A stretch of 64,000 nucleotides of DNA from Microbacterium sp. USTB-Y (GTDB taxonomy: Bacteria; Actinomycetota; Actinomycetes; Actinomycetales; Microbacteriaceae): contig NZ_JAGMTU010000002.1 in NCBI RefSeq assembly GCF_023703415.1, positions 310,001-374,000 of the forward strand. Reading direction: 5' to 3'. The stretch's first letter is position 1, and the number at the start of each line of letters is the position of its first letter. The notes beneath the pieces are model-generated. The model had not been told where the DNA came from and made no database searches. It saw only the letters and a list, made by a program, of their open reading frames with translations. Both the position numbers and the translations under genes were made by a program. This document shows positions 1 to 64,000 of the stretch, piece by piece.

Positions 1-52
1 TGCGACCGTCGCGGCGCACCACGACGTCCGAGAATTCGAGGACGGCAGACAT
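1..52 (-). CDS. ABC transporter ATP-binding protein, N-terminal fragment
   Basis: Only the first 17 codons lie in the window; the gene reads out through base 1. The ATG is the complement of bases 50-52 and the reading is M-S-A-V-L-E-F-S-D-V-V-V-R-R-D-G-R. The pattern 'LEFSDVVVRRDG' is the usual first beta strand of an ABC transporter nucleotide-binding domain, just before the aromatic A-loop. It follows the glgM stop codon by 9 bases on the same strand, so the two may be cotranscribed. The substrate cannot be told from this fragment. Confidence 0.6.
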   Translation of the reverse strand, partial: MSAVLEFSDVVVRRDGR

Positions 53-61
53 GCCCTCAGC

Positions 62-1252
62 CTATCGTCGGGCCGTGAGCTCCTCGTAGAGCGCCCGGGT
101 CGTGTCGGCGATCGCGGCCCAGCTGAAGTCGGCCGCCGCCCGCTGCCGGCCGGCCTCCCCGTATGCCTTCGCTCGCGCGGGGTCGGAGACGACCTCGGTG
201 AGCGTGGCGGCGAGGTCCGACACGAAGCGCTCGGGGTCGACCGGGGTCCCCGTGCCGTCCTGCACCTGCTCGATCGGCACCAGCCGCCCGGTCACGCCGT
301 CGACCACCACTTCCGGGATGCCCCCGGTCGCGGTGCCGACGACCGCGGCGCCGCACGCCATGGCCTCCAGGTTCACGATCCCGAGGGGCTCGTAGACCGA
401 AGGGCAGACGAAGGTCGTGGCAGCCGTCAGGATCGCGGACAGCTCGTGGCGCGGCAGGAACTCCTCGATCCAGACCACCCCGGTGCGCGTGGCGGTGAGG
501 TCGGACACGAGGCCGCGCACCTCGTCCATGATCTCCGGCGTGTCGGGCGCGCCGGCGCAGAGCACCAGTTGCACCTCCGGGGGCAGCTTCTCGGCGGCCC
601 GCAGGAAGTACGGGAGCCCCTTCTGCCGGGTGATCCGTCCGACGAACACCACCGAGGGGCGCGACGGGTCGATCCCGTGCTTCGCCAGCACATCGGCGTC
701 GTCGACCGGATGCCAGGCGTCGACATCGATGCCGTTGTAGATCACGTGAACTCTGGCAGGATCCACCTGCGGGTAGGCGCGCAGGATGTCGTTGCGCATC
801 CCCCCGCTCACCGCGATGATCGCGGCGGCGTTCTCGTAGGCCAGGCGCTCGATGCCGCTGGAGACCGCGTAGCCGCCGCCGAGCTGCTCGGCCTTCCAGG
901 GGCGCAGGGGCTCAAGACTGTGCGCCGTGAGGACATGCGGGATGCCGTGCAGCTGCGCGGCGATGTGCCCCGCGAAGTTCGCGTACCAGGTGTGGCTGTG
1001 CACGACATCGGCGCCGGCGACGTCCGGCACCATGTCGAGATCCGTGCCGAGCGTCTGCAGAGCGGCGTTCGCATCGGCGAGTTCGACAGGTGTCCGATAG
1101 GCCGTCACATCCTGTTCATCCCGGTCCGCCCCGAAGGCGCGCACGCGGACGTCGGCGCCGGAACGCAGGGCTTTCACCAGTTCTGCGACGTGCACACCGG
1201 CCCCTCCGTAGATCTCCGGCGGGTACTCCTTGGTGATGATGTCGACGCGCAT
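62..1252 (-). CDS. glgM: GT4 glycogen synthase / maltose-1-phosphate synthase
   Basis: A 396-residue GT-B glycosyltransferase of family GT4. The N-terminal acceptor loop is K-E-Y-P-P-E-I-Y-G-G-A-G-V-H at residues 8-21. The C-terminal half has the retaining-GT4 E-x7-E signature E-P-L-G-I-V-N-L-E near residue 290, which contacts the nucleotide sugar. In mycobacteria the homologue (Rv1212c, formerly GlgA) makes alpha-maltose-1-phosphate from ADP-glucose and glucose-1-phosphate, and is likewise divergent from glgC; by that context GlgM is more likely than a bacterial GT5 glycogen synthase. I chose the ATG at 1252 because a TACCTT -10 box ends 6 nt before it; an in-frame ATG at 1270 is possible. 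The enzyme is cytosolic. Confidence 0.9.
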   Translation of the reverse strand: MRVDIITKEYPPEIYGGAGVHVAELVKALRSGADVRVRAFGADRDEQDVTAYRTPVELADANAALQTLGTDLDMVPDVAGADVVHSHTWYANFAGHIAAQLHGIPHVLTAHSLEPLRPWKAEQLGGGYAVSSGIERLAYENAAAIIAVSGGMRNDILRAYPQVDPARVHVIYNGIDVDAWHPVDDADVLAKHGIDPSRPSVVFVGRITRQKGLPYFLRAAEKLPPEVQLVLCAGAPDTPEIMDEVRGLVSDLTATRTGVVWIEEFLPRHELSAILTAATTFVCPSVYEPLGIVNLEAMACGAAVVGTATGGIPEVVVDGVTGRLVPIEQVQDGTGTPVDPERFVSDLAATLTEVVSDPARAKAYGEAGRQRAAADFSWAAIADTTRALYEELTARR

Positions 1253-1258
1253 GTCCTG

Positions 1259-1264
1259 AAGGTA
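1259..1264 (-). promoter_or_regulatory. -10 box of glgM, leaderless type
   Basis: TACCTT on the minus strand ends 6 nt before the ATG at 1252, so transcription would begin at or next to the start codon. No good Shine-Dalgarno is needed. It lies back to back with the glgC -10 box at 1287-1292. Confidence 0.4.
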
Positions 1265-1286
1265 GTACATCGCGTCGACGTGGCTC

Positions 1287-1292
1287 TATGGT
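1287..1292 (+). promoter_or_regulatory. -10 box of glgC, leaderless type
   Basis: TATGGT followed by exactly 6 nt and the glgC ATG at 1299. There is no Shine-Dalgarno in the 6 nt. The spacing fits a leaderless transcript starting at the ATG. Confidence 0.5.
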
Positions 1293-1298
1293 GGACGC

Positions 1299-2543
1299 AT
1301 GTCGGCACCAAAGAAGGTTTTCGGGATCATCCTCGCCGGCGGCGAGGGCAAGCGGCTCATGCCCCTGACGGCGGATCGGGCCAAGCCCGCAGTGCCGTTC
1401 GGCGGGCAGTACCGATTGATCGATTTCGCGATCTCCAACCTCATCAATTCGGGTCTGCGCCAGATCGTCGTGCTCACGCAGTACAAATCCCACAGTCTCG
1501 ACCGCCACATCTCGCAGACCTGGCGGATGTCGGCCCTGCTCGACTCCTACGTGGCCTCCGTGCCCGCTCAGCAGCGTCTGGGCAAGCGCTGGTTCTCGGG
1601 CTCGGCGGACGCGATCCTGCAGAGCATGAACCTGATCCTCGATGAGAAGCCCGACATCGTCGTGGTCATCGGCGCCGACCACGTCTACCGGATGGACTTC
1701 CAGCAGATGATCGACGCGCACATCGCCTCCGGGGCGCGGGCGACCGTCGCGGGGATCCGGCAGCCCCTCGCCCTCGCCTCCCAGTTCGGTGTGATCGACA
1801 TCGCGGACGGAGACTCCGGGCGCATCAGCCAGTTCCTGGAGAAGCCGTCCGACCCGACCGGGCTGCCCGACTCTCCGCACGAGGTGCTCGCCTCGATGGG
1901 CAACTACGTCTTCGACGCCGATGCGCTCATCGAGGCGGTCGAGGCCGACGGAGAGCTCGCCGGCTCGAACCACGACATGGGCGGCGACATCGTGCCGTAC
2001 TTCGTGAACCGCGGCGAAGCGGGCTTCTACGACATGAAGCAGAACGAGGTCCCGGGTTCCTCCCCCCGCGACCGCTCCTACTGGCGGGACGTGGGCACCA
2101 TCGAGTCGTTCTTCGACGCGCACATGGATCTCATCTCGACGCTGCCGATCTTCAACCTCTACAACATGGAGTGGCCGATCCACTCGCAGGCGGTCAACTC
2201 GCCGCCGGCAAAGTTCGTGCGCGACTCGGTCGGACGGATCGGCAACGCGATCGACTCCATCGTGTCGCTCGGCTCGGTGCTCTCCGGCACCCATCTCGAA
2301 CGCAGCGTCGTCGGCCCGTGGACGCTCGCGGCAGGGGGATCGACGATCACCGACTCCGTGCTCTTCGACGGGGTGCGCGTCGGACAGGGCGCACGCGTTC
2401 ATCGCGCCATCCTCGACAAGAACGTGGTGCTGCTGGACGGGGCGACCGTCGGCGTGGACCGCGAACGCGACCTCGATCGCGGCTTCACCATCACGGAGAC
2501 GGGGCTCACGGTCGTCGGCAAGGGCATGCGGATCGAGCGCTGA
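1299..2543 (+). CDS. glgC: glucose-1-phosphate adenylyltransferase
   Basis: A 414-residue ADP-glucose pyrophosphorylase that makes ADP-glucose from ATP and glucose-1-phosphate, the committed step to glycogen/alpha-glucan. The N-terminal nucleotidyltransferase motif A-G-G-E-G-K-R-L-x-P-L-T and the K-P-A-V-P-F-G-G segment lie at residues 11-36. The middle has F-L-E-K-P, which binds the sugar phosphate, and the C-terminal ~120 residues form the left-handed beta-helix domain. Length is normal for the family. It is divergent from glgM with a 46-base gap holding both -10 boxes; the product of GlgC is the donor for GlgM. Confidence 0.96.
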
Positions 2544-2589
2544 CGTCGCCGCGCGCGACACACGGTTCGATGACGCCCGGTGCGGCGGA

Positions 2590-2595
2590 TACCCT
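2590..2595 (+). promoter_or_regulatory. -10 box of serB, leaderless type
   Basis: TACCCT followed by 6 nt and the GTG at 2602. The 6 nt contain no clear ribosome binding site. Confidence 0.4.
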
Positions 2596-2601
2596 CGACG
2601 G

Positions 2602-3237
2602 GTGACCTCCGCGCGCTTCCTCGTCGTCCTCGATGCCGATTCCACGCTCATCCGCAACGAGGTGATCGAACTCCTCGCCGACGAGGCCGGACGTCGCGCC
2701 GAGGTCCAGGCGGCGACCGAGGCGGCGATGCGCGGCGAGGTCGACTTCGCCACGAGTCTCCGTTCCCGCGTCTCGGCTCTCGCCGGGGTGCCGACGACCG
2801 CGTTCGACCGGGTGCGGGAGCGGATCGAGCCGACCCCCGGCGTGCGCACTCTGATCGACGAGGTCCACGCCCGTCACGGCGTCGTCGGCGTGGTGTCCGG
2901 AGGCTTCCACGAGATCCTGGACGCGGTGGCGCCCGCGCTCGGCGTCGACCGCTGGCGCGCGAACCGGCTCGAAGTGCACGACGATGCGCTGACGGGACGC
3001 GTGCAGGGCGAGATCGTGGATGCGGCGGCCAAGGCGGCCTCGCTCCGCGAGTGGGCGGCGGAACTCGGCGTCGCGCCGCACGCCACCATCGCGATCGGCG
3101 ACGGCGCGAACGACCTGCAGATGATGGCGGCCGCCGGGCTCGGCCTCGCGTTCAACGCGAAGCCGGCGGTGCGTGCGGCCGCGTCGCTCGTGATCGGCCC
3201 CGTCGACCTCGCCCAGGTCGTACCGCTGCTCCCCTGA
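2602..3237 (+). CDS. serB: phosphoserine phosphatase
   Basis: A 211-residue HAD-superfamily phosphatase that releases serine from O-phosphoserine, the last step of serine synthesis. Motif I D-A-D-S-T is at residues 11-15, with D11 as the phospho-acceptor. Motif II V-S-G-G-F is near residue 96, and motif IV G-D-G-A-N-D near residue 167. The 'VVSGGF' and 'AVGDGAND' style is typical of SerB rather than of other HAD enzymes. It lacks the N-terminal ACT domains of long actinobacterial SerB2 proteins, so it is the short form. The start is a GTG placed by the upstream -10 box. Confidence 0.92.
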   Translation: MTSARFLVVLDADSTLIRNEVIELLADEAGRRAEVQAATEAAMRGEVDFATSLRSRVSALAGVPTTAFDRVRERIEPTPGVRTLIDEVHARHGVVGVVSGGFHEILDAVAPALGVDRWRANRLEVHDDALTGRVQGEIVDAAAKAASLREWAAELGVAPHATIAIGDGANDLQMMAAAGLGLAFNAKPAVRAAASLVIGPVDLAQVVPLLP

Positions 3238-3286
3238 CGAGCGTCCTCCGCGCCGGTGGCACTGGCGCGATGTCGGCCGCTCCCCC

Positions 3287-3292
3287 TAGCGT
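3287..3292 (+). promoter_or_regulatory. -10 box of hydrolase gene, leaderless type
   Basis: TAGCGT with 6 nt to the ATG at 3299. This is the same spacing as at glgC and bioQ. Confidence 0.4.
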
Positions 3293-3298
3293 CGAGGC

Positions 3299-3991
3299 AT
3301 GGACATCATCCTCGTTCCGGGTCTCTGGCTCGACGCCGACTCCTGGGAGCCCGTGCTCCCCGCTCTCCGCGCCGCCGGGCACGAACCGCACGCGCTCACG
3401 ATGCCGGGTGTCGGATCGCCCGCCGCCGGCTCCTCCGACATCCGGCTCACGGATTGGATCGCTGCGGTCGTCGCCGCCATCGACGCCGCTCCGGGCGACG
3501 TGGTCCTCGTCGGGCACTCCGGCGGCGGCAACGTCATCTGGGGTGCGGCGGACGCCCGCGCCGACCGCGTCCGGCGCGCGGTGTTCGTCGACACCGTCCC
3601 GCCTCCGCCCGGCAGCGGGATCAGCGAGTTCCCCGTCGTCGACGGCGTCATCCCGTTCCCCGGATGGGGGTTCTTCGACGCCGACGACGTCGCCGACCTC
3701 GATGAGCCGACCAGGGCGGCCAAGGCCCTCACGGCGAAGAGCGTGCCCCGGCACGTGCCGACGGACCCGATCCCCCTCGCGGACGGGCGCCGCTACGACG
3801 TCCCCGTCACCCTGCTCATGGGCTCGCCCACTCAGGATGAGCTGGAGTCCTTCCTCGGCCAGTGGGAGTCCTACTGGGAGGAGTACCGCAGCATCAAGGA
3901 CGCGGAGGTCGTGCGCATCGGATCCGGTCACTGGCCGCAGTTCTCGGCTCCCGAGCGGCTCGCCGAGCTGCTCGTGGCGGCCACGCGCTGA
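3299..3991 (+). CDS. alpha/beta hydrolase
   Basis: A 230-residue cytosolic protein with the alpha/beta hydrolase fold. The nucleophile elbow G-H-S-G-G is at about residues 71-75 (S73 as nucleophile). A late G-S-G-H-W motif near residue 214 supplies the catalytic histidine. The start 'DIILVPGLWLDADSWEPVLPAL' resembles the esterase/haloperoxidase group often annotated as 'alpha/beta fold hydrolase'. No signal peptide. The substrate is unknown. The gene is monocistronic: it follows serB by 61 bases with its own promoter and converges on fabG. Confidence 0.85.
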   Translation: MDIILVPGLWLDADSWEPVLPALRAAGHEPHALTMPGVGSPAAGSSDIRLTDWIAAVVAAIDAAPGDVVLVGHSGGGNVIWGAADARADRVRRAVFVDTVPPPPGSGISEFPVVDGVIPFPGWGFFDADDVADLDEPTRAAKALTAKSVPRHVPTDPIPLADGRRYDVPVTLLMGSPTQDELESFLGQWESYWEEYRSIKDAEVVRIGSGHWPQFSAPERLAELLVAATR

Positions 3992-4018
3992 CCGGCCGCG
4001 GTCGCGTCGACCGGAGCG

Positions 4019-4729
4019 TCAGTGCCCCATGCCGAGGCCGCCGTCGACCGGGATCACCGCGCCCGAGATGTAGCCGGAGTCGTCCGAGGCGAGCCAGGTG
4101 ACGACGCCGGCGACCTCGTCGGCCGATGCGAAGCGGCCCGCCGGGATGCTCGCCTTGTACTGCTTCTGCGTCTCCTCGGGGAGCTCCGCCGTCATGTCCG
4201 TCTCGATGAAGCCGGGGGCCACGACGTTCGCGGTGATGCCGCGCCCCCCCAACTCCCGGGTGAGGGACCGCGCGAAGCCGACGAGGGCGCTCTTGGACGC
4301 GGCGTAGTTGATCTGCCCGGCGGAGCCGTACAGGCCGACCACGCTGGAGATGAGGATCACGCGACCGAAACGGGCTTTGAGCATTCCCTTCGACGCACGC
4401 TTGACGACGCGGAAGGACCCGCCGAGGTTGGTGGAGACGACGCTGTCGAAGTCGTCCTCCGACATGCGCAGCAGCAGGGTGTCCTTGGTGATGCCCGCGT
4501 TCGCGACGACGATCTCGACAGGGCCGAGCCTCTGCTCGACCTCGGTGAAGGCCGCATCCACGGCCGCGGAGTCCGTCACGTCCGCGCGGACGGTGAGCGT
4601 TCCCTCCGGGCCCTCGCCGCTGCGCGCGGTGACAGCGACCCGATAGCCGTCCCGCACGAAGCGCTCGGCGATCGCGCGGCCGATGCCGCGGTTTCCGCCG
4701 GTGACCAGGACGACGCGATCAGTGCTCAT
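4019..4729 (-). CDS. fabG: 3-oxoacyl-ACP reductase FabG-type SDR
   Basis: A 236-residue short-chain dehydrogenase/reductase that reduces beta-ketoacyl chains with NADPH in fatty acid elongation. The cofactor motif T-G-G-N-R-G-I-G-R lies at residues 10-18. N-A-G, the catalytic serine in I-L-I-S-S-V, and Y-A-A-S-K follow in order, and the C-terminus V-I-P-V-D-G-G-L-G-M-G-H is classic for FabG. The ATG at 4729 has GGGAG about 7 nt upstream. Longer readings would need a TTG start and add no conserved residues. No inhA-like enoyl reductase follows here, unlike in mycobacteria, so the elongation role is inferred from family. Confidence 0.9.
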   Translation of the reverse strand: MSTDRVVLVTGGNRGIGRAIAERFVRDGYRVAVTARSGEGPEGTLTVRADVTDSAAVDAAFTEVEQRLGPVEIVVANAGITKDTLLLRMSEDDFDSVVSTNLGGSFRVVKRASKGMLKARFGRVILISSVVGLYGSAGQINYAASKSALVGFARSLTRELGGRGITANVVAPGFIETDMTAELPEETQKQYKASIPAGRFASADEVAGVVTWLASDDSGYISGAVIPVDGGLGMGH

Positions 4730-4864
4730 GCGGGGCTCCCAAGAATCGAGGTGTACGGCAGGCAAGCCTAGCGAGCCGACTCGGCGTCAGGAATTGACAC
4801 GGCCCTGACGGCACGGAAATCTTTGTGGTGAACACGATCTTTACGAACGACGGCGAGGAAGCGC

Positions 4865-5431
4865 ATGAGCAACGACAACGGCGGGTACCCGCCCCCGGGG
4901 CAGCAGCCCCCCGCATATCCGGGCGCCCCGGTGCCGCCCCAGCAGCCCGCGTACCCCGGCGCAGCTCCCCAGCAGCAGCAGCCGACCCCCGGCTATCCGG
5001 GAGCCGCGCCCCAGCAGCCGGCGCCGGTCTATCCCGGCGCCACCCCGCCGGCACAGGCCTACCCGGGCGCCGCACCCACGACGCAGGGATACCCCGGCGC
5101 GTCGTACGCGCCGCCCTACGGTCAGCCCTATCCGGCGCCGCTGAAGTCCAACGGGCTGGCGATCACCGCGCTCATCTGCGGCATCGCCGGTGTGGTGCTG
5201 TTCTGGCTCGCGTACATCGTGCTGCCGTTCCTGGCGGCCGTGACCGCGATCATCACGGGACACATGGCGCTCGGGAGGGTCAAGCGGGATCCGGCTCTCG
5301 GCGGGAAGGGCATCGCCCTGACCGGTGTGATCCTCGGCTACGTCGGTGCGGGTCTCAACCTCATCATCGGCATCGGCTTCCTCATGCTGATCGTCTACGG
5401 CATCTCCCAGGGCGCCAACAGCGGCTACTGA
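4865..5431 (+). CDS. Pro-rich DUF4190 membrane protein
   Basis: A 188-residue protein in two parts. Residues 1-95 are a disordered Pro/Gln/Ala tract built on repeats of Y-P-G-A (at least eight, often preceded by P-A or Q). Residues 98-185 are a DUF4190 domain with two hydrophobic segments separated by the basic loop G-R-V-K-R-D-P, ending in 'YGISQGANSGY'. This architecture is common in Actinobacteria; the cytoplasmic proline-rich tail probably mediates protein contacts. Function is unknown. The ATG has GAGGAAG upstream. Confidence 0.85.
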   Translation: MSNDNGGYPPPGQQPPAYPGAPVPPQQPAYPGAAPQQQQPTPGYPGAAPQQPAPVYPGATPPAQAYPGAAPTTQGYPGASYAPPYGQPYPAPLKSNGLAITALICGIAGVVLFWLAYIVLPFLAAVTAIITGHMALGRVKRDPALGGKGIALTGVILGYVGAGLNLIIGIGFLMLIVYGISQGANSGY

Positions 5432-5483
5432 GTGCGTCGCGGAGACGACTCTGCGGGTCACGGCGGCGTAGGCTGGAGTCATC

Positions 5484-5840
5484 GTGAGAAGGACTCCAGA
5501 CGCCGCCGTGACTTCGCTCCCGCGCGCCCCGCGCGACGAGGCGCGCGACCGCGTGCGCCACTATGCGATCACCATGGGGATCCGCACGGTGTGCTTCATC
5601 CTCGTCTTCACCGTGCAGCCGATGGGCTGGTGGACCTGGGTCTTCGCGATCGCCGCCGCCGTACTCCCCTACATCGCGGTCGTCTTCGCGAACGCGGGGG
5701 ACGACTCGGTCCCGACCGAGGTCGAGTCGCCGCTCATCGAGCTCGAGCGGCCGGCTGAGCGCAGCGATGCTCCCTCCCCCGACCGTCAGGTGATCACCCT
5801 CGCCGAGACGCCCGCGCGGTCTGCCGAGCCGAACGCATGA
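5484..5840 (+). CDS. DUF3099 family membrane protein
   Basis: A 118-residue protein with two transmembrane helices (residues ~30-49 and ~52-70) joined by the short Q-P-M-G-W-W-T-W turn, and a charged C-terminal tail. This matches the actinobacterial DUF3099 family. The start is a GTG at 5484. It overlaps the following small gene by four bases, which in turn overlaps SURF1, so the three form a coupled set. No function is known; the link to SURF1 suggests a membrane or respiratory role, but that is inference. Confidence 0.82.
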   Translation: MRRTPDAAVTSLPRAPRDEARDRVRHYAITMGIRTVCFILVFTVQPMGWWTWVFAIAAAVLPYIAVVFANAGDDSVPTEVESPLIELERPAERSDAPSPDRQVITLAETPARSAEPNA

Positions 5841-6055
5841 ACGCGCCGGATCCGGAGCTGAAATGCTCCCGGGCGGGGTGCCGCGCCGCGGCGACGCACC
5901 GCATCGTCTGGCGCAACCCGCGCATCCACGGGCCTGAGCGCGAGAAGGTCTGGCTCGCATGCGACGAGCACCTTCGATTCCTATACGACTATCTGCGGGC
6001 CCGTGACTTCCCGGCGCGCATCGACGCCGCCGTCGGAGAGGGCGAGCACGAATGA
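5837..6055 (+). CDS. small Cys/His protein upstream of SURF1
   Basis: A 72-residue protein with possible metal ligands C-S-R-A-G-C at residues 10-15, H22 and C42-D-E-H45. The pattern 'W-x-N-P-x-I-H-x-x-x-x-x-x-K-x-W-x-A-C' is conserved in a small actinobacterial family next to SURF1. It overlaps DUF3099 at its start (ATGA) and SURF1 at its end (ATGA). It could bind zinc or another metal; no experimentally known function is recognised. Length and context suggest it is real and complete. Confidence 0.75.
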   Translation: MNAPDPELKCSRAGCRAAATHRIVWRNPRIHGPEREKVWLACDEHLRFLYDYLRARDFPARIDAAVGEGEHE

Positions 6056-6882
6056 TGCGCCAGCGCCTGCTCCGCTGGAGCGCCTACCTCGCCGTGGCGA
6101 TCGTGTTCGCGATCGTCTGCGCGTACCTGTCGAACTGGCAGTTCTCACGCAACGAAGGCCGTCAGACCCAGCTCGAGCTCGTACAGCGCAACTACGACGC
6201 GAAGCCCGTCCCGCTCGGTCAGCTGCTCTCCCCCGGCGAAGCTCTCCCGGAGAAGTCGCAGTGGCACCCCGTGCAGGTGCACGGGCAGTACGAGCCTGCA
6301 GGACAGCTCCTGGTGCGCAATCGCCCGCACGGCGGCACCAGCGCCTTCGAGGTCCTCGTGCCGTTCCGCACCGACGACGGGCGGGTCTTCATCGTGAACC
6401 GGGGCTGGGTCATCGCGGGCGACGGATCCGACGTGCCGACGTCGATCCCGGCGCCGCCGTCGGGCGAGACCACGGTCATCGCCCGGCTGCGCCCGGCCGA
6501 GCCGCTGCCTCCCTCGGGACGCGGCGCGCCAGAGGGCCAGGTTCCCAGCATCAACCTCGCCCTCGTGGCGGACAAGATCGGCGACGGCGCGGCCGTCGAC
6601 ACCGGGGCCTACGGCGAGCTCGTCAGCGAGTCCCCTGCGCCGGCCACACGTCCGCACGCGTTCGAGGCGCCGTCCGATGATCCGGGCCCGTTCCTGTCCT
6701 ACGCGATCCAGTGGATCCTCTTCGCGATCATGGGCTTCATCTTCATCGGATACGTGATCCGCACGGAGGTGCACAAGCATCGGGACGAGGCCGCCGGTCG
6801 GCCGCCGCGAGGTCCCCGACGCCGGCGCGACCGCGACATGGACGACGAGGACGCGCTCCTCGACGCCGTCGAGACGCGCTGA
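6052..6882 (+). CDS. SURF1-family cytochrome oxidase assembly protein
   Basis: A 276-residue membrane protein with one N-terminal helix (residues ~11-29, 'LAVAIVFAIVCAYLSNWQFSR') and one C-terminal helix (~222-243). The conserved W-Q-F-x-R-x-E just after the first helix, V-N-R-G-W-V near residue 120, and the F-L-S-Y-A-x-Q-W-x-x-F motif at the second helix are SURF1 hallmarks. SURF1 helps insert heme A during assembly of aa3-type oxidase. The basic tail after residue 245 is an actinobacterial extension. Its function ties to ctaA and ctaB further along. Confidence 0.93.
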   Translation: MMRQRLLRWSAYLAVAIVFAIVCAYLSNWQFSRNEGRQTQLELVQRNYDAKPVPLGQLLSPGEALPEKSQWHPVQVHGQYEPAGQLLVRNRPHGGTSAFEVLVPFRTDDGRVFIVNRGWVIAGDGSDVPTSIPAPPSGETTVIARLRPAEPLPPSGRGAPEGQVPSINLALVADKIGDGAAVDTGAYGELVSESPAPATRPHAFEAPSDDPGPFLSYAIQWILFAIMGFIFIGYVIRTEVHKHRDEAAGRPPRGPRRRRDRDMDDEDALLDAVETR

Positions 6883-6914
6883 CCCCGGGACTCCGCGCGA
6901 ACGAGGGCCCGGGG
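6883..6914. terminator. weak hairpin between convergent genes
   Basis: CCCCGGG at 6883-6889 pairs with CCCGGGG at 6908-6914 across an 18-nt loop, between the convergent SURF1 and ABC-F stops. No T-run. It is only a possible bidirectional terminator. Confidence 0.3.
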
Positions 6915-6921
6915 ATCTCGA

Positions 6922-8520
6922 TCAAGCCAGCTCGATGAGCTCCTGATACTCCTTGCTCCAGATGTCCTCGACACCGTCGGGCAGGATGAGCACGCGCTCC
7001 GGGTTGAGCGACTCCACGGCACCGGGGTCGTGCGAGACGAGCACGACCGCACCCTCGTAGTGCGCCAGCGCGCCGAGGATCTCCTCGCGAGAGGCCGGAT
7101 CGAGGTTGTTCGTGGGCTCGTCGAGCAGCAGCATGTTGGCCGCGGAGACGACGAGCGTCGCGAGCGAGAGACGGGTCTTCTCGCCTCCCGAGAGCACGCC
7201 TGCGGGCTTGTGCACGTCCTCGCCGGTGAACAGGAACGAGCCCAGCACCTTGCGCGCCTCGGTCTCGTTGAGATCGGGGGCGGAGGACATCATGTTCTCC
7301 AGGACGGAGCGGGACACGTCGAGGTTCTCGTGCTCCTGCGCGTAGTACCCGACCTTGAGGCCGTGGCCCGGCTCGAGCTGCCCGGTGTCGGGCTGATCGA
7401 CTCCCGCGAGGATCCGCAGCAGCGTCGTCTTGCCTGCGCCGTTGAGGCCCAGCACGACGACCTTGGAGCCGCGGTCGATCGCGAGGTCCACATCGGTGAA
7501 GATCTCCAGCGAGCCGTAGGACTTCGACAGTCCCGATGCCATGAGCGGCGTCTTGCCGCACGGGGCGGGCTTCGGGAAGCGCAGCTTGGCGACCCGGTCG
7601 ACCTGGCGCACCTCCTCGAGCCCCGAGAGCAGCTTCTCCGCGCGGGCCACCATCTGGTGGGCGGCAGCGGCCTTGCTGGCCTTGGCGCCGAAGCGGGCCG
7701 CCTGCTGCTGCAGCGAGGTCGCCTTCTTCTCGGCGTTGGCACGCTCCTTCTTGCGGCGCTCCTCATCGGCGACGCGCTGGCGGAGGTAGTTCTTCCAGTT
7801 CATGTTGTAGATGTCGATCATCTGACGGTTCGCATCCAGGTAGAACACCCGGTTCACGGTCTCGCCGACGAGCTCGACGTCGTGGCTGATCACGATCAGC
7901 CCGCCCTTGTACCCCTTGAGGAACTCGCGCAGCCACACGACGCTGTCCGCGTCGAGGTGGTTCGTGGGCTCGTCGAGGATCATCGTCTCCGCGTCGGAGA
8001 ACAGGATCCGCGCGAGCTCGATGCGCCGGCGCTGACCGCCGGACAGGGTCTTCAGAGGCTGGTCGAGGATCCGGTCCGGCAGCGAGAGGTTGTGCGCGAT
8101 CGAGGCGGCCTCCGCCTCGGCTGCGTAGCCGCCGAGCGCCTCGAAGCGCTCGGTGAGGTTGCCGAACTGCCGCATGGCCTTCTCCGCCACCGCCGCGTCC
8201 TCGGATCCCATGGCCTCGGAGGCCTCGCGGATCCGCAGCGTGAGGGATCCCAGGCCGCGCGCATCGAGGATGCGGGTGCGCGCGAGCATCTCCGGATCCC
8301 CGGATCGCGGGTCCTGCGGCAGGTATCCGAGCTCGCCGCTGCGCTCCACCTTCCCGTCGGCGGGGATGAGGTCCCCCGCGAGCACCTTCGTCAGCGTGGT
8401 CTTGCCCGCGCCGTTGCGGCCGACGAGACCGATCTTGTCGCCGTCGGCGACGCGGAAGGACACGTTCTCCATGAGGAGTCGCGCTCCCACGCGGATCTCG
8501 AGGTCGTGCACGGCGAGCAC
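6922..8520 (-). CDS. ABC-F family ATPase
   Basis: A 532-residue soluble protein with two ABC domains in tandem and no membrane segment. Walker A motifs are G-R-N-G-A-G-K-T (~residue 35) and G-L-N-G-A-G-K-T (~355). The signatures are L-S-G-G-Q-R-R-R and L-S-G-G-E-K-T-R. The charged linker between the domains (~245-310, rich in E/R/K/A) is the P-site tRNA interaction motif region of ABC-F proteins, which act on the ribosome. The group includes translation factors like EttA and antibiotic-protection proteins; the subfamily cannot be decided by eye. The start is a GTG; a TATACT box lies about 50 nt upstream. Confidence 0.9.
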   Translation of the reverse strand: MLAVHDLEIRVGARLLMENVSFRVADGDKIGLVGRNGAGKTTLTKVLAGDLIPADGKVERSGELGYLPQDPRSGDPEMLARTRILDARGLGSLTLRIREASEAMGSEDAAVAEKAMRQFGNLTERFEALGGYAAEAEAASIAHNLSLPDRILDQPLKTLSGGQRRRIELARILFSDAETMILDEPTNHLDADSVVWLREFLKGYKGGLIVISHDVELVGETVNRVFYLDANRQMIDIYNMNWKNYLRQRVADEERRKKERANAEKKATSLQQQAARFGAKASKAAAAHQMVARAEKLLSGLEEVRQVDRVAKLRFPKPAPCGKTPLMASGLSKSYGSLEIFTDVDLAIDRGSKVVVLGLNGAGKTTLLRILAGVDQPDTGQLEPGHGLKVGYYAQEHENLDVSRSVLENMMSSAPDLNETEARKVLGSFLFTGEDVHKPAGVLSGGEKTRLSLATLVVSAANMLLLDEPTNNLDPASREEILGALAHYEGAVVLVSHDPGAVESLNPERVLILPDGVEDIWSKEYQELIELA

Positions 8521-8572
8521 AGCAGACGTCCGTTCTTCAGCAGGGGGTGGGCGGCCGGATGGCCAGCCTCCC

Positions 8573-8578
8573 AGTATA
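8573..8578 (-). promoter_or_regulatory. -10 box upstream of ABC-F gene
   Basis: TATACT on the minus strand, about 52 nt before the GTG at 8520. This would leave a short leader of roughly 45 nt. Confidence 0.35.
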
Positions 8579-8627
8579 GGCCGCGCGTCCGGGAGGACGC
8601 CGACCGACCGCCGACGCGCCCGCCGGC

Positions 8628-9233
8628 TCAGGGCGCCAGACCGCGTGCAGCCAGTGCCTCCCCCACGGCATCGGCGTGGCGCATCGTCCGCACCAGGATC
8701 GGGAGTGCCGAACGCAGACCGAGCCGCACCCCCCTGGCGTCTTGCGCTTCACGCACGGCGTGGACGAAGCCGCCGACCACCGGCACCATCGTCAGGGTGA
8801 GCGAAAGCACGAGCGCCACGGCCTCGACGTCGACTCCCAGGGCCCGGAGAGGGCGCAGCAGCCGGACGATCGTCGCCATGAGCGCGCTCGTCCGGGTGGT
8901 GCGGGTGAGCAGCTCCGCCAGCAGCAGGAGGATCACGAGCCGGCCCGTGTTCACGATGGCCGCCGGAGCTCCGACGAACACGCCCAGCGCGGCGCCGAGG
9001 ATGAGGATCAGCCAGCGCAGCCGCCACCACACCGCGCCGAGCTCGCGCATCCCGAGACCGGCGAGCGGGAAGAGCAGGCTCGCGCCGGCGACGCCGACGA
9101 GGATCGGCACGATCATCGCAGGTGCCGCCGGGAGGAAGGAGATGCCGAAGGCGACGACCGCGAGAACCGCGAGCTTGACCCCGGCCGGGGTGCGATGCAG
9201 CAGTCCGGATCCGGGGCGATACAGCGAGATCAT
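8628..9233 (-). CDS. bioN: ECF transporter transmembrane subunit (EcfT/BioN)
   Basis: A 201-residue integral membrane protein with five or so hydrophobic segments. Two Ala-Arg-Gly motifs, D-A-R-G-V near residue 168 and A-A-R-G-L near 197, are the coupling-helix signatures by which EcfT grips the ATPases. It starts 10 bases after the ecfA stop and completes a bioY-ecfA-ecfT transporter. Its job is to couple ATP hydrolysis to toppling of BioY in the membrane. Only one ATPase gene is present, so the ATPase is expected to be a homodimer as in BioMNY. Confidence 0.9.
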   Translation of the reverse strand: MISLYRPGSGLLHRTPAGVKLAVLAVVAFGISFLPAAPAMIVPILVGVAGASLLFPLAGLGMRELGAVWWRLRWLILILGAALGVFVGAPAAIVNTGRLVILLLLAELLTRTTRTSALMATIVRLLRPLRALGVDVEAVALVLSLTLTMVPVVGGFVHAVREAQDARGVRLGLRSALPILVRTMRHADAVGEALAARGLAP

Positions 9234-9243
9234 GACGACGCTC

Positions 9244-9924
9244 TCAGCCGCACAACTGCAGGTAGTCCGCGATCACGTCGTCCGGCGCACCCTGTGCGTG
9301 AACGCGACCGCCCTCGATGAGGACGGCTTCGTCGCAGCGGCGCACCAGATCGAGGTCGTGGGTGACGAGCACGAGCGGCACCGGCAGGTCTTCGATCAGG
9401 GCGTCGCCGATGCGCCGGCTGTTGCGCAGATCGAGGCGCGTGGTCGGCTCATCCGCGACGACCAGTCCCGGCCGGCCGATCAGCACCGAGGCCAGCGCGA
9501 GCAGCTGCTTCTGCCCTCCGGACAGGTCGGACACGGGCGCGTCGCGCAGCGTCGCGAGCCCGCACAGATCGAGCGCCTCGTCGACCCGCGCCGTCCGCTC
9601 CTGCGCTGGGACGCCGCGCAGCGACAGCGCGAGGTCCTCGGCCGGGGTCGGCATCAGGATCTGCGCCTCGGGATCCGCGAACACGAACCCCACATGGCGC
9701 CGCACCGCCTGCACGTCGCGTGCCGGGTCGAGCCCCGCCACGCGCACCGTTCCCGAGGTCGCGACCTGCAGGCCGTTGAGCAGACGGACGAGACTGGACT
9801 TGCCGGATCCGTTCGCGCCGATCACCGCGGTCCGGCGTGCGGTCAGCCGCACCGAGACGTCGTCGAGGATCGTGCGCCCCTCCACCCCCAGCGTGACCGA
9901 GCGCAGCTCGATGTCAGGCGACAC
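9244..9924 (-). CDS. bioM: ECF transporter ATPase (EcfA/BioM)
   Basis: A 226-residue ABC ATPase. Walker A is G-A-N-G-S-G-K-S, the signature is L-S-G-G-Q-K-Q, and Walker B ends in V-A-D-E-P-T-T, followed by the H-loop V-T-H-D. I chose the GTG at 9924, which overlaps the bioY stop by 11 bases and removes a weakly conserved N-terminal extension; an ATG at 9948 is the alternative. Together with BioY and the EcfT protein it powers biotin uptake. The tight overlap implies translational coupling with bioY. Confidence 0.9.
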   Translation of the reverse strand: MSPDIELRSVTLGVEGRTILDDVSVRLTARRTAVIGANGSGKSSLVRLLNGLQVATSGTVRVAGLDPARDVQAVRRHVGFVFADPEAQILMPTPAEDLALSLRGVPAQERTARVDEALDLCGLATLRDAPVSDLSGGQKQLLALASVLIGRPGLVVADEPTTRLDLRNSRRIGDALIEDLPVPLVLVTHDLDLVRRCDEAVLIEGGRVHAQGAPDDVIADYLQLCG

Positions 9925-10483
9925 GAAGCGCCGTCCGCGCGAAGGCACGCGGATAGGCCCGCTGCAGCGCGACGCAGAGCACGGTGGCCGCGACGGCCTT
10001 GATGAGGTCTCCGGGGAGGAACACGAGGCTGGACAGCGCCGTGGGCGCCAGGGGCACGCCCGTCACGAGCGCCTGCACCGGGATCCCGAACAGATACACG
10101 ACGCCGATTCCGCCCACCACGGCGGCGACTCCCGCCCGCCACCAGGTGATGCGCCGCGTGCCCAGGATGAGGCCGATCACGACCACTCCCGCGAGCCACC
10201 CCAGGAGGTAGCCGGCGCTGGGGCCGACGAACACGCCCAGGCCGCCTCGGCCGCCGGCGAGCACGGGCAGGCCGGCCGCAGCGAGGGCGAGCACGGCGAG
10301 GACGGCGAGCGGGGCGAGGCGCGGACCGAGGATGAGCCCGGCGAGCATCACCCCGAGGGTCTGGCCGGTGATGGGCACTCCCCCGGGCAACGGGACGATC
10401 ACGAGCCCCAGAGCGATGATCAGCGCCGCGAACACGGCGATACGGGCGGCGTCGGCACCCCACGGGCGGGCGTTCGTCGTCAT
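9914..10483 (-). CDS. bioY: biotin transporter substrate-binding subunit BioY
   Basis: A 189-residue membrane protein with about six hydrophobic segments. The motif P-L-P-G-G-V-P-I-T-G-Q-T-L-G-V-M-L-A-G at residues ~28-46 is diagnostic for the BioY family S-component. The segment G-P-S-A-G-Y-L-L-G-W follows near residue 90. BioY binds biotin in the membrane. The ATG at 10483 has AAAGGGA upstream. Transcription is divergent from the TetR gene bioQ, and the shared 93-base region carries two BioQ-type operators, so expression should fall when biotin is plentiful. Confidence 0.95.
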   Translation of the reverse strand: MTTNARPWGADAARIAVFAALIIALGLVIVPLPGGVPITGQTLGVMLAGLILGPRLAPLAVLAVLALAAAGLPVLAGGRGGLGVFVGPSAGYLLGWLAGVVVIGLILGTRRITWWRAGVAAVVGGIGVVYLFGIPVQALVTGVPLAPTALSSLVFLPGDLIKAVAATVLCVALQRAYPRAFARTALRVA

Positions 10484-10535
10484 GGCGGTCCCTTTCGGAT
10501 CTGAAGTCGTGTGCTCGGCCCCTGCGGGCCAGTCC

Positions 10536-10548
10536 TGAACACTGTTCA
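10536..10548. promoter_or_regulatory. BioQ-type operator 1
   Basis: A perfect 5+3+5 palindrome TGAAC-ACT-GTTCA. It fits the TGAAC-N3-GTT(A/C)A/C motif known for corynebacterial and mycobacterial BioQ. It lies between bioY and bioQ. Confidence 0.7.
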
Positions 10549-10550
10549 CC

Positions 10551-10563
10551 TGAACGGTGTTCA
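10551..10563. promoter_or_regulatory. BioQ-type operator 2
   Basis: A second palindrome TGAAC-GGT-GTTCA, starting 15 bases after the first. It ends just before the bioQ -10 box at 10565, so a bound repressor would block the bioQ promoter and probably bioY as well. Confidence 0.7.
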
Positions 10564-10564
10564 C

Positions 10565-10570
10565 TATACT
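10565..10570 (+). promoter_or_regulatory. -10 box of bioQ, leaderless type
   Basis: TATACT followed by 6 nt and the ATG at 10577. It directly abuts operator 2. Confidence 0.55.
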
Positions 10571-10576
10571 CGGAGC

Positions 10577-11143
10577 ATGACTCCTCCGCGCACCGGTCGA
10601 CACGACCGCGAGCACATCATCGGCGTCGCGCTCGAGCTGCTGGACCGTTACGGGCTGCCCGATCTGACCATGCGCCGCCTCGCGACCGAGCTCGACGTGC
10701 AGGCGAGCGCCTTGTACTGGCACTTCGACAGCAAGCAGGACCTGCTCGCCGCCGTCTCCGATCGCATCCTCGCGCGCATCCCCGAACCCGCCGAGGGCGA
10801 GCCGCTGATCGACGCGGCGCGGGCGGTGCGCGATGCGCTCCTCGCCCATCGCGACGGCGCAGAGATCGTGATCAGCTCGGCGGCGCTGCGCCCCGGTCGT
10901 TCGCGGGCGCAGGACGTGCTGCTGCGTGCGCTGCCGTCGCATCTCGACGACCCCGACCTCGCGGCCACCGCGGTGCTGCAGTTCGTGCTGGGGCACACGA
11001 CGCTCGTCCAGCAGCGCATGCACGGCGAGAGCTACGGGGCAGCCCGCACGACGGAGGTGCTCGACGACGACGCGCGGGACGCCGCCGTCTTCGCGACCGG
11101 GATCGCCCTGTTCAGCCTCGGGGCGGCTCCGGCGCTGCACTGA
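10577..11143 (+). CDS. bioQ: TetR-family regulator, BioQ-like
   Basis: A 188-residue TetR regulator. The N-terminal HTH spans about residues 8-55, with the recognition stretch D-V-Q-A-S-A-L-Y-W-H-F-D-S-K near residue 40. The C-terminal ~130 residues form the ligand domain. The name BioQ rests on context: it is divergent from bioY with twin TGAACN3GTTCA operators, the motif known for BioQ repressors of biotin genes. The ATG at 10577 is preferred over an upstream in-frame start at 10511, which would place the operators inside the gene. BioQ is thought to sense biotin status indirectly; that part is family knowledge. Its 3' end overlaps the convergent MFS gene by 32 bases. Confidence 0.82.
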   Translation: MTPPRTGRHDREHIIGVALELLDRYGLPDLTMRRLATELDVQASALYWHFDSKQDLLAAVSDRILARIPEPAEGEPLIDAARAVRDALLAHRDGAEIVISSAALRPGRSRAQDVLLRALPSHLDDPDLAATAVLQFVLGHTTLVQQRMHGESYGAARTTEVLDDDARDAAVFATGIALFSLGAAPALH

Positions 11144-12560
11144 CGGTCGCTGGACGGGGACCGTCTCCGATCCGGGAGCCCGGGATCGCCGCGAGCAGCA
11201 GCACGACGGACGCGAGAGCGAACACGGCGGGGAAGCCGGAGCCGGTGATCGGCAGAGCGAAGAACAGCAGCCCTGCGACCGCGATGGTCACGGCCGACCC
11301 CGTGGAGTCGGAGATCGACAATGCTGAGGAGTTGAACCCTTCGTCCGAGGGCGTCGAGTACGCCAGCATCAGCACGTTGAGGCGCGGGTAGACCAGTCCC
11401 ATCGCGCCGCCGGCGATCCCCCACAGCACGACGACGGCCCAGGGCATCGTCGCCGTCGCCGCGACCAGGACCAGGCCGATGAGGGCGACGAGCAATCCTG
11501 CCGTGGAGATGAGCACCGTGCGGCGGCTGCCGAGGCGGTCGCCGTACTTCCCCTGCACGGCCGACGCGGAGGACCACGCGAGGGCCGCCGCAGTGAGCGA
11601 GAGGCCGGCGATGGTCGGCGTGAAGTCGAAGCGCTCCATGAGCATCTTCGGGACGTAGGTCTCCGCCGCGAAGAACGCCCCTGCGATCAGGCCGCGCATC
11701 AGGATCACGCTCGGCAGGCGCGGTGCCGCGCGCAGTGTCCCCCTCGGGAGCAGCGGCCGGATCGAGAGCACGATGACGAGCACGGATCCGAGGGCGAGCG
11801 GCCATCCGAACGGCGCCGGCGCCTCGGCCGCGAACCCGACCGCGACGGCGGCGATCGCGACCACGACGGCGAGCAGGATGCGGCGCGCGATCCCGCCGGT
11901 CGTGGTGCCGGACCGGGCGTCGCCCTCCACCGCGGCCGGTTCAGTGCCCGCACCGTTCTGCGGATGGGCGTCGAGGTCGACCGCGCGGAGCTTCACCGCG
12001 ACGAGCGCGAAGGCGACCGCGGTCAGCACGGCGACGCCGAGGAAGGTCCAGCGCCAGTGCAGGAACTGCGCGACCGCGCCGGCAAGGAAGGGCCCGATCA
12101 TCGACGGGACCACCCAGGCGGCGGCGAAGGCGGCGAAGATCCCTCCGTGGAGGTGGGGCGGGTACACGCGCGCGACGACCACATACAGGGCGACGACCTG
12201 GCCGCCGGCCCCGAGCCCCTGGATGAGGCGTCCGAGGATCAGCACGTACATGTCCGTCGCGATCCCGGCGATGAGCAGGCCGACGATGAACAGCACGACC
12301 GCGGTGTACAGCGGCGCCCGGGGTCCCGATCGGTCGCTCCACGCTCCCGCGGAGACCATGCCGATCACGCCGGTCGCCAGCGTCCCGGCGAAGGCGACCG
12401 CGTAGAGCGCCTCGCCGTGCAGGTCGGCGGCGACCAGTGGCATGACCGTGGTCACCGCCAGCGCCTCGATCGCTCCGAGGAAGATCAGCACGACGGAGCC
12501 GACGGTGATCCCCAGGCGATCCCGGTCCCAGATCGTCGCCGCAGCCGCGGCCGCCGTCAC
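11112..12560 (-). CDS. MFS transporter (drug:H+ antiporter-like)
   Basis: A 482-residue membrane protein with about twelve to fourteen hydrophobic segments. Motif A G-A-W-S-D-R-S-G-P-R lies near residue 72 between helices 2 and 3. The sequence G-R-L-I-Q-G-L-G-A-G-G-Q near residue 110 fits motif B of the drug:H+ antiporter-2 family. The central cytoplasmic loop (~190-225) is Ala/Gly-rich. The GTG start at 12560 overlaps the patB stop by four bases (GTGA), so the exporter is cotranscribed with the C-S lyase. The substrate is unknown; export of a thiol or amino acid product of the lyase is a guess. Confidence 0.85.
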   Translation of the reverse strand: MTAAAAAATIWDRDRLGITVGSVVLIFLGAIEALAVTTVMPLVAADLHGEALYAVAFAGTLATGVIGMVSAGAWSDRSGPRAPLYTAVVLFIVGLLIAGIATDMYVLILGRLIQGLGAGGQVVALYVVVARVYPPHLHGGIFAAFAAAWVVPSMIGPFLAGAVAQFLHWRWTFLGVAVLTAVAFALVAVKLRAVDLDAHPQNGAGTEPAAVEGDARSGTTTGGIARRILLAVVVAIAAVAVGFAAEAPAPFGWPLALGSVLVIVLSIRPLLPRGTLRAAPRLPSVILMRGLIAGAFFAAETYVPKMLMERFDFTPTIAGLSLTAAALAWSSASAVQGKYGDRLGSRRTVLISTAGLLVALIGLVLVAATATMPWAVVVLWGIAGGAMGLVYPRLNVLMLAYSTPSDEGFNSSALSISDSTGSAVTIAVAGLLFFALPITGSGFPAVFALASVVLLLAAIPGSRIGDGPRPATVSAAPEPPRG

Positions 12561-13726
12561 CGACGCACCAGGGCAGCGATGCGGAGCACGGCCTCGGTGA
12601 GCACCTCCGGGGAGCATCCCAGATTGATGCGCACGTGGCCTCGTCCCTCTTCGCCGAACGTCGGTCCGCGGTTGAGCGCCACACGGGCCTCCCGGAGGAT
12701 CCGCCCGGCGGGATCATCGCCCCAGCCGAGGTCCCTGAGGTCGACCCAGGCGAGATAGCCGGCATCGGGAAGACGGTACCCCGCCTCCGGCAGGTGCTCG
12801 GCGAGCAGCCGCCCGAGGAGTCGCCGGTTGTCATCGAGCGCCACCAGCAGCGCATCCAGCCACGCGTCGCTCTCCGGCGCCCAGGCGGCCACCGCCGCCA
12901 ACGCGCCGAACAGGCCCGTGCGCCACTCGACCTCGGGCGGGAGCCCGCGGACGACCGCCGCCGTCTTCTCGCTCGCCGTCACCATGACCGCGCACTTGAG
13001 ACCCGCGAGGTTGTACGCCTTGCTCGCGCTCGTGACCGTGTAGCCGATCTCCGCCGCGACCGGCGAGGCGGCCAGGAAGGGCGTGTAGTCGATGCCCGGC
13101 TGCACGAGCGGGGCATGGATCTCATCGCTCACGACGACCGCTCCGTGCGCGGCGGCGAGCTCGGCGAGGCGTGCCAGTACCGCTCTGCTGTGCACGGTGC
13201 CGGTCGGGTTGTGCGGGTTGCAGAGCAGCACGGCGCGCGCGCCGCGGGCCAGGGCCCGCTCGATCGCCGCCAGATCCAAGACCCAGGATCCGTCGACATC
13301 GACGAGGGGAACGCGCTCGGCGACGCCGCCGGCCTCTTCCACGCAGTCGAAGAAGGGCGGGTAGACGGGCGGCGCGACGATCACGCGGTCGCCCGGGGCG
13401 AGCACGGCCCGCAGGATCTCGACGACGCCCATCATCACGTCGCAGGTGGAGCGGATCCGCTCGGGCTGCACGGTCCAGCCGAAACGGCGCTCCGCGTAGG
13501 CCGCGAAGGCGGAGCGGATCCCGGGGTCCGGCGGCGTGTAGCCCGTGTCCCCCAGTTCCACCGCGGTGCGCAGCCGTGCCGTGATCGCGTCCGCGAGGGG
13601 GAAGTCCGTCTCGGCGACGAACAACGGGAGCACGTCCTCCGGGTAGGTGCGCCACTTGGTGCTGGTGCGGCGGCGGAGCTGATCGAGCGGCAGGGCGCGC
13701 AGTGCGGTACGGGCGGCGGTGGTCAC
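12557..13726 (-). CDS. PatB/MalY-type PLP-dependent C-S lyase
   Basis: A 389-residue fold-type I aminotransferase-family protein. Early 'R-R-T-S-T-K-W' and 'V-A-E-T-D-F' and the 'G-Y-T-P-P' segment are typical for the MalY/PatB group (cystathionine beta-lyase). The PLP lysine is in S-A-S-K-A-Y-N-L-A-G-L-K near residue 235, the N-P-H-N-P-T-G motif is near 175, and the final arginine is in H-V-R-I-N-L-G. Reaction: cleavage of cystathionine or similar S-conjugates to a thiol, pyruvate and ammonia. The GTG start sits 6 nt after a TAGGCT box. Confidence 0.88.
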   Translation of the reverse strand: MTTAARTALRALPLDQLRRRTSTKWRTYPEDVLPLFVAETDFPLADAITARLRTAVELGDTGYTPPDPGIRSAFAAYAERRFGWTVQPERIRSTCDVMMGVVEILRAVLAPGDRVIVAPPVYPPFFDCVEEAGGVAERVPLVDVDGSWVLDLAAIERALARGARAVLLCNPHNPTGTVHSRAVLARLAELAAAHGAVVVSDEIHAPLVQPGIDYTPFLAASPVAAEIGYTVTSASKAYNLAGLKCAVMVTASEKTAAVVRGLPPEVEWRTGLFGALAAVAAWAPESDAWLDALLVALDDNRRLLGRLLAEHLPEAGYRLPDAGYLAWVDLRDLGWGDDPAGRILREARVALNRGPTFGEEGRGHVRINLGCSPEVLTEAVLRIAALVRR

Positions 13727-13732
13727 CCTCCG

Positions 13733-13738
13733 AGCCTA
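13733..13738 (-). promoter_or_regulatory. -10 box of patB-type lyase, leaderless type
   Basis: TAGGCT on the minus strand, then 6 nt (CGGAGG) and the GTG at 13726. The CGGAGG touches the start codon, too close to serve as a Shine-Dalgarno. Confidence 0.45.
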
Positions 13739-13824
13739 TCGACGCCGCAACGGCGAGCGGGCAGCCCGCGTCACACGGCGTCAGACCTCGGATGCAGGCA
13801 GTCCTCGTGCGGCGTGGCGGCCCG

Positions 13825-13873
13825 ACACGACGACGGCCCGGCGCCGTGTTGCAGCGTCGAGCCGTCGTCGTGT
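13825..13873 (-). terminator. hairpin terminator of the suf operon
   Basis: Perfect 13-base arms ACACGACGACGGC (13825-13837) and GCCGTCGTCGTGT (13861-13873) with a 23-nt loop, starting 12 bases past the sufT stop. No long T-run, as is usual in high-GC actinobacteria. Confidence 0.6.
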
Positions 13874-13884
13874 GCGTCTACAGG

Positions 13885-14214
13885 TCAGATCGCGAAGCCG
13901 AGGGCGCGCATCTGGTCGCGCCCGTCGTCGGTGATCCGCTCGGGGCCCCACGGCGGCATCCACACCCAGTTGATGCGGAAGCGGTCGACGACGTCGTCCA
14001 GCGCCTGACCGGTCTGCTCCTCGAGCACGTCGGTCAGCGGGCACCCGGCGCTCGTGAGCGTCATGTGGATGACGAGGGCGTCGTTCTCCTCGTCCCAGGA
14101 GAGGTCGTAGATGAGGCCGAGGTCGACGACGTTGATCCCGAGCTCGGGATCAACGACGTCCTTGAGCGCCTCGGTGACCTCGTCGTACTTCTCTCCGGTC
14201 AGCGTTGCCGTCAT
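13885..14214 (-). CDS. sufT: SufT / MIP18-family Fe-S assembly factor
   Basis: A 109-residue protein of the DUF59/MIP18 family. The motif D-V-V-D-P-E-L-G-I-N-V-V-D-L-G-L at residues ~18-33 and the T-S-A-G-C-P segment with the conserved cysteine near residue 57 identify it. SufT-type proteins help mature iron-sulfur proteins. It is the last gene of the suf operon, 10 bases after sufC. A TAGGCT box overlapping the sufC stop lies 7 nt before the ATG, so an extra internal leaderless promoter is possible. Confidence 0.9.
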   Translation of the reverse strand: MTATLTGEKYDEVTEALKDVVDPELGINVVDLGLIYDLSWDEENDALVIHMTLTSAGCPLTDVLEEQTGQALDDVVDRFRINWVWMPPWGPERITDDGRDQMRALGFAI

Positions 14215-14221
14215 GGCTTCC

Positions 14222-14227
14222 AGCCTA
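14222..14227 (-). promoter_or_regulatory. possible internal -10 box before sufT
   Basis: TAGGCT on the minus strand 7 nt before the sufT ATG. Its TAG is the sufC stop codon, so the match may be chance. Confidence 0.25.
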
Positions 14228-14995
14228 CGCTTCGATGGGAGCGCTGGGGTCGAGGAACCGGTCGTACCCCTCGTCCTCGAGACGGTCGGCGAGCTCCGCG
14301 CCGCCCTCCTCGACGATCTTGCCCGCGACGACCACGTGCACGTAGTCGGGGCGGATGTAGCGCAGGATCCGGGTGTAGTGCGTGATGAGCAGCACTCCGA
14401 GGTTCGTGTGCTCCTTGGCGCGGTTGACGCCCTCCGAAACGATCTTCAGCGCGTCGACGTCGAGGCCGGAGTCGGTCTCGTCCAGCACGGCGATCTTCGG
14501 CTTGAGCACCTCGAGCTGGAGGATCTCGTGACGCTTCTTCTCTCCGCCGGAGAAGCCCTCGTTGACGTTGCGCTGCGCGAACTTCGGGTCCATGCGCAGC
14601 TTCGCCATGGACTCCTTGACGTCCTTGGTCCACTGACGGATCGAGGGCGCCTCGCCGTCCAGCGCGGTCTTGGCCGTGCGCAGGAAGTTCGTGACGGTGA
14701 CGCCGGGGATCTCCACCGGGTACTGCATCGCGAGGAAGAGACCGGCGCGGGCGCGCTCGTCGACGCTCATCGCGAGGACGTCCTCGCCGTCGAGCGTGAT
14801 GGTGCCGCCCGTGACGGTGTACTTCGGGTGGCCCGCGATCGTGTAGGCGAGGGTCGACTTGCCGGAGCCGTTCGGGCCCATGATCGCGTGGGTCTCGCCC
14901 GTGCGCATGGTGAGGGTGATGCCGTTGAGGATCGGCGTGGTTCCCGCCTCGGTCTCGACGGTGACGTGCAGATCGGTGATCTCCAGGACAGACAT
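14225..14995 (-). CDS. sufC: Fe-S cluster assembly ATPase SufC
   Basis: A 256-residue ABC-type ATPase. Walker A is G-P-N-G-S-G-K-S (residues ~37-44). The signature F-S-G-G-E-K-K-R and the Walker B/D-loop L-D-E-T-D-S-G-L-D-V-D-A-L are specific to SufC, where the usual E-P is E-T. SufC binds SufB and SufD and drives cluster building on that scaffold. The ATG at 14995 has AAGGA upstream; the longer in-frame reading into the ferredoxin gene is rejected. It follows the ferredoxin gene by about 70 bases. Confidence 0.96.
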   Translation of the reverse strand: MSVLEITDLHVTVETEAGTTPILNGITLTMRTGETHAIMGPNGSGKSTLAYTIAGHPKYTVTGGTITLDGEDVLAMSVDERARAGLFLAMQYPVEIPGVTVTNFLRTAKTALDGEAPSIRQWTKDVKESMAKLRMDPKFAQRNVNEGFSGGEKKRHEILQLEVLKPKIAVLDETDSGLDVDALKIVSEGVNRAKEHTNLGVLLITHYTRILRYIRPDYVHVVVAGKIVEEGGAELADRLEDEGYDRFLDPSAPIEA

Positions 14996-15066
14996 GGATG
15001 ATTCCTTCGTGGTTTTCGTGAAGCTTCGTGTGGATGCCGCGCGCGGCCTCGTGCTCGGGCACGGGC

Positions 15067-15402
15067 TCAGAGAGCGCTGACGTCCTTCGTGACGGCGGGG
15101 TCGATCATGAGGTCGTCTCCGACGATCTCCGTGACATAGACCGGGACGGGCTCGTAGGCCGGCAGGTTCAGCGGCTTGCCGGAGCACAGCGAGAAGGCCG
15201 ATCCATGGGCCCAGCACTCGAGCGTCTTGCCCTCGACGAACCCTTCCGACAGCGAGATGTCGCCGTGCGTGCAGGTGTCGCCGATCGCGTGGATCTCGCC
15301 CTCGGAGTCGAGCACGACCGCGATCGGCACGCCGTCGAGCTCGACGCGCAGCGGAGTGTCCTCCTGCAGCTCGCTCACCGCGCATGCCCGCTGCGCGGTC
15401 AC
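15067..15402 (-). CDS. Rieske-type [2Fe-2S] ferredoxin of the suf operon
   Basis: A 111-residue Rieske-fold protein. The cluster ligands are C-T-H-G-D near residue 42 and C-W-A-H-G-S near residue 60, the C-x-H ... C-x-x-H pattern of bacterial Rieske ferredoxins. It is often annotated 'non-heme iron oxygenase ferredoxin subunit', but here it sits between sufD and sufC. It probably supplies electrons or serves as a target in cluster assembly (inference). The GTG start overlaps the sufD stop (GTGA), so the two are translationally coupled. Confidence 0.9.
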   Translation of the reverse strand: MTAQRACAVSELQEDTPLRVELDGVPIAVVLDSEGEIHAIGDTCTHGDISLSEGFVEGKTLECWAHGSAFSLCSGKPLNLPAYEPVPVYVTEIVGDDLMIDPAVTKDVSAL

Positions 15403-16601
15403 GCGTTCACCGCCTGCAGCTCGAGCTCGATCGCGGCGAGGAGCTCCTCCTCCAGGGAGGGAAGGCCCAGTCGCTGCACGATGTCGCTGAGGAAGCCGAG
15501 CACGACGAGACGGCGCGCTTCCTCCTCCGTGATGCCTCGAGCCTGGAGGTAGAACAGCTGCTCGTCGTCGAAGCGCCCGGTGGCGCTGGCGTGACCGGCC
15601 CCGAGGATGTCGCCGGTCTCGATCTCCAGGTTCGGGATCGAGTCGGCGCGCGCGCCCTCGGTGAGCACCAGGTTGCGGTTGGCCTCGTAGGAGTCGGTTC
15701 CGGTGGCATCCGGACCGATCAGGACGTCGCCGATCCACACGCTGTGTGCGCTCTCGCCCTGGAGCGCGCCCTTGTACAGCACGTCGCCGACCGTGTGCGC
15801 GCCCTTGTGGTGCAGGTAGACCTGGCTCTCCAGGTGCTGACCGGCGTCGGCGTAGGACAGTCCGTAGAGCCGGGCCTCGGAGCCGGATCCGGAGAGCTCC
15901 ACATTCGGGTTCACGCGCACGATGCCGCCGCCGAAGCTCACCACGAAGTGCGTGAGCGACGCGTCGCGATCGACGCGGGCCTGGTGGGCGGCCGCGTGGA
16001 TCGCCTCATCGGCCCAGCGCTGCACGCTGACGACCGTGAGCTGCGACCCGTCCCGGGCGATGATCTCCACGTTCTGCGCGTACTGCGCCGCGCCGTGGTG
16101 GTCGAGGACCACCGTGGCGCGGGAGTTCGGCATCGCCTCGATGAGGATCTGACCGAACGCGCGCTTGCCCGCGTCCGTGCCGTCGACGCGGAGGACGATC
16201 GGCGCGTCGATCTCGCCGTCCTGCGGGATGCGCACGTGCAGGCCGCGGCGGGCGTGCTTCCAGGCCAGGGCGCTCGGCAGATCCTCCGGACGGAAGAACT
16301 CGCCGTAGGCGTCGGTCTCATCCGGCACGAGGAAGGCCTCGACGTCGTCGAGATCGATCGACAGCGCCGAGTCGTCACCGGCCTCGTCGGTCAGCAGCCC
16401 GGCGAGCTGAGCCACCGGCGTGTGCTTCCAGTTGACCTCGCGCCCCGTGGGGGTGCCGAAGTCGGCCGGGTCGAACGAAGACGGCCGTTCCGAACGGGTC
16501 TGCACCGGGACGGTCTTGTCCGCGGCGAAGACCTGGGCGGCCGGGTCGATGTGGGCGTGCGTGTCCTGCGCCTCGACGGGCGCGGCAGTGGGGGCCGTCA
16601 T
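15399..16601 (-). CDS. sufD: Fe-S cluster assembly protein SufD
   Basis: A 400-residue scaffold partner of SufB. The C-terminal half shows the SufB/D beta-helix core, with H-H-x-G-A near residue 195 and the closing stretch A-T-G-R-F-D-D-E-Q-L-F-Y-L-Q-A-R-G-I that is diagnostic of the family. SufD forms a heterodimer with SufB and recruits SufC. It begins one base after the sufB stop region and ends overlapping the ferredoxin start, so the operon is compact. Confidence 0.95.
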   Translation of the reverse strand: MTAPTAAPVEAQDTHAHIDPAAQVFAADKTVPVQTRSERPSSFDPADFGTPTGREVNWKHTPVAQLAGLLTDEAGDDSALSIDLDDVEAFLVPDETDAYGEFFRPEDLPSALAWKHARRGLHVRIPQDGEIDAPIVLRVDGTDAGKRAFGQILIEAMPNSRATVVLDHHGAAQYAQNVEIIARDGSQLTVVSVQRWADEAIHAAAHQARVDRDASLTHFVVSFGGGIVRVNPNVELSGSGSEARLYGLSYADAGQHLESQVYLHHKGAHTVGDVLYKGALQGESAHSVWIGDVLIGPDATGTDSYEANRNLVLTEGARADSIPNLEIETGDILGAGHASATGRFDDEQLFYLQARGITEEEARRLVVLGFLSDIVQRLGLPSLEEELLAAIELELQAVNA

Positions 16602-16602
16602 C

Positions 16603-18021
16603 TCAGCCGACCGATCCTTCCATGCCCATCTCGATGAGCTTGTTCAGTTCCATCGCGTACTCCATGGGCAGCTCGCGCGCGATCGGCTCGATGAAGCCGC
16701 GCACGATCATCGCCATCGCCTCGTCCTCGGGCATGCCGCGGGACTGCAGGTAGAAGAGCTGCTCCTCGCTGACCTTCGAGACCGTCGCCTCGTGGCCGAG
16801 CTGCACGTCGTCGACGCGGATGTCGATCGCGGGGTAGGTGTCGCTGCGGGACTTGGTGTCCACGAGCAGGGCATCGCAGCGCACGGTGTTCGCGGAGTGG
16901 TGGGCGTTCGCGTCCACGCGAACCTCGCCGCGATAGCCGGCGCGACCGCCGCCGCGGGCGATCGACTTCGAGACGATCGACGACTGCGTGTACGGCGCCA
17001 TGTGGATCATCTTCGCGCCGGCGTCCTGGTGCTGACCGGGGCCGGCGAAGGCGACGGAGAGCGTCTCGCCCTTCGCGTGCTCGCCCATGAGGTAGATCGA
17101 CGGGTACTTCATCGTCACCTTGGAGCCGATGTTGCCGTCGACCCACTCCATGGTCGCGCCCTCGTGCGCCACGGCGCGCTTGGTGACCAGGTTGTAGACG
17201 TTGTTCGACCAGTTCTGGATCGTCGTGTAGCGCACGCGGGCGTTCTTCTTCACGATGATCTCGACCACGGCCGAGTGCAGGGAGTCGCTCTTGTAGATCG
17301 GGGCGGTGCAGCCCTCGATGTAATGCACGTAGCTGTCCTCGTCGGCGATGATCAGCGTCCGCTCGAACTGGCCCATGTTCTCGGTGTTGATCCGGAAGTA
17401 GGCCTGCAGCGGGATCTCCACGTGCACGCCCTTGGGGACGTAGACGAAGGATCCGCCGGACCACACGGCCGTGTTCAGCGCGGCGAACTTGTTGTCGCCG
17501 GCCGGGATGACCGTGCCGAAGTACTCCTGGAAGAACTCGGGGTGCTCGCGCAGCGCGGTGTCGGTGTCCATGAAGATGACGCCCTGCTGCTCCAGGTCCT
17601 CGCGGATCTGGTGGTAGACGACCTCGGACTCGTACTGCGCGGCGACGCCCGCGACCAGACGCTGGCGCTCCGCCTCCGGGATGCCGAGGCGCTCGTAGGT
17701 CTCCCGGATGTCCTCCGGGAGGTCCTCCCAGCTCTGCGCCTGCTTCTCGGTCGAGCGCACGAAGTACTTGATGTTGTCGAAGTCGATCTCGCTGAGGTCG
17801 GCGCCCCAGGTCGGCATCGGCTTGCGACCGAACAGCTGCAGACCCTTCAGACGGGTCTTCAGCATCCACTCGGGCTCGTTCTTGAGCGCCGAGATGTCAC
17901 GCACGACGGCCTCGCTCAGGCCGCGCCGCGCGCTGGCGCCGGCGGCATCGGGGTCGTGCCAGCCGAACTCGTACACCCCCAGCCCATCCAGCTCCGGGCG
18001 GTCGATCAGCACATCCGACAT
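16603..18021 (-). CDS. sufB: Fe-S cluster assembly scaffold SufB
   Basis: A 472-residue protein. Conserved SufB stretches include [10 protein letters not shown] near residue 190, the R-C-D-A-L-L near residue 390, and the end [15 protein letters not shown]. No intein is present, unlike some mycobacterial sufB genes. The ATG at 18021 has AGGAGAG 4-5 nt upstream; a GTG one codon earlier is also open. SufB leads the operon sufB-sufD-ferredoxin-sufC-sufT. No sufR regulator is upstream and no sufS/sufU are downstream. Confidence 0.96.
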
Positions 18022-18258
18022 CACACTCTCCTCTTGGGCCGTAACGGTTCATCCGCCCCGGCACACCGCCGATCCCGCCGAGTCTGCGGAGAGCGGGTGC
18101 CGCTTGGGGCCCTCATCATGGACGCAAAGCAATCGCGCCTAAACTTGTGCAGGATGCTGTCCGCGAGTTCCGCGGTCATCGCCACACACCCCCGATTCTA
18201 CAGGTTCCCTCCGACATCCGGGCCCTCTCGGCCTCGCGCGGAGGGATCCGGAGGACCC

Positions 18259-19239
18259 ATGCCCGAGATCGCGACACCGCCCGCGCCCCGCACCCGCCCC
18301 GGATTCCTGGGCCGAGTCCACGATTGGCTCCCCGACCGCGTGGATCTCCGCGTGAAGATCGCCGCCTGGGTGTCGTTCGTGCTCGAGGTCGCGATCGTCG
18401 GCACCGGCGGAGCGGTCCGGCTCACCGACTCCGGCCTGGGGTGCGAGTGGCCGCTGTGCACGCCGGACTCGCTGTTCCCCACCGCGGAGCAGAGCTATCA
18501 CTCCCTCATCGAGTTCGGGAACCGCGGACTGAGCTTCTTCGTCGGTCTCGCCGCGATCGTCGTCATCGTCTTCGTCTCGCGCTTCAGGGCCGCGCGGAGG
18601 GACCTCTGGGTCATGGCCTGGATCGTGTTCGCCGGAGTGCTCCTGCAGGCCGCGGTCGGCGGGATCCTCGTGATCTTCGCCCTGCACCCGAACATGGTCG
18701 CCTTCCACTACCTCGTCTCGCTCGCGCTCGTCGCCGTGTCCGCGGCCTTCCTGGTGCGGATGGGCCAGCCGCGCGGAGCACGTGAGCGGACCGTGCCGAA
18801 GGGTGTCGCGATCCTCGTGCACCTCACGTCGTTCGTCCTGGCGCTCACCGTGCTCGTCGGAGTGCTCACCACCGGCGCCGGCCCGCACTCGGGCGATCCG
18901 GAGGTCACGCTGCGCAACGGCTTCGACGCGACGCTCCTCGAGCACGTCCACTCCTGGCCCGCCTACGCGCTCTTCGCGCTCACCCTCACGCTGCTCGTGA
19001 TCAGCCTGGCGACCGGCCTCACGGAGATCCGGAGCGCGGTGATCGCCCTGCTCGCCATCGAGCTGGTGCAGATCGCCGTGGGTCTGTATCAGGCCCGCAA
19101 CGCCCTGCCCCCGCTGGCGGTGGGCGTGCACATGGTGCTCGCGGCCGTGCTCGTCGCGGCGTGCACCGTGCTCGTGCTGCGGCTGAAGCGACCGGTCGAG
19201 TCGGCGGCGGCCGATGCTGCAGTCCGCACCGCATCCTGA
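18259..19239 (+). CDS. ctaA: heme A synthase
   Basis: A 326-residue membrane protein with about eight hydrophobic segments; it oxidises heme O to heme A for aa3-type cytochrome oxidase. The first loop has G-G-x-V-R-L-T-D-S-G-L-G-C-x-W-P-x-C (residues ~55-72), with the paired cysteines of CtaA. Conserved heme-ligand histidines are in A-F-H-Y and L-L-E-H-V-H-S and V-G-V-H-M. The ATG at 18259 has GGAGG at 18250-18254. A longer in-frame start at 18154, 8 nt after a TAAACT box, is possible but adds no conserved residues and more likely marks the transcript start. It diverges from sufB. Confidence 0.94.
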   Translation: MPEIATPPAPRTRPGFLGRVHDWLPDRVDLRVKIAAWVSFVLEVAIVGTGGAVRLTDSGLGCEWPLCTPDSLFPTAEQSYHSLIEFGNRGLSFFVGLAAIVVIVFVSRFRAARRDLWVMAWIVFAGVLLQAAVGGILVIFALHPNMVAFHYLVSLALVAVSAAFLVRMGQPRGARERTVPKGVAILVHLTSFVLALTVLVGVLTTGAGPHSGDPEVTLRNGFDATLLEHVHSWPAYALFALTLTLLVISLATGLTEIRSAVIALLAIELVQIAVGLYQARNALPPLAVGVHMVLAAVLVAACTVLVLRLKRPVESAAADAAVRTAS

Positions 19240-19254
19240 ACCCGCCGGCGTCCC

Positions 19255-20229
19255 TCAGTCCTGCGGCCGCTCCACCCCGGGGCTCCCGTCCTGCGCCCAG
19301 GCGGCGCCGAGCGCGAACAGCGTCGCGACGCCGTAGCGCTCCATCGCCGCGGCGATCCGGCGGCGGCCCGTCCGCGGCGTGATGCCGAGGGAACGCGATG
19401 CCGCGTCCAGGGTCATCCCCCGACGCATGCGATGCAGCAGCTGTCCGTATCCGCCGGGATCCCTCTCGACCGGTCGCGCCTGCTGCCACAGCCCCTCGAA
19501 GTAGGCCCGCGCGAGGCCGGCGATCACCGGACTCGACACCGCGAGCACGCTCTGCGGCGCCAGGTCGCCCCAGAGCAGCGGCAGCCCCGTCACCTCCTCG
19601 TCGTCCACCCAGAACCAGCTCGGCGGATCCGGGAGGATGCGGAACTCGACCCCCGCGGCCTGGAAACGCTGCACCATCGCGAGCAGCTTGTCGTCGAGGG
19701 CGACCGCGGGCAGGATCGCCTGGACCGCCGAGTAGGACGACATCGCCTTCGCGAAGGCCGCACTGCGCTCGGGACCGCTGGCCTGGTAACGGTCCAGGTC
19801 GGTGAGCACGGCCCGCACCCGCCCTCCGGCGCCCACCCGCGAGGCCTGGACCGCGAACCACAGATCCTCCGCGGCATGCGGTCCCTGGGCGCTCTGCAGC
19901 ACGAGCCGGTCCTGGGCGACGGCCTCGCCGAAGTTCCACGACGATGTACGGCGCGCGACGCCCTCCATGATCGCCGCCAGACTCTCGCTGCGCGCCTGGG
20001 CCTCGGCGCGCTCGGCCAGCAGCAGCCGCTCGATCGCGATCGCGGCCGCGTGCAGTGGAGGGTTCAGCAGCACGACGTCGTCGTCGCGCAGGGAGAGGTT
20101 GCCCGCCTCCGCCAGTCGCTGCAGTGCCGCGCGGGCTCCGTCGTGGCCGAGCCCCGTCCTGGCGGCCACGTCGGCGACACCGCGCAGTCGTTCCCGCAGC
20201 AGAAGGTCGAGCAGGTCGTCGTCGCTCAT
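19255..20229 (-). CDS. LuxR-type HTH regulator with TrmB-like N-terminus
   Basis: A 324-residue putative transcription factor. Residues ~1-60 look like a small winged helix ('LLRERLRGVADVAARTGLGH'), as in TrmB-type or IclR-type sensors. The middle ~180 residues hold a phospholipase-D-like/ligand domain typical of that class ('ILPDPPSWFWVDDEEVTGLPLLWG'). The C-terminal ~60 residues are a LuxR-type HTH with M-T-L-D-A-A-S-R-S-L-G-I-T-P-R-T near residue 280. ATG at 20229 is preferred over the adjacent ATG at 20232 by spacing from AGAGGA. It converges on ctaA. Targets and signal are unknown. Confidence 0.7.
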   Translation of the reverse strand: MSDDDLLDLLLRERLRGVADVAARTGLGHDGARAALQRLAEAGNLSLRDDDVVLLNPPLHAAAIAIERLLLAERAEAQARSESLAAIMEGVARRTSSWNFGEAVAQDRLVLQSAQGPHAAEDLWFAVQASRVGAGGRVRAVLTDLDRYQASGPERSAAFAKAMSSYSAVQAILPAVALDDKLLAMVQRFQAAGVEFRILPDPPSWFWVDDEEVTGLPLLWGDLAPQSVLAVSSPVIAGLARAYFEGLWQQARPVERDPGGYGQLLHRMRRGMTLDAASRSLGITPRTGRRRIAAAMERYGVATLFALGAAWAQDGSPGVERPQD

Positions 20230-20362
20230 CATGTGTCCTCTTGCGGACAACGCAGGAACCGGTCCTTGCGTCGTCCTGATCAGGTCCGTTGGATGAGACT
20301 GGACGCTAGCAGGAGGATCCCGTTGGGGACGGATCCGTGGATCGCAGGCTGCTGGGGACGCC

Positions 20363-20390
20363 GGTCCCGGGTGACCGAACACCCGGGACC
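20363..20390. repeat. perfect 10-bp hairpin in divergent region
   Basis: GGTCCCGGGT (20363-20372) and ACCCGGGACC (20381-20390) with loop GACCGAAC. It lies between the divergent regulator gene and the small membrane protein gene. A further CCCGGGAC half-copy follows at about 20397. It could be an operator or an RNA hairpin; the position argues against a simple gene-end terminator. Confidence 0.45.
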
Positions 20391-20481
20391 TCTCCCCCGG
20401 GACAGGGCCATCGCGCGACGCATATGCGGCGCATAGCCGGTTCAGAAGACACGCACGACTTCACCCCGGAGGGTGGGTCCC

Positions 20482-20967
20482 ATGACACGCGCAATGAACC
20501 GCAGCATCTCGTTCTGGATCCTCCTGGCCGCCTCGGTCGCCCTCACCACCACCGGCGCCGTGGTGGCGCTCGATCATCTCGGCACGATGACGGCCACCCT
20601 CAAGAACGGCAGCGCCACAGGGCTCGAGGTCTACGCCGGGCAGTCCTGGATCGTCATCGGCGCAGCCCTCCTCGGCGCGGGGGTGCTCGGGCTCCTCATC
20701 TCGCTGGCGCTGGCCGTCGTGTCGAGCATCGTCGGCGCCGCGTCCACGCCGCTCGCAGCGCTCGCGCCGCGGCCCGCCGAGGAGACGGATGATGCCGGCG
20801 ATCCCGAGGGAGCGCTCGATGCCCCCGCCGCCGCGGACGAGCTCGCCCCCGCCGAGTCGGACGAGAACGCGCGCGCGGCGGACGAAGCCGGTGACGCCGA
20901 CGAAGAGGAGACTCAGAACGGCAGCAGCGGGTCGACCGCCACGGCGACGAAGATCAGCGTCAGATAG
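20482..20967 (+). CDS. small membrane protein with acidic tail
   Basis: A 161-residue protein with two predicted transmembrane helices (residues ~8-26 and ~52-80) and an acidic, Ala/Glu/Asp-rich C-terminal ~70 residues. No family is recognised. The ATG at 20482 has GGAGG 9 nt upstream; a GTG nine bases earlier is possible. It is divergent from the LuxR-HTH regulator. Its 3' end overlaps the convergent ctaB by 55 bases, which is unusually long and may allow antisense interference. Confidence 0.65.
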
Positions 20968-21866
20968 GTGATGGAGGCGTGGAAGACGCGCATCGGCCGC
21001 GCCAATGCGCCCTTCACCGCCTGCGCGTACAGCCGGTGCGACTCGTACACGAACCATCCGCCGAAGACGAGCGCGGACACCGTGTAGACCAGGCCCATGC
21101 CGGCGACCGGGATGAGCAGCAGCGAGCAGGCCAGCGTCGCCCAGGCGTACAGGATGACCTGCAGTCCCACCTGCGAGGCGGAGCGGGTGACTCCGAGCAT
21201 CGGGACGTCGACGTCCTCGTAGTCGTCCTTGTACTTCATGGACAGCGGCCAGTAGTGCGCCGGGGTCCACAGGAACACCAGGACGAACAGCACGAAGGCG
21301 GGCCAGTCGAGGGATCCGGTGACCGCGGCCCAGCCGATCAGCACCGGGAAGCACCCCGCGATGCCGCCCCAGATGATGTTCTGCTCCGTGCGGCGCTTCA
21401 GGATCAGGGTGTACACGACGACGTAGAAGAAGATCGCCGCCGCGGACAGCGCGGCAGCGACCCAATTGGTCGTCACCCAGAGCCAGACGGTGGACAGCAC
21501 AGCGAGCACCCAGGAGAACACCAGCGCGCCGCGCGGGGAGACCTCCCCGGTCACCAGCGGGCGCTTCTCGGTGCGGTGCATGTGCGCGTCGATGTCGCGG
21601 TCGATGTACATGTTGAACGCGGCAGCGGATCCGGCGCTCATCGATCCGCCGATGACGGTCGCCGCGACGAGCCACAGGTTCGGCAGGCCCTGCTGGGCCA
21701 GGAACATGACCGGGACGGTGGAGACGAGCAGCAGCTCGAGGACCCGCGGCTTGGTCAGCTCGATGTAGCCCTTGATGGTCCGCTTCAGAGAGCGCTCGGC
21801 GGCGACGGACTCGATGGTGGTCGCGATGCTGACCGCCTCCTTCATGCGTAGGGCAACGCCACCCAT
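20913..21866 (-). CDS. ctaB: protoheme IX farnesyltransferase (heme O synthase)
   Basis: A 317-residue UbiA-family prenyltransferase with about nine hydrophobic segments; it attaches a farnesyl group to heme B giving heme O, the substrate of CtaA. Residues T-K-P-R-V near 41 begin the core. The aspartate-rich motif N-M-Y-I-D-R-D-I-D-x-x-M near residue 91 and Y-T-L-I-L-K-R near 160 are diagnostic. The ATG at 21866 has GGTGG upstream; a second ATG at 21845 lacks one. It diverges from tkt. Confidence 0.94.
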
Positions 21867-22104
21867 TCTATGCCACCGGGGAGAACACGACCAGGCACCG
21901 CGACCGCGCCCCCGATCGCGAGCGGGCGACAGGTGGAATGCGCTTTCTGCCCCTCGAAACACTTCGTCCCGACCGGCCCGGGCGCGACACGACGCCACTA
22001 TGCTGAAACTGCTCGCGCGCCCGTCAACGTGCCTCGCCCCTCCGTGAAGTAGCGGTCGGCGCGCAGACGATCGGGCGCTCTCACTGTCTTGAAAGGGCTC
22101 TGGA

Positions 22105-24207
22105 GTGTCGGAACTGCTGTGGGATGAGATCGATCGGCGCGCGGTGGACACCGCCCGGATCCTGGCGGCGGATGCCGTGCAGAAGGTCGGCAACGGCCAT
22201 CCGGGAACCGCGATGAGCCTGGCCCCCGTGGCCTACCTGCTCTACCAGCGGGTGCTGCGGCACGATCCGGCCGACACCCACTGGATCGGCCGCGACCGGT
22301 TCATCCTCTCGGTGGGCCACTCGTCGCTCACCCAGTACGTCCAGCTCTACCTCGGCGGGTTCGGCCTCGAGCTCGGCGACCTCGAGGCGCTGCGCACCTG
22401 GGGCTCGCTGACCCCCGGGCACCCGGAGTACGGGCACACCAAGGGCGTCGAGATCACGACGGGCCCGCTCGGACAGGGTCTCGCCTCGGCCGTCGGCTTC
22501 GCCTACGCCTCCCGTTACGAGCGCGGTCTGTTCGACCCGGAGGCCGCTGCGGGGACGAGCCCGTTCGACCACCACGTCTACGTGATCGCGGGCGACGGCG
22601 ACCTGCAGGAGGGCGTCACCAGCGAGGCCTCCTCGCTCGCCGGCCACCAGCAGCTCGGCAACCTCATCGCGATCTACGACTCCAACCGCATCTCCATCGA
22701 GGGCGACACCAACGTCGCGTTCACCGAGGACGTCCGCGCTCGTTACGAGTCCTACGGCTGGCAGGTGCTGCACGTGGACTGGGTGCGCACCGGCACCTAC
22801 GTCGAAGACGTGCAGGAGCTCTTCGATGCGATCGAGCAGGCCAAGGCCGAGACCTCGAAGCCGTCGCTGATCATCCTGAACACGATCATCGGATGGCCCG
22901 CGCCGAACAAGAAGGGCACCGAGTCGGTGCACGGCAATGCGCTCGGGGCCGACGAGGTCGCCGCGACCAAGGTCGTGCTCGGCTTCGATCCCGACAAGAG
23001 CTTCGTGGTCGAGGACGCGGTCATCGCGCACACCCGCGAGCTCGGCGCCCGCTCCGCCGCGGAGCGCGCCGAATGGCAGCAGGGCTTCGACGCCTGGGCC
23101 GACGCGAACCCGGAGCGCAAGGCGCTCCTGGACCGTCTCGAGGCGCACGAGCTGCCCGAGGGCATCGAGGACGCCCTGCCGGTCTTCGAGGCCGGCACCG
23201 AACTCGCCACCCGCGCGGCCTCGGGCAAGGTCATCAACGCCCTGGCGCCCGAGCTGCCCGAGCTGTGGGGCGGATCCGCCGACCTCGCCGGCTCGAACAA
23301 CACCACCATCGCCGGGGCGAAGTCGTTCATCCCCGCGTCCTGGTCCACGCACGACTGGGACGGCAGCCCCTACGGTCGCGTGATGCACTTCGGGATCCGC
23401 GAGCACGCCATGGGCTCGATCCTCAACGGCATCGTGCTGCACGGCCCCACCCGCCCGTTCGGCGGCACGTTCCTCATCTTCAGCGACTACATGCGCCCGC
23501 CGGTGCGCCTCGCCGCCCTGATGAACGTTCCCAGTGTGTTCGTCTGGACGCACGACTCCGTGGCGCTCGGCGAGGACGGCCCGACGCACCAGCCGATCGA
23601 GCAGCTCGCGTCGCTCCGCGCCATCCCGAACCTCGCGGTGGTGCGCCCCGCCGACGGCAACGAGACGGCCGCGGCATGGCTGGAGATCCTGCGCCGGCAC
23701 GGCGGCCCGACGGGCATCGCGCTCACCCGCCAGAACGTGCCGAACTTCGCGCGCGGCACCGGCGAGGCGTCCGGCGAGACGTTCGCGGCGGCCTCGAACA
23801 CGGCCAAGGGCGCCTACGTCCTCGCCGAGGCGCCGAACGGAACGCCCGACGTCCTCCTCATCGCCACCGGTTCCGAGGTGCAGCTGGCCGTCGCCGCCCG
23901 CGAGGCCCTCGCCGGCGAGGGCGTGAACGCCCGCGTGGTGTCGGCGCCGTCGCTGGAGTGGTTCGCCGAGCAGGACGAGGCCTACCGCGAGGCGGTGCTC
24001 CCGTCCGCGATCAAGGCGCGCGTCTCCGTCGAGGCGGGATCCACCCTGAGCTGGCACGGGATCGTCGGCTCGACCGGCCGGTCCGTCGGGATCGACCACT
24101 TCGGCGCCTCCGCCGACTACAAGACCCTGTTCCAGAAGTTCGGCATCACCACCGAGGCCGTCATCGCGGCCGCCCACGAGACCATCGCCGCCACCGCGGC
24201 CGCTTGA
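22105..24207 (+). CDS. tkt: transketolase
   Basis: A 700-residue thiamine-diphosphate enzyme of the non-oxidative pentose phosphate pathway, moving two-carbon units between sugar phosphates. The TPP motif G-D-G-D-L-Q-E-G near residue 160 and the transketolase N-terminal motif [11 protein letters not shown] at ~27-37 are present; the central E-D-G-P-T-H-Q-P segment is near residue 490. Length is normal. The GTG start is the first gene of tkt-tal-pgi-zwf-opcA-pgl, all on the plus strand with small gaps. Confidence 0.97.
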
Positions 24208-24230
24208 GCACCACGTACGAGGAGATCCGC

Positions 24231-25343
24231 ATGACCACCCCCACCGCCGCCCTCTCCGCCGCCGGCGTCAGCATCTGGCTCGACGACCTGTCCCGCACCC
24301 GCATCCACTCCGGCAACCTCGCCGAGCTCATCGCGTCCCGTGACGTCGTCGGCGTGACGACGAACCCGACGATCTTCGCCAACTCGATCACCAACCCCGA
24401 CGACACGTCCTATGACGCGCAGGTCGCCGAGCTCGCCGCGCGCGGCGCGACGGCCGAAGAGGCGATCACCGAGGCCACGACGCAGGACGTCCGCGACGCC
24501 CTCGACGTCTTCCGCCCGGTGTGGGAGCGGACCGGTCACGTCGACGGCCGCGTGTCGATCGAGGTCTCCCCCGACCTCGCCCACGACACCGACGGCACCA
24601 TCGCCCAGGCCAAGGAGCTGTGGGCCAAGGTCGACCGTCCCAACCTCCTCGTGAAGATCCCGGCGACCAAGGCGGGGCTGCCGGCGATCACCGCGGCGAT
24701 CGCCGCGGGCATCAGCGTCAACGTCACGCTCATCTTCAGCCTGGAGCGCTACGCCGAGGTCATCGACGCGTACCTTGCGGGCCTGGAGCAGGCGAAGGCC
24801 GCCGGCATCGACCTCTCGACGATCCACTCGGTCGCGTCGTTCTTCGTGTCGCGCGTCGACACCGAGACCGACAAGCGCCTCGCCGCGATCGGCACCGACG
24901 AGGCCACCGCCCTCAAGAGCAAGGCGGGGCTCGCGAACGCCCGCCTCGCCTACGAGCTGTACGAGAAGACGTTCGCCGGTGAGCGCGCTGCCGCGCTGCT
25001 GGCCGCGGGCGCGAACCGGCAGCGCCCGCTCTGGGCGTCCACGGGTGTCAAGGACCCGGCGCTCCCGGACACCCTGTACGTCACCGAACTCGTCGCCGCC
25101 GACGTCGTCAACACGATGCCGGAGAAGACGCTCGAGGCGACCTTCGACCACGGAGTCGTGACCGGCGACACGATCACCGGCACCTACGACGCGTCCCGGG
25201 AGGTCTTCGCGGGACTCGCCGCGGTCGGCATCGACTTCGCCGATGTGACCCAGGTGCTCGAGGACGAGGGCGTCGCGAAGTTCATCGACTCCTGGCACGA
25301 TCTGCTCCGCCAGGTCCGCGAAGGACTGGAAGCGCAGCGGTGA
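24231..25343 (+). CDS. tal: transaldolase
   Basis: A 370-residue aldolase of the pentose phosphate pathway, moving a dihydroxyacetone unit. The family motif G-V-T-T-N-P-T-I-F at residues ~41-49 and the Schiff-base lysine in L-L-V-K-I-P-A-T near residue 141 are present. It is the long actinobacterial/plant-like transaldolase class. The ATG has GAGGAG 7 nt upstream, 23 bases after tkt. Its stop overlaps the pgi GTG (GTGA). Confidence 0.96.
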
Positions 25344-26959
25344 GCTTCGAGATCCACACCTCCGGGGCGCCGAAGGCGGCCATCGACGAGGTCGTCCCGC
25401 GACTGGTCGGCGAGCTGATCGCCTCCCGGATCACCAACGCCGACCCGACGGTGTGGGGCGAGAGCGCCGAGGCCGAGGCGGGCGTCCGGCTCGGCTGGGT
25501 GGACGCGGTATCCGTGTCGCGCCCCCTGGTCCCGGAGATCATCGCCCTGCGCGACGAGCTCGCCGCCCAGGGCGTGAACCGGGTCGTGCTGGCCGGGATG
25601 GGCGGATCCTCGCTCGCCCCCGAGGTGATCTCGCAGACGGCCGGCATCGAGGTCACGATCCTCGACTCCACGGCTCCTGGACAGGTGCTCGCCGCCATCG
25701 ACGCCGGACTCTCGGACGTCGTGCTCGTGGTCTCCTCGAAGTCCGGATCGACCGTCGAGACCGACTCGCAGCGCCGCACCTTCGAAGCCGCGTTCCGCGA
25801 CGTCGGAATCGATCCGGTGCAGCGCATCGTCGTGGTCACCGACCCCGGCTCGCCGCTCGACACCTCGGCCCGCGAGGCCGGCTATCGGGTGTTCAACGCC
25901 GACCCGAACGTCGGCGGCCGGTACTCCGCCCTCACCGCCTTCGGCCTGGTGCCCTCCGGGCTGGCCGGCGTCGACATCGACGAACTGCTCGATGAGGCCG
26001 AGGCCACGCTGCTGCAGGTCGCGATCGACTCCCCGGAGAACCCCGCGCTGCTGCTCGGCGCGGCGATCGCCGCCTCGCGGCAGACACCGGACGGACCACG
26101 TCGCGACAAGCTCGGCCTGATCACCGACGGAACGCACATCGTGGGCCTGCCCGACTGGATCGAGCAGCTGGTCGCGGAGTCGACCGGCAAGGAGGGCACG
26201 GGGATCCTTCCCGTCGTGCTGCTCCCGGTCTCCCCCGAGGTCGAGGCGGCGCCCGCCGACCTGCAGCTGGTGCGTCTCGTCGACGAGGCCGATGAGTTCC
26301 ACCTGCGCGAGCGCCACCCGGGCGAGATCCTCGTCAGCGGCACGCTCGGCGCGCAGTTCCTGGTGTGGGAGTACGCCACCGCCGTCGCCGGGTACCTGCT
26401 CGGCATCAACCCGTTCGACCAGCCCGACGTCGAGTCGGCGAAGGTCGCCGCCCGGGGCCTGCTCGACGCGCGCCCCGAGGCGTCCCCGGCCGCCTTCGAA
26501 CAGGACGGCGTCGAGGTGCGCGCCTCGGACCCGGCGCTGCTCGCCTCCGGCACCATCGCGGGCGTGCTCGACGCGCTGTGGGCGCAGCTGCCGGAAGACG
26601 GCTACGTCAGCATCCAGGCCTACGTCGACCGGCTCGAGATGCCGCAGCTGCAGGGACTGCGCGAGCTCGTCGCCGCCGACTCCGGTCGTCCCACCACGTT
26701 CGGCTGGGGCCCGCGCTTCCTCCACTCGACCGGCCAGTATCACAAGGGCGGACCCGCACAGGGCGTGTTCCTGCAGATCCTGGAGCGGACCGATGTGGAT
26801 CTGGAGATCCCCGATCGCCCGTTCACGTTCGGTCAGCTGATCGAGGCGCAAGCCGCCGGCGACGCCGACGTGCTGACCGCGCACGGCCGACCGGTCGTGA
26901 CGCTCACGATCACCGAGCCCCAGGACGACGTGCTCGACCTGTTCGAGGCCGCCCAGTAG
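25340..26959 (+). CDS. pgi: glucose-6-phosphate isomerase
   Basis: A 539-residue cytosolic isomerase of glucose-6-phosphate and fructose-6-phosphate. The sugar-phosphate-binding [10 protein letters not shown] loop near residue 133 and the G-G-S-S motif upstream fit the SIS fold. Later [10 protein letters not shown] contains the catalytic histidine region. It is the variant commonly seen beside tal in Actinobacteria, rather divergent from classical Pgi. It is coupled to tal by a four-base overlap and precedes zwf by 31 bases. Confidence 0.93.
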
Positions 26960-26990
26960 TCCCCGCGAACCTCAGGAGAATCCCCCACTG

Positions 26991-28538
26991 ATGTCTGTCC
27001 CCGTCTCCCGCGGCCACAACCCGCTGCGCGATCCCGACGACCGCCGGCTGAATCGGATCGCGGGCCCCAGCGCCCTGGTGATCTTCGGCGTCACCGGCGA
27101 CCTGTCGCGCAAGAAGCTCATGCCTGCCGTCTACGACCTCGCCAACCGCGGTCTGCTGCCCCCCGGCTTCGCGCTGGTGGGCTTCGCCCGCCGCGACTGG
27201 GAGGACCAGGACTTCGCGCAAGTGGTGTACGACGCCGTCAAGGAGCATGCGCGCACCCCGTTCCGCGAGGAGACCTGGGCCCAGCTCCTGCAGGGCATCC
27301 GGTTCGTCTCCGGCGAGTTCGGCGACCCGGACGCCTTCCGCCGGCTGCGGGAGACGGTCGAGAAGCTCGACGTCGAACGCGGAACCATGGGCAACCACGC
27401 GTACTACCTCTCCATCCCGCCGAACCAGTTCCCGCTGGTCGCGCAGCAGCTGCGCGACTCCGGGCTGGTCGAGGGGCATGAGGACGCCGACCATTGGCGT
27501 CGCGTCGTGATCGAGAAGCCGTTCGGGCACGATCTCGCCTCGGCGCGGGCGCTCAACGACGCGCTCGAGGGCACGTTCCCCGCCGATTCGATCTTCCGCA
27601 TCGACCACTACCTCGGCAAGGAGACGGTGCAGAACATCCTCGCGCTGCGCTTCGCGAACGAGCTCTACGAGCCGATCTGGAACCGCAACTACGTCGACCA
27701 CGTGCAGATCACGATGGCCGAGGACATCGGCGTCGGCGGACGCGCGGGCTACTACGACGGCATCGGCGCCGCGCGCGACGTCATCCAGAACCACCTGCTG
27801 CAGCTGCTCGCGCTGACGGCCATGGAGGAACCGATCAGCCTATCGGCGGAGCATCTGCGCGCCGAGAAGGAGAAGGTCCTCGCCGCGGTCTCCCTCCCCG
27901 ACGATCTGTCCCTCGCCACGGCGCGCGGACAGTACGCCGGCGGCTGGCAGGGCGGCGAGCAGGTCACGGGCTTCCTCGACGAGGACGGCATGGATCCGGA
28001 ATCCACCACCGAGACCTACGCCGCCGTGAAGCTCGAGATCAACACCCGCCGCTGGGCCGACGTGCCGTTCTACCTGCGCACGGGCAAGCGTCTCGGACGC
28101 CGTGTCACGGAGATCGCGGTCGTGTTCAAGCGCGCCCCGGAGCACCTGTTCGGCGGAGCGCAGACCTCCGAGCTGGGGCAGAACGCCCTGGTGATCCGCG
28201 TGCAGCCGGATGAAGGCGTCACCCTGCGGTTCGGCTCGAAGGTTCCCGGCAACGGCAGCAACGTGCGCGACGTGACCATGGACTTCGGCTACGGGCACGC
28301 GTTCACCGAGGCCAGCCCCGAGGCCTACGAGCGTCTCATCCTCGACGTGCTCCTCGGCGACCCGCCGCTGTTCCCGCGCCACGAAGAGGTCGAGCTCAGC
28401 TGGAAGATCCTGGATCCGGTGGAGCAGTTCTGGGCCGCGGAAGGCGGCCCGGTGGAGCAGTACGCTCCCGGATCCTGGGGCCCGGCGTCCGCCGACGCCC
28501 TGCTCGCCCGTGACGGACGTGTCTGGAGGCGCCCGTGA
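26991..28538 (+). CDS. zwf: glucose-6-phosphate dehydrogenase
   Basis: A 515-residue NAD(P)+-dependent enzyme opening the oxidative pentose phosphate pathway. The nucleotide motif G-V-T-G-D-L-S-R-K-K-L near residue 30 and the active-site signature R-I-D-H-Y-L-G-K-E near residue 203 (H as catalytic base) are intact. The ATG at 26991 has AGGAGA upstream. Its 3' end overlaps opcA by four bases (GTGA), as expected for an enzyme and its assembly factor. Confidence 0.97.
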   Translation: MSVPVSRGHNPLRDPDDRRLNRIAGPSALVIFGVTGDLSRKKLMPAVYDLANRGLLPPGFALVGFARRDWEDQDFAQVVYDAVKEHARTPFREETWAQLLQGIRFVSGEFGDPDAFRRLRETVEKLDVERGTMGNHAYYLSIPPNQFPLVAQQLRDSGLVEGHEDADHWRRVVIEKPFGHDLASARALNDALEGTFPADSIFRIDHYLGKETVQNILALRFANELYEPIWNRNYVDHVQITMAEDIGVGGRAGYYDGIGAARDVIQNHLLQLLALTAMEEPISLSAEHLRAEKEKVLAAVSLPDDLSLATARGQYAGGWQGGEQVTGFLDEDGMDPESTTETYAAVKLEINTRRWADVPFYLRTGKRLGRRVTEIAVVFKRAPEHLFGGAQTSELGQNALVIRVQPDEGVTLRFGSKVPGNGSNVRDVTMDFGYGHAFTEASPEAYERLILDVLLGDPPLFPRHEEVELSWKILDPVEQFWAAEGGPVEQYAPGSWGPASADALLARDGRVWRRP

Positions 28539-29470
28539 TCATCGATCTGCCCGACACCACCACCAGCCAGATCGCGAAGAACCTGGTCAAGGCGCGCGAG
28601 GAGGGCGGCGTCGTCGCGCTCGGACGCGTGCTGACGCTGATCATCGCGGCCACCGACGACGTCGCGGAGTCGGCCATCGACGCCGCGAACGACGCCTCCC
28701 GCGAGCACCCGATGCGCGTGATCGTGCTCACCACGAGCGAGGGCGAGGCGCACCTCGACGCGCAGATCCGCGTGGGCGGCGACGCGGGCGCGAGCGAGGT
28801 CGTCGTGCTGCACGCCTACGGCGACGCCGCGAGCAACGAGGAGAGCCTGGTCACCGGACTGCTGCTGCCCGATGCGCCCGTGGTCGTGTGGTGGCCGCGC
28901 GAGGCGCCGGAGGCGCCCGCGGCCTCGCCCCTCGGCCGTATCGCTCAGCGCCGCATCACAGACGCCGCGACGGCCTCCGACGTGCGCGCTCAGCTCGAGG
29001 TGCTCGGCCGCACGCACGTGCCCGGCGACACGGATCTCGCCTGGACCCGGCTCACGCACTGGCGCGAGCAGCTCGCCGCGGTGCTCGACCAGCCGCCGTA
29101 CGACGACGTCACCGCCGTCGAGGTGCGCGGTGCCGCGGCATCGCCGTCGACCGCGCTGCTGGCGGCGTGGCTGCGGCTCGCCCTCGACGTACCGGTCCGC
29201 TGGGCGTACGAGAGCCCCGATGTGTGGCAGGAGGGCATCAAGTCGGTTCGGCTCACCCGGGCGGACGGCGACATCCTGCTCGAGCGTCCGGTGCCGGGTT
29301 CCGCCGTGCTCACGCAGCCCGGTCAGCCCGACCACGAGCTGCACCTGCCCCGCCGCACCCTGCGCGAGTGCTTGGCGGAGGAGCTCCGCCGCCTCGATCC
29401 GGACGTGCTGTACGGCCGCGTGATCACCGAGGGCTGGGAGCTGCTCGAAGCGCCGGAGCCGGTCGCCTGA
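28535..29470 (+). CDS. opcA: G6PDH assembly protein OpcA
   Basis: A 311-residue protein of the OpcA family, which assists assembly or redox control of glucose-6-phosphate dehydrogenase. The N-terminus 'IIDLPDTTTSQIAKNLVKAREEGG' and the central 'WWPREAPEAPAA' stretch are conserved in actinobacterial OpcA. It has no membrane segment. It starts inside the zwf stop and ends 1 base before pgl, so the three are made together. Confidence 0.95.
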   Translation: MIIDLPDTTTSQIAKNLVKAREEGGVVALGRVLTLIIAATDDVAESAIDAANDASREHPMRVIVLTTSEGEAHLDAQIRVGGDAGASEVVVLHAYGDAASNEESLVTGLLLPDAPVVVWWPREAPEAPAASPLGRIAQRRITDAATASDVRAQLEVLGRTHVPGDTDLAWTRLTHWREQLAAVLDQPPYDDVTAVEVRGAAASPSTALLAAWLRLALDVPVRWAYESPDVWQEGIKSVRLTRADGDILLERPVPGSAVLTQPGQPDHELHLPRRTLRECLAEELRRLDPDVLYGRVITEGWELLEAPEPVA

Positions 29471-29471
29471 C

Positions 29472-30251
29472 ATGGCCTCCGACTCCCCCGCCAAGCGCGT
29501 CGTGATCGGCGCGGATCCGGCCTCGCTCGCCCGCCTCGTCGCAGACCGGTTCCTGGTGCGCGTCCAGGCGCGGATCAGGGACGGCCGCGTCGCCCACATC
29601 GCACTGACCGGCGGAAGCATGGGATCCGCCGTGCTGCAGGCGGTGGCGGAGGATCCACGCACCGCCGAGCTGGACTGGTCCCTGGTGCACTTCTGGTGGG
29701 GCGATGAGCGCTTCGTCCCGCGCGATCACCCCGATCGCAACGCCGGGCAGGCCAGGGCCGCACTCCTGGACCGGATCCCCGTTCCGGCCGAGAACGTGCA
29801 CGAGATGGCGGCGAGCGATGAGGGCCTCACGCTCGACGAGGGTGCGGACGCGTATGCCGCGGAGCTCGCGCGTTTCGGGGACGCGGAGCGCCCTTGGCCG
29901 TCGTTCGCGGTGTGCTTCCTGGGTGTCGGCCCCGACGGGCATGTCGCCTCGCTGTTCCCCGACCGCCCGGAGATCACGGTGTCGGATGCCGCCGTGCTGC
30001 CGGTGCGGGACTCCCCCAAGCCCCCGCCGGAGCGGATCACGCTGACCCGTCCCGTCATCAACGCCTCGAAGCGCGTCTGGCTCGTGCTGACCGGAGCGGA
30101 GAAGGCCTCGGCGCTGGGGCTGGCACTGGCCGGCGCGAACTATGAGAACGTGCCGGCGGCAGGAGCCAAGGGACGCAAGCGCACCGTGTTCTTCGTGGAC
30201 GAGGCCGCCGCGGCAGAGGTCGCGCCGGATCTCATCGACGTCGACTACTGA
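29472..30251 (+). CDS. pgl: 6-phosphogluconolactonase
   Basis: A 259-residue lactonase hydrolysing 6-phosphogluconolactone, the Zwf product. Motifs L-T-G-G-S-M-G near residue 38, the F-W-W-G-D-E-R-F-V-P near 75, and G-V-G-P-D-G-H-V-A-S-L-F-P near 155 identify the NagB-like Pgl family. Last gene of the operon; it converges on the DMT-type gene. Confidence 0.95.
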   Translation: MASDSPAKRVVIGADPASLARLVADRFLVRVQARIRDGRVAHIALTGGSMGSAVLQAVAEDPRTAELDWSLVHFWWGDERFVPRDHPDRNAGQARAALLDRIPVPAENVHEMAASDEGLTLDEGADAYAAELARFGDAERPWPSFAVCFLGVGPDGHVASLFPDRPEITVSDAAVLPVRDSPKPPPERITLTRPVINASKRVWLVLTGAEKASALGLALAGANYENVPAAGAKGRKRTVFFVDEAAAAEVAPDLIDVDY

Positions 30252-30291
30252 CCGACGCCGCGACTGCGGACGTCGACGCCGACCCACCGGA

Positions 30292-31455
30292 TCAGCGTCC
30301 GGCGGATCCGTTCCCGCGCTCGTCGGCGTCGCCTCCGGTACGAGGCGGGTCTTCGCGCCGGAGCGGAGCGACGTTCGACGGCCATGCCGGCGAGTCGGGA
30401 TGGCCGTCCGAGGGCGCCGTTGCGTCATCGCCCTGCGCGTCCGGCGTGTGGCGGCTCCCCGACGGGGCGGCCCCTCCGCTGCTCCCCCGGGTGATGGGCA
30501 GTTCCTGGCTCTCGCTCACGACCTGCGGATGGTAGCGGGCGAGCGTGACCACGCCCCATCCGGCGATGGCTCCGGAGATCCCGAAGGCGACGAACACCCA
30601 GACCGGGGCTGCAGCGCCCTCCTGGAGCACGAGCAGGCCGATGAGCACCGCGACCATCGGATCGATGACGGTGAGGCCCGCGATCACGAGGTCGGGCGGG
30701 CCGGACCCGTATGCCGTCTGCACGAAGTAGGCGCCCGCGGCGCCGGCCGCGATGAGCGCGATTACGCACACCGCCGTGAGCCAGTCGAACTGACCGGACT
30801 GGATCCGGACCAGGACCGCCTTGGCCAGCGTCGCCACGAAGCCGTAGAGGATGCCCGCGCCGGTGACGTAGAACAGCGCACGCATGCGATGCCGGAGGAT
30901 CAGCCAGCAGGCGCCGAGCAGGATGATCACGAGGAGCAGGATCGTGAGGATCGTGAACAGCTGGATCTCGCTGATATCGCGCTCGACGGCGAACAGCGCG
31001 GCGAAGAGCACGAAGATGAAGATGCCGCCCACGCAGGCGAAGATCGATACGAGCGAGCGCTTCGTCGGCGCCACACCGCTCACCCGCGCGTTGAGCAGGG
31101 TCGTGATCACGAGCGCGATGGCTCCGAGCGGCTGGACCACGATCAGCGGCGCCTTGGTGAGCGCGGCGAGCTGGCAGACGATCGCGAGACCGAGCATGAG
31201 GGTGCCGACGATCCAGGACGGCCGGGTCAGCAGCCCCTTCACCTGTTGCCAGCTCAGGCCCGTGGCCGCGTCGGAGCCGCTCAGCCGCTCGACCTTCTCG
31301 ACCCCGCGGTGCTGGTACTGGGCGCCGAGCGACATGAACACCGCACCCGCCAGCGCCAGCGGGATGCCCATCAAGAGGCCGGGGTTGGCGAACACGCCGG
31401 CGAGGTGTTCGCCGACGTCTGCCGCCCCCATGTTCCGCGTCAGCTCCTCAAGCAC
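30292..31455 (-). CDS. DMT/NIPA-like membrane transporter
   Basis: A 387-residue protein with about nine to ten transmembrane helices (residues ~25 to ~320) and a hydrophilic C-terminal tail of ~65 residues rich in Ser/Gly/Asp. The fold and the 'LALAGAVFMSLGAQYQHRGV' start fit the DMT superfamily near NIPA-type Mg2+ transporters; the substrate is not known. The GTG at 31455 is supported by a TAGGCT box exactly 6 nt before it. A later ATG at 31431 with GGAG 12 nt upstream is the alternative. It shares a 43-base divergent promoter region with def. Confidence 0.78.
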   Translation of the reverse strand: MLEELTRNMGAADVGEHLAGVFANPGLLMGIPLALAGAVFMSLGAQYQHRGVEKVERLSGSDAATGLSWQQVKGLLTRPSWIVGTLMLGLAIVCQLAALTKAPLIVVQPLGAIALVITTLLNARVSGVAPTKRSLVSIFACVGGIFIFVLFAALFAVERDISEIQLFTILTILLLVIILLGACWLILRHRMRALFYVTGAGILYGFVATLAKAVLVRIQSGQFDWLTAVCVIALIAAGAAGAYFVQTAYGSGPPDLVIAGLTVIDPMVAVLIGLLVLQEGAAAPVWVFVAFGISGAIAGWGVVTLARYHPQVVSESQELPITRGSSGGAAPSGSRHTPDAQGDDATAPSDGHPDSPAWPSNVAPLRREDPPRTGGDADERGNGSAGR

Positions 31456-31461
31456 CCTTCG

Positions 31462-31467
31462 AGCCTA
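31462..31467 (-). promoter_or_regulatory. -10 box of DMT-type gene, leaderless type
   Basis: TAGGCT on the minus strand, 6 nt before the GTG at 31455. It lies where the -35 region of the def promoter should be. Confidence 0.45.
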
Positions 31468-31486
31468 CCCGCCGCACGGCGCCGAC

Positions 31487-31492
31487 TAGGGT
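31487..31492 (+). promoter_or_regulatory. -10 box of def, leaderless type
   Basis: TAGGGT followed by 6 nt and the GTG at 31499. Confidence 0.5.
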
Positions 31493-31498
31493 TGACGC

Positions 31499-32065
31499 GT
31501 GGCTGTGCTTCCGATTCGCATCATGGGCGATCCCGTCCTGCATTCCCCCGCCGACCCCGTCGGAGAGATCACCGACGACATCCGCACCCTCGTCGCGGAC
31601 ATGTACGAGACGATGGACATCGCTCCCGGCGTGGGCCTCGCCGCCCCGCAGGTGGGAGTCGGTCTGCGGATCTACGTGTACTCGTACGTCGACGATGACG
31701 AGAACCCCTGGCGCGGCGAGATCATCAATCCGGTGCTCTGGATGGCGCCGCTCGAGCCCGGCTCCCCCGACCCCGATCTCGAATCGGAGGGGTGCCTGTC
31801 GTTCCCCGGCGAGCGTTTCCCGCTGCGCCGATCCGAGCGCGTCCTCGTGACCGGGACCGACCTCAATGGCGACGACGTCCGCATCGAGGTCGACGGCTGG
31901 CGCGCCCGGATCATGCAGCACGAGTTCGACCACCTGGACGGGATCCTGTACGTCGACCGTCTGGACGACGGCGACTGGAAGACCGTGCAGAAGATCTCCC
32001 GCAAGCGCGGCTGGGGCCGTCCGGGCGCACGCTGGCTGCCCGGCGTCGACAACCTCGAAGGCTGA
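31499..32065 (+). CDS. def: peptide deformylase
   Basis: A 188-residue metallopeptidase that removes the formyl group from new proteins. All three motifs are present: G-V-G-L-A-A-P-Q-V-G (residues ~43-52), E-G-C-L-S (~98-102) and H-E-F-D-H (~141-145), giving the Cys and two His metal ligands and the catalytic Glu. GTG start, with a leaderless-type -10 box. It is divergent from the DMT gene and precedes tRNA-Asn. Confidence 0.96.
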   Translation: MAVLPIRIMGDPVLHSPADPVGEITDDIRTLVADMYETMDIAPGVGLAAPQVGVGLRIYVYSYVDDDENPWRGEIINPVLWMAPLEPGSPDPDLESEGCLSFPGERFPLRRSERVLVTGTDLNGDDVRIEVDGWRARIMQHEFDHLDGILYVDRLDDGDWKTVQKISRKRGWGRPGARWLPGVDNLEG

Positions 32066-32132
32066 GCGCCGGGCGCCGCGGCGCGACGCGCCCGGGCGCC
32101 GGCCCGAGGCGGGAAGCACCGCGAACGTTTGC

Positions 32133-32138
32133 TATAGT
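32133..32138 (+). promoter_or_regulatory. -10 box of tRNA-Asn
   Basis: TATAGT about 30 bases before the tRNA 5' end. I do not see a convincing -35. Confidence 0.4.
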
Positions 32139-32167
32139 TGACGAGTTGCCCGCGCAGCGGGAGACAT

Positions 32168-32240
32168 TCCTCGGTAGCTCAATTGGCAGAGCAGCCGGCT
32201 GTTAACCGGCAGGTTCTTGGTTCGAGTCCAAGCCGGGGAG
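32168..32240 (+). tRNA. tRNA-Asn (GTT)
   Basis: A 73-nt cloverleaf. The acceptor arm TCCTCGG pairs with CCGGGGA (one T-G pair), followed by discriminator G. The D-arm is AGCTCAATTGGCAGAGCA-like; the anticodon stem CCGGC/GCCGG frames the loop CTGTTAA with anticodon GTT. The T-arm contains GGTTCGAGTCC. CA follows the discriminator, so part of the CCA end may be encoded or coincidental. No integrase or att duplication is visible beside it. Confidence 0.96.
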
Positions 32241-32248
32241 CAATCCCC

Positions 32249-32277
32249 CGAAACCCCGTCCTCGTGACGGGGTTTCG
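32249..32277 (+). terminator. terminator after tRNA-Asn
   Basis: Perfect 12-bp stem CGAAACCCCGTC / GACGGGGTTTCG with loop CTCGT, beginning 9 bases after the tRNA. Confidence 0.85.
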
Positions 32278-32398
32278 TCGTTGGCGGAGTCGTCCGCCTG
32301 TCATCCGCCCGTAGACCGGACATCCGGTCGTCACGGCGAGGACGAGGTTCCCGGCGCGAGATGCGTTCGCCTCAGCGCGGGCGCAGCACGGCCCCCCG

Positions 32399-33169
32399 TC
32401 AGACGGCGTGGTCCGCCCCGGGCGTCCACAGCAGATCGGCGCCGACGCCGCGTGCGACCACATGCCCTTCGCGGATCATCAGGGTCGCCGCGCCCAGCTC
32501 GCGTGCGAAGGCGGCGTCGTTGCTCACCAGCAGAGCCGCCATCCCCCGTCCGGTGCGGCGCCGCGTGATCGCGTCGAAGACCACCGGCCGCACCTCCAGA
32601 TCGAGGTTCGCGAGTGGCTCGTCAGCGATGAGCACCAGCGGATCCAGCACCAGCGAGCGCGCGATCGCGACGCGCTGGCGCATCCCGGCGCTCAGCTCAT
32701 AGGGGAACGAGGAGGCGAGGCCCAGCGGCAGGTGCAGCTCGTCGAGGAGCGTCGCGACCCGGATGGACAGCGCCTTGACGTTCACCTTGCGCTCACGCTG
32801 CAGGATCGGTTCGGCGATGATCTCGTGGACCGTCAGCTGCGGCGTCAGCAGCGCCCCGGCATTCTGCGGCAGGTACCCGGCACGGTAGGTCAGTTCCCGA
32901 AGGCGCCGGCCAGGGTGGCGCACCGAGACTCCGCAGACCGTCGCCGAACCCCCGACCACGCGTATCGACGGGTCCGGAGCACCCGCCAGCGCACCGACCA
33001 GCGTCGACTTCCCCGAACCTGTCGCGCCCGCGATGCAGATCAGCTCGCCGGGAGGCAGTGTGAACGTCACTCCGTCGATCGCACGCGTGGGCGCGGAATG
33101 GCCGATCCGGTCGATCACGACATCCTCGCAGACGATCGCCGCCGCTGGATCACCGCTCGAACGTGCCAT
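32399..33169 (-). CDS. orphan ABC transporter ATPase (DppD/OppD-like)
   Basis: A 256-residue ABC ATPase. Walker A is G-A-T-G-S-G-K-S (~47-54). The Q-loop is in Y-L-P-Q-N. The signature segment reads L-S-A-G-M-R-Q-R, matching the peptide-transporter subfamily style, and Walker B ends in I-A-D-E-P-L-A-N-L-D. The H-loop histidine is replaced: the usual L-V-x-H-D is L-V-S-N-D (Asn). No permease or binding-protein gene is nearby, so it is an orphan; the H-loop change suggests reduced or altered ATPase activity. The ATG at 33169 has AGGATGGAG upstream. Confidence 0.8.
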   Translation of the reverse strand: MARSSGDPAAAIVCEDVVIDRIGHSAPTRAIDGVTFTLPPGELICIAGATGSGKSTLVGALAGAPDPSIRVVGGSATVCGVSVRHPGRRLRELTYRAGYLPQNAGALLTPQLTVHEIIAEPILQRERKVNVKALSIRVATLLDELHLPLGLASSFPYELSAGMRQRVAIARSLVLDPLVLIADEPLANLDLEVRPVVFDAITRRRTGRGMAALLVSNDAAFARELGAATLMIREGHVVARGVGADLLWTPGADHAV

Positions 33170-33184
33170 GACTCCATCCTGCCC

Positions 33185-33213
33185 GAACCCTCCCCGACCT
33201 GGGGAGCGGGTTC
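33185..33213 (-). terminator. terminator after dnaG
   Basis: GAACCC-TCCCC pairs with GGGGA-(GC)-GGGTTC around a 5-nt loop, with a 2-nt bulge. It starts 10 bases past the dnaG stop. Confidence 0.5.
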
Positions 33214-33222
33214 CGGCGGGCC

Positions 33223-35100
33223 TCAGGACTCGTTGTACCGCTGCCGCTCGGAGTCGATCTCGACGAGCCTGCGTGCGATCGCCCTGGCCCCGTCGGAATC
33301 GGCGGGCAGGCGCTGGATCGCACCGAGCAGTTCGCTCTTCTCGCGCTCCAGACCGCGGACGATGAGCCGTCGGCAGAGATCCTTCGCCGACGCCCTCGCT
33401 CCCTGCTCGTCGCGCGCCGGGAACGCCGCCATGAGCAGTTCCCCGGCGAGCCCGCGATACGGCTCCCGCACAGAGTCCACCGCCTGCAGCGCCCATCCGG
33501 GTCGCTGCCGGTCCGGCACCTGACCGATGGCCTCGCGCACCGCGTCCAGCGCCGGCACGGAGAACGGCGCGCTGACGGCCCGCTGCAGCAGCTCCGCGTC
33601 GAGCTGGTGCCCGTACTGCAGGGCGCCCATCAGCGCGTCCCGCTCGAGCGGCGCGTCTCCGGTCCGCGGCAGCGTCGCCAGGGTCACCACGGGGACCGTC
33701 GTCGCCGCCTCGCTCGCGACCGGCGACGACGACGCAGCGGGAGTCGTCTGCTGCTCGCGCGCGCCGGCGCCGTCGCGGCGGCGACGCTCGTGACGACGCA
33801 CCTCGGCGTGCACGTCGGTCGGATCCATCCCCAGCCGGCGCGCCAGGATGCGTTCGTACTCGGGTCGCAGCAACGCGTCCCGGATCTCGGCCACGATCGG
33901 GGCCGCGGCGCGGAGCGCACCCACCCGTCCCTCGGCGGTGCCGAGGTCGAAGGAGCCGATCTTCCGGTCGATCACGAACTCGAACATGGGGACCTTGGTG
34001 GACATGAGTCCGCGCACCGCCTGATCGCCGCGCTGCAGACGCAGATCGCAGGGATCCAGACCGTCGGGGGCCACGGCGACGAAGGTCTGCGCATTGAACC
34101 GGTCGTCCTCGGTGAACGCCCGCAGCGCCGCCTTCTGACCCGCCTCATCTCCGTCGAAGGTGAACACCACCTCACCTGCCGCGGAGTCATCCCCCATCAC
34201 CCGGCGCAGCAGCTTGATGTGCTCCGCGCCGAACGCCGTGCCGCAGGTGGCGATCGCCGTGGTGACCCCGGCGAGGTGACACGCCATCACATCGGTGTAG
34301 CCCTCGACGACGACGACGCGCTTGGGGTCTCCCCGGGAGATGTCGCGCTTGGCCAGATCCAGGCCGTAGAGCACCTGGGCCTTCTTGTAGATCGGCGTCT
34401 CGGGGGTGTTCAGGTACTTCGGGCCCTGGTCGTCGTCGTAGAGCTTGCGCGCGCCGAAGCCGATCGTCTGCCCCGTGACGTCCCGGATCGGCCAGACCAC
34501 ACGACCGCGGAAGCGATCGTAGACGCCCCGCTGCCCAGCGGACACGAGGCCGGCGGCGGTGAGCTCGTCCCGGGTGAAGCCCTGGGCGCTGAGGGCCTTG
34601 AGCATGCCGTCCCAGCCGCGCGGCGCATAGCCCACGCCGAAGTGCGCCGCGGCGCCGGCGTCGAATCCCCGCTGCCCGAGGAACGCCCGTGCCGACTCCG
34701 CCTCGGGGCTGAGCAGCCGGCTCCGGAAGAACTCCGCCGCCGCGGTGTTGGCCGCGTACAGCCTGCTCCGACCGCTCGTCTCGGGGGCGGGTCCGCCGTC
34801 CTCGTAGTGCAGCGTGTATCCGACGCGTGCGGCGAGCCGCTCCACGGCCTCGGTGAAGCTCACATGGTCCATCTCGCGCAGGAACGAGTAGACGTCGCCG
34901 GATGCCCCGCAGCCGAAGCAGTGGTAGTGGCCGACCTGCGGTCGCACGTGGAAGCTGGGGCTCTTCTCGTCGTGGAAGGGGCACAGGCCCTTCATCGACC
35001 CGACGCCGGCGGACTTGAGGGAGACGCGCTCCCCCACGATGTCGGCGATGTTCGTGCGGGCCTTGACCTCGTCGACGTCCGCCTGTGCGATCCGCGGCAT
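33223..35100 (-). CDS. dnaG: DNA primase
   Basis: A 625-residue replication primase. The N-terminal CHC2 zinc finger has C-P-F-H (residues ~40-43) and C-F-G-C (~61-64). The Toprim core has V-V-E-G-Y-T-D near residue 260 and D-G-D-E-A-G near 310. The C-terminal DnaB-binding domain follows a Ser/Ala-rich linker (~430-460). The ATG at 35100 overlaps the dgt stop by one base (TGATG). Third gene of dusB-dgt-dnaG. It makes RNA primers at the fork. Confidence 0.96.
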
Positions 35101-36506
35101 CAGCGACCGCCGTCGGTCGCGAGGAGGGCCTCCGACGTGGCGCGCCCGGCGTGCGCCGCACGAGGCCTGGCGTGCCGCGGCGTCCAGATTCCGACCTCGG
35201 CCGGATCGATGTCGCCGACGAGGCGGTTGTGCCAGTCCACCGCGGTCTGATCCGTGAGACTCGCGACCTGGTCGACGACGACCCGGGCGCGCTCCCCATC
35301 GGACCCGGCGTCGTGGAAGTCGGCGGCGAAGGCCGGCTCCAGCACGTCGGCGCCGGCCGTCCACAGCGCATCCGTCGACCAGAGCGCGTCGGCGAGACGC
35401 TTGAGCACCCGGCGCTGCTCCTTGTAGACCCCGCGGCGGGCGTCGATCGTCACGATGGCCTGCCCCATGATGCCCTTGAGCACCGCGATCTCGGCCTCGA
35501 TCACCTTCGGCACGACCACGTGCGCGTTGTAGCGCGCGAGGCTCGGACCCGGATACGCCTCGCGGGTCGCCGACACCGCTGCCCGCGCGAAGCGCCCGAT
35601 CATGTCGCTCGTCAGGTTCTTCAGACGGGCGAGGTCGCGCCGGGAACGGTCGAACGACGTCAGCCACATCGGCTGACGGGTCAACCGGTAGAGCGCATCG
35701 GCGAGATCCTCGCGGGTGTAGTCGTAGCCGACCCACTGCTGGATCCGCCCGACGAGCGCGTGGTGCTCGGCCGGATCCGCGAGCTGGGCGACGTCGAGGT
35801 AACCGTTGACGATCGCGTCCTCGAAGTCGTGCACGGAGTAGGCGATGTCGTCGGAGAGATCCATGATCTCGGCCTCGATGCATCGCAGCCGCCCCGGCGC
35901 GCCCTCGCGCATCCAGCGGAACACGTCCTCGTCCTCCGGGTACACGCCGAACTTCAGGCGCCCGCCCGGATCCGGCACGGGGCTGTTCACGGTCCAGGGG
36001 TACTTGCAGGTGGCGTCGAGACTGGCCCTCGTGAGGTTGAGCCCGACCGAGCGGTCCCGATCGTCGAGCACCTTGGCCTCGAGTCGGGTAAGGATCCGCA
36101 GCGACTGCGCGTTGCCCTCGAACCCGCCGATGTCGGCGGCCCAGTCGTTGAGCGCGCGCTCGCCGTTGTGCCCGAACGGCGGATGACCGAGATCGTGGCT
36201 CAGACACGCCGTGTCGACCACGTCGGCGGACACGCCGAGCGCGACGGCGAGCTCGCGCCCGACCTGCGCGACCTCGAGGGAGTGCGTGAGGCGGTTCCGC
36301 GCGAAGTCGGCCGTCGACGCGGGGCTCAGCACCTGCGTCTTCGCGGCGAGCCGGCGCAGCCCCGCCGAATGCAGCACCCGGGCGCGATCCCGGGCGAAGT
36401 CGTCGCGCTCCGAACGGTGGGTCTCCGCGAAGAAGCGCGCGGCGTCATGCGCGTCGTAGCCGGGGGCGACTCCCGCCACGTCCGCGCTTCCCGGCTCAGC
36501 CGCCAC
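35100..36506 (-). CDS. dgt: deoxyguanosinetriphosphate triphosphohydrolase
   Basis: A 468-residue HD-domain dNTPase that removes the triphosphate from dNTPs. Metal ligands are in N-R-L-T-H-S-L-E near residue 75 and [13 protein letters not shown] near 108-120. The typical N-terminal [17 protein letters not shown] segment is present. GTG start, overlapping the dusB stop by 11 bases. It sits before dnaG as in other Actinobacteria; it may tune dNTP pools. Confidence 0.93.
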
Positions 36507-37650
36507 TGTTCTCGACCTCGGCGCCGCGCATCATGTCCGTGACCTCGGAGGCGACCTCGCGCGAATCCAGCCAGCCGTCGGGCAGCGCCGTGCGCTTCGG
36601 CGTCCCGGCCCGGCCCCGCTGCCCCTCCGCCGGGGCTCCGGGGTACGGCGCGTCGCCGAGCGTGCCGAGGATGTCGTCGATCTCCTGCAGGGTCGACACT
36701 CGGGCGAGCGCCGCGCGGATGTCGCCGCCGACCGGATAGCCCTTGAAGTACCAGGCGACGTGCTTGCGTACGTCCTTGCAGCCGCGGTCCTCGTCCTCGA
36801 AGAACTCGACGAGGAGTTCGGCGTGCCGGCGGAACGCGTCCTTCACGAAGCCGAGCGTCGCATCGACCTGCACGGCGCGCTCATCGCCGAAGGCGGCGGC
36901 GAGCTCGCCGAACAGCCAGGGGCGACCGAGGCATCCCCGGCCCACCACCACGCCGTCGCAGCCGGTCTCCGCCATCATCCGGACGGCGTCGTCCGCACTC
37001 CATATGTCACCGTTGCCGAGCACCGGGATCGAGGTGACCGCCTGCTTGAGCTCGCCGATCGCCGACCAGTCCGCGTGCCCGGAGTAGTACTCCCCCGCGG
37101 TGCGCGCGTGCAGCGCCACGGCGGCCGCGCCCGCGTCCTCCGCGGCCCGCCCCGCGTCGAGGAAGGTCAGGTGGTCCTTGTTGATGCCCTTGCGCATCTT
37201 CACGGTGAGCGGCACGTCGCCGGCCGCCTTCACCGCGCGCTCGACGATCTCCGAGAACAGCCCGATCTTCCAGGGCAGCGCCGCCCCGCCGCCCTTGCGG
37301 GTGACCTTGGGCACCGGGCAGCCGAAGTTGAGGTCGATGTGGTCGGCGCGATCCTCGGCGACGATGATCCGCACCGCCTCCGCGATCGTTCCCGGATCCA
37401 CGCCGTAGAGCTGGATGGATCGCGGCGTCTCGCTCTCGTGATGCTGGATGAGGCGCATCGTGATCGCGTTGCGTTCGACCAGCGCCCGCGAGGTGATCAT
37501 CTCGCTGACGTACAGGCCGGCGCCGTACTCGCGGCACAGCCGACGGAACGCGGTGTTGGTGATGCCCGCCATCGGCGCGAGCACGACGGGGACGTCGATG
37601 CGCAGCGGGCCGATCTGCAGGGGCCGGACGGAAGCAGGGGCGAGAGTCAT
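36496..37650 (-). CDS. dusB: tRNA-dihydrouridine synthase
   Basis: A 384-residue flavoprotein that reduces uridine to dihydrouridine in the D-loop of tRNA. L-A-P-M-A-G-I-T-N at ~26-34 starts the FMN barrel. The catalytic cysteine is in N-F-G-C-P-V-P-K-V-T-R-K-G-G-G near residue 115. G-N-G-D-I-W and V-V-V-G-R-G-C-L-G-R-P-W bind FMN phosphate. Start at ATG 37650 with GGAGAGG upstream. First gene of the operon. Confidence 0.95.
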   Translation of the reverse strand: MTLAPASVRPLQIGPLRIDVPVVLAPMAGITNTAFRRLCREYGAGLYVSEMITSRALVERNAITMRLIQHHESETPRSIQLYGVDPGTIAEAVRIIVAEDRADHIDLNFGCPVPKVTRKGGGAALPWKIGLFSEIVERAVKAAGDVPLTVKMRKGINKDHLTFLDAGRAAEDAGAAAVALHARTAGEYYSGHADWSAIGELKQAVTSIPVLGNGDIWSADDAVRMMAETGCDGVVVGRGCLGRPWLFGELAAAFGDERAVQVDATLGFVKDAFRRHAELLVEFFEDEDRGCKDVRKHVAWYFKGYPVGGDIRAALARVSTLQEIDDILGTLGDAPYPGAPAEGQRGRAGTPKRTALPDGWLDSREVASEVTDMMRGAEVENSGG

Positions 37651-37697
37651 ATCCTCTCCATTGTCCCAGATCCGGCGCCCGCGATGCCCGCCGCGCC

Positions 37698-37703
37698 TAG
37701 GCT
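37698..37703 (+). promoter_or_regulatory. -10 box of glutathione-peroxidase-like gene
   Basis: TAGGCT then 7 nt and the ATG at 37711, leaderless type. Confidence 0.4.
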
Positions 37704-37710
37704 TGTGCAC

Positions 37711-38202
37711 ATGTCTGCCACCCCTCTGCGCCAGATCCCCTTCACCGACGCCGAAGGCGCCACGCGGACGCTCGATGACTACGGCACCGGCCCTGTGCTC
37801 GTCGTGAACGTCGCGTCGAAATGCGGTCTCACCCCTCAGTACGCCCAGCTCGAGGAGCTGCAGCGGCGCTTCGGGGATCGCGGCCTCACCGTGGTCGGCT
37901 TTCCCTGCAACCAGTTCTTCGGTCAGGAGCCCGGTTCCATGGATCAGATCCTCGAGTTCTGCTCCACGACCTACGGGATCTCGTTCCCGATCAACGACAA
38001 GGTCAAGGTGAACGGGCGCAGCGCGGCCGACCTGTACAAGACCCTCAAGACGACGCCGGACGGCAACGGCAAGTCGGGACGCGTGGAGTGGAACTTCGAG
38101 AAGTTCCTGGTCTCCCCGGACGGATCCGTGCAGCGGTTCCGTCCGCGCCAGGTCCCGGACGACCCCGAGATCGTGGCCGCCATCGAGCACGCCCTCGTCT
38201 GA
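37711..38202 (+). CDS. glutathione-peroxidase family (thiol peroxidase)
   Basis: A 163-residue peroxidase. The catalytic cysteine is in N-V-A-S-K-C-G-L-T near residue 37, where animal enzymes have selenocysteine. The second motif is G-F-P-C-N-Q-F near residue 70, with Gln and the extra Cys of the thioredoxin-dependent bacterial type, and W-N-F-E-K-F-L-V near 130. It reduces peroxides; thioredoxin or mycothiol systems are the probable reductant as this group lacks glutathione (family inference). Confidence 0.92.
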   Translation: MSATPLRQIPFTDAEGATRTLDDYGTGPVLVVNVASKCGLTPQYAQLEELQRRFGDRGLTVVGFPCNQFFGQEPGSMDQILEFCSTTYGISFPINDKVKVNGRSAADLYKTLKTTPDGNGKSGRVEWNFEKFLVSPDGSVQRFRPRQVPDDPEIVAAIEHALV

Positions 38203-38222
38203 CGCGCTCGTACGAGCGCTCG

Positions 38223-38264
38223 GGCTCGCGGACGCGCTCGCGCTCCGGCTCGCGGACGCGCTCG
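38223..38264 (+). repeat. tandem direct repeat of 18 bases
   Basis: GGCTCGCGGACGCGCTCG occurs at 38223-38240 and 38247-38264, separated by 6 bases, downstream of the peroxidase gene. G/C/T-rich. No coding sense. Confidence 0.7.
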
Positions 38265-38287
38265 GGCGAGTCGCGCCTCTTGACCAC

Positions 38288-38352
38288 GAGACCGAACTCC
38301 CGCCCCGAGACTCGCGTATATTCGCACGGTCTCGGGACGGGAGTTCGGTCTC
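38288..38352. terminator. 24-bp inverted repeat between convergent genes
   Basis: Arms 38288-38311 and 38329-38352 pair at 23 of 24 positions (one C/A mismatch), with a 17-nt A/T-richer loop containing GTATATTC. It lies between the convergent peroxidase and DsbA-like genes, so a bidirectional terminator is likely. The arm is far longer than other hairpins in the window. Confidence 0.6.
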
Positions 38353-38370
38353 GCTGAAAGCAGTCGCGGC

Positions 38371-39060
38371 TCAGCCGGCGGCAGGCTCGGCTTCGGCGTC
38401 CTGCCCGCGCTTGGCCCACAGCTCCCGCAGCACGCCGGCGAACGCCTCCGGCGGCTGCGCGCCGCTGACGCCGTACTGACCGTCGATCACGAAGAACGGC
38501 ACGCCCTGGATGCCGTAGGCCTGCGCCTGCGCCTGGTCGGCGCGCACGTCCTGGAGGTGCCGCTCGGTCTGCAGCGCCTCCAGCGCGGCATCGCGGTCGA
38601 GGCCGATCTCCGCCGCCAGGTCGGCCAGATCCTCGATCCGTCCGACGTGCCGCCCCTCGGTGAAGTACGCGGACATGAGCCGCTCCTCCATGTCGTGCTG
38701 GCGACCCTGCGCCTTGGCGTGGTGCAGCAGCTCATGGGCTTTGACCGTGTTGGTGTGCTGGAGCAGGTCGAACCGGTACTCCAGGCCGGCGTCCTTCGCG
38801 ATGCCCGTGACACGGTCGAGCATCTGCTCGACCTGCGCGCGCGGCATGCCCTTGTGCCCCATCAGGAAGTCGGCCTCGTCGCCGGAGAAGTCGACCGGCG
38901 TATCCGGCGAGAGCTCGAACGAATGGAAAGTGATGCTGACCTCGGGGGCATCATCGTCCTCGGCGGTGGCAGCGAGCCCCGCCTCGAGGTTGCGCTTGCC
39001 GATGTAGCACCACGGGCAGGCGATGTCGGACCAGATGTCGATCGAGATGGGTTCGCTCAC
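38371..39060 (-). CDS. DsbA/FrnE-family thiol oxidoreductase
   Basis: A 229-residue thioredoxin-fold protein. The active site C-P-W-C in S-D-I-A-C-P-W-C-Y-I-G-K-R lies at residues ~13-16; the cis-Pro loop V-P-F-F-V-I-D is near residue 190. It lacks a signal peptide, so this is the cytosolic FrnE/2-hydroxychromene isomerase-like branch, involved in redox or disulfide chemistry. The GTG at 39060 fits the family start; an ATG at 39078 adds six residues. It diverges from the P-loop kinase gene. Confidence 0.85.
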   Translation of the reverse strand: MSEPISIDIWSDIACPWCYIGKRNLEAGLAATAEDDDAPEVSITFHSFELSPDTPVDFSGDEADFLMGHKGMPRAQVEQMLDRVTGIAKDAGLEYRFDLLQHTNTVKAHELLHHAKAQGRQHDMEERLMSAYFTEGRHVGRIEDLADLAAEIGLDRDAALEALQTERHLQDVRADQAQAQAYGIQGVPFFVIDGQYGVSGAQPPEAFAGVLRELWAKRGQDAEAEPAAG

Positions 39061-39102
39061 ACATCGATTCAACCGCATGTTCCGGGTGGGTATTCCAGGT
39101 GC

Positions 39103-39108
39103 TAGCCT
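39103..39108 (+). promoter_or_regulatory. -10 box of P-loop kinase gene, leaderless type
   Basis: TAGCCT with 6 nt to the ATG at 39115. Confidence 0.45.
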
Positions 39109-39114
39109 CATCCG

Positions 39115-39684
39115 ATGCCCGTGGATCCCGCGACGCCGCCGTTCTCCGCGCAGCGCATTCTCATCGCGGGCATCACCGGGAGCGGCAAGACCACGCTGGC
39201 CCGACGGCTCGCGGCACGACGCGGCCTGCCGCATGTCGAGCTGGACGCGCTGTTCCACGGACCGGAGTGGACGCCGCGCGAATCGTTCCTCGACGACGTC
39301 CGCGCCTTCGCCGCATCCGACCGCTGGGTGACGGAATGGCAGTACAGCGGGAGGGGCACGGATCCGATCCTCGCGCCCCGTGCCGATCTGGCGATCTGGC
39401 TCGACTACCCGTACGCGGTCGCCCGCGCCCGGCTCCTGCGGCGCACCGTCTCCCGCAGCCTGCTGCGCACCGAGCTGTGGAACGGCAACCGCGAGAAGCC
39501 GATCTGGCACATGCTCCGCCGCTACCCCGAGGAGAACATCCTGCGCTGGCAGGCGCAGACCCGCGACACGTGGCGGGAGAGGATGCCCTCCGTCCGCGCC
39601 GACTACCCCGCCCTCACCGTCCTCCGGTTCGGACGCCCCACCGAGGTGGAACGCTGGCTTCGGGCCGTCCCGTCCGCGGACTGA
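39115..39684 (+). CDS. adenylate-kinase-like P-loop NTPase
   Basis: A 189-residue cytosolic protein. Walker A G-I-T-G-S-G-K-T-T begins near residue 19. V-E-L-D-A-L-F-H follows at ~42-49, then W-T-x-E-W-Q-Y and the arginine-rich lid R-A-R-L-L-R-R-T-V-S-R. This matches the 'topology modulation/FlaR-like' nucleotide kinase-like group, usually annotated as AAA family ATPase or adenylate kinase. The phosphoryl acceptor is not known. It diverges from the DsbA-like gene and converges on the thioredoxin-TPR gene. Confidence 0.8.
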   Translation: MPVDPATPPFSAQRILIAGITGSGKTTLARRLAARRGLPHVELDALFHGPEWTPRESFLDDVRAFAASDRWVTEWQYSGRGTDPILAPRADLAIWLDYPYAVARARLLRRTVSRSLLRTELWNGNREKPIWHMLRRYPEENILRWQAQTRDTWRERMPSVRADYPALTVLRFGRPTEVERWLRAVPSAD

Positions 39685-39704
39685 CGGGAACGCTGCGCCT
39701 CAGC

Positions 39705-40643
39705 TCAGAAGAGCAGCGTCGCCAGCCGCCGACGTGCGGCGAGCACCCGCGGGTCGGCATCCCCGACCAGACCGAAGAGCTCCACCAGGCGCTCGCGCAC
39801 CCGCCCCTGGTCCTCGGCGGGAACGGCCGTGAACAGGTCGAGCAGACGATCGAAGGCGTCGGCCACGTGCCCGCCCGCGACATCGAGGTCCGCGACGGCG
39901 AACTGGGCATCGACGTCGGCCGGCGCCGCGGCCGCCGCGGCCCGGACCGCGGTGAGGTCGAGGCCCTGGGTGCGGTGCAGCAGACGCACCTGGCCGAGGC
40001 CCGCACGGGCCTCCTCATCGCGGGGGTTCTCCGTCAGCGCGCGTTCGTACGCGTCGATCGCCGCAGCGAAGTCCCCCTGTTCGATCGCATCGAACGCCTC
40101 CTGATGCAGAGGCGGCAGCGGGGGCGCCTCCGGCTCCGGGGCATCGCCGTCGGCCGCGGTCTCGCCGACCGGGATGGTCCCCGTCACGCCGTGCTGCGCC
40201 GCGAGCTCCAGCAGCTGGGCGAAGACCTCGCGCACCTGCTCCTCGGGCACCGCTCCGGTGAACAGCGGCACGGGCTGTCCCGCGACCAGGGCCACCACCA
40301 TCGGGATCGACTGGGCCCGGAACCCCTGCGCGAGCTGTGGATTGGCGTCGACGTCGACCTTCGCGAGCACGACGCGGCCGGCGAGCTCGGTCACGACCTT
40401 CTCGAGTACGGGGCTCAGCTGCTTGCAGGGGCCGCACCACTCGGCCCACAGGTCCACGACCACCGGCACGCTCTGCGAGAGCTCGAGCACCTGCCCGAAG
40501 GTCGCGTCGGTGACGTCGACCACGAGCGGGATCGGCCCTGCCTCTCCGGCGGCGGGCGCTCCGGGGGCCTGAGCCGGCGGCCGGTTGCGCAGGGACGACA
40601 GGTCGACGGCGCCTCGGAGGGCCGCTGCGGACATCTCGGTCAT
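39705..40643 (-). CDS. thioredoxin-TPR protein (YbbN/CnoX-like)
   Basis: A 312-residue protein. Residues ~40-140 are a thioredoxin domain with active site W-A-E-W-C-G-P-C-K. The C-terminal half has TPR-like helices, as in YbbN/CnoX co-chaperones that protect proteins under oxidative stress and hand them to chaperones. E. coli CnoX lacks the C-x-x-C, but here both cysteines are present, so it may also act as a reductase. The ATG at 40643 overlaps the stop of the upstream gene (ATGA). Confidence 0.88.
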   Translation of the reverse strand: MTEMSAAALRGAVDLSSLRNRPPAQAPGAPAAGEAGPIPLVVDVTDATFGQVLELSQSVPVVVDLWAEWCGPCKQLSPVLEKVVTELAGRVVLAKVDVDANPQLAQGFRAQSIPMVVALVAGQPVPLFTGAVPEEQVREVFAQLLELAAQHGVTGTIPVGETAADGDAPEPEAPPLPPLHQEAFDAIEQGDFAAAIDAYERALTENPRDEEARAGLGQVRLLHRTQGLDLTAVRAAAAAAPADVDAQFAVADLDVAGGHVADAFDRLLDLFTAVPAEDQGRVRERLVELFGLVGDADPRVLAARRRLATLLF

Positions 40644-42517
40644 TTGATCTCCGTCACGCTCTGGAGCTGCTGGGACGCGGCCAGCAGCGTGATCTTGCCC
40701 TCGGATCCCTGTGCCGGGACGGCGAAGAAGAGCTGCACGCCGTACACCGACACGAAGCCCGTCGCCGACTGGTCGACACCGGTGAGCGCCTTTGCCGAGG
40801 GGTTCTTGTCGAGCTTGATCACGGCATCCGCCGAGGTCGGCTTGATCGTCTGAGAGTCGTCGACGGTGACCGCAACGACAGCCCCGCTGTCGATGCTGGA
40901 CATCGACACCGGCTGCTCCCGGCCGGCGGTCGCTGCGAACGTCAGGCTGGAGGTGGTGTCGGCGTTGGCGTCCTTGAGGGCCTGCTGCAGCGTGGCGCGG
41001 CTCTCCTGCACCGACTTCGCGAACGCGAGCGCGGTCTTGTCGAACTTGTCGTAGAACTCGCTCTTGTCCCCCTGGTCGATCACGTTCGCGAACTCGGCGG
41101 CGAGCTTGTTCGGCTCGGTGGCGAGGAACGGCGAGTCGGGCGGGGTGAGCTTGGCTCCCAGCCAGGCCGGCGCCATGTTCGGCAGCTTGGCCGCCGCCTG
41201 CATCTCCGCGACCGAGGAGATCTTGTAGTTCGCCCACGGATCCGGCTGGGTCATGGTCATGATCAGGGGGGCGACCTTCTCGTCGTTCCCGTGCTCGACG
41301 AGCATGAGCACCGTGCGCGGCCACGAGTCGTAGGCCTGCGGCACGAGGATCTTGATCTTCTCCGCCGGGATGGTCGCGGGCAGCGCGAAATCGGTCACGC
41401 TCTTCCGCACGGCGTAGGCGGTCTTGCGGGCTTCGAGCGCGGCGCCCTCGAGACGGGACTCGGCCTTCGACGCATCGAGGTTCTTGTCGGCATCGGCCAG
41501 GGTCGCGGAGATGCTCTCCAGGATCCGAGCCGCCTGCGCCTCGGTGACCGCCGGCGCCTGCTGCCCGGCCTCGGCGACCTGTGTCTCCGTCGGCGTCGGG
41601 GTCGGGGAGGTCGCGGCTTGCGGCCAGATGTCGGGCGTGCAACCGGTGAGGAGGGCGGCAGTCACCCCGACGGCAGGAAGCAGCAGTAGAGCGCGGCGGC
41701 GCGGGCGGATCGCCCTGCGCTCTCGCACCGGGGGCTCGGCGGGTGAGGGGCGGTCCTCCTCCTCCGGCGCGACCGGCTCCGGCCGCGCCACCGGCGCTGT
41801 CCGGGCCGGAGCGGATCCCTGTGCCTCCTCCACCGCCGCCCGATCGGCGACGTCGATCGGCTCGGTGGCGGGAAGGGGCGGCGGCGCCTTGCGGCGCGGG
41901 CCACGACCGCGCCGGGAATGCCGAATCGCCAGCACGTAGAGCACGAGACCGAGCAGGAGGAAGGCTCCGCCGGCCACCATGAGCGGTCCCGCCCACGGCG
42001 TCGCGGTGTCGAGGGGCCACTTGACCGTCACGTCCGCGGGGGCATCGGCCTTGCCGTCCGAGGCGACGAGCACGCTGACGCCCTCAGGCACCTGCATCCG
42101 ATCGGTCAGGGAGTTCTTGTCCGAGACGCTGTCGAGCCACAGGTCGGAGCCGGCAGGGTTGCGCTGGACGTCCTTGGTGTCCTCCGAGGACACCGTCGGC
42201 TCGACGACCTTGGCGCTCGTCGTTCCGTCCTTGCCCAGCGTGATCCGGTTGAAGCTCGTGTCGCTGAGCCATGCTTCCAGGTCGGCGGTGCGCGCCTGGG
42301 CCACGAAGACGGTGCCCTTCCCCTGCGCGACGAGCGTCTGCTCACCGGGATGCGCACGCAGCACCGCCGAGTCGATGACGGTGTAGGCCTGCGGTGTCTT
42401 GACGCTCAACTCGGCCGAGACATCCTTGGGACCGAGGAAGATGGTCCGCTGCGCGATACCGGTCCCGATCAGGACGGCCGCCAGCACGAAGGCCACCACA
42501 GCCCATACAAAACGCAC
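40640..42517 (-). CDS. multi-part membrane protein with an internal lipobox
   Basis: A 625-residue protein of unknown function. Residues 1-24 form a first membrane helix; ~178-198 a second one. Residues ~200-275 are a Pro/Glu/Arg-rich linker. A third hydrophobic segment at ~276-292 follows an R-R-R and ends in A-L-L-T-G-C, a perfect lipobox at residue 293. The last ~330 residues are hydrophilic and helical-looking. A GTG at 41728 (residue 264) could start a separate lipoprotein in the same frame. No family name is recognised. It is coupled to the thioredoxin-TPR gene. Confidence 0.75.
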   Translation of the reverse strand: MRFVWAVVAFVLAAVLIGTGIAQRTIFLGPKDVSAELSVKTPQAYTVIDSAVLRAHPGEQTLVAQGKGTVFVAQARTADLEAWLSDTSFNRITLGKDGTTSAKVVEPTVSSEDTKDVQRNPAGSDLWLDSVSDKNSLTDRMQVPEGVSVLVASDGKADAPADVTVKWPLDTATPWAGPLMVAGGAFLLLGLVLYVLAIRHSRRGRGPRRKAPPPLPATEPIDVADRAAVEEAQGSAPARTAPVARPEPVAPEEEDRPSPAEPPVRERRAIRPRRRALLLLPAVGVTAALLTGCTPDIWPQAATSPTPTPTETQVAEAGQQAPAVTEAQAARILESISATLADADKNLDASKAESRLEGAALEARKTAYAVRKSVTDFALPATIPAEKIKILVPQAYDSWPRTVLMLVEHGNDEKVAPLIMTMTQPDPWANYKISSVAEMQAAAKLPNMAPAWLGAKLTPPDSPFLATEPNKLAAEFANVIDQGDKSEFYDKFDKTALAFAKSVQESRATLQQALKDANADTTSSLTFAATAGREQPVSMSSIDSGAVVAVTVDDSQTIKPTSADAVIKLDKNPSAKALTGVDQSATGFVSVYGVQLFFAVPAQGSEGKITLLAASQQLQSVTEIK

Positions 42518-42703
42518 GAAAAGACTCCTCCGCGATCCTCGGGCAGTCGCCCGCGATCTCCGCTCGACGTTTCAGACTAGCGAAACGACCTGTATGGATG
42601 CCACGAGGGCGGCCTCGATGCGCCCGATGCGCCATCGGCGGCGATGCTCCTGAACTCTCCGCGCGCCTCCGGTTACGCTGGTGGATCGAGCACGAAGGAT
42701 GCC

Positions 42704-43762
42704 ATGAAGCTGCACAACCCGTTCCGCACCGCGCTGGTGGCGACCCTGGGCGTCGGCCTCGGGATCCTGCTCATCCAGAGCGTGCAGAGCCTGTCGACGA
42801 TCCTGCTGTACGTCGGCACCGCGCTGTTCCTCAGCCTGGGCCTCGATCCGATGGTCAGCTGGCTGACCCGTCGACGCCTCCCCCGCTGGGTGGCTGTGCT
42901 GATCACCGTGGTCGTCGTGCTCGGGATCTTCGTCGGCATCGTGCTGACGGTGATCCCGATCCTGGTGAACCAGATCTCGCTCCTCGTCCAGCAGATCACC
43001 CAGATCGTGAACAGCGGCACCGCGATGGCCGATTTCAAGCACTGGCTCGAGGGCCTGTTCCCCAACCTCGACGTCGACACCGTGTTCGGCTATGTGAACG
43101 ACTGGCTGAACAAGAATCTCGGCGACATCAGCAGCTCCATCGGACAGGGCGTCATCGTCGTCGGCGGTGCGCTGTTCGCCGGCATCAGCGGCACGTTCAT
43201 CATCCTGATCCTGACCATCTACTTCACCGCGGCGATCCCCTCGCTCAAGGGCGCCGTGTACCAGGTGGTCCCTGCGTCGAAGCGGGAGCGCTTCATCGAT
43301 CTCGCGGAGCAGATCACCGCTTCCGTCGGCTACTACGTCATGGGCCAGGTGACCATGGGCGTGATCAACGGCCTGCTCAGCCTGATCTTCCTCTCGATCA
43401 TCCAGGCGCCGTTCGCGATCGTGCTCGCCGTGATCGCCTTCTTCTTCTCGCTGATCCCGCTGGTCGGCACGCTGACCGGATCCACGATCATCGTGCTGGT
43501 GTGCCTCGGCCTCAGCTCGACGCCCCTCACCGCTCTCATCGCCGCGATCTACTACCTGATCTACATGCAGATCGAGGCCTACGTCCTCTCGCCGCGGGTG
43601 ATGAACCGCGCCGTCTCGGTACCCGGCGCCGTCGTCGTCATCGCGGCGCTGTCCGGTGGCGCCCTTCTCGGCCTGCTCGGCGCCCTCATCGCGATCCCCG
43701 TCGCGGCGAGCGTCCTGATCATCTACCGGCAGGTGCTCATCCCCCGGATGAACGAGCGATAG
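42704..43762 (+). CDS. AI-2E family transporter (PerM/YdiK-like)
   Basis: A 352-residue membrane protein with about seven to eight helices and a central amphipathic region. The loop 'GLDPMVSWLTRRRLPRWVAV' near residue 48 and the late motif 'SPRVMNRAVSVPGAVVVIAALSGGALLGLLGALIAIPVAAS' region are typical for the AI-2E transporter family (PF01594), an outward carrier of varied solutes. The ATG at 42704 has AAGGA upstream, and a TACGCT box lies 25 nt before it. It ends one base from the convergent hydrolase. Confidence 0.9.
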   Translation: MKLHNPFRTALVATLGVGLGILLIQSVQSLSTILLYVGTALFLSLGLDPMVSWLTRRRLPRWVAVLITVVVVLGIFVGIVLTVIPILVNQISLLVQQITQIVNSGTAMADFKHWLEGLFPNLDVDTVFGYVNDWLNKNLGDISSSIGQGVIVVGGALFAGISGTFIILILTIYFTAAIPSLKGAVYQVVPASKRERFIDLAEQITASVGYYVMGQVTMGVINGLLSLIFLSIIQAPFAIVLAVIAFFFSLIPLVGTLTGSTIIVLVCLGLSSTPLTALIAAIYYLIYMQIEAYVLSPRVMNRAVSVPGAVVVIAALSGGALLGLLGALIAIPVAASVLIIYRQVLIPRMNER

Positions 43763-44476
43763 TCAGGACGCGGGCCACTCCCGCGCCAGAGGAAGCGCAC
43801 TCGGGTTCACGGCCGCGACGATCTCGTCCAGCACGCGTCGCGTCTGCGTCTCGCCCACCCACAGGTGTCGTCCGCCGTCGACGGCGATGAGGCGCGCGTG
43901 CGGGATCGCTGCGAACCGCGCGATCGCCTCCGCCGGGCGCAGATAGTCGTCGAGCTCGGGAACCAGCACCACGACCTGCCGTTCGTCGTGGGCCCAGGCG
44001 GCGACCTCCGCCCCAGTGGCCCGGTGCAGCGGCGGCGAGAGCAGGATGACGCCCTCGATGTCGTGGGAGCGGCCGTACTTGAGCGCCAGCTCGGTCCCGA
44101 ACGACCAGCCCACGAGCCACGGCCGGGGCAGTCCCCGCGCCCGGACGAAGGCCATGGCCGCGGCCACGTCATGCCGTTCGGCCCCTCCCCCGTCGAAGGC
44201 GCCCTCGCTCCGCCCGCGGGGCGAGGAGGTGCCGCGCGAGTTGAACCGCAGCACCGCGAGATCCGCCAGGGCAGGCAGACGCGCTGCGGCCTTGCGCAGG
44301 ATGTGCGAGTCCATGAACCCGCCGGCCGTCGGGAGCGGGTGCAGGGTGACGAGGGTGGCCACGGGATCCCGGCTCTCCGGAAGGGCGAGCTCGCCGACGA
44401 GGCGCAGCTCGTCCTCGGTGCGCAGCTCGATCTCTTCGCGCCGGGCCGGCAGCGGACGGGGTCCGCGGATCTCCAT
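43763..44476 (-). CDS. alpha/beta hydrolase (dienelactone hydrolase-like)
   Basis: A 237-residue protein. The nucleophile motif G-W-S-F-G is near residue 124. L-H-P-L-P-T-A-G-G near 46-54 supplies the oxyanion region (as in the 'HPHP..GG' hydrolases), and the late D-G-G-R-H contributes the histidine. No signal peptide. The ATG has GGAGG 8 nt upstream and lies two bases after the stop of the Cys-motif gene, so the two are cotranscribed. The substrate is unknown. Confidence 0.82.
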   Translation of the reverse strand: MEIRGPRPLPARREEIELRTEDELRLVGELALPESRDPVATLVTLHPLPTAGGFMDSHILRKAAARLPALADLAVLRFNSRGTSSPRGRSEGAFDGGGAERHDVAAAMAFVRARGLPRPWLVGWSFGTELALKYGRSHDIEGVILLSPPLHRATGAEVAAWAHDERQVVVLVPELDDYLRPAEAIARFAAIPHARLIAVDGGRHLWVGETQTRRVLDEIVAAVNPSALPLAREWPAS

Positions 44477-44477
44477 C

Positions 44478-44762
44478 TCAGCCCCTCCGCCAGCAGCCGT
44501 TGTGCCAGTGCCGTCGGGCCGCGAGGTCCGCGGCATCTCCGAGGACGCCGTCAGCGCGCCAGACCACGAGGTGCGCCGTGCCGATCGGGATGAGCCCGGA
44601 GCAGCCGGGGCACATGTACTCCTTCTGAGCCTGCGCGGCAGACAGCGGCTGGACGTACCACTCGGTGCTGCCACGCATCTCGGTGCGCTTCCAGCCGGCG
44701 ATCAGCCGGTCGAGCCCGTCGTCCCGCGGGCGCTCCGGACGTCGTCTGTGCGAGCGTGGCAT
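44478..44762 (-). CDS. small actinobacterial Cys/His protein
   Basis: A 94-residue protein with C-P-G-C at residues ~51-54 and R-H-W-H-N-G-C-W near the C-terminus, an HNH/zinc-ribbon-like ligand set. The basic N-terminus (R-S-H-R-R-R-P) and the W-Y-V-Q-P-L-S segment are conserved in an actinobacterial family often mislabelled ATP/GTP-binding protein. No P-loop is present. Role unknown; cotranscribed with the downstream hydrolase. Confidence 0.75.
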   Translation of the reverse strand: MPRSHRRRPERPRDDGLDRLIAGWKRTEMRGSTEWYVQPLSAAQAQKEYMCPGCSGLIPIGTAHLVVWRADGVLGDAADLAARRHWHNGCWRRG

Positions 44763-44775
44763 GGGTGAGCGCTGC

Positions 44776-45474
44776 TCACCACCAGTTGTTGGAGGACCAG
44801 AACGCCACCGCGGCGCCCCAGCTGCCGTAGCGTCCCACCGCGTAGCCGTTCGCCCACCGCAGGTTGTCGACCGGGTCGTAGCCGTTGCCGGGGACCTTGC
44901 TGCACGGCAGCGCCTGGACGAGTCCGCAGGCCCCCGATCCGCTGTTCGTGGCGTTGGGGTTCCAGCCGCTCTCCCGACTGACGATGTAGTCGACGTTGCC
45001 CCAGTCGCTCGAGGCGATGCCGGCGGCGGCCATCCACTCCGCGGGCGCGCCGCCTCCCGTGTAGAAGAGGGGTCCGGGACCGCTGGAGTCCGAGCTGGAC
45101 GAGGAGCTGTCGCTGGAAGCCACCACGGGCTCCGGGGTCGGCGTCGGCTTCGGCGTGACGTAGACCTCGAATGCGTCGCGGGTCTGCGCCGTCGGCGTCA
45201 CCCCGTGCACGGAGACGGTGATGTTCTGGGCATCGCGCGCGGCAAGCGCGTACGCCGTGGTGACCGAGGCATGCGCCGGCTCGGAAGCCGACATGGCGAG
45301 ACCGGCCGGAGCCACGATCGCGACGGAGAAGCCGACCACCGCCAGTCCGGCGAGCACCGCGGAGGCGGCGTTCCTCCGGGGGAACGCCTTCTTGCCGGCA
45401 CGGGGGGCTGTGGCTGCTGCGTTCTGGACGGCGTTCGGGGTGCGCGCCGCTATCGAATCGTTATCGGGAGTCAC
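44776..45474 (-). CDS. secreted lytic transglycosylase-like protein
   Basis: A 232-residue protein. A basic N-terminal stretch is followed by a hydrophobic helix at residues ~38-62, a long signal peptide or anchor. A Ser/Asp-rich linker spans ~118-132. The C-terminal ~80 residues are a lysozyme-like/SLT domain: V-S-R-E-S-G-W-N-P-N-A-T-N with the catalytic Glu, then A-C-G-L-V-Q-A-L-P, ending A-F-W-S-S-N-N-W-W. It likely cuts peptidoglycan outside the cell. Similar to resuscitation/transglycosylase proteins of Microbacteriaceae. Confidence 0.85.
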   Translation of the reverse strand: MTPDNDSIAARTPNAVQNAAATAPRAGKKAFPRRNAASAVLAGLAVVGFSVAIVAPAGLAMSASEPAHASVTTAYALAARDAQNITVSVHGVTPTAQTRDAFEVYVTPKPTPTPEPVVASSDSSSSSSDSSGPGPLFYTGGGAPAEWMAAAGIASSDWGNVDYIVSRESGWNPNATNSGSGACGLVQALPCSKVPGNGYDPVDNLRWANGYAVGRYGSWGAAVAFWSSNNWW

Positions 45475-45523
45475 AATGGGTCCGATTCTAGCCAGGGGAA
45501 CCTGAATCCGCCATGAGAATCGC

Positions 45524-46099
45524 TCAGCGGATCGCGAGGAGCACGTCGATCGTCGCGTCGAGCAGGGCGTCCACCTGCTCCTCGCGGTACCCGCGTCGCT
45601 GCATGCGGAACGCGGTCTGCCGCACCTGCTCGGCGCTCAGCGCGTCTCCGTCGCGAAGGAAGCGCACGATCCGCTTCGCGACGTGATCGACCTCGTCCAC
45701 GCGGTAGCCGAACGTCAGCGGCCCGGTGCGCGCGAAGCGGTGACCTTCCGGACGGCTCAGGTGATCCAGGATCACCTGAGCGTCGGTCCGTGCCCGGCCG
45801 ACCCACGCGGAGGCGCCCGCGGCCGCTACCGCCGCCGCCCGCTCACGCTGCGCGAAGGCGTCCTCGACCCGGGCGAGCGCCGCGTCCACGGCCGCGATGT
45901 CGTATCCGCCGCGGACCAGCGGGAACGACGCCGCGCGGATGTCGGCGGCGCTGATCCCCTCCGCCTCGTCCTCGAAGGCGCTGCGCGCCCGTCCGAGGAA
46001 GGTGTCGACGGCGGCGCGCTGATAGCCCTTCTCGCGGCGGGGGACGACGGCGAAGCTCGGAGCCGACCCGGCGGCGTCGGAACGGACGGAATCGGTCAT
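45524..46099 (-). CDS. DivIVA-domain-like protein
   Basis: A 191-residue protein built of repeated short modules of the type G-Y-x-x-x-x-V-D-x-x-L/F (near residues 25, 66, 130 and 174), the motif that opens DivIVA domains. The modules fit a small DivIVA-domain family that lies beside cdsA in Microbacteriaceae. It may contact membranes or the divisome (inference). No long coiled coil as in Wag31. Its ATG overlaps the cdsA stop (ATGA). Confidence 0.75.
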   Translation of the reverse strand: MTDSVRSDAAGSAPSFAVVPRREKGYQRAAVDTFLGRARSAFEDEAEGISAADIRAASFPLVRGGYDIAAVDAALARVEDAFAQRERAAAVAAAGASAWVGRARTDAQVILDHLSRPEGHRFARTGPLTFGYRVDEVDHVAKRIVRFLRDGDALSAEQVRQTAFRMQRRGYREEQVDALLDATIDVLLAIR

Positions 46100-47139
46100 G
46101 CTGCCACCAGGGGGGTGAGGAGGATGTACAGGGCGAGGGCCACGACGGCGGACGGGAGCATGCTGTCCAGACGATCCAGCAGTCCGCCGTGACCGGGGAT
46201 CCAGGAGCTCATGTCCTTGATCCCGAGGTCGCGCTTCAGCAGCGACTCCCCGAGGTCGCCGATCGTGGCCGAGGCGACGAGTGCGGCACCGATGATGAGA
46301 CCGGCCCACCACGGCACCTCGAGCATGTAGACGCCGACGAGCGCACCGGCCACGAGCGATCCCACGACGGCGCCGGCGAAGCCCTCCCAGGTCTTCTTCG
46401 GGCTGACCCGCGGCGCCATCGGATGCCGACCGCCCCGGCCGAACAGCAGGCCGGACGCGTAGGCGCAGGTGTCGGCGACCACGACGACGACGATGAGGGC
46501 GAGCACCCACCATTCGCCGCGCGGCTGACGCAGCAGCATCAGCATGATCGCGCCGAGGAAGGGGACGTAGACCTGGATGAATCCCGCGGCGAGGACGTCG
46601 GTGAGGACGTCGCCGTAGGTGCGGCCGTCCTTCACGATCATCTGGGCGAGAAGTCGCCAGACGATGACGCCGAAGACGGCGACCGACAGCATCACCCAGC
46701 ACAGCCACGGATCGGCGAAGTAGCCGCTCGCAGCGAGCGCCGCGCCGAGGACCAGGTGCGGCCAGAGGTCGACCTTGCGGCCGCCGGCGCGCAGGGCCAG
46801 CACGAGCTCCCACACGGCGAGCAGGATGATGGCGAGGCCGATCACCACGAAGGACCACTTCGCGAACAGCAGCGAGGCGAGGATCACGCCGCCGATCAGC
46901 AGGCCGACGCCGGTCGCGACCAGGAGATCGCGCCCCGTGCGCTCCTTGATGCGCTCATTCGCCTGATCGAGTTGATCGCGCGCATGCGAGACGTGCGTCT
47001 CGATCTCGGCCTTCTTGGCTTGCCACTGGGCCTGCAGGTTGTCACCGGTGCGCGTCGGAGCGCTCGCACCGGTGCGCGGCGGCAGCGGGGGTCGTGGCGG
47101 GATCGTCGACGCGTCGTCGTCGCCGGACGGGATGCTCAT
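46096..47139 (-). CDS. cdsA: phosphatidate cytidylyltransferase
   Basis: A 347-residue membrane enzyme that makes CDP-diacylglycerol from phosphatidate and CTP. Residues ~1-75 are a hydrophilic, proline-rich and helical extension. About eight hydrophobic segments follow. The C-terminal signature G-D-L-x-E-S-L-L-K-R-D-x-G-I-K-D-x-S-x-x-I-P-G-H-G-G-x-L-D-R-x-D is complete. It sits 8 bases after frr. The usual frr-cdsA order. Confidence 0.95.
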   Translation of the reverse strand: MSIPSGDDDASTIPPRPPLPPRTGASAPTRTGDNLQAQWQAKKAEIETHVSHARDQLDQANERIKERTGRDLLVATGVGLLIGGVILASLLFAKWSFVVIGLAIILLAVWELVLALRAGGRKVDLWPHLVLGAALAASGYFADPWLCWVMLSVAVFGVIVWRLLAQMIVKDGRTYGDVLTDVLAAGFIQVYVPFLGAIMLMLLRQPRGEWWVLALIVVVVVADTCAYASGLLFGRGGRHPMAPRVSPKKTWEGFAGAVVGSLVAGALVGVYMLEVPWWAGLIIGAALVASATIGDLGESLLKRDLGIKDMSSWIPGHGGLLDRLDSMLPSAVVALALYILLTPLVAA

Positions 47140-47147
47140 CGGCGCTC

Positions 47148-47702
47148 TCAGACCTCGAGCAGCTCGGCCTCTTTGCGCTTCACGGCCTCGTCGATGAGAT
47201 CGACATGCTGGCGCGTGAGGGCGTCGAGCTCCTTCTCGCCGCGGGCGATCTCGTCCTCGCCGAGCTCGCTCTTGAGCGAGTCCAGCTCGTCCTTCGCCTT
47301 GCGCCGGATGCCGCGGACGTGCACCTTCGCGTCCTCGCCCTTGCTCTTGACGAGCTTGACGTACTCCTTGCGGCGCTCGGCGGTGAGCTCGGGCATCGTG
47401 ACACGCACGATGTTGCCGTCGTTGGACGGGTTGGCTCCCAGGTTCGGCATGTCGCGGATGGCCTGCTCGATCGCCTTGAGCGCCGACTTGTCGTAGGGCG
47501 TGACGATGAGCGAGCGCGCCTCGGGGTTGGCGAGCGAGGCGAGCTGCGCGAGGGGGGTCGGCGTGCCGTAGTAGTCCACCAGCACCTTCTGGAACATCTG
47601 CGGGTTGGCACGGCCGGTGCGCACCGTGCTGAAGTCCTCCTTGGCGGCCTCGACGGCGCGCTGCATGCGGGAGGTGGTGTCGGCGAGGACATCCGCGATC
47701 AC
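47148..47702 (-). CDS. frr: ribosome recycling factor
   Basis: A 184-residue protein that splits post-termination ribosomes with EF-G. The conserved R-T-G-R-A-N-P near residue 30, '[14 protein letters not shown]' region and P-x-L-T-x-E-R-R-K-E near residue 105 are present. The GTG start has AGGAG 7 nt upstream. It lies between pyrH and cdsA, the common order. Confidence 0.97.
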
Positions 47703-47800
47703 GGTGACTCCTATCGTCAGGGGGTTCGTCTCAAGTCTATCGGGGGCGCAGCACGGATCCCGGGCTCGACGCCGACGGCGCGGCCCGGGATCCTGCGGCG

Positions 47801-48517
47801 TCAGGCGATGACGCGGGTGCCGATCGGCTCGCCCAGCAGCGCGCGGGTGATGTTGCCCGCGGGCTCCATGCCGAACACGCGCATGTCCATGCCGTTGTCC
47901 ATGCAGAGGCTGAACGCCGTCGAGTCGACGACCTTGAGTCCGCGCACCAGCGCGTCCTGGAAGGTGATCTCCTCGATGCGCTCGGCGGAGGCGTCCGTCT
48001 TCGGGTCGGCCGTATAGATCGCGTCGACCCCGTTCTTGGCGACGAGAACCTCGTCGGCGCCGATCTCCAGCGCGCGCTGAGCCGCGACCGTGTCGGTGGA
48101 GAAGTACGGCAGGCCGGCGCCGGCGCCGAAGATCACGACCCGGCTCTTCTCCATGTGCCGCTCGGCCCGCAGCGGCAGGTACGGCTCGGCGACCTGAGTC
48201 ATCGCGATCGCGGACTGCACCCGCGGCGATGCGCCCGCCTGCTCCAGGAAGTCCTGGAGCGCCAGGGCGTTCATCACGGTGCCGAGCATGCCCATGTAGT
48301 CGGCGCGCGACCGGTCCATGCCGCGCTGGCTGAGCTCCGCCCCCCGGAAGAAGTTCCCGCCGCCGACGACGACGGCGATCTCGACGCGGTCGGTGGCGGC
48401 GGCGATCTCGCGCGCGATCTGGCTGACGATGTCGGGGTTGACCCCGAGCTGGCCGCCGCCGAAGGCCTCACCGGAGAGCTTGAGGACGACGCGGCGTCGA
48501 CCCTGTCGTTCGGTCAT
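47801..48517 (-). CDS. pyrH: UMP kinase
   Basis: A 238-residue amino-acid-kinase-fold enzyme phosphorylating UMP to [12 protein letters not shown] at residues ~9-17, [10 protein letters not shown] near 50, and the K[11 protein letters not shown] near 160 are the family motifs. ATG at 48517 with GAGAGGAAG upstream. Located between tsf and frr. Confidence 0.97.
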
Positions 48518-48614
48518 GGAGTGCTTCCTCTCATCCGTGGAACAAACTACCGTGCGCGGCACGGAAGAACATGGGTGATGCGACGCGCATCCGCACGCCG
48601 CATCCAGGGCATGA

Positions 48615-48652
48615 CGAAGGGGTCCGGACCCTGGCGGATCCGAACCCCTTCG
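48615..48652 (-). terminator. terminator after tsf
   Basis: CGAAGGGGTCCGGA at 48615-48628 pairs with TCCGAACCCCTTCG at 48639-48652 with one mismatch and a 10-nt loop, 6 bases past the tsf stop. Confidence 0.7.
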
Positions 48653-48658
48653 ATGCTG

Positions 48659-49486
48659 TTACGCGCCGACCTTGAAGCGCGCGAAGTCGGTCACCGTGAT
48701 GCCGGCGTCCTTCGCGACCTGGCCTACGGACAGCTTGTTGTCCTTGGCGTAGTCCTGCTCGAGCAGCGCGACCTGCTTGAAGAACGCGGTGACGCGGCCC
48801 TCGACGATCTTCGGCAGGGCGGCCTCCGGCTTGCCCTCGTTGCGGGAGATCTCGGTGACGATCTCGCGCTCCTTCTCCACGTCCGCGGCCGGGACGTCCT
48901 CACGGGTGAGGTAGGAGGGGTTCGCGAACGAGATGTGCTGCGCGATGCTGCGCGCGGTCTCCGCGTCGTCACCCGTGTAGGCGACGACGACGCCGACCTG
49001 CGGCGGGAGGTCCTTGCTCGTGCGGTGCAGGTACACCTGGAAGGCGTCGCCGGTCAGCGTGCGCACGCGGCGCAGCTCGACCTTCTCGCCGATGATGGCG
49101 GCCTCGTCCGAGATCAGCTGCTCGACGGTCTGCCCACCGGCGTCGGCCGCGAGGGCATCCTCGACGGTGTCGGCTTTGACGGCGGCGACCGCGTCGGCGA
49201 CCTTGTCGGCCAGCGCGATGAAGCGGTCGTTCTTGGCGACGAAGTCGGTCTCGCAGGCGAGCTCGACGAGCGTGACGGTGCCGTCCTGCTCGCGGGCGAC
49301 GACCAGGCCCTCGCTGGTGGAACGGTCAGCGCGCTTGGCGTTGCCCTTCGCACCCTTCAGGCGAAGGATCTCGACGGCCTTCTCGACGTCGCCGTCGGCC
49401 TCCTCGAGCGCCTTCTTGGTGTCGACCATTCCCGTGCCGAGCTGCTCACGCAGCGCCTTGATGTCGGCGATGGTGAAGTTGGCCAT
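48659..49486 (-). CDS. tsf: elongation factor Ts
   Basis: A 275-residue nucleotide exchange factor for EF-Tu. The N-terminal UBA-like domain has L-R-E-Q-L-G-T-G-M-V-D-T-K-K-A-L at residues ~13-28. The core L-V-E-L-A-C-E-T-D-F-V-A-K-N near residue 75 is diagnostic. ATG with AAGGAG upstream. It follows rpsB by 77 bases, which contain a hairpin. Confidence 0.97.
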   Translation of the reverse strand: MANFTIADIKALREQLGTGMVDTKKALEEADGDVEKAVEILRLKGAKGNAKRADRSTSEGLVVAREQDGTVTLVELACETDFVAKNDRFIALADKVADAVAAVKADTVEDALAADAGGQTVEQLISDEAAIIGEKVELRRVRTLTGDAFQVYLHRTSKDLPPQVGVVVAYTGDDAETARSIAQHISFANPSYLTREDVPAADVEKEREIVTEISRNEGKPEAALPKIVEGRVTAFFKQVALLEQDYAKDNKLSVGQVAKDAGITVTDFARFKVGA

Positions 49487-49530
49487 GTTGTGGTGGCTCC
49501 TTGCTTCGTGTGTGTGCGTGGTGGGTGCGG

Positions 49531-49554
49531 GTCGGAGGGCTCGCGCCCTCCGAC
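49531..49554 (-). terminator. hairpin between rpsB and tsf
   Basis: Perfect 10-bp stem GTCGGAGGGC / GCCCTCCGAC with loop TCGC, 9 bases past the rpsB stop. It may be a partial terminator setting the rpsB:tsf ratio, or a processing site. Confidence 0.55.
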
Positions 49555-49563
49555 GGACCGCGA

Positions 49564-50445
49564 TTACTTGTCGGTCGACTCGGCGTCGGCGACCTCGGCC
49601 GCGGTCTCGCCCGCAGCGGCGGCGATCGCCTCGTCGTGCGCGGCTGCACCGGCCTCGTCCGCGGCGGACTCGGTCGCGGCGACCTGCGCGTCAGCGCCCT
49701 CGAGGAGCTCCTGCTCCCACTCGGCGAGCGGCTCGGCGTCGCCGGCCTCGGGGTTGTGCTTGACCTGCAGGCCCTCGGCCGCGGCGTCTGCGATGATGCG
49801 GGTCAGCAGCGAGACCGAGCGGATCGCGTCGTCGTTGCCGGGGATCGGGTACTGGAAGTCGTCCGGGTCGGCGTTGGTGTCGAGGATGCCGATCACGGGG
49901 ATGCCGAGCTTCTTGGCCTCGTCGATCGCGAGGTGCTCGCGCTTGGCGTCGACGACCCACAGAGCCGACGGGGTCTTGGTCAGGTTGCGGATTCCGCCGA
50001 GCGACTTGTGCAGCTTGTCGAGCTCGCGCTTCTTGAGCAGCAGCTCCTTCTTCGTGAAGCCCGAAGCGGCCGGGTTCTCGTAGTCGAGCTCTTCGAGCTC
50101 CTTCATGCGGGCGAGACGCTTCGCGATGGTGGAGAAGTTGGTGAGGAGGCCACCGAGCCAGCGCTGGTTCACGTAGGGCTGGCCGACGCGGGTCGCCTGC
50201 TCGGCGAGGATCTCCTGCGCCTGCTTCTTGGTGCCCACGAAGAGGATCGTGCCGCCGTGCGCGACGGTCTCCTTGACGAAGTCGTAGGCCTTGTCGATGT
50301 AGCCCAGCGACTGCTGCAGGTCGATGATGTGGATCCCGCTGCGCTCCGTGAGGATGAAGCGCTTCACCTTCGGGTTCCACCGGCGGGTCTGGTGTCCGAA
50401 GTGAACGCCGCTGTCGAGCAGCTGGCGGATGGTGACGACGGCCAT
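49564..50445 (-). CDS. rpsB: 30S ribosomal protein S2
   Basis: A 293-residue ribosomal protein. [18 protein letters not shown] at ~8-25, [10 protein letters not shown] near 93 and the V-I-G-I-L-D-T-N near 185 are diagnostic. The last ~50 residues are an Ala/Glu-rich acidic tail typical of Actinobacteria. AAGGAG upstream of the ATG. Confidence 0.97.
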
Positions 50446-50737
50446 GGTCGTACTCCTTGCTGGTTGAGGTTGAGCTGCCGATCGGGCGATCGGCGATCCT
50501 GGTGCCCGGCGCACGCTCCGCTCTCCTGCGAGAGACCTGTGGAGTGTTCGCCACGTTGAACGCTGTGGGCACGCGTAGTCACCCCGACACACGGGATGCC
50601 CTGCAAGCATATCAGGATCGCCGGGTCGATCCGCGACGCCCTCGCCATCGTTCCGCACAGCCGAGCCGATCCCCCTGCTTCGCACCGGCTGCGCGCAAGC
50701 ATGCCCGGTACAGCGACGGGCGGAGCAGGCTCGACGT

Positions 50738-51337
50738 ATGTCCCGTCGCCGTCACCCCGCCCCCGCAGCGAACGCTCCGCGGCGCGCCCTCGCGGCCGTC
50801 GCGGTGCTGCTCGGCGCGCTCGCGCCGCCGCTCGCTCCGTACTCCCCGCCGTCCGCCGCCGCGTCCGTTGCGGCGCGCGGGCATCCGTCCGCCGCGACGG
50901 ACGGAGGGCCCGTGCTCCCGGACCAGGACTGGATGTGGCCGGTCGAGGGCGCCCGCTCCGTGATGGAGCCCTTCCGTCCTCCCGCGCATGCCTACGGCCC
51001 GGGACATCGGGGCGTCGACATCGCCGCGTCCGGCGATCTGCGCGCACCGGCCGGCGGAGTGGTCGCCTTCGTCGGCACCGTGGCGGACCGGGCGCTGCTG
51101 ACGATCGATCACGGCAACGGCCTGATCACCACGTACGAGCCGGCCACCGCGATCCTCGCGCCCGGCGCCCCGGTGCGCCGCGGGGATCTCGTGGCGCGGG
51201 CGTCTTCGGGCGGGCATGCGCCAGCCGGCTCCGTGCACGTCGGCGTGCGCTGGAACGGCGTCTACGTCAATCCGATGCTGCTGTTCGGCGGCGTACCTCG
51301 CGCCGTGCTGCTGCCGTGCGGCGCGGACCGCTGCTGA
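50738..51337 (+). CDS. M23-family (LytM-like) secreted peptidase
   Basis: A 199-residue protein. An N-terminal signal-like segment spans residues ~12-45 after a basic start. The LytM fold has [11 protein letters not shown] with the first metal ligands near residue 90, and V-H-V-G-V-R near 167. The first His of the usual H-x-H is Ser here (S-V-H-V-G), as seen in part of the actinobacterial family, so activity as an endopeptidase is not certain. It probably binds or trims peptidoglycan. It lies divergent from rpsB and convergent with xerC. Confidence 0.85.
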
Positions 51338-51368
51338 CCGCACCCGCCAGGGAAGAGGTCGAGCCGCC

Positions 51369-51396
51369 GATCACGCGCGCGAGTGCGCGAGTGATC
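51369..51396. terminator. hairpin between M23 peptidase and xerC
   Basis: GATCACGCGCGC pairs with GCGCGAGTGATC at 11 of 12 positions around GAGT. It sits between two convergent genes and touches the xerC stop; possible bidirectional terminator. Confidence 0.4.
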
Positions 51397-52297
51397 ACGC
51401 CCGCGGGTGCGCGAGCCGGTAGCTCGCGGCGAGCCGCTCCGCGGAGACGTGCGTGTAGATCTGGGTCGTGCCGAGGCTCGCGTGGCCGAGGATCTCCTGC
51501 ACGGCGCGCAGATCGGCGCCGCCGTCGAGCAGATGCGTCGCGGCCGAATGGCGCAGCGCGTGCGGGCCGACGGTCTCGGCGCCGATCACCGGCGCCAGCA
51601 CTCGGGCGACCAGCTCGTACACGGCGCGCGGGCCCAGCACTCCCCCGCGCGCGCCCCGGAAGAGGGCGGGACCGGGTCGGTCCGCTCGTGCGACCAGGGC
51701 GGGACGGGCCCGTCTCAGATACGACGCGACGGCATCGCGCGCGGGGGCGCCGAAGGGGACGACCCGCTCCTTGTCCCCCTTGCCGATGACGCGTGCCGTG
51801 CCGCGGTCCAGATCCAGGTCGTCGACTGCGAGCCCGCAGAGCTCCGATACGCGCATGCCGGAACCGTAGAGCAGCTCGAGGATCGCGCTGTCGCGCAACC
51901 GGACGGGATCCCCGTCGAGCGCCGCGTCCCGCGCCTCGTCCAGAAGGACGCGCATGGCGTCGGCCGAGGCGACGGCCGGCAGAGTGCGCCCGCGCTTCGG
52001 CGTCACGAGTCGCAGCGCGGGGTCGACCGGCACGAGACCGGACTCGGCGGCCCAGGCGAAGAACGAGCGGACGGCCGCGGTGCGCCGGGCGAGCGTCGAA
52101 CGCGCATCCCCGCGCTGCGTGGCGTGCCAGAGCCAGTCCCGCAGCGCCTCCAGGTCGACCGCGGCGAGGTCGGCATCGGCCGTGGCGGCGGCCAGATCGG
52201 CCAGATCCGACCGATAGGCGCGCACGGTCGCCGGGGAGAGCCGACGCACCTGCGTGAGGTGCGCGGTGAACGCCGCGGCGGCATCCGATACGCGCAT
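51395..52297 (-). CDS. xerC: tyrosine recombinase XerC
   Basis: A 300-residue site-specific recombinase that resolves chromosome dimers at dif with XerD. The catalytic set is intact: G-S-G-M-R-V-S-E (Arg), the beta-hairpin Lys in I-G-K-G-D-K-E-R, H-A-L-R-H-S (His, Arg), L-G-H-A-S-L (His) and Q-I-Y-T-H-V (Tyr). The N-terminal SAM-like domain is normal. The position dprA-xerC-M23-rpsB is the usual actinobacterial order, so this is the housekeeping enzyme and not the island integrase. Confidence 0.95.
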   Translation of the reverse strand: MRVSDAAAAFTAHLTQVRRLSPATVRAYRSDLADLAAATADADLAAVDLEALRDWLWHATQRGDARSTLARRTAAVRSFFAWAAESGLVPVDPALRLVTPKRGRTLPAVASADAMRVLLDEARDAALDGDPVRLRDSAILELLYGSGMRVSELCGLAVDDLDLDRGTARVIGKGDKERVVPFGAPARDAVASYLRRARPALVARADRPGPALFRGARGGVLGPRAVYELVARVLAPVIGAETVGPHALRHSAATHLLDGGADLRAVQEILGHASLGTTQIYTHVSAERLAASYRLAHPRA

Positions 52298-52340
52298 GCC
52301 CCCAGCTTGCGCCCTCGCTCGGCGGAGCGCGGGAGCACGC

Positions 52341-52460
52341 GCGGAGTCCGACTCCCCCGGAACCTCGGCACCCGCACGTTCGAGGTCTTCGAGGAGGACG
52401 GGTCCCCGCCGGGTCTGTACGTGCTCGACCTCTACACGCCGGAGTCGGCCTCGAGTGCGG
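52341..52460 (+). other. coding-like fragment between dprA and xerC
   Basis: One plus-strand frame here reads like protein with strong G/C third positions: 'FEVFEEDGSPPGLYVLDLYTPESAS' in outline. It has no own start or stop in place and runs on into antisense of dprA. It may be the remnant of a gene or chance in a GC-rich spacer. Confidence 0.25.
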
Positions 52461-53732
52461 TCACCGGAGCACGCCGAGCCAGCCGTGCTCGCTCCTTCTC
52501 GCGCCGCCGTCGAGCTCCAGGATGCCGAGGAGCGCTTCGACCCGGTCCTCGCTCAGCCCGCTGCGCTGCGCGAGCTCGCTGCGGCTGCGCGCCGCGCGGG
52601 CGTTGAGCGCGTCGGCGAGTCGGACCAGGTCCGGGTCCTCCTGCATGATCGGCGGCCCGGCCCGATCCACTCCGAGCAGTTCACGGACGTCGGCGACCGA
52701 CGTGACGCACCGCGCGTCGTAATCCCGCAGCAGACGGTGGCACCCCGCGGAGGTCGTCGAGGTGATCGGTCCCGGCACCGCACCGAGCGGCCTGCCGAGC
52801 TCGCCGGCGTGGCCGGCCGTGTTCAGCGAGCCGCTCCGACCACCTGCCTCGACGACGACGGTCGCCCGGGCCAGCGCACTGATCACACGATTGCGCGCGA
52901 GGAACCGCCATTTCGTGGGCGCCGTGCCGCACGGCACCTCACTCACGAGCGCCCCGCTCGCGACGATCCGCTCGAACAGCTGAGCGTGGCCGCTCGGGTA
53001 GGGCCGATCCACCCCGCCGGCGAGTACCGCCACCGTGCGACCGCCGGCTCGGAGCGCCGCGCGGTGCGCCGTGCCGTCGATGCCGTACGCGCCGCCGGAG
53101 AACACCACGAATCCCTCCCCGGCGAGCTCGCCGGCGAGCCCGCCCGCGACATGCTCGCCGTAGCTCGAGGAAGCACGAGCGCCCACGATCGCGACACCGA
53201 CCTCGGAGAGCGCCGCGGGATCCCCCCGGAGCCAGAGCGCACGGGGCGCGTGCGCTCCGAGGTCCGCCAGAGCGACCGGCCATTCCGCGTCCCGGGGCAG
53301 CAGCAGCCGTGCCCCGATCCGTGCCGCGGTCCGCAACGCCCCCCGGTGGGGCTCGACGGCGAGGCGGGGCGCCCAGCGCCGGCGCGCATCGCGCAATGCC
53401 GCGGCGGCGGGCCGCTCCCCGGCGACATCGCCCTCCGGGTCGTCCCGTCCTCCGTGCGATCCGCCGAACGCGACCTCCAGTGCCTCGGTCGGTCCCATCG
53501 CTTCGACGAGCGCCCCGGCCACGCCGTCCCCCGGTTCGACGAGCAGACTCCAGATCACGCTGTCCCGAACCGCGGGATCCGCCGCATCGGGACGGATCCT
53601 GGTCATCTCGGCGAGGAGACCCGGCTCATCGCGCAACGTGCGCAGCCGGCGGCGCAGCTCGGCCGGGCCGGGCGTCGCCCCGTCGTGCGGCTCATCGGCA
53701 GCGGATCGACCACCACGTGCGGCCGGACTCAC
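52461..53732 (-). CDS. dprA: DNA-processing protein DprA
   Basis: A 423-residue protein that loads RecA onto incoming single strands in transformation. The Rossmann-like core has V-A-I-V-G-A-R-A-S-S-S-Y-G near residue 190, F-S-G-G-A-Y-G-I-D-G-T-A-H near 218, and V-V-E-A-G-G-R-S-G-S-L-N-T-A near 300. A C-terminal winged helix ('RSELAQRSGLSEDRVEALLGILELDG') is present. The GTG at 53732 overlaps the comM stop (GTGA). It appears intact although its partner comM is broken. Confidence 0.94.
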   Translation of the reverse strand: MSPAARGGRSAADEPHDGATPGPAELRRRLRTLRDEPGLLAEMTRIRPDAADPAVRDSVIWSLLVEPGDGVAGALVEAMGPTEALEVAFGGSHGGRDDPEGDVAGERPAAAALRDARRRWAPRLAVEPHRGALRTAARIGARLLLPRDAEWPVALADLGAHAPRALWLRGDPAALSEVGVAIVGARASSSYGEHVAGGLAGELAGEGFVVFSGGAYGIDGTAHRAALRAGGRTVAVLAGGVDRPYPSGHAQLFERIVASGALVSEVPCGTAPTKWRFLARNRVISALARATVVVEAGGRSGSLNTAGHAGELGRPLGAVPGPITSTTSAGCHRLLRDYDARCVTSVADVRELLGVDRAGPPIMQEDPDLVRLADALNARAARSRSELAQRSGLSEDRVEALLGILELDGGARRSEHGWLGVLR

Positions 53733-54220
53733 GTCGTCGCCCCCTTCTTCAGGTACAGCGCCCGCCCGATGTGGGCGAGAGTGGGAGCGGCCGCACCGGC
53801 GAGGTCCGCGATCGACCACGCGAGCCGCAGCACGCGGTCGTAGCCGCGGAGCGTCAGCGCCCCGCGCTGCAGAGCCCGATCCAGCGGAGTCCGGACCTCG
53901 GCGGGGAGACGGAACTCCCCCTGTCGCAGCCAGGTGCCCGGCGCGTGCGCATTGAGCCTCCAGGGGGTGTCCCGCCAGCGCCGCGCGGCGCGGGCCCTCG
54001 CCTCCTCGACCCGCGCACGCGCCTGTGCGGTCGACAGCGCGCCGCTCGACGACGCCGCGACCGCCGCGGCCGATACCCGGGCGACGCCCACCTCGATGTC
54101 GAGCCGGTCGCGGATCGGTCCCGACAGCCGTGCGGCGTACCGCCGGATCGTGGAAGGCGGGCAGATGCACTCCTCGCCGACGACACCGAAGGAACCGCAC
54201 GGGCACGGGTTCGTCGCCAG
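53729..54220 (-). pseudogene. comM: comM/yifB (Mg-chelatase-like AAA+), interrupted 3' part
   Basis: The last ~163 codons of a YifB/ComM protein, which is normally about 500 residues. It opens at L-A-T-N-P-C-P-C-G, a motif from the middle-late AAA+ core, followed by the C-P-P Cys region, Y-A-A-R-L-S-G-P-I-R-D-R-L-D-I and the C-terminal Mg_chelatase_C domain. The residues before L-A-T no longer match ComM from base 54,221 on: they read K-Y-V-Q-K rather than the expected F-Q-L-V-type sequence. The 5' ~340 codons must lie beyond the right end of the island. ComM is a branch-migration helicase for transformation; the gene is inactive here. Confidence 0.85.
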
Positions 54221-54284
54221 TTTTTGGACGTACTTCACGGCGTGTCCAGTGTTCGACGCCCGCCAACCCGGATTCGCTTGCCCT

Positions 54285-55760
54285 ATGGAACTTTCATCTT
54301 CGGCGGCCTCAGGACGCTGGCGTCAGTTTGGCCACGATCCATCTCTGTTCCGTTCTCACGCCGTCAGCTCCGGACCGAAGACCACACAAGTACTCGATCG
54401 AGCGCTCCCTTCAATCCCGCGTGATACTCCTTACCTGGTCTCCCCGAAGTTTGAGTACGACGTTGAGCTGAACGCGTTCTTCCACTCGGCGGATATGTTG
54501 GGCTCGGCGATGTCGACTCGCAGGGGATATGCCAGCGATCTCCTTGCCTTTTTTAACTTTCTTCATGTCAACCGAGGGGGAAAAGACTGGAGAACCGCGA
54601 CGAGCGACGATCATGAGGCGTACTTCGCGTGGAGACGTGAAGACCCCGCAGGACCGCGAGTCGCGGCCTCAACGTGGGATCGGGAGGTGGCTGCCACCAA
54701 TCGGTTCTTCAATTGGCAAGTACGCCGAGGGGTCCTTTCCGAGAATCCCATCCCCCAGCGACGACGTCGCGCTCATCGTCAGCGCCGAGGCGGTGGCGAT
54801 TCTCGCGAGACGACACCAGCCACGCGCTCTCACGGATCCGGGCGTACCAGGGTGGACTGGCTGCCAGCATCCTCCTACCGGCGGTGGCGCGACATCGGGC
54901 TTCGCGGTTACGGAACAGACGGACGCCGTGACGACGGATTCAGGGGACGTTGGGCGACGCGAAACGCCACGTTCGCGGACATGATGGTCCGAACAGGACT
55001 CCGCCTCTCCGAACTGTCGAACCTCTTCGAATCCGAGCTGCCAACTCTTGTCCAGCTCAACGGTTTCCATCGGTTCTACCTACCTAGAGTCATCGCCAAG
55101 GGCAGTTCTGAGCGCTGGGTCTACGTGCCTTCGACCGTTCTGCGCGCGGTCCGCGAGTACGTCGAGACTGATCGGCGAGAAGTGATCGAACTCGCACGAT
55201 CGGCCGGTCGATACCGGCTTACGCCGGACAGCGTGATTCTGGAACCTGACGGGCGACATGCCCGACTGGTTGGATCATCCCAGCGAATCCCGTTTGGCTT
55301 GCTGTCACTCGAGGAGCGACGGCGAACGTTCGTCGAAGGCCGTGACGGAGTCGCGCCAGCATCTCTGTGGCTTTCAGAGGCTGGCGAACCGATGTCGGTC
55401 TCGACGTGGAAACACATCTTCCGGCAGGCGAACATCCGATGTCAGCGGAACTCACTCGCCCTGTCGGCGAGTCCGCACACGCTGCGACACTCGTTTGCAG
55501 TCATCACTCTGGAACACCTTCAACGGGGGCATATTGCGGCGTTGCGCTCGGCGACTCCCGAGCAACGGGGCTACTACGTTCGGGTTTTCGGGGATCCTCT
55601 CGACTGGGTCCGTCGCCTGTTGGGGCACCGAAGCGTTGAGACGACGCAGAAGTACCTGCACGCTTTGGCAGACCTGGAGATGAGCACACGTCTGGCACTC
55701 ATTCCTGAGGAGTGGGAAGACCCTCGCGATCCGACCCTCATTGCTGCAGGCCTCTCATGA
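54285..55760 (+). CDS. tyrosine recombinase, TnpA-like
   Basis: A 491-residue integrase. The N-terminal SAM-like domain has S-T-R-R-G-Y-A-S-D-L-L-A-F-F-N-F-L (~76-92). The catalytic domain has the first Arg in R-T-G-L-R-L-S-E-L (~250), H-T-L-R-H-S-F (~408) and L-L-G-H-R-S-V-E-T-T-Q-K-Y-L-H (~451-465), so Arg-His-Arg-His-Tyr is complete. Between residues ~150 and 215 is a basic Arg-rich insert. The start is uncertain: ATG 54285 has no good Shine-Dalgarno, and an in-frame GTG lies at 54249. Its stop overlaps the next start (ATGA). It is the best candidate for the strand-cutting enzyme. Confidence 0.88.
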   Translation: MELSSSAASGRWRQFGHDPSLFRSHAVSSGPKTTQVLDRALPSIPRDTPYLVSPKFEYDVELNAFFHSADMLGSAMSTRRGYASDLLAFFNFLHVNRGGKDWRTATSDDHEAYFAWRREDPAGPRVAASTWDREVAATNRFFNWQVRRGVLSENPIPQRRRRAHRQRRGGGDSRETTPATRSHGSGRTRVDWLPASSYRRWRDIGLRGYGTDGRRDDGFRGRWATRNATFADMMVRTGLRLSELSNLFESELPTLVQLNGFHRFYLPRVIAKGSSERWVYVPSTVLRAVREYVETDRREVIELARSAGRYRLTPDSVILEPDGRHARLVGSSQRIPFGLLSLEERRRTFVEGRDGVAPASLWLSEAGEPMSVSTWKHIFRQANIRCQRNSLALSASPHTLRHSFAVITLEHLQRGHIAALRSATPEQRGYYVRVFGDPLDWVRRLLGHRSVETTQKYLHALADLEMSTRLALIPEEWEDPRDPTLIAAGLS

Positions 55761-57565
55761 GGCCGAGCGATCGTCGCGGATCGACTGGAGTTGGCCGAAC
55801 CGCCCCTATGCCGTCGGGCCACTACGCCCGGACGGCGAGAACGCCAGCCACAGTCCCGTTTGTCGTGCAGTTCGTGGGAGAAGACGGCCGACAGAAGAGC
55901 TTCGACATCGGAACCCTGCCCTTGCCAGGTTGGCACGATGCTCTCGCACAAGGTTGGGCGCGTCGTATCGGTCCAGCGGGGACTTTGAGGACGCTTTCGT
56001 CGGCAATGGGCGGATGGGCCATCCTGTCTCGCTTCATGCACCAGCTGTCGTCATCGATTGACCCCCCACAAACGCCAGGCGACCTACGGCCGCGGCATGT
56101 CAACGCGCTCAGGCAAAGCCTGGAGGCGAGTTCGAATCGTCAAACGGTTGGGAAACATCTCCATGTCATGGCCGTTCTGTTGGACCTCCCACCACTCTCA
56201 GGCCAGATTGACGAGAGCTTGCGGGCGAAGTTCCGTCACCGGACGCGGAACACACGTGCGAGCGCGCCGGGCTACTCCGACCGGGAGCTACGGTCCATCG
56301 TGGCAGCGGCACGAGGAGACGTCACCGCAATCCGCACCCGCCTTCGCATGCCCCCACCAGTTGGAGACCGATCAGCGATCGCAGAGGTCCGTCGAACCGG
56401 TAGCGTCACGGCAGATGGGGTGCCCTTTCTTGACCGGATGGCGCACCGTCGGCGGTTGGCTCAGCAGGTCTTCATAACGCGCCGCGATCTGATACCGATC
56501 CTCGCGTTGTTCGTCTACACGACAGGGTGGAACGTGGAAACCATCAAGGAACTGACCACCGCCCATCGGGTGATCGAAGGGGTCGCTGTCGAAGTGAGCC
56601 TGATCAAGCGGCGCCGGGGGCCAGGCAAGTGGCATGGCTCGGCCACCTGGGAGATCGGAAAACCTGGTCAAGAGCTTCGTACGCCTGGCGGGCTATACCT
56701 GTTGTTGCTCGACCTGATGGCGCCGGCGCGGGATCTGCTCGACGACAGCCCTTACTGGGCTGTCTGGCTCGGTGCAGGAAGGTTCGGGCCGGACCGGGTA
56801 GGAAACCCATTCGAGGGCGCCCTGAACACGGAGGTCAGCAATCGGGATTGGATCGCTGGCCACAATCTTCGGAGCGACGAGCACCGGGTCGAAGGTGGAA
56901 CGGCCGGTGACACGAGATCTGAGCGGACCGATCTGCGGTTGAGCTTTCCGCGGTTAAAGAAGAGCGTCGATGTGCGCCGGACACGTGCCGTTGGTGGGCA
57001 TCTTCCGTCGGCAACGCGGTCCAACACCATCCCCGTGCTGTTCCGCAACTATTTGGCCGGTGACCCATCGACCATCGACTGGGCTGAAGACATCATGTCT
57101 GATGCAGTCGCGGACATGGAGAAGTCTGCATTTGACGCCCATCGGAAGGCGCTTAGCGCTAGCGGTCGCACGCGCCTCGCGGTTCACCCGAAGGGGACTT
57201 CCGCTGTCCCCACGAACCGGCCGCTCACGGCGGAGGAGACGGGTTGGTCGTCATGCCAAGATCACGCTCACCACCCGTTGACCGGGCGGCGCTGCGCTCA
57301 GTCGTTCCTTGACTGCTTTCATTGTGCAAACAGCGTCGTGACTGCCGAACATCTCCCTGGCCTGCTCGCTCTACTGGATGCGCTTGAGCAACGCCGTGAG
57401 CACATGTCGACCGAGAGTTGGTGGCGTCGCTATGGCCCGGTCTGGACGGCGATTCGTCACGATGTGCTCCCTCAGTTCACCGACGGCGAAGTTCACCATG
57501 CGGAAGAGCAAAAGCGAGACGACTATTTGCTCGACCTGGTCGAGCCTCGATGGGAGCGTCCCTGA
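55757..57565 (+). CDS. TnpB-like protein, degenerate recombinase
   Basis: A 602-residue protein, near the length of Tn554 TnpB (about 630). The position where a tyrosine recombinase has T-G-x-R-x-S-E reads T-T-G-W-N-V-E-T-I-K-E-L (~255-266), with Asn in place of Arg, and I see no H-x-x-R or terminal Tyr motif. Near the C-terminus C-Q-D-H-A-H-H and R-R-C-A-Q-S-F-L-D-C-F-H-C could bind zinc. It may be a DNA-binding partner rather than a catalyst (inference). Coupled by overlaps on both sides (ATGA and TGATG). Confidence 0.75.
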   Translation: MRPSDRRGSTGVGRTAPMPSGHYARTARTPATVPFVVQFVGEDGRQKSFDIGTLPLPGWHDALAQGWARRIGPAGTLRTLSSAMGGWAILSRFMHQLSSSIDPPQTPGDLRPRHVNALRQSLEASSNRQTVGKHLHVMAVLLDLPPLSGQIDESLRAKFRHRTRNTRASAPGYSDRELRSIVAAARGDVTAIRTRLRMPPPVGDRSAIAEVRRTGSVTADGVPFLDRMAHRRRLAQQVFITRRDLIPILALFVYTTGWNVETIKELTTAHRVIEGVAVEVSLIKRRRGPGKWHGSATWEIGKPGQELRTPGGLYLLLLDLMAPARDLLDDSPYWAVWLGAGRFGPDRVGNPFEGALNTEVSNRDWIAGHNLRSDEHRVEGGTAGDTRSERTDLRLSFPRLKKSVDVRRTRAVGGHLPSATRSNTIPVLFRNYLAGDPSTIDWAEDIMSDAVADMEKSAFDAHRKALSASGRTRLAVHPKGTSAVPTNRPLTAEETGWSSCQDHAHHPLTGRRCAQSFLDCFHCANSVVTAEHLPGLLALLDALEQRREHMSTESWWRRYGPVWTAIRHDVLPQFTDGEVHHAEEQKRDDYLLDLVEPRWERP

Positions 57566-59646
57566 TGCGCGCCGAGGCGACGGCTGAGATCGCCGCCCGC
57601 GATCCATACGTTCTTCACGGACGACCTCTGGTCGAGGGCGTCACGCTCTCGGACACGTCACGCTTTAGCGACGACGTGTGGCTGGTAGGACCAGCGGTCT
57701 TGCAGCGAAGCGGTCGTTCTCAGAGCCTCCACTTTGCGAACTTCCCCGCGGAGCATCGAGCAGACGCGAAGCTGCTTTGCTATGCGGGTTTGTCTGGGGA
57801 GATCCCTGAGGACGAGGATCGGCCGATGGTCGCGACAGTCCTTTCTATGCAAGTGCGTATCCGCCATCTCTTCGTCTGGATGAGCAAGTACCGGCCAGGT
57901 GCGGCGATTGCAGATCTGCGCCCCGCTGATCTGGACGCGTATCAGACCTACCTTGCAACCACCGTCCGATCAGCATGGCAACGATATGCACTTCGTACCG
58001 CCGTCGCATTTCTGTGGCGATATCGAACGACCCTCGGAGCACGAGCGCTGAGCTTCGATCCACGCCTTACTGAGTACTGGTCAGCGGAGCCCTATCCCGG
58101 TAAGCGCACAGAGAATGCGACCTCACGTATTCCGGAGGCTGTTCATGCGCCACTGCTTGTCTGGTCGATCCGGTTCGTTGATGACTTCGCTGATGACATC
58201 CTCAATGGAATCGACCTTTGGCGAGTGCGCAGGAGCCAGGGAACCGCCGGTGACGGACGCCCGGGGCTCACATGGGGGCAAGCTCCGGCACTTATCCGTG
58301 ATTACCTGTCGCGTGCTCGCGTCGCCGGCAGACCGCTGCCAGGCAAAGACGGCCGCGTGAACCTCTCCGCCATCGGGCGAGCGGTGGGGTGCGCTCCCCT
58401 CGCGCTTGAGCCTTATCGGGCCGAACTCGCCGAGTTGGCGGTCGAACTCGGCGTATCCGAGTACGCCGACCTCAACCAAACGATCTCTGGACGACTTGAT
58501 GGCGAACCCTGGATCGAAGGCTTCCGCACAAACCCAGTCGAGCGCGATTCTCTCTCGACTATGTCGCTCCTTCTCCAAACGGCGTGCTACATCGTCATCG
58601 CTTTCCTCTCGGGAATGCGCGACAGCGAGATCAAACACCTTCGAACCGGTGCGTCGAAGATCGTCGCGGATTCTCAGGGCACCCCCATCCGCTGGGTAGT
58701 CCACAGCCTGGCCTTCAAAGGAGAAGAAGAAGCGGCAGGCGTGCCCGCCACATGGGTTGTCGGTGCGCCGGCGGCGCGCGCAATCGCAGTTCTTGAACGG
58801 CTTGCGTTGGTCTCGGGGGCATCGAGTCCATGGCTCTTCGCCCCGTTGCTGACGGGGCCTGGACGGGGTTCGGGTGCCCGCAACACCAATGAGGCTCTCA
58901 CGGTTGGCGGCACGATCCACGCGCTCAACCGGTTCCGGGACTGGATCACCCGTTACTGCGAGGAACGCGGTCGAAGCGACGGCATACCCGATCACAACGG
59001 CCAGCCTTGGCGACTGACGACGCGACAATTTCGTCGCACGCTAGCTTGGTACATTGCCCGCAGGCCGGGCGGTGCGATCGCAGGCGCCATCGCCTACCGA
59101 CACCACAGCATCCAAATGTTCGAAGGATACGCGGGCACAAGCGACTCTGGATTCAGAGCCGAAGTAGAGGCCGAGGCGGCACTTGCTCGCGGTCAGCACC
59201 TATTGGAGATGACGGAACGCAACGAGCACCTTCGCCTTGGCGGGCCAGCCGCTGGCGAAGCCTACGCTCGATTGACGGAGTTCAGCTCGAACGGAGCCTT
59301 CGCCGGAACGGTGCAGACCGATCCGCGGCGCTTCCTCCGGCTTCTCAAGGCGCGGGGGCCCGAGGTGTATCCCGGTCGCTACGTGACATGCACGTTTGAT
59401 GCGTCGAAGGCTCAATGTCACAACTCAGCTTCGGGTCCCGACATCCAGACGTGTCAGCCGATGACGTGCCGCAACGTCGCTCTCACAGCCGACAATCGCG
59501 ACGCGTGGCAGGCCGAGGTGGCGCTCATCGATGCAGACCTTGCCCAACGACCAGAGCTCCCACCTGTCCTCGCCGACCGGCTGCGGCAGAGGCGAGCTCG
59601 TATCCTCGAGCTGGTGAATGGAGAGTCCAATGTCTCGCCGGATTGA
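57565..59646 (+). CDS. large tyrosine-recombinase-type protein
   Basis: A 693-residue protein. The catalytic Arg is present in L-S-G-M-R-D-S-E-I-K-H-L (~352). The box usually H-x-x-R reads T-T-R-Q-F-R-R-T (~490), so Arg is kept and the first His is replaced by Arg. A-Y-R-H-H-S-I-Q-M-F-E-G-Y provides His and Tyr (~510). The tail has C-T-F-D-A-S-K-A-Q-C, then C-Q-P-M-T-C-R-N-V, a four-Cys set likely to bind zinc and typical of actinobacterial elements of this type. The ATG at 57565 has GGGAG 8 nt upstream. Its 3' end overlaps the small tnpC-like gene by 17 bases. Confidence 0.8.
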   Translation: MRAEATAEIAARDPYVLHGRPLVEGVTLSDTSRFSDDVWLVGPAVLQRSGRSQSLHFANFPAEHRADAKLLCYAGLSGEIPEDEDRPMVATVLSMQVRIRHLFVWMSKYRPGAAIADLRPADLDAYQTYLATTVRSAWQRYALRTAVAFLWRYRTTLGARALSFDPRLTEYWSAEPYPGKRTENATSRIPEAVHAPLLVWSIRFVDDFADDILNGIDLWRVRRSQGTAGDGRPGLTWGQAPALIRDYLSRARVAGRPLPGKDGRVNLSAIGRAVGCAPLALEPYRAELAELAVELGVSEYADLNQTISGRLDGEPWIEGFRTNPVERDSLSTMSLLLQTACYIVIAFLSGMRDSEIKHLRTGASKIVADSQGTPIRWVVHSLAFKGEEEAAGVPATWVVGAPAARAIAVLERLALVSGASSPWLFAPLLTGPGRGSGARNTNEALTVGGTIHALNRFRDWITRYCEERGRSDGIPDHNGQPWRLTTRQFRRTLAWYIARRPGGAIAGAIAYRHHSIQMFEGYAGTSDSGFRAEVEAEAALARGQHLLEMTERNEHLRLGGPAAGEAYARLTEFSSNGAFAGTVQTDPRRFLRLLKARGPEVYPGRYVTCTFDASKAQCHNSASGPDIQTCQPMTCRNVALTADNRDAWQAEVALIDADLAQRPELPPVLADRLRQRRARILELVNGESNVSPD

Positions 59647-60019
59647 GCTGCCCACGAGGCAACAAGTTGAGGCAACGGTGCGTGAGTTGTCCGCCACGGG
59701 ATCAGCGCCAGTTCTCACGGCAAAGGAGCTTGCGCGGCATCTGGGTCTCACCAACGGGACGTTCTGGCGTCACTTCCCCGACATCGCGCAGTCGGTCGCG
59801 GATGGTCGCCGCCGGCTACTGCGCGATGAAACGAAACCGGCGCTACCCCCCACTCCCCAGAAGGTGGTTCCCGAGAGGCAATTGCGGCTTCAGATCGAAG
59901 AACTCAAGCGTCAAATTTCGGTAGCTGCGGCGCAGATCCAAAGACTCACGTTGGAGAACGAGGCGCTCCGTCGCCAGTTGGAAGCCGAGAACACGATCAT
60001 TCGGATTCGCGATCAATGA
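59630..60019 (+). CDS. TnpC-like HTH/coiled-coil protein (DUF6262-type)
   Basis: A 129-residue protein close in size to Tn554 TnpC (125). Residues ~25-60 hold a TetR-like HTH: L-T-A-K-E-L-A-R-H-L-G-L-T-N-G-T-F-W-R-H-F. Residues ~85-125 form a coiled coil with heptad leucines (L-R-L-Q-I-E-E-L-K-R-Q-I, L-T-L-E-N-E-A-L-R-R-Q-L). In Tn554 TnpC influences efficiency and orientation. The ATG at 59630 has GGAGAG 4-5 nt upstream. Its stop overlaps the HAD-like start (ATGA). Confidence 0.78.
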   Translation: MSRRIELPTRQQVEATVRELSATGSAPVLTAKELARHLGLTNGTFWRHFPDIAQSVADGRRRLLRDETKPALPPTPQKVVPERQLRLQIEELKRQISVAAAQIQRLTLENEALRRQLEAENTIIRIRDQ

Positions 60020-60459
60020 CGGACTTGGCCCCCGCGACCAACTCGCGAGTCCTCATGGTCGTCGACATCGACGGAACCATCGCACCGATCCTGCAGGAGC
60101 ATGAGCAGGTGCGTTGGTTGATCGAAGGACCGCTTCAGGGAATACTGGACGGCCAGTACGTGGCCTGGTGTGGAGCACCCCGCAGCGGATCGCGAATGCA
60201 GTCGCTTATGTCCTTCGCCGTAAGACGGAACCCTGCCGCAATCGTTTGGGCGGACGACCGCGCCCCGGCCAACGCGCAGCGCCGCACACGCGTCATCACG
60301 GGTCAACCAGCACTGGTGGTGCGACCCGACAAGTTCACTGGCCTGACCCTGGACCACGCGGACCGCATCAAGCACTTTGTGGAGGGGGCTCGCACGTTGA
60401 GCATTCCCGGGCTGTCAGGCCGCGCCGCCGCGCTTGGTGCTCGCATGGACCTCGCATAG
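60016..60459 (+). CDS. HAD-like protein coupled to the recombinase operon
   Basis: A 147-residue protein. Motif I V-V-D-I-D-G-T-I-A-P-I at ~15-25 is a HAD phospho-acceptor. The later pattern W-C-G-A-P-R-S-G-S, I-V-W-A-D-D-R-A-P and G-L-T-L-D-H-A-D-R-I is like the small HAD domains found in nucleic-acid-repair/mobile contexts (the Swiss-army-knife HAD group). No cap domain fits in this length. It starts inside the tnpC-like stop and is therefore translated with it. Its 3' end overlaps the convergent gene by 45 bases. Role unknown. Confidence 0.65.
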   Translation: MTDLAPATNSRVLMVVDIDGTIAPILQEHEQVRWLIEGPLQGILDGQYVAWCGAPRSGSRMQSLMSFAVRRNPAAIVWADDRAPANAQRRTRVITGQPALVVRPDKFTGLTLDHADRIKHFVEGARTLSIPGLSGRAAALGARMDLA

Positions 60460-60789
60460 CGTCCAGACCCACATCCCGATTGTGTAGGTGCGGGCGGGAG
60501 CCGCGCATTCTTCGCAGGTTCTCGTACTCTCCCATTCCGCCGCCATGATCGCGTCGCGAAAGGCATCGTCGTAGTGGTACGGGTAATCAGAAGGCTGCGC
60601 GTAGAAGCTCAACGACCCGAACTTCGACTTCACCTGGTGGATGAGGTATCCCGGCGCGATCGCCGCCAAGCGTCGGTCCAACTGGACCAGAAGTGGGTAC
60701 CAACCCGGCCCGACATCAACAGTCGGTGACCAGCCGGGTGCGATCCTCGCGATGAGGCCGCGTATCTCCTCAGGCTCCTGCGTCGTCAT
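60415..60789 (-). CDS. conserved phage/island protein of unknown function
   Basis: A 124-residue protein. Conserved features are G-P-G-W-Y-P-L-L near residue 27, H-Q-V-K-S-K-F-G-S-L-S-F-Y-A near 48-61, and C-E-E-C-A-A-P-A with W-T-L-C near the end, probably a zinc-binding set C-x-x-C...C. The K-F-G-x-L-x-F-Y motif with a terminal Cys pair recurs in proteins of phages and islands, with no known role. ATG at 60789 with GGAGAAGGAG 8-10 nt upstream; longer readings are rejected. Confidence 0.7.
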   Translation of the reverse strand: MTTQEPEEIRGLIARIAPGWSPTVDVGPGWYPLLVQLDRRLAAIAPGYLIHQVKSKFGSLSFYAQPSDYPYHYDDAFRDAIMAAEWESTRTCEECAAPARTYTIGMWVWTLCEVHASTKRGGAA

Positions 60790-60817
60790 CGAATACTTCT
60801 CCTTCTCCGGAAGCGAT

Positions 60818-61342
60818 TTAGGTGTCAAGTTCGGCGAGCGGCGTATCGAGCAGCCGTGCGTACGACTCCATGAGTCGCGTATCAATTGCCGGGCGCGGAA
60901 TCGTCTCTCGCAGTCGGGACAGCTGGCGAGTCCGCGACAGCTCTCGGAACGCTCTCCCCACGCGGAGGCTGCGAGTAACGTCACGGTCCCAATTGATCAT
61001 GCTTCGGCGGCGCCAATCGATCGCGACGTGACCTCGGAAGCCCGATATCGCTCGACGGCGTTCGACGAACTCGAGACCGTCCGGGAAAGGTCCCGGCATT
61101 CCGGCAGTGTCAGGAAGCAGGTAGGTGAAGAGCTCCGCGAACGTCGGTCCGCGCCCAGTCCGACGGCGGACCTGTGCAACAAAGATCCCTGCCCCAAGCG
61201 CCCAGGGGGCGGCCGTATCGGCGCCGGTGAAGTCCTCGAAGACGTAGACCCATTCGGCGGGAGGGGGTACCGAGATTCCTCTCCACCAGATCGGGTGAGG
61301 GTTGCGTTCCACAGGCGTCGTCACAATCACGGTCGCACGCAT
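60818..61342 (-). CDS. uncharacterised island protein
   Basis: A 174-residue protein, 28 bases upstream of the previous gene and on the same strand, so probably one operon. It has an N-terminal 'HPIWWRGISVP' turn and the segment 'F-A-E-L-F-T-Y-L-L-P' near the middle, then 'R-R-A-I-S-G-F-R-G-H-V-A-I-D-W' and a basic Arg-rich tail. No known domain is recognised. The ATG at 61342 is chosen; 61369 adds nine residues with no better ribosome binding site. Confidence 0.6.
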   Translation of the reverse strand: MRATVIVTTPVERNPHPIWWRGISVPPPAEWVYVFEDFTGADTAAPWALGAGIFVAQVRRRTGRGPTFAELFTYLLPDTAGMPGPFPDGLEFVERRRAISGFRGHVAIDWRRRSMINWDRDVTRSLRVGRAFRELSRTRQLSRLRETIPRPAIDTRLMESYARLLDTPLAELDT

Positions 61343-61433
61343 GAGCCAGTCCCGAGCTGCGACCGACATGCATCAGGCGGGCAGCACACGTGCAGGAGAC
61401 AGCAGACAGTGTCCGCGAAGGTGACGATTGTTT

Positions 61434-61475
61434 CGTATGGCCTCCGAAATTATGCCATATACGTAAGGCCATACG
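61434..61475. promoter_or_regulatory. palindromic operator candidate upstream of XRE gene
   Basis: Perfect 10-base arms CGTATGGCCT (61434-61443) and AGGCCATACG (61466-61475) with a 22-nt AT-rich spacer containing TATGCCATATACGTA. It lies between the divergent island genes, about 30 bases before the XRE start. Confidence 0.5.
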
Positions 61476-61503
61476 GGTGTGCACGGTTCCCCACGCTGGG
61501 TTG

Positions 61504-61788
61504 GTGCCCTTCCGAAACGACGAGACCGAGCTGCAGTGGCGGGCGTACTCGCAGCGTCTCGCTACTTCGCTGCGCTCGGCGCGCGAGCGGGCTGGGTTGA
61601 GCCAGGAGGACGTCGCCTACCGCTCAGGTCTCACGCGGTACACCTATCAAAAGTACGAGAAGGGCGAGTCTCGTCCTGGTACGCCGTCCAATCCGACGCT
61701 GCGTACGATCCTCGCTATTTCGCAGGTTCTCGGCACACCTTTGTCATCGCTCATCCCGGATGACGCCCCTGATCTTCGCACGCGTTGA
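61504..61788 (+). CDS. XRE-family HTH regulator
   Basis: A small protein of about 94 residues. The HTH is R-L-A-T-S-L-R-S-A-R-E-R-A-G-L-S-Q-E-D-V-A then S-G-L-T-R-Y-T-Y-Q-K-Y-E-K-G, a Cro/C1 (XRE) fold, with a loop and helix ending L-G-T-P-L-S-S-L-I-P. The start is uncertain: I chose the GTG at 61504; a longer open frame reaches 61390 but lacks family similarity. It is divergent from the 60818-61342 gene with an operator-like palindrome between them, so it may repress both. Confidence 0.75.
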   Translation: MPFRNDETELQWRAYSQRLATSLRSARERAGLSQEDVAYRSGLTRYTYQKYEKGESRPGTPSNPTLRTILAISQVLGTPLSSLIPDDAPDLRTR

Positions 61789-61955
61789 CCGAGGGACAAT
61801 CGCGGTGCTCGGTATCGCCTCGACTTGTTGCGGAAACGCTCACGAACGATCGGAGCAGTGTTGTCCGGAACTTTCGACGAGATCGATACTGACGGCCTGC
61901 CGCGCGGCAAGGGACTGCCCCTCCTGCGGATAACCTCTCGAACCGGGACACACCG

Positions 61956-62201
61956 ATGAAAACGCTCTCAATAACGGTGTTCTGCCCCGCGCGTCGCCAC
62001 GTGGTCTTCACGCACGCAACCGCCTGCGAGCGACTCGACCTGCTCGGCGACGAAGTCTGCCACAGGATCGGCTTCTTTAGGACCGACCTAGTGAGCCCAG
62101 CCGCGACCGAAGATGCGCTTAGCCCGCCAACTTCGTCCGCTCCACCCGTAGTCGGCTCCGCATGCACCCACCGTGCGAGGGATCAGGCAGGCACGTTCTA
62201 A
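61956..62201 (+). CDS. possible small ORF
   Basis: An 81-residue open frame with four cysteines and no recognised domain. No Shine-Dalgarno precedes the ATG. The surrounding 61,789-62,197 shows no better gene on either strand; the minus-strand frame 61751-62167 is long but looks random. I rate this as doubtful. Confidence 0.2.
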   Translation: MKTLSITVFCPARRHVVFTHATACERLDLLGDEVCHRIGFFRTDLVSPAATEDALSPPTSSAPPVVGSACTHRARDQAGTF

Positions 62202-62920
62202 GGATCCGGGGGCTCGAAGAGGTTCCCTGATGAGGGTGCGAGAAAGGTCCTTGCCGGCGTGACCACCACCGGAATGATGTGCGAGTCAGGATAATCAGCG
62301 CGCCTTGAGTCCACGTCCCACTGATCCAGCGGGACGGGAACCAGCTGCGGGAGTACGCCGCTATCCCAGAGTTCCTGAAGGTCACCCCCGTCGTTAAGCA
62401 CGGTAAGAAGCTCAACTTTCGCCTTTTCGATCTCATGAAGCAGCAGGTCTTTCACAACGAGAGTGAGCTCATGAAATTGCTGGATCGCCTCCAAGGAAAA
62501 GGAGACATGCGCGGTGATCGCTAAGGCCTGCGACGCACGTGTGGCTCCCGCCGACTCGTCGCGCTCGAGATTCGCTACAGCGTAGGACGGTGTGAGCGTG
62601 CTCTCGGAATGGGCGACGGTGCGGTTACGTAGCCGCTTGAGTGCGTAATGTTCGTCCGCGTGCGAATCGGGCACGTCAATGATCGTCTCAAGATTCGGCC
62701 GGACGTTTGATGATGTGAAGCACCGCCCGTACGAAACCGTCGCGTCGGAGACGAGCGGCCGAACAAGATTCTGCTCCCACGTCTCTTCGGACTCGATCAG
62801 GTGGAGCGCGATCGTGAACCCGTTCAGCGCTTCGGCGAGATCCGCGTTGAAGCCTGCGAGCTGCGCGAGCCGGATCGCAGCCGGAGAGCTGGGTGCGATG
62901 ACCTGCTTCATCTCGGACAT
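62198..62920 (-). CDS. uncharacterised partner of STAND-like gene
   Basis: A 240-residue, mostly helical, hydrophilic protein. No signal peptide, membrane helix or nuclease motif is visible. R-L-R-N-R-T-V-A-H-S-E near residue 93 resembles the R-x-x-x-x-H core of small HEPN/MAE_28990-like helical domains, but the match is weak. The ATG lies 9 bases after the stop of the STAND-like gene on the same strand, so they form an operon. The tail 'LFEPPDP' is poorly conserved looking. Function unknown; a partner in defence is suggested by context only. Confidence 0.65.
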   Translation of the reverse strand: MSEMKQVIAPSSPAAIRLAQLAGFNADLAEALNGFTIALHLIESEETWEQNLVRPLVSDATVSYGRCFTSSNVRPNLETIIDVPDSHADEHYALKRLRNRTVAHSESTLTPSYAVANLERDESAGATRASQALAITAHVSFSLEAIQQFHELTLVVKDLLLHEIEKAKVELLTVLNDGGDLQELWDSGVLPQLVPVPLDQWDVDSRRADYPDSHIIPVVVTPARTFLAPSSGNLFEPPDP

Positions 62921-62929
62921 GAACCAACG

Positions 62930-64000
62930 CTAGCTGAACGCTTGTCCGCGAAGCGTTCGGGTCGCGTACTGCCGGAGGAGACTGACGCCGTAGTGGGCCG
63001 TGTCGGGTTGAGTATGGCTGATCGCGTTGATTGTGCGATCCAGCGCGGCCCGAGCTGGCGCCTGGTCAAGAGCTTGGAGAATTCCGACCGATGCGCCGGC
63101 GCCGCCACCAATGGTGTCGTTGAGTCGTTCCACTAGGACGAGTGCTTCAGGGATGTCGCCAGCGAATCGCACCAGCTGGCGGGCAAGCATCTGCGCGCGC
63201 GCTCGAGGAGTTTGCTCGGATGGCTTGACGTACTTCCTCCCTTCGGTCAGCGTGGTTCGAGCCTGTTTCGCGACTGGGCTCATGCCGTCCTTCCGGTCGC
63301 TGAGGTACTTGGTCGCGAGATTCGACAGGTTCTTGCGGCTGAGTTCGTGGAGCGCCTCAAGTGCGATCGCAGCTTCGCGGCCAGATTGCGTCAAAGCAAG
63401 ACTCACCAGGTCGGATAGGGCGCGTGGGAGCTCTGGCGCGGTTTCAGCGAACTGCGTCATGGCGCTACCCAGGAGAGCTCGCCTGACGTTGGGGAACTCC
63501 ACGCCGAGATTGTCGAGGTATAGGTCGGCGGCCAACGACGCTCCAAGAGTTGTCACCAAACTCTCTGCCACGGCCATGTCGTATTCCGTCGCGATCTTGA
63601 CTAACTCGTCGGTGAGGTGCTCCCTCCTCTTGACGAGTCTGCCCGCCGCGAGGAGCCAGGCGTTCCGCCAGTGGCTGGAAGGGGCAAGGTGTCGGAGGTT
63701 CGCGAGGATCGTATCGTCAGCCCCATCAGTCAAGGCGCGGGCAGCCATGTACTCCTGAAGGGACCGAACTTCGAACTCGAACTTGGCAGGGCGCCGAGAG
63801 ACGAGCATTACAACCCGCTCCGTAGATAGCCGGAGGAGCTTGTCCGCGATCGTGTCTGATTCTGCCTCATCAAATCCCGCGGCCTTCAGTCGACGGCGGA
63901 GAATCCGGCCGATCTCTGTCTTTGTCAGGACCGCATCTGACTTTCCGGGCTGCTCGGTACGCGCCTGCAGCTTGACGCCGGCTTGTTCGTGTAGGTGGTC
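62930..64000 (-). CDS. NACHT/STAND-like protein, C-terminal part
   Basis: An open frame of 356 codons that enters from the right window edge, so the 5' end and any ATPase domain lie outside. The stretch F-E-F-E-V-R-S-L-Q-E-Y-M-A-A-R-A-L (about residues 74-90 of the visible part), followed by S-S-H-W-R-N-A-W-L-L-A-A-G-R, is the conserved post-NTPase segment of NACHT-type STAND proteins. The rest is helical repeats, as in their sensor domains. Such proteins act as phage sensors (Avs) or regulators. The assignment rests on this motif alone; the P-loop is not seen. Confidence 0.7.
   Translation of the reverse strand, partial: DHLHEQAGVKLQARTEQPGKSDAVLTKTEIGRILRRRLKAAGFDEAESDTIADKLLRLSTERVVMLVSRRPAKFEFEVRSLQEYMAARALTDGADDTILANLRHLAPSSHWRNAWLLAAGRLVKRREHLTDELVKIATEYDMAVAESLVTTLGASLAADLYLDNLGVEFPNVRRALLGSAMTQFAETAPELPRALSDLVSLALTQSGREAAIALEALHELSRKNLSNLATKYLSDRKDGMSPVAKQARTTLTEGRKYVKPSEQTPRARAQMLARQLVRFAGDIPEALVLVERLNDTIGGGAGASVGILQALDQAPARAALDRTINAISHTQPDTAHYGVSLLRQYATRTLRGQAFS

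Follow-up and report, generated by a model that had tools for sequence, protein, structure and literature searches.

The window, a 64,000-nt stretch of contig NZ_JAGMTU010000002.1 from Microbacterium sp. USTB-Y, contains a four-gene recombination operon at the head of an island that interrupts comM (yifB). The severed C-terminal part of comM lies on the minus strand at 53729-54221 (NCBIfam TIGR00368, positions 342-491) and includes the target's own hexamer (b6, 54216-54221, junction string verified), beyond which comes the left, ORF1-proximal element end, TTTTGGACGTAC...GTGTCCAGTG (54222-54251, plus strand). Four plus-strand genes follow: ORF1 (54285-55760), an IntA-type tyrosine recombinase of 491 aa (Pfam Phage_integrase, 4.1e-14); ORF2 (55757-57565), a Tfp-type pseudo-recombinase of 602 aa, and ORF3 (57565-59646), an IntB-type large recombinase of 693 aa, both assigned from family alignments and AlphaFold2 models, with Foldseek in addition for ORF3; and ORF4 (59618-60019), a Srap-type auxiliary protein with putative HTH and coiled-coil parts, assigned by profile match. 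Cargo occupies 60016-64000, and the whole island in comM, 31,585 bp (31.6 kb), runs past the window to G000:C2:395806. Its far end is followed by a foreign hexamer that reads TGCACA on the coding strand of comM, and then by the N-terminal part of the gene.

The stops and starts of the four genes overlap as the initial annotation had described, with ATGA (55757-55760) at ORF1/ORF2, TGATG (57563-57567) at ORF2/ORF3 and 17 nt at ORF3/ORF4 if ORF4 starts at ATG 59630, or 29 nt if it starts at ATG 59618. Relatives of ORF1 and ORF2 (O1 and O2) were found by script immediately upstream of the ORF3 relative (O3) at 87 of 102 places where O3 has at least 600 aa, and among the 15 exceptions to this order at least L066, L104 and L109 still have O1 and O2. 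Relatives of ORF4 are present at 88 of 97 loci having a long O3. The four-gene operon is real, and co-occurrence of O1, O2 and O3 is beyond chance.

Analysis of the catalytic residues revealed one complete and two altered sets. ORF1 carries the full R-H-R-H-Y set with the additional Lys (R240, K272, H398, R401, H448 and Y457), and all six residues are kept in 51 of 51 aligned rows and in 24-26 of 26 per site in a wider first set. In ORF2, N259 (56531-56533) stands at the Arg-I position and P398-x-x-K401 occupies the place of H-x-x-R, with loss of His-II, as had been noticed. Arg-I is absent from every ORF2 homologue in two alignments (0/23 and 0/56), its place being taken by Asn in 54 and Glu in two of 56 rows, and by Asn in 16, Glu in five, Pro in two and a gap in one of 24. 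The initial annotation overlooked that ORF2 keeps a tyrosine, Y432 (57050-57052; Tyr in 56/56 rows), which the O2-O3 profile alignment pairs with Y522 of ORF3, and that ORF2 has a four-Cys tail of its own (C500, C513, C520 and C523; 57254-57325; Cys in 55-56 of 56 rows). A sequence profile of ORF2 found no match in the PDB at E up to 1, and a PHROGs search gave no match for ORF2 or ORF3. The AlphaFold2 model of ORF2 (mean pLDDT 85.9) aligned with the Tn1549 integrase in VIA-align (Z 13.9, 283 aligned residues, rmsd 4.3). Viewed across the family, Tfp/ORF2 appears not simply to be devoid of catalytic residues but to be a conserved pseudo-recombinase that has Asn for Arg-I and, in most cases, still the Tyr.

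ORF3 retains both Arg, the Lys, the second His and the Tyr (R352, K385, R490, H513 and Y522) and has Arg, R487 (59023-59025), in place of the first His, together with four Cys (C609, C618, C630 and C635; 59389-59469; Cys in 60-61 of 62 rows), in agreement with the earlier description. His-II is missing from all of its homologues in both alignments (0/26 and 0/62), the 62 rows having Arg (35), Ser (19), Ala (4) or Gly (4). The ORF3 profile gave a single weak core-binding match in the PDB (E 0.031), and the top Foldseek match of its AlphaFold2 model (mean pLDDT 88.8) was Cre (E 1.4e-4), so that ORF2 and ORF3, each modelled singly, are both predicted to adopt the recombinase fold. The ORF4 gene is present as annotated; its reading as a small HTH/coiled-coil protein found only sub-threshold matches, to TetR-type HTH and to coiled coils.

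The recurrence of these changes bears on whether the operon is dead and degenerate. Decay could account for absent catalytic residues in a single genome, and the initial annotation had allowed for a degenerate ORF2 if most homologues were intact; instead, none of the 23 or 56 rows has Arg-I, the same ORF2 and ORF3 substitutions recur in 56 and 62 rows with open frames, and two identical element copies in genome G121 point to recent movement of a relative, making decay extremely improbable. The 51-, 56- and 62-row counts leave out short or low-scoring frames and sequences sharing the last 300 residues, and the first set (23-26 rows) excludes frames below 300 aa. In these alignments the unequal catalytic sets are family-wide, which supports a designed role, in line with the previously proposed division into one catalytic and one or two altered subunits, with ORF1 complete and the changes in ORF2 and ORF3 conserved.

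The four-gene plan intA-tfp-intB-srap has already been described for SE elements, reported only from Gammaproteobacteria in the available portion of PMC10214605. Comparison of the SE genes of pAQU1 with profiles of nine proteobacterial operons (L254, a near copy of L253, being excluded) gave 97.3, 97.6, 98.7 and 95.5% in position and at most 3.6% off position, and the nine operons in turn matched the window family by position at 100, 100, 100 and 98.9%, the last value being that of ORF4; one of eight fourth genes, at L062, had no ORF4 match (0.8%). Within the recombinase fold, off-position matches also occurred, of gene 2 with ORF3 (97.2%; E 4.7e-11, compared with 5e-40 on position) and of gene 3 with ORF1 or ORF2 (88-89%). 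Without the intermediate profiles, pAQU1 matched the window family at 80.9, 26.6, 95.0 and 67.4% for genes 1-4, and single direct BLASTP comparisons gave 5e-4 for Tfp and 0.002 for IntB. In each of the eight proteobacterial second genes aligned, Asn takes the Arg-I place, and pAQU1 Tfp has TGQN; the gene 2 Tyr is a gap or Ala in two of the eight, and the Lys is kept in only four. These profile comparisons show that ORF1-ORF4 are, gene by gene and in the same order, the counterparts of IntA, Tfp, IntB and Srap. The initial annotation had instead read the operon as combining the plans of Tn554 and RIT; this fusion was dropped because the SE plan (PMC10214605) already accounts for all four genes in order, and the RIT description there does not fit. 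His-II is present in pAQU1 IntB and in seven of eight proteobacterial third genes, unlike in ORF3; for this reason, and because long repeats at the ends lack support in most of the elements, we call the element SE-type rather than filing it as an SE.

Insertion into comM is recurrent, with 17 elements, including that of the window, hitting the identical codon in both orientations. The two element ends share 4-5 terminal bases next to a 6-bp spacer (four matching in 12/14 elements and five in 8/14), and the target loses no bases. The inverted match of the 30-nt ends exceeded that of shuffles in the window element (p=0.007) and in L109 (p<0.01), with p>0.2 in the other 12 of 14. At L273 a Pfam scan of one frame did not find a suspected serine recombinase. 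The target's own hexamer was on the comM C side at 14 of 14 verified two-sided junctions, and a non-comM hexamer was on the N side at 15 of 15. The eight forward elements read on both sides have the target hexamer at the ORF1 (IntA) end and the foreign one at the other, and seven reversed elements, six of them read on both sides, have the foreign hexamer at the ORF1 end.

The foreign hexamers may record the last donor site. None of the 15 fits another comM in the same register, a source that was rejected, and a fixed part of the element was likewise rejected for G121, whose two copies are identical over 11,450 bp and differ at the hexamer. There, the foreign hexamer of one copy equals the resident hexamer of the other, an agreement in which, because of the NPP codons, few bases are free to vary and which by our estimate would arise by chance in roughly 1 in 8 cases. 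Seven of the 15, four of them identical and perhaps not independent, resemble umuC sites, a likeness noticed after the hexamers had been seen. The comparison sites were one actinobacterial insertion (L067) and two Pseudomonas plasmid insertions (L255 and L257), which make umuC a shared target (PMC10654056). TGCACA of the window fits neither comM nor umuC, and pairs of almost identical elements from genera with different names (L084/L085 and L110/L126) did not point clearly to a donor; the label of L084 may be wrong, since its flanks resemble those of L085.

These junctions also bear on an ordinary cut-and-paste island with Tn916-like coupling sequences, in which three recombinases would exchange both strands, replication would resolve the 6-bp heteroduplex and the donor would be restored. 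Non-identical 6-bp spacers are also known in Tn916-like systems, which counts for this alternative, and in some strains an empty site restored by GInts, the other four-gene group, could be detected (PMC5385486). Random resolution should leave the target hexamer on either side, rather than on the C side in 14 of 14, and the coexistence of two identical copies in G121 also counts against this alternative. We consider cut-and-paste unlikely. A search for an empty site of the G121 copies in the genomes of two relatives, with one of the two queries lying inside the element, found the site in neither.

We propose, with a probability of about 0.7, that these four genes form the recombination operon of an SE-type integrative element of Actinobacteria, inserted in Microbacterium comM, with a cleavage-dead recombinase as a structural subunit. 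ORF1 would perform the main strand cleavage. ORF3, lacking His-II, is probably cleavage-capable and may or may not complete an exchange, as the His mutants of Flp (H305A, recombination-blocked) and Cre (H289A, competent, with strand order tending to reverse) differ in this respect (PMC4381057). ORF2 would bind and synapse a terminus while being incapable of cleavage, because charge-neutral replacement of Arg-I in Cre and Flp nearly abolishes chemistry (PMC4499138) and spares binding and synapsis (PMC4381057), and ORF4 would be a TnpC/Srap-like accessory. The complex would exchange one strand and so form a circle that includes 6 bp from the donor site; on insertion of this circle at a new site, its 6 bp would remain there as a footprint.

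More tentatively, and with the odds against it, ORF2/Tfp, disarmed at Arg-I, might take one half-site per terminus, so that only one strand could be exchanged, the conserved Asn making a tyrosine recombinase system strand-biased and copy-out in more than one phylum. In a bolder form, Tfp, which has lost Arg-I and retains the Tyr and Arg/Lys-II, might hydrolyse the covalently bound strand free, a step that must take place according to the authors of the SE work. Resistance and other cargo is carried by SEs and related elements, whose self-copying is an unsolved problem; a protein that resembles a DNA-cutting enzyme, with its cutting site disarmed in the relatives examined, hints at a way in which such little-understood elements might be copied. 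The role of Tfp is now testable by single-residue swaps in compact actinobacterial elements of ~7.4 kb (L080, L109 and L117), and the host range of the plan is widened to Actinobacteria and Alphaproteobacteria.

Among known systems, the SE of pAQU1 shares the four homologous genes in the same order, as linked by intermediate profiles, a second protein with Asn at Arg-I and a Cys motif, and a 6-bp spacer; the division of attB between attL and attR around this spacer, as in SEs, is also seen at 14 of 14 two-sided comM junctions. The window family differs in its hosts, Actinobacteria (and Alphaproteobacteria) rather than Gammaproteobacteria; in its target, comM, entered in both orientations; in its IntB, since IntA and IntB of SE are both R-H-R-Y and here only IntA is (51/51), IntB lacking His-II in 62 of 62 rows; and in its ends, of which only four (12/14 elements) or five (8/14) terminal bases match. 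Imperfect inverted repeats of 13-19 bp are described for SE; here the 30-nt ends beat shuffles in 2 of 14. The SE rule of a target hexamer at the IntA end held in the eight forward elements and was reversed in the six two-sided reversed ones.

GInts (ginABCD) resemble the element in having three recombinase-like genes and a small accessory gene at one island end, cargo and few, preferred target genes, with GinC lacking the first Arg (PMC5385486). In their published description, the altered subunit is the third, GinC, without Arg-I and called without catalytic tyrosine (PMC10214605), the first two being complete, whereas here the second is altered with its Tyr kept and the third keeps Arg-I and Tyr; identity with a GInt is accordingly quite improbable. 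Tn554 and its two-recombinase actinobacterial relatives share a large and a normal recombinase, often with a TnpC-like partner (available portion of PMC3414803), and Tn554 leaves a 6-bp footprint (PMC10214605, likewise in part), but its TnpA, TnpB and TnpC include no Tfp counterpart, whereas the window has three recombinase-fold proteins (ORF1 by Pfam, ORF2 and ORF3 by models). RIT elements likewise have three consecutive recombinase genes; as described in the same portion of PMC10214605, these are three coding regions for proteins of 315-410 aa, all with the catalytic Tyr, flanked by 34-bp inverted repeats, in contrast to the 491, 602 and 693 aa and the fourth gene found here.

The recombination operon (ORF1 to ORF4, 54285-60019, + strand) has its four reading frames and their overlaps where the initial annotation placed them, and its residue calls for the three recombinase-like proteins, including Asn (N259) at the Arg-I place of ORF2 and Arg (R487) at the His-II place of ORF3, were correct. 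It did not mention that ORF2 keeps the tyrosine, Y432, and has a four-Cys tail of its own. ORF1 is a recognisable tyrosine recombinase, and in Pfam and NCBIfam scans ORF2 and ORF3 reached the cut-off of no family. A family-wide alignment, proposed at annotation as the way to tell a conserved role from sporadic decay, showed the ORF2 Asn to be mostly conserved and the loss of His-II from ORF3 to be universal in the aligned rows. In the first set of relatives (26 ORF1, 24 ORF2 and 27 ORF3 rows), ORF2 showed Asn at Arg-I in 16 rows, Glu in five, Pro in two and a gap in one, with Tyr at Y432 in 23/23 aligned rows; at His-II, ORF3 showed Arg (12), Ser (7), Pro (3), Thr (2), Lys (1), Ala (1) or a gap (1), and each of the six catalytic residues of ORF1 was present in 24-26 of the 26 rows. 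A second set, obtained via a genome scan (51, 56 and 62 rows, respectively), had Asn in 54 and Glu in two of the 56 ORF2 rows, the beta-hairpin Lys and the Tyr in all 56, and Lys (42), Arg (11) or gaps (3) at Arg-II. Of its ORF3 residues, Arg-I, Lys, Arg-II and the second His were invariant (62/62) and Tyr was kept in 61/62, with Arg (35), Ser (19), Ala (4) or Gly (4) and never His at His-II; all six ORF1 residues were intact in 51/51. Since the same substitutions recur across both sets, the catalytic-site changes in ORF2 and ORF3 are conserved traits.

Profile alignment of ORF2 with ORF3 paired N259 with R352, K284 with K385, K401 with R490 and Y432 with Y522. AlphaFold2 models had mean pLDDT values of 85.9 (ORF2) and 88.8 (ORF3). 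Each of the first 31 Foldseek matches of the ORF2 model was a tyrosine recombinase; the best had E 6.8e-3 and no match reached E 0.001. VIA-align superposed it on the Tn1549 integrase with Z 13.9 over 283 residues (rmsd 4.3). For the ORF3 model, the match to Cre (E 1.4e-4) had low TM-scores and is thus a likeness at domain level only.

A single ORF3 peptide pattern retrieved 522 relatives among 84,980 species genomes; the best 80 of these, retained for study, were by genome name 78 actinobacterial and two alphaproteobacterial. Plasmid records matching at E 0.001 numbered 261 for ORF3 and 78 for ORF2. Among 97 loci whose ORF3 is long, the fourth gene was detected in 88. It was undetected in all four alphaproteobacterial loci among the 97 (L016, L017, L144 and L145), where ORF1-ORF3 are present, and in L047, L059, L086, L120 and L136, some of these nine being cut-short sequence; a more distant alphaproteobacterial operon, L256, has it (92.5% profile match to ORF4). 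By eye, one relative (L048, genome G654) sits in an apparent dprA (LAERGWVVVSGA) close to an intact comM, and another (L091) in the apparent intB of another element (RQFRRTLA). Two pairs of elements, L084/L085 and L110/L126, are >99.8% identical over >15 kb in genera that are named differently, reflecting either recent transfer or mislabelled records.

In the window genome, comM is split into a C part (53729-54221) and an N part starting at contig position C2:395813, which places the island at 54222 to C2:395806 (31,585 bp). Cargo of the same island includes CBASS-type defence genes (cyclase, E2-like and 1TM effector; locus L004, 2968-5053; PADLOC E 3.1e-146, 2e-53 and 6.8e-50) and CopC, CopD/CtaG, ResB, cation efflux and ArsR-type genes for metal handling and cytochrome biogenesis (L004, 5476-18837). 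The window genome, G235, G087, G774 and G776-G783 all have the gene cut at position 343 of the profile, and it is intact in G775, G784 and G096. Seventeen elements, 14 of them from the best 80 of 522 ORF3 relatives, occupy this codon, ten with ORF1 adjoining the comM C part and seven in the opposite orientation; L069 was seen from the C side only and L116 from the N side only, and the comM halves of L066 lie on two contigs. Within the window's genus, comM scored above the cut-off in 178 of 198 genomes and was split at 343 in three (G000, the window genome, G860 and G974), at ~306 in seven and at ~79 in two, the remaining split copies being cut elsewhere or fragmentary. Two other Microbacterium insertions at ~306, L273 (G801) and L274 (G813), yielded no relatives of ORF1-3. 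Their frames bear what we take to be a serine-recombinase motif; a Pfam scan of one L273 frame did not confirm a serine recombinase. Elements of unrelated kinds may use comM as a target.

The hexamer on the comM C side spelled the expected Val-Leu/Met-Ala codons in 14/14 two-sided junctions, as in 32 of 33 intact comM sites, and that on the N side in 0/15. In the reversed insertions (L042, L080, L109, the one-sided L116, L117, L134 and L138) this foreign hexamer lies at the ORF1 end, and its side therefore follows the target, not the element. The pattern of the umuC site of L067, N-GT-N-C/T-T, fits seven of the 15 N-side hexamers, which are not all independent, and 0.42% of background positions in intact comM loci, a post hoc observation. 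Pfam identified umuC in L067 and L257, and the gene is cut within its VVLSNNDG motif in L255 and L257; umuC is also a reported hotspot for tmexCD-toprJ elements, which carry a pair of hypothetical genes besides two integrase genes (PMC10654056). In genome G121, two element copies, identical over 11,450 bp, each lie in an NPP motif, and CCGCCC is the resident hexamer of one and the foreign hexamer of the other whichever orientation is read. The G121 target genes are presumably methylases, judged by eye from the motif.

Charge-neutral replacement of Arg-I is reported to abolish chemistry almost completely in Cre and Flp (PMC4499138), and Arg-I mutants to retain binding and synapsis, Flpe(R191A) forming ~77% of the synaptic complexes of Flpe (PMC4381057). 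The same source describes Flpe(H305A) as cleaving with recombination blocked, and Cre(H289A) as competent for recombination with exchange tending to begin in reverse order. By analogy, ORF1 would be the cleaving subunit, ORF3 would probably cleave, with or without going on to complete exchange, and ORF2 would be confined to binding and synapsis. We infer that a dead half-site partner would be the simplest cause we see for one-strand exchange.

Eight four-gene operons on Klebsiella, Pseudomonas, Cupriavidus and Novosphingobium plasmids match the window operon by position, genes 1, 2 and 3 matching ORF1, ORF2 and ORF3, respectively, in 8/8. Like ORF2, gene 2 has Asn at Arg-I in 8/8, with Tyr aligned in six (one gap, one Ala); unlike ORF3, gene 3 has His-II in 7/8. 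Seven of the eight fourth genes match ORF4 at 92.5-98.5%, and that of L062 does not (0.8%). The order corresponds to intA-tfp-intB-srap of SEs, which their authors report only from Gammaproteobacteria while noting that PSI-BLAST may have missed distant members (PMC10214605). In the literature searched, with most subscription papers beyond its reach, no SE-type element was described from Actinobacteria or at comM, which does not prove novelty; Tn554 relatives with two recombinases are already described in Actinobacteria (PMC3414803). GInt, as described, is set apart by its altered protein being the third (PMC5385486) rather than the second, as in the window operon. The SE of plasmid pAQU1 is on the SE authors' own list (PMC10214605), and its four genes (L259), chosen from annotation next to blaGMA-1, matched profiles of nine operons (the eight plus L257) on position at 97.3, 97.6, 98.7 and 95.5%, and off position at <=3.6%. 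The nine operons in turn matched the window family on position at 100, 100, 100 and 98.9%; the off-position maximum, gene 2 with ORF3 (97.2%, E 4.7e-11 versus 5e-40 on position), is expected because the proteins have one fold. Without this bridge, pAQU1 genes 1-4 matched the window family at 80.9, 26.6, 95.0 and 67.4%. Tfp is said by the SE authors to be without R-H-R-Y residues (PMC10214605); that of pAQU1 has TGQN at the Arg-I place and retains the Tyr and Cys residues.
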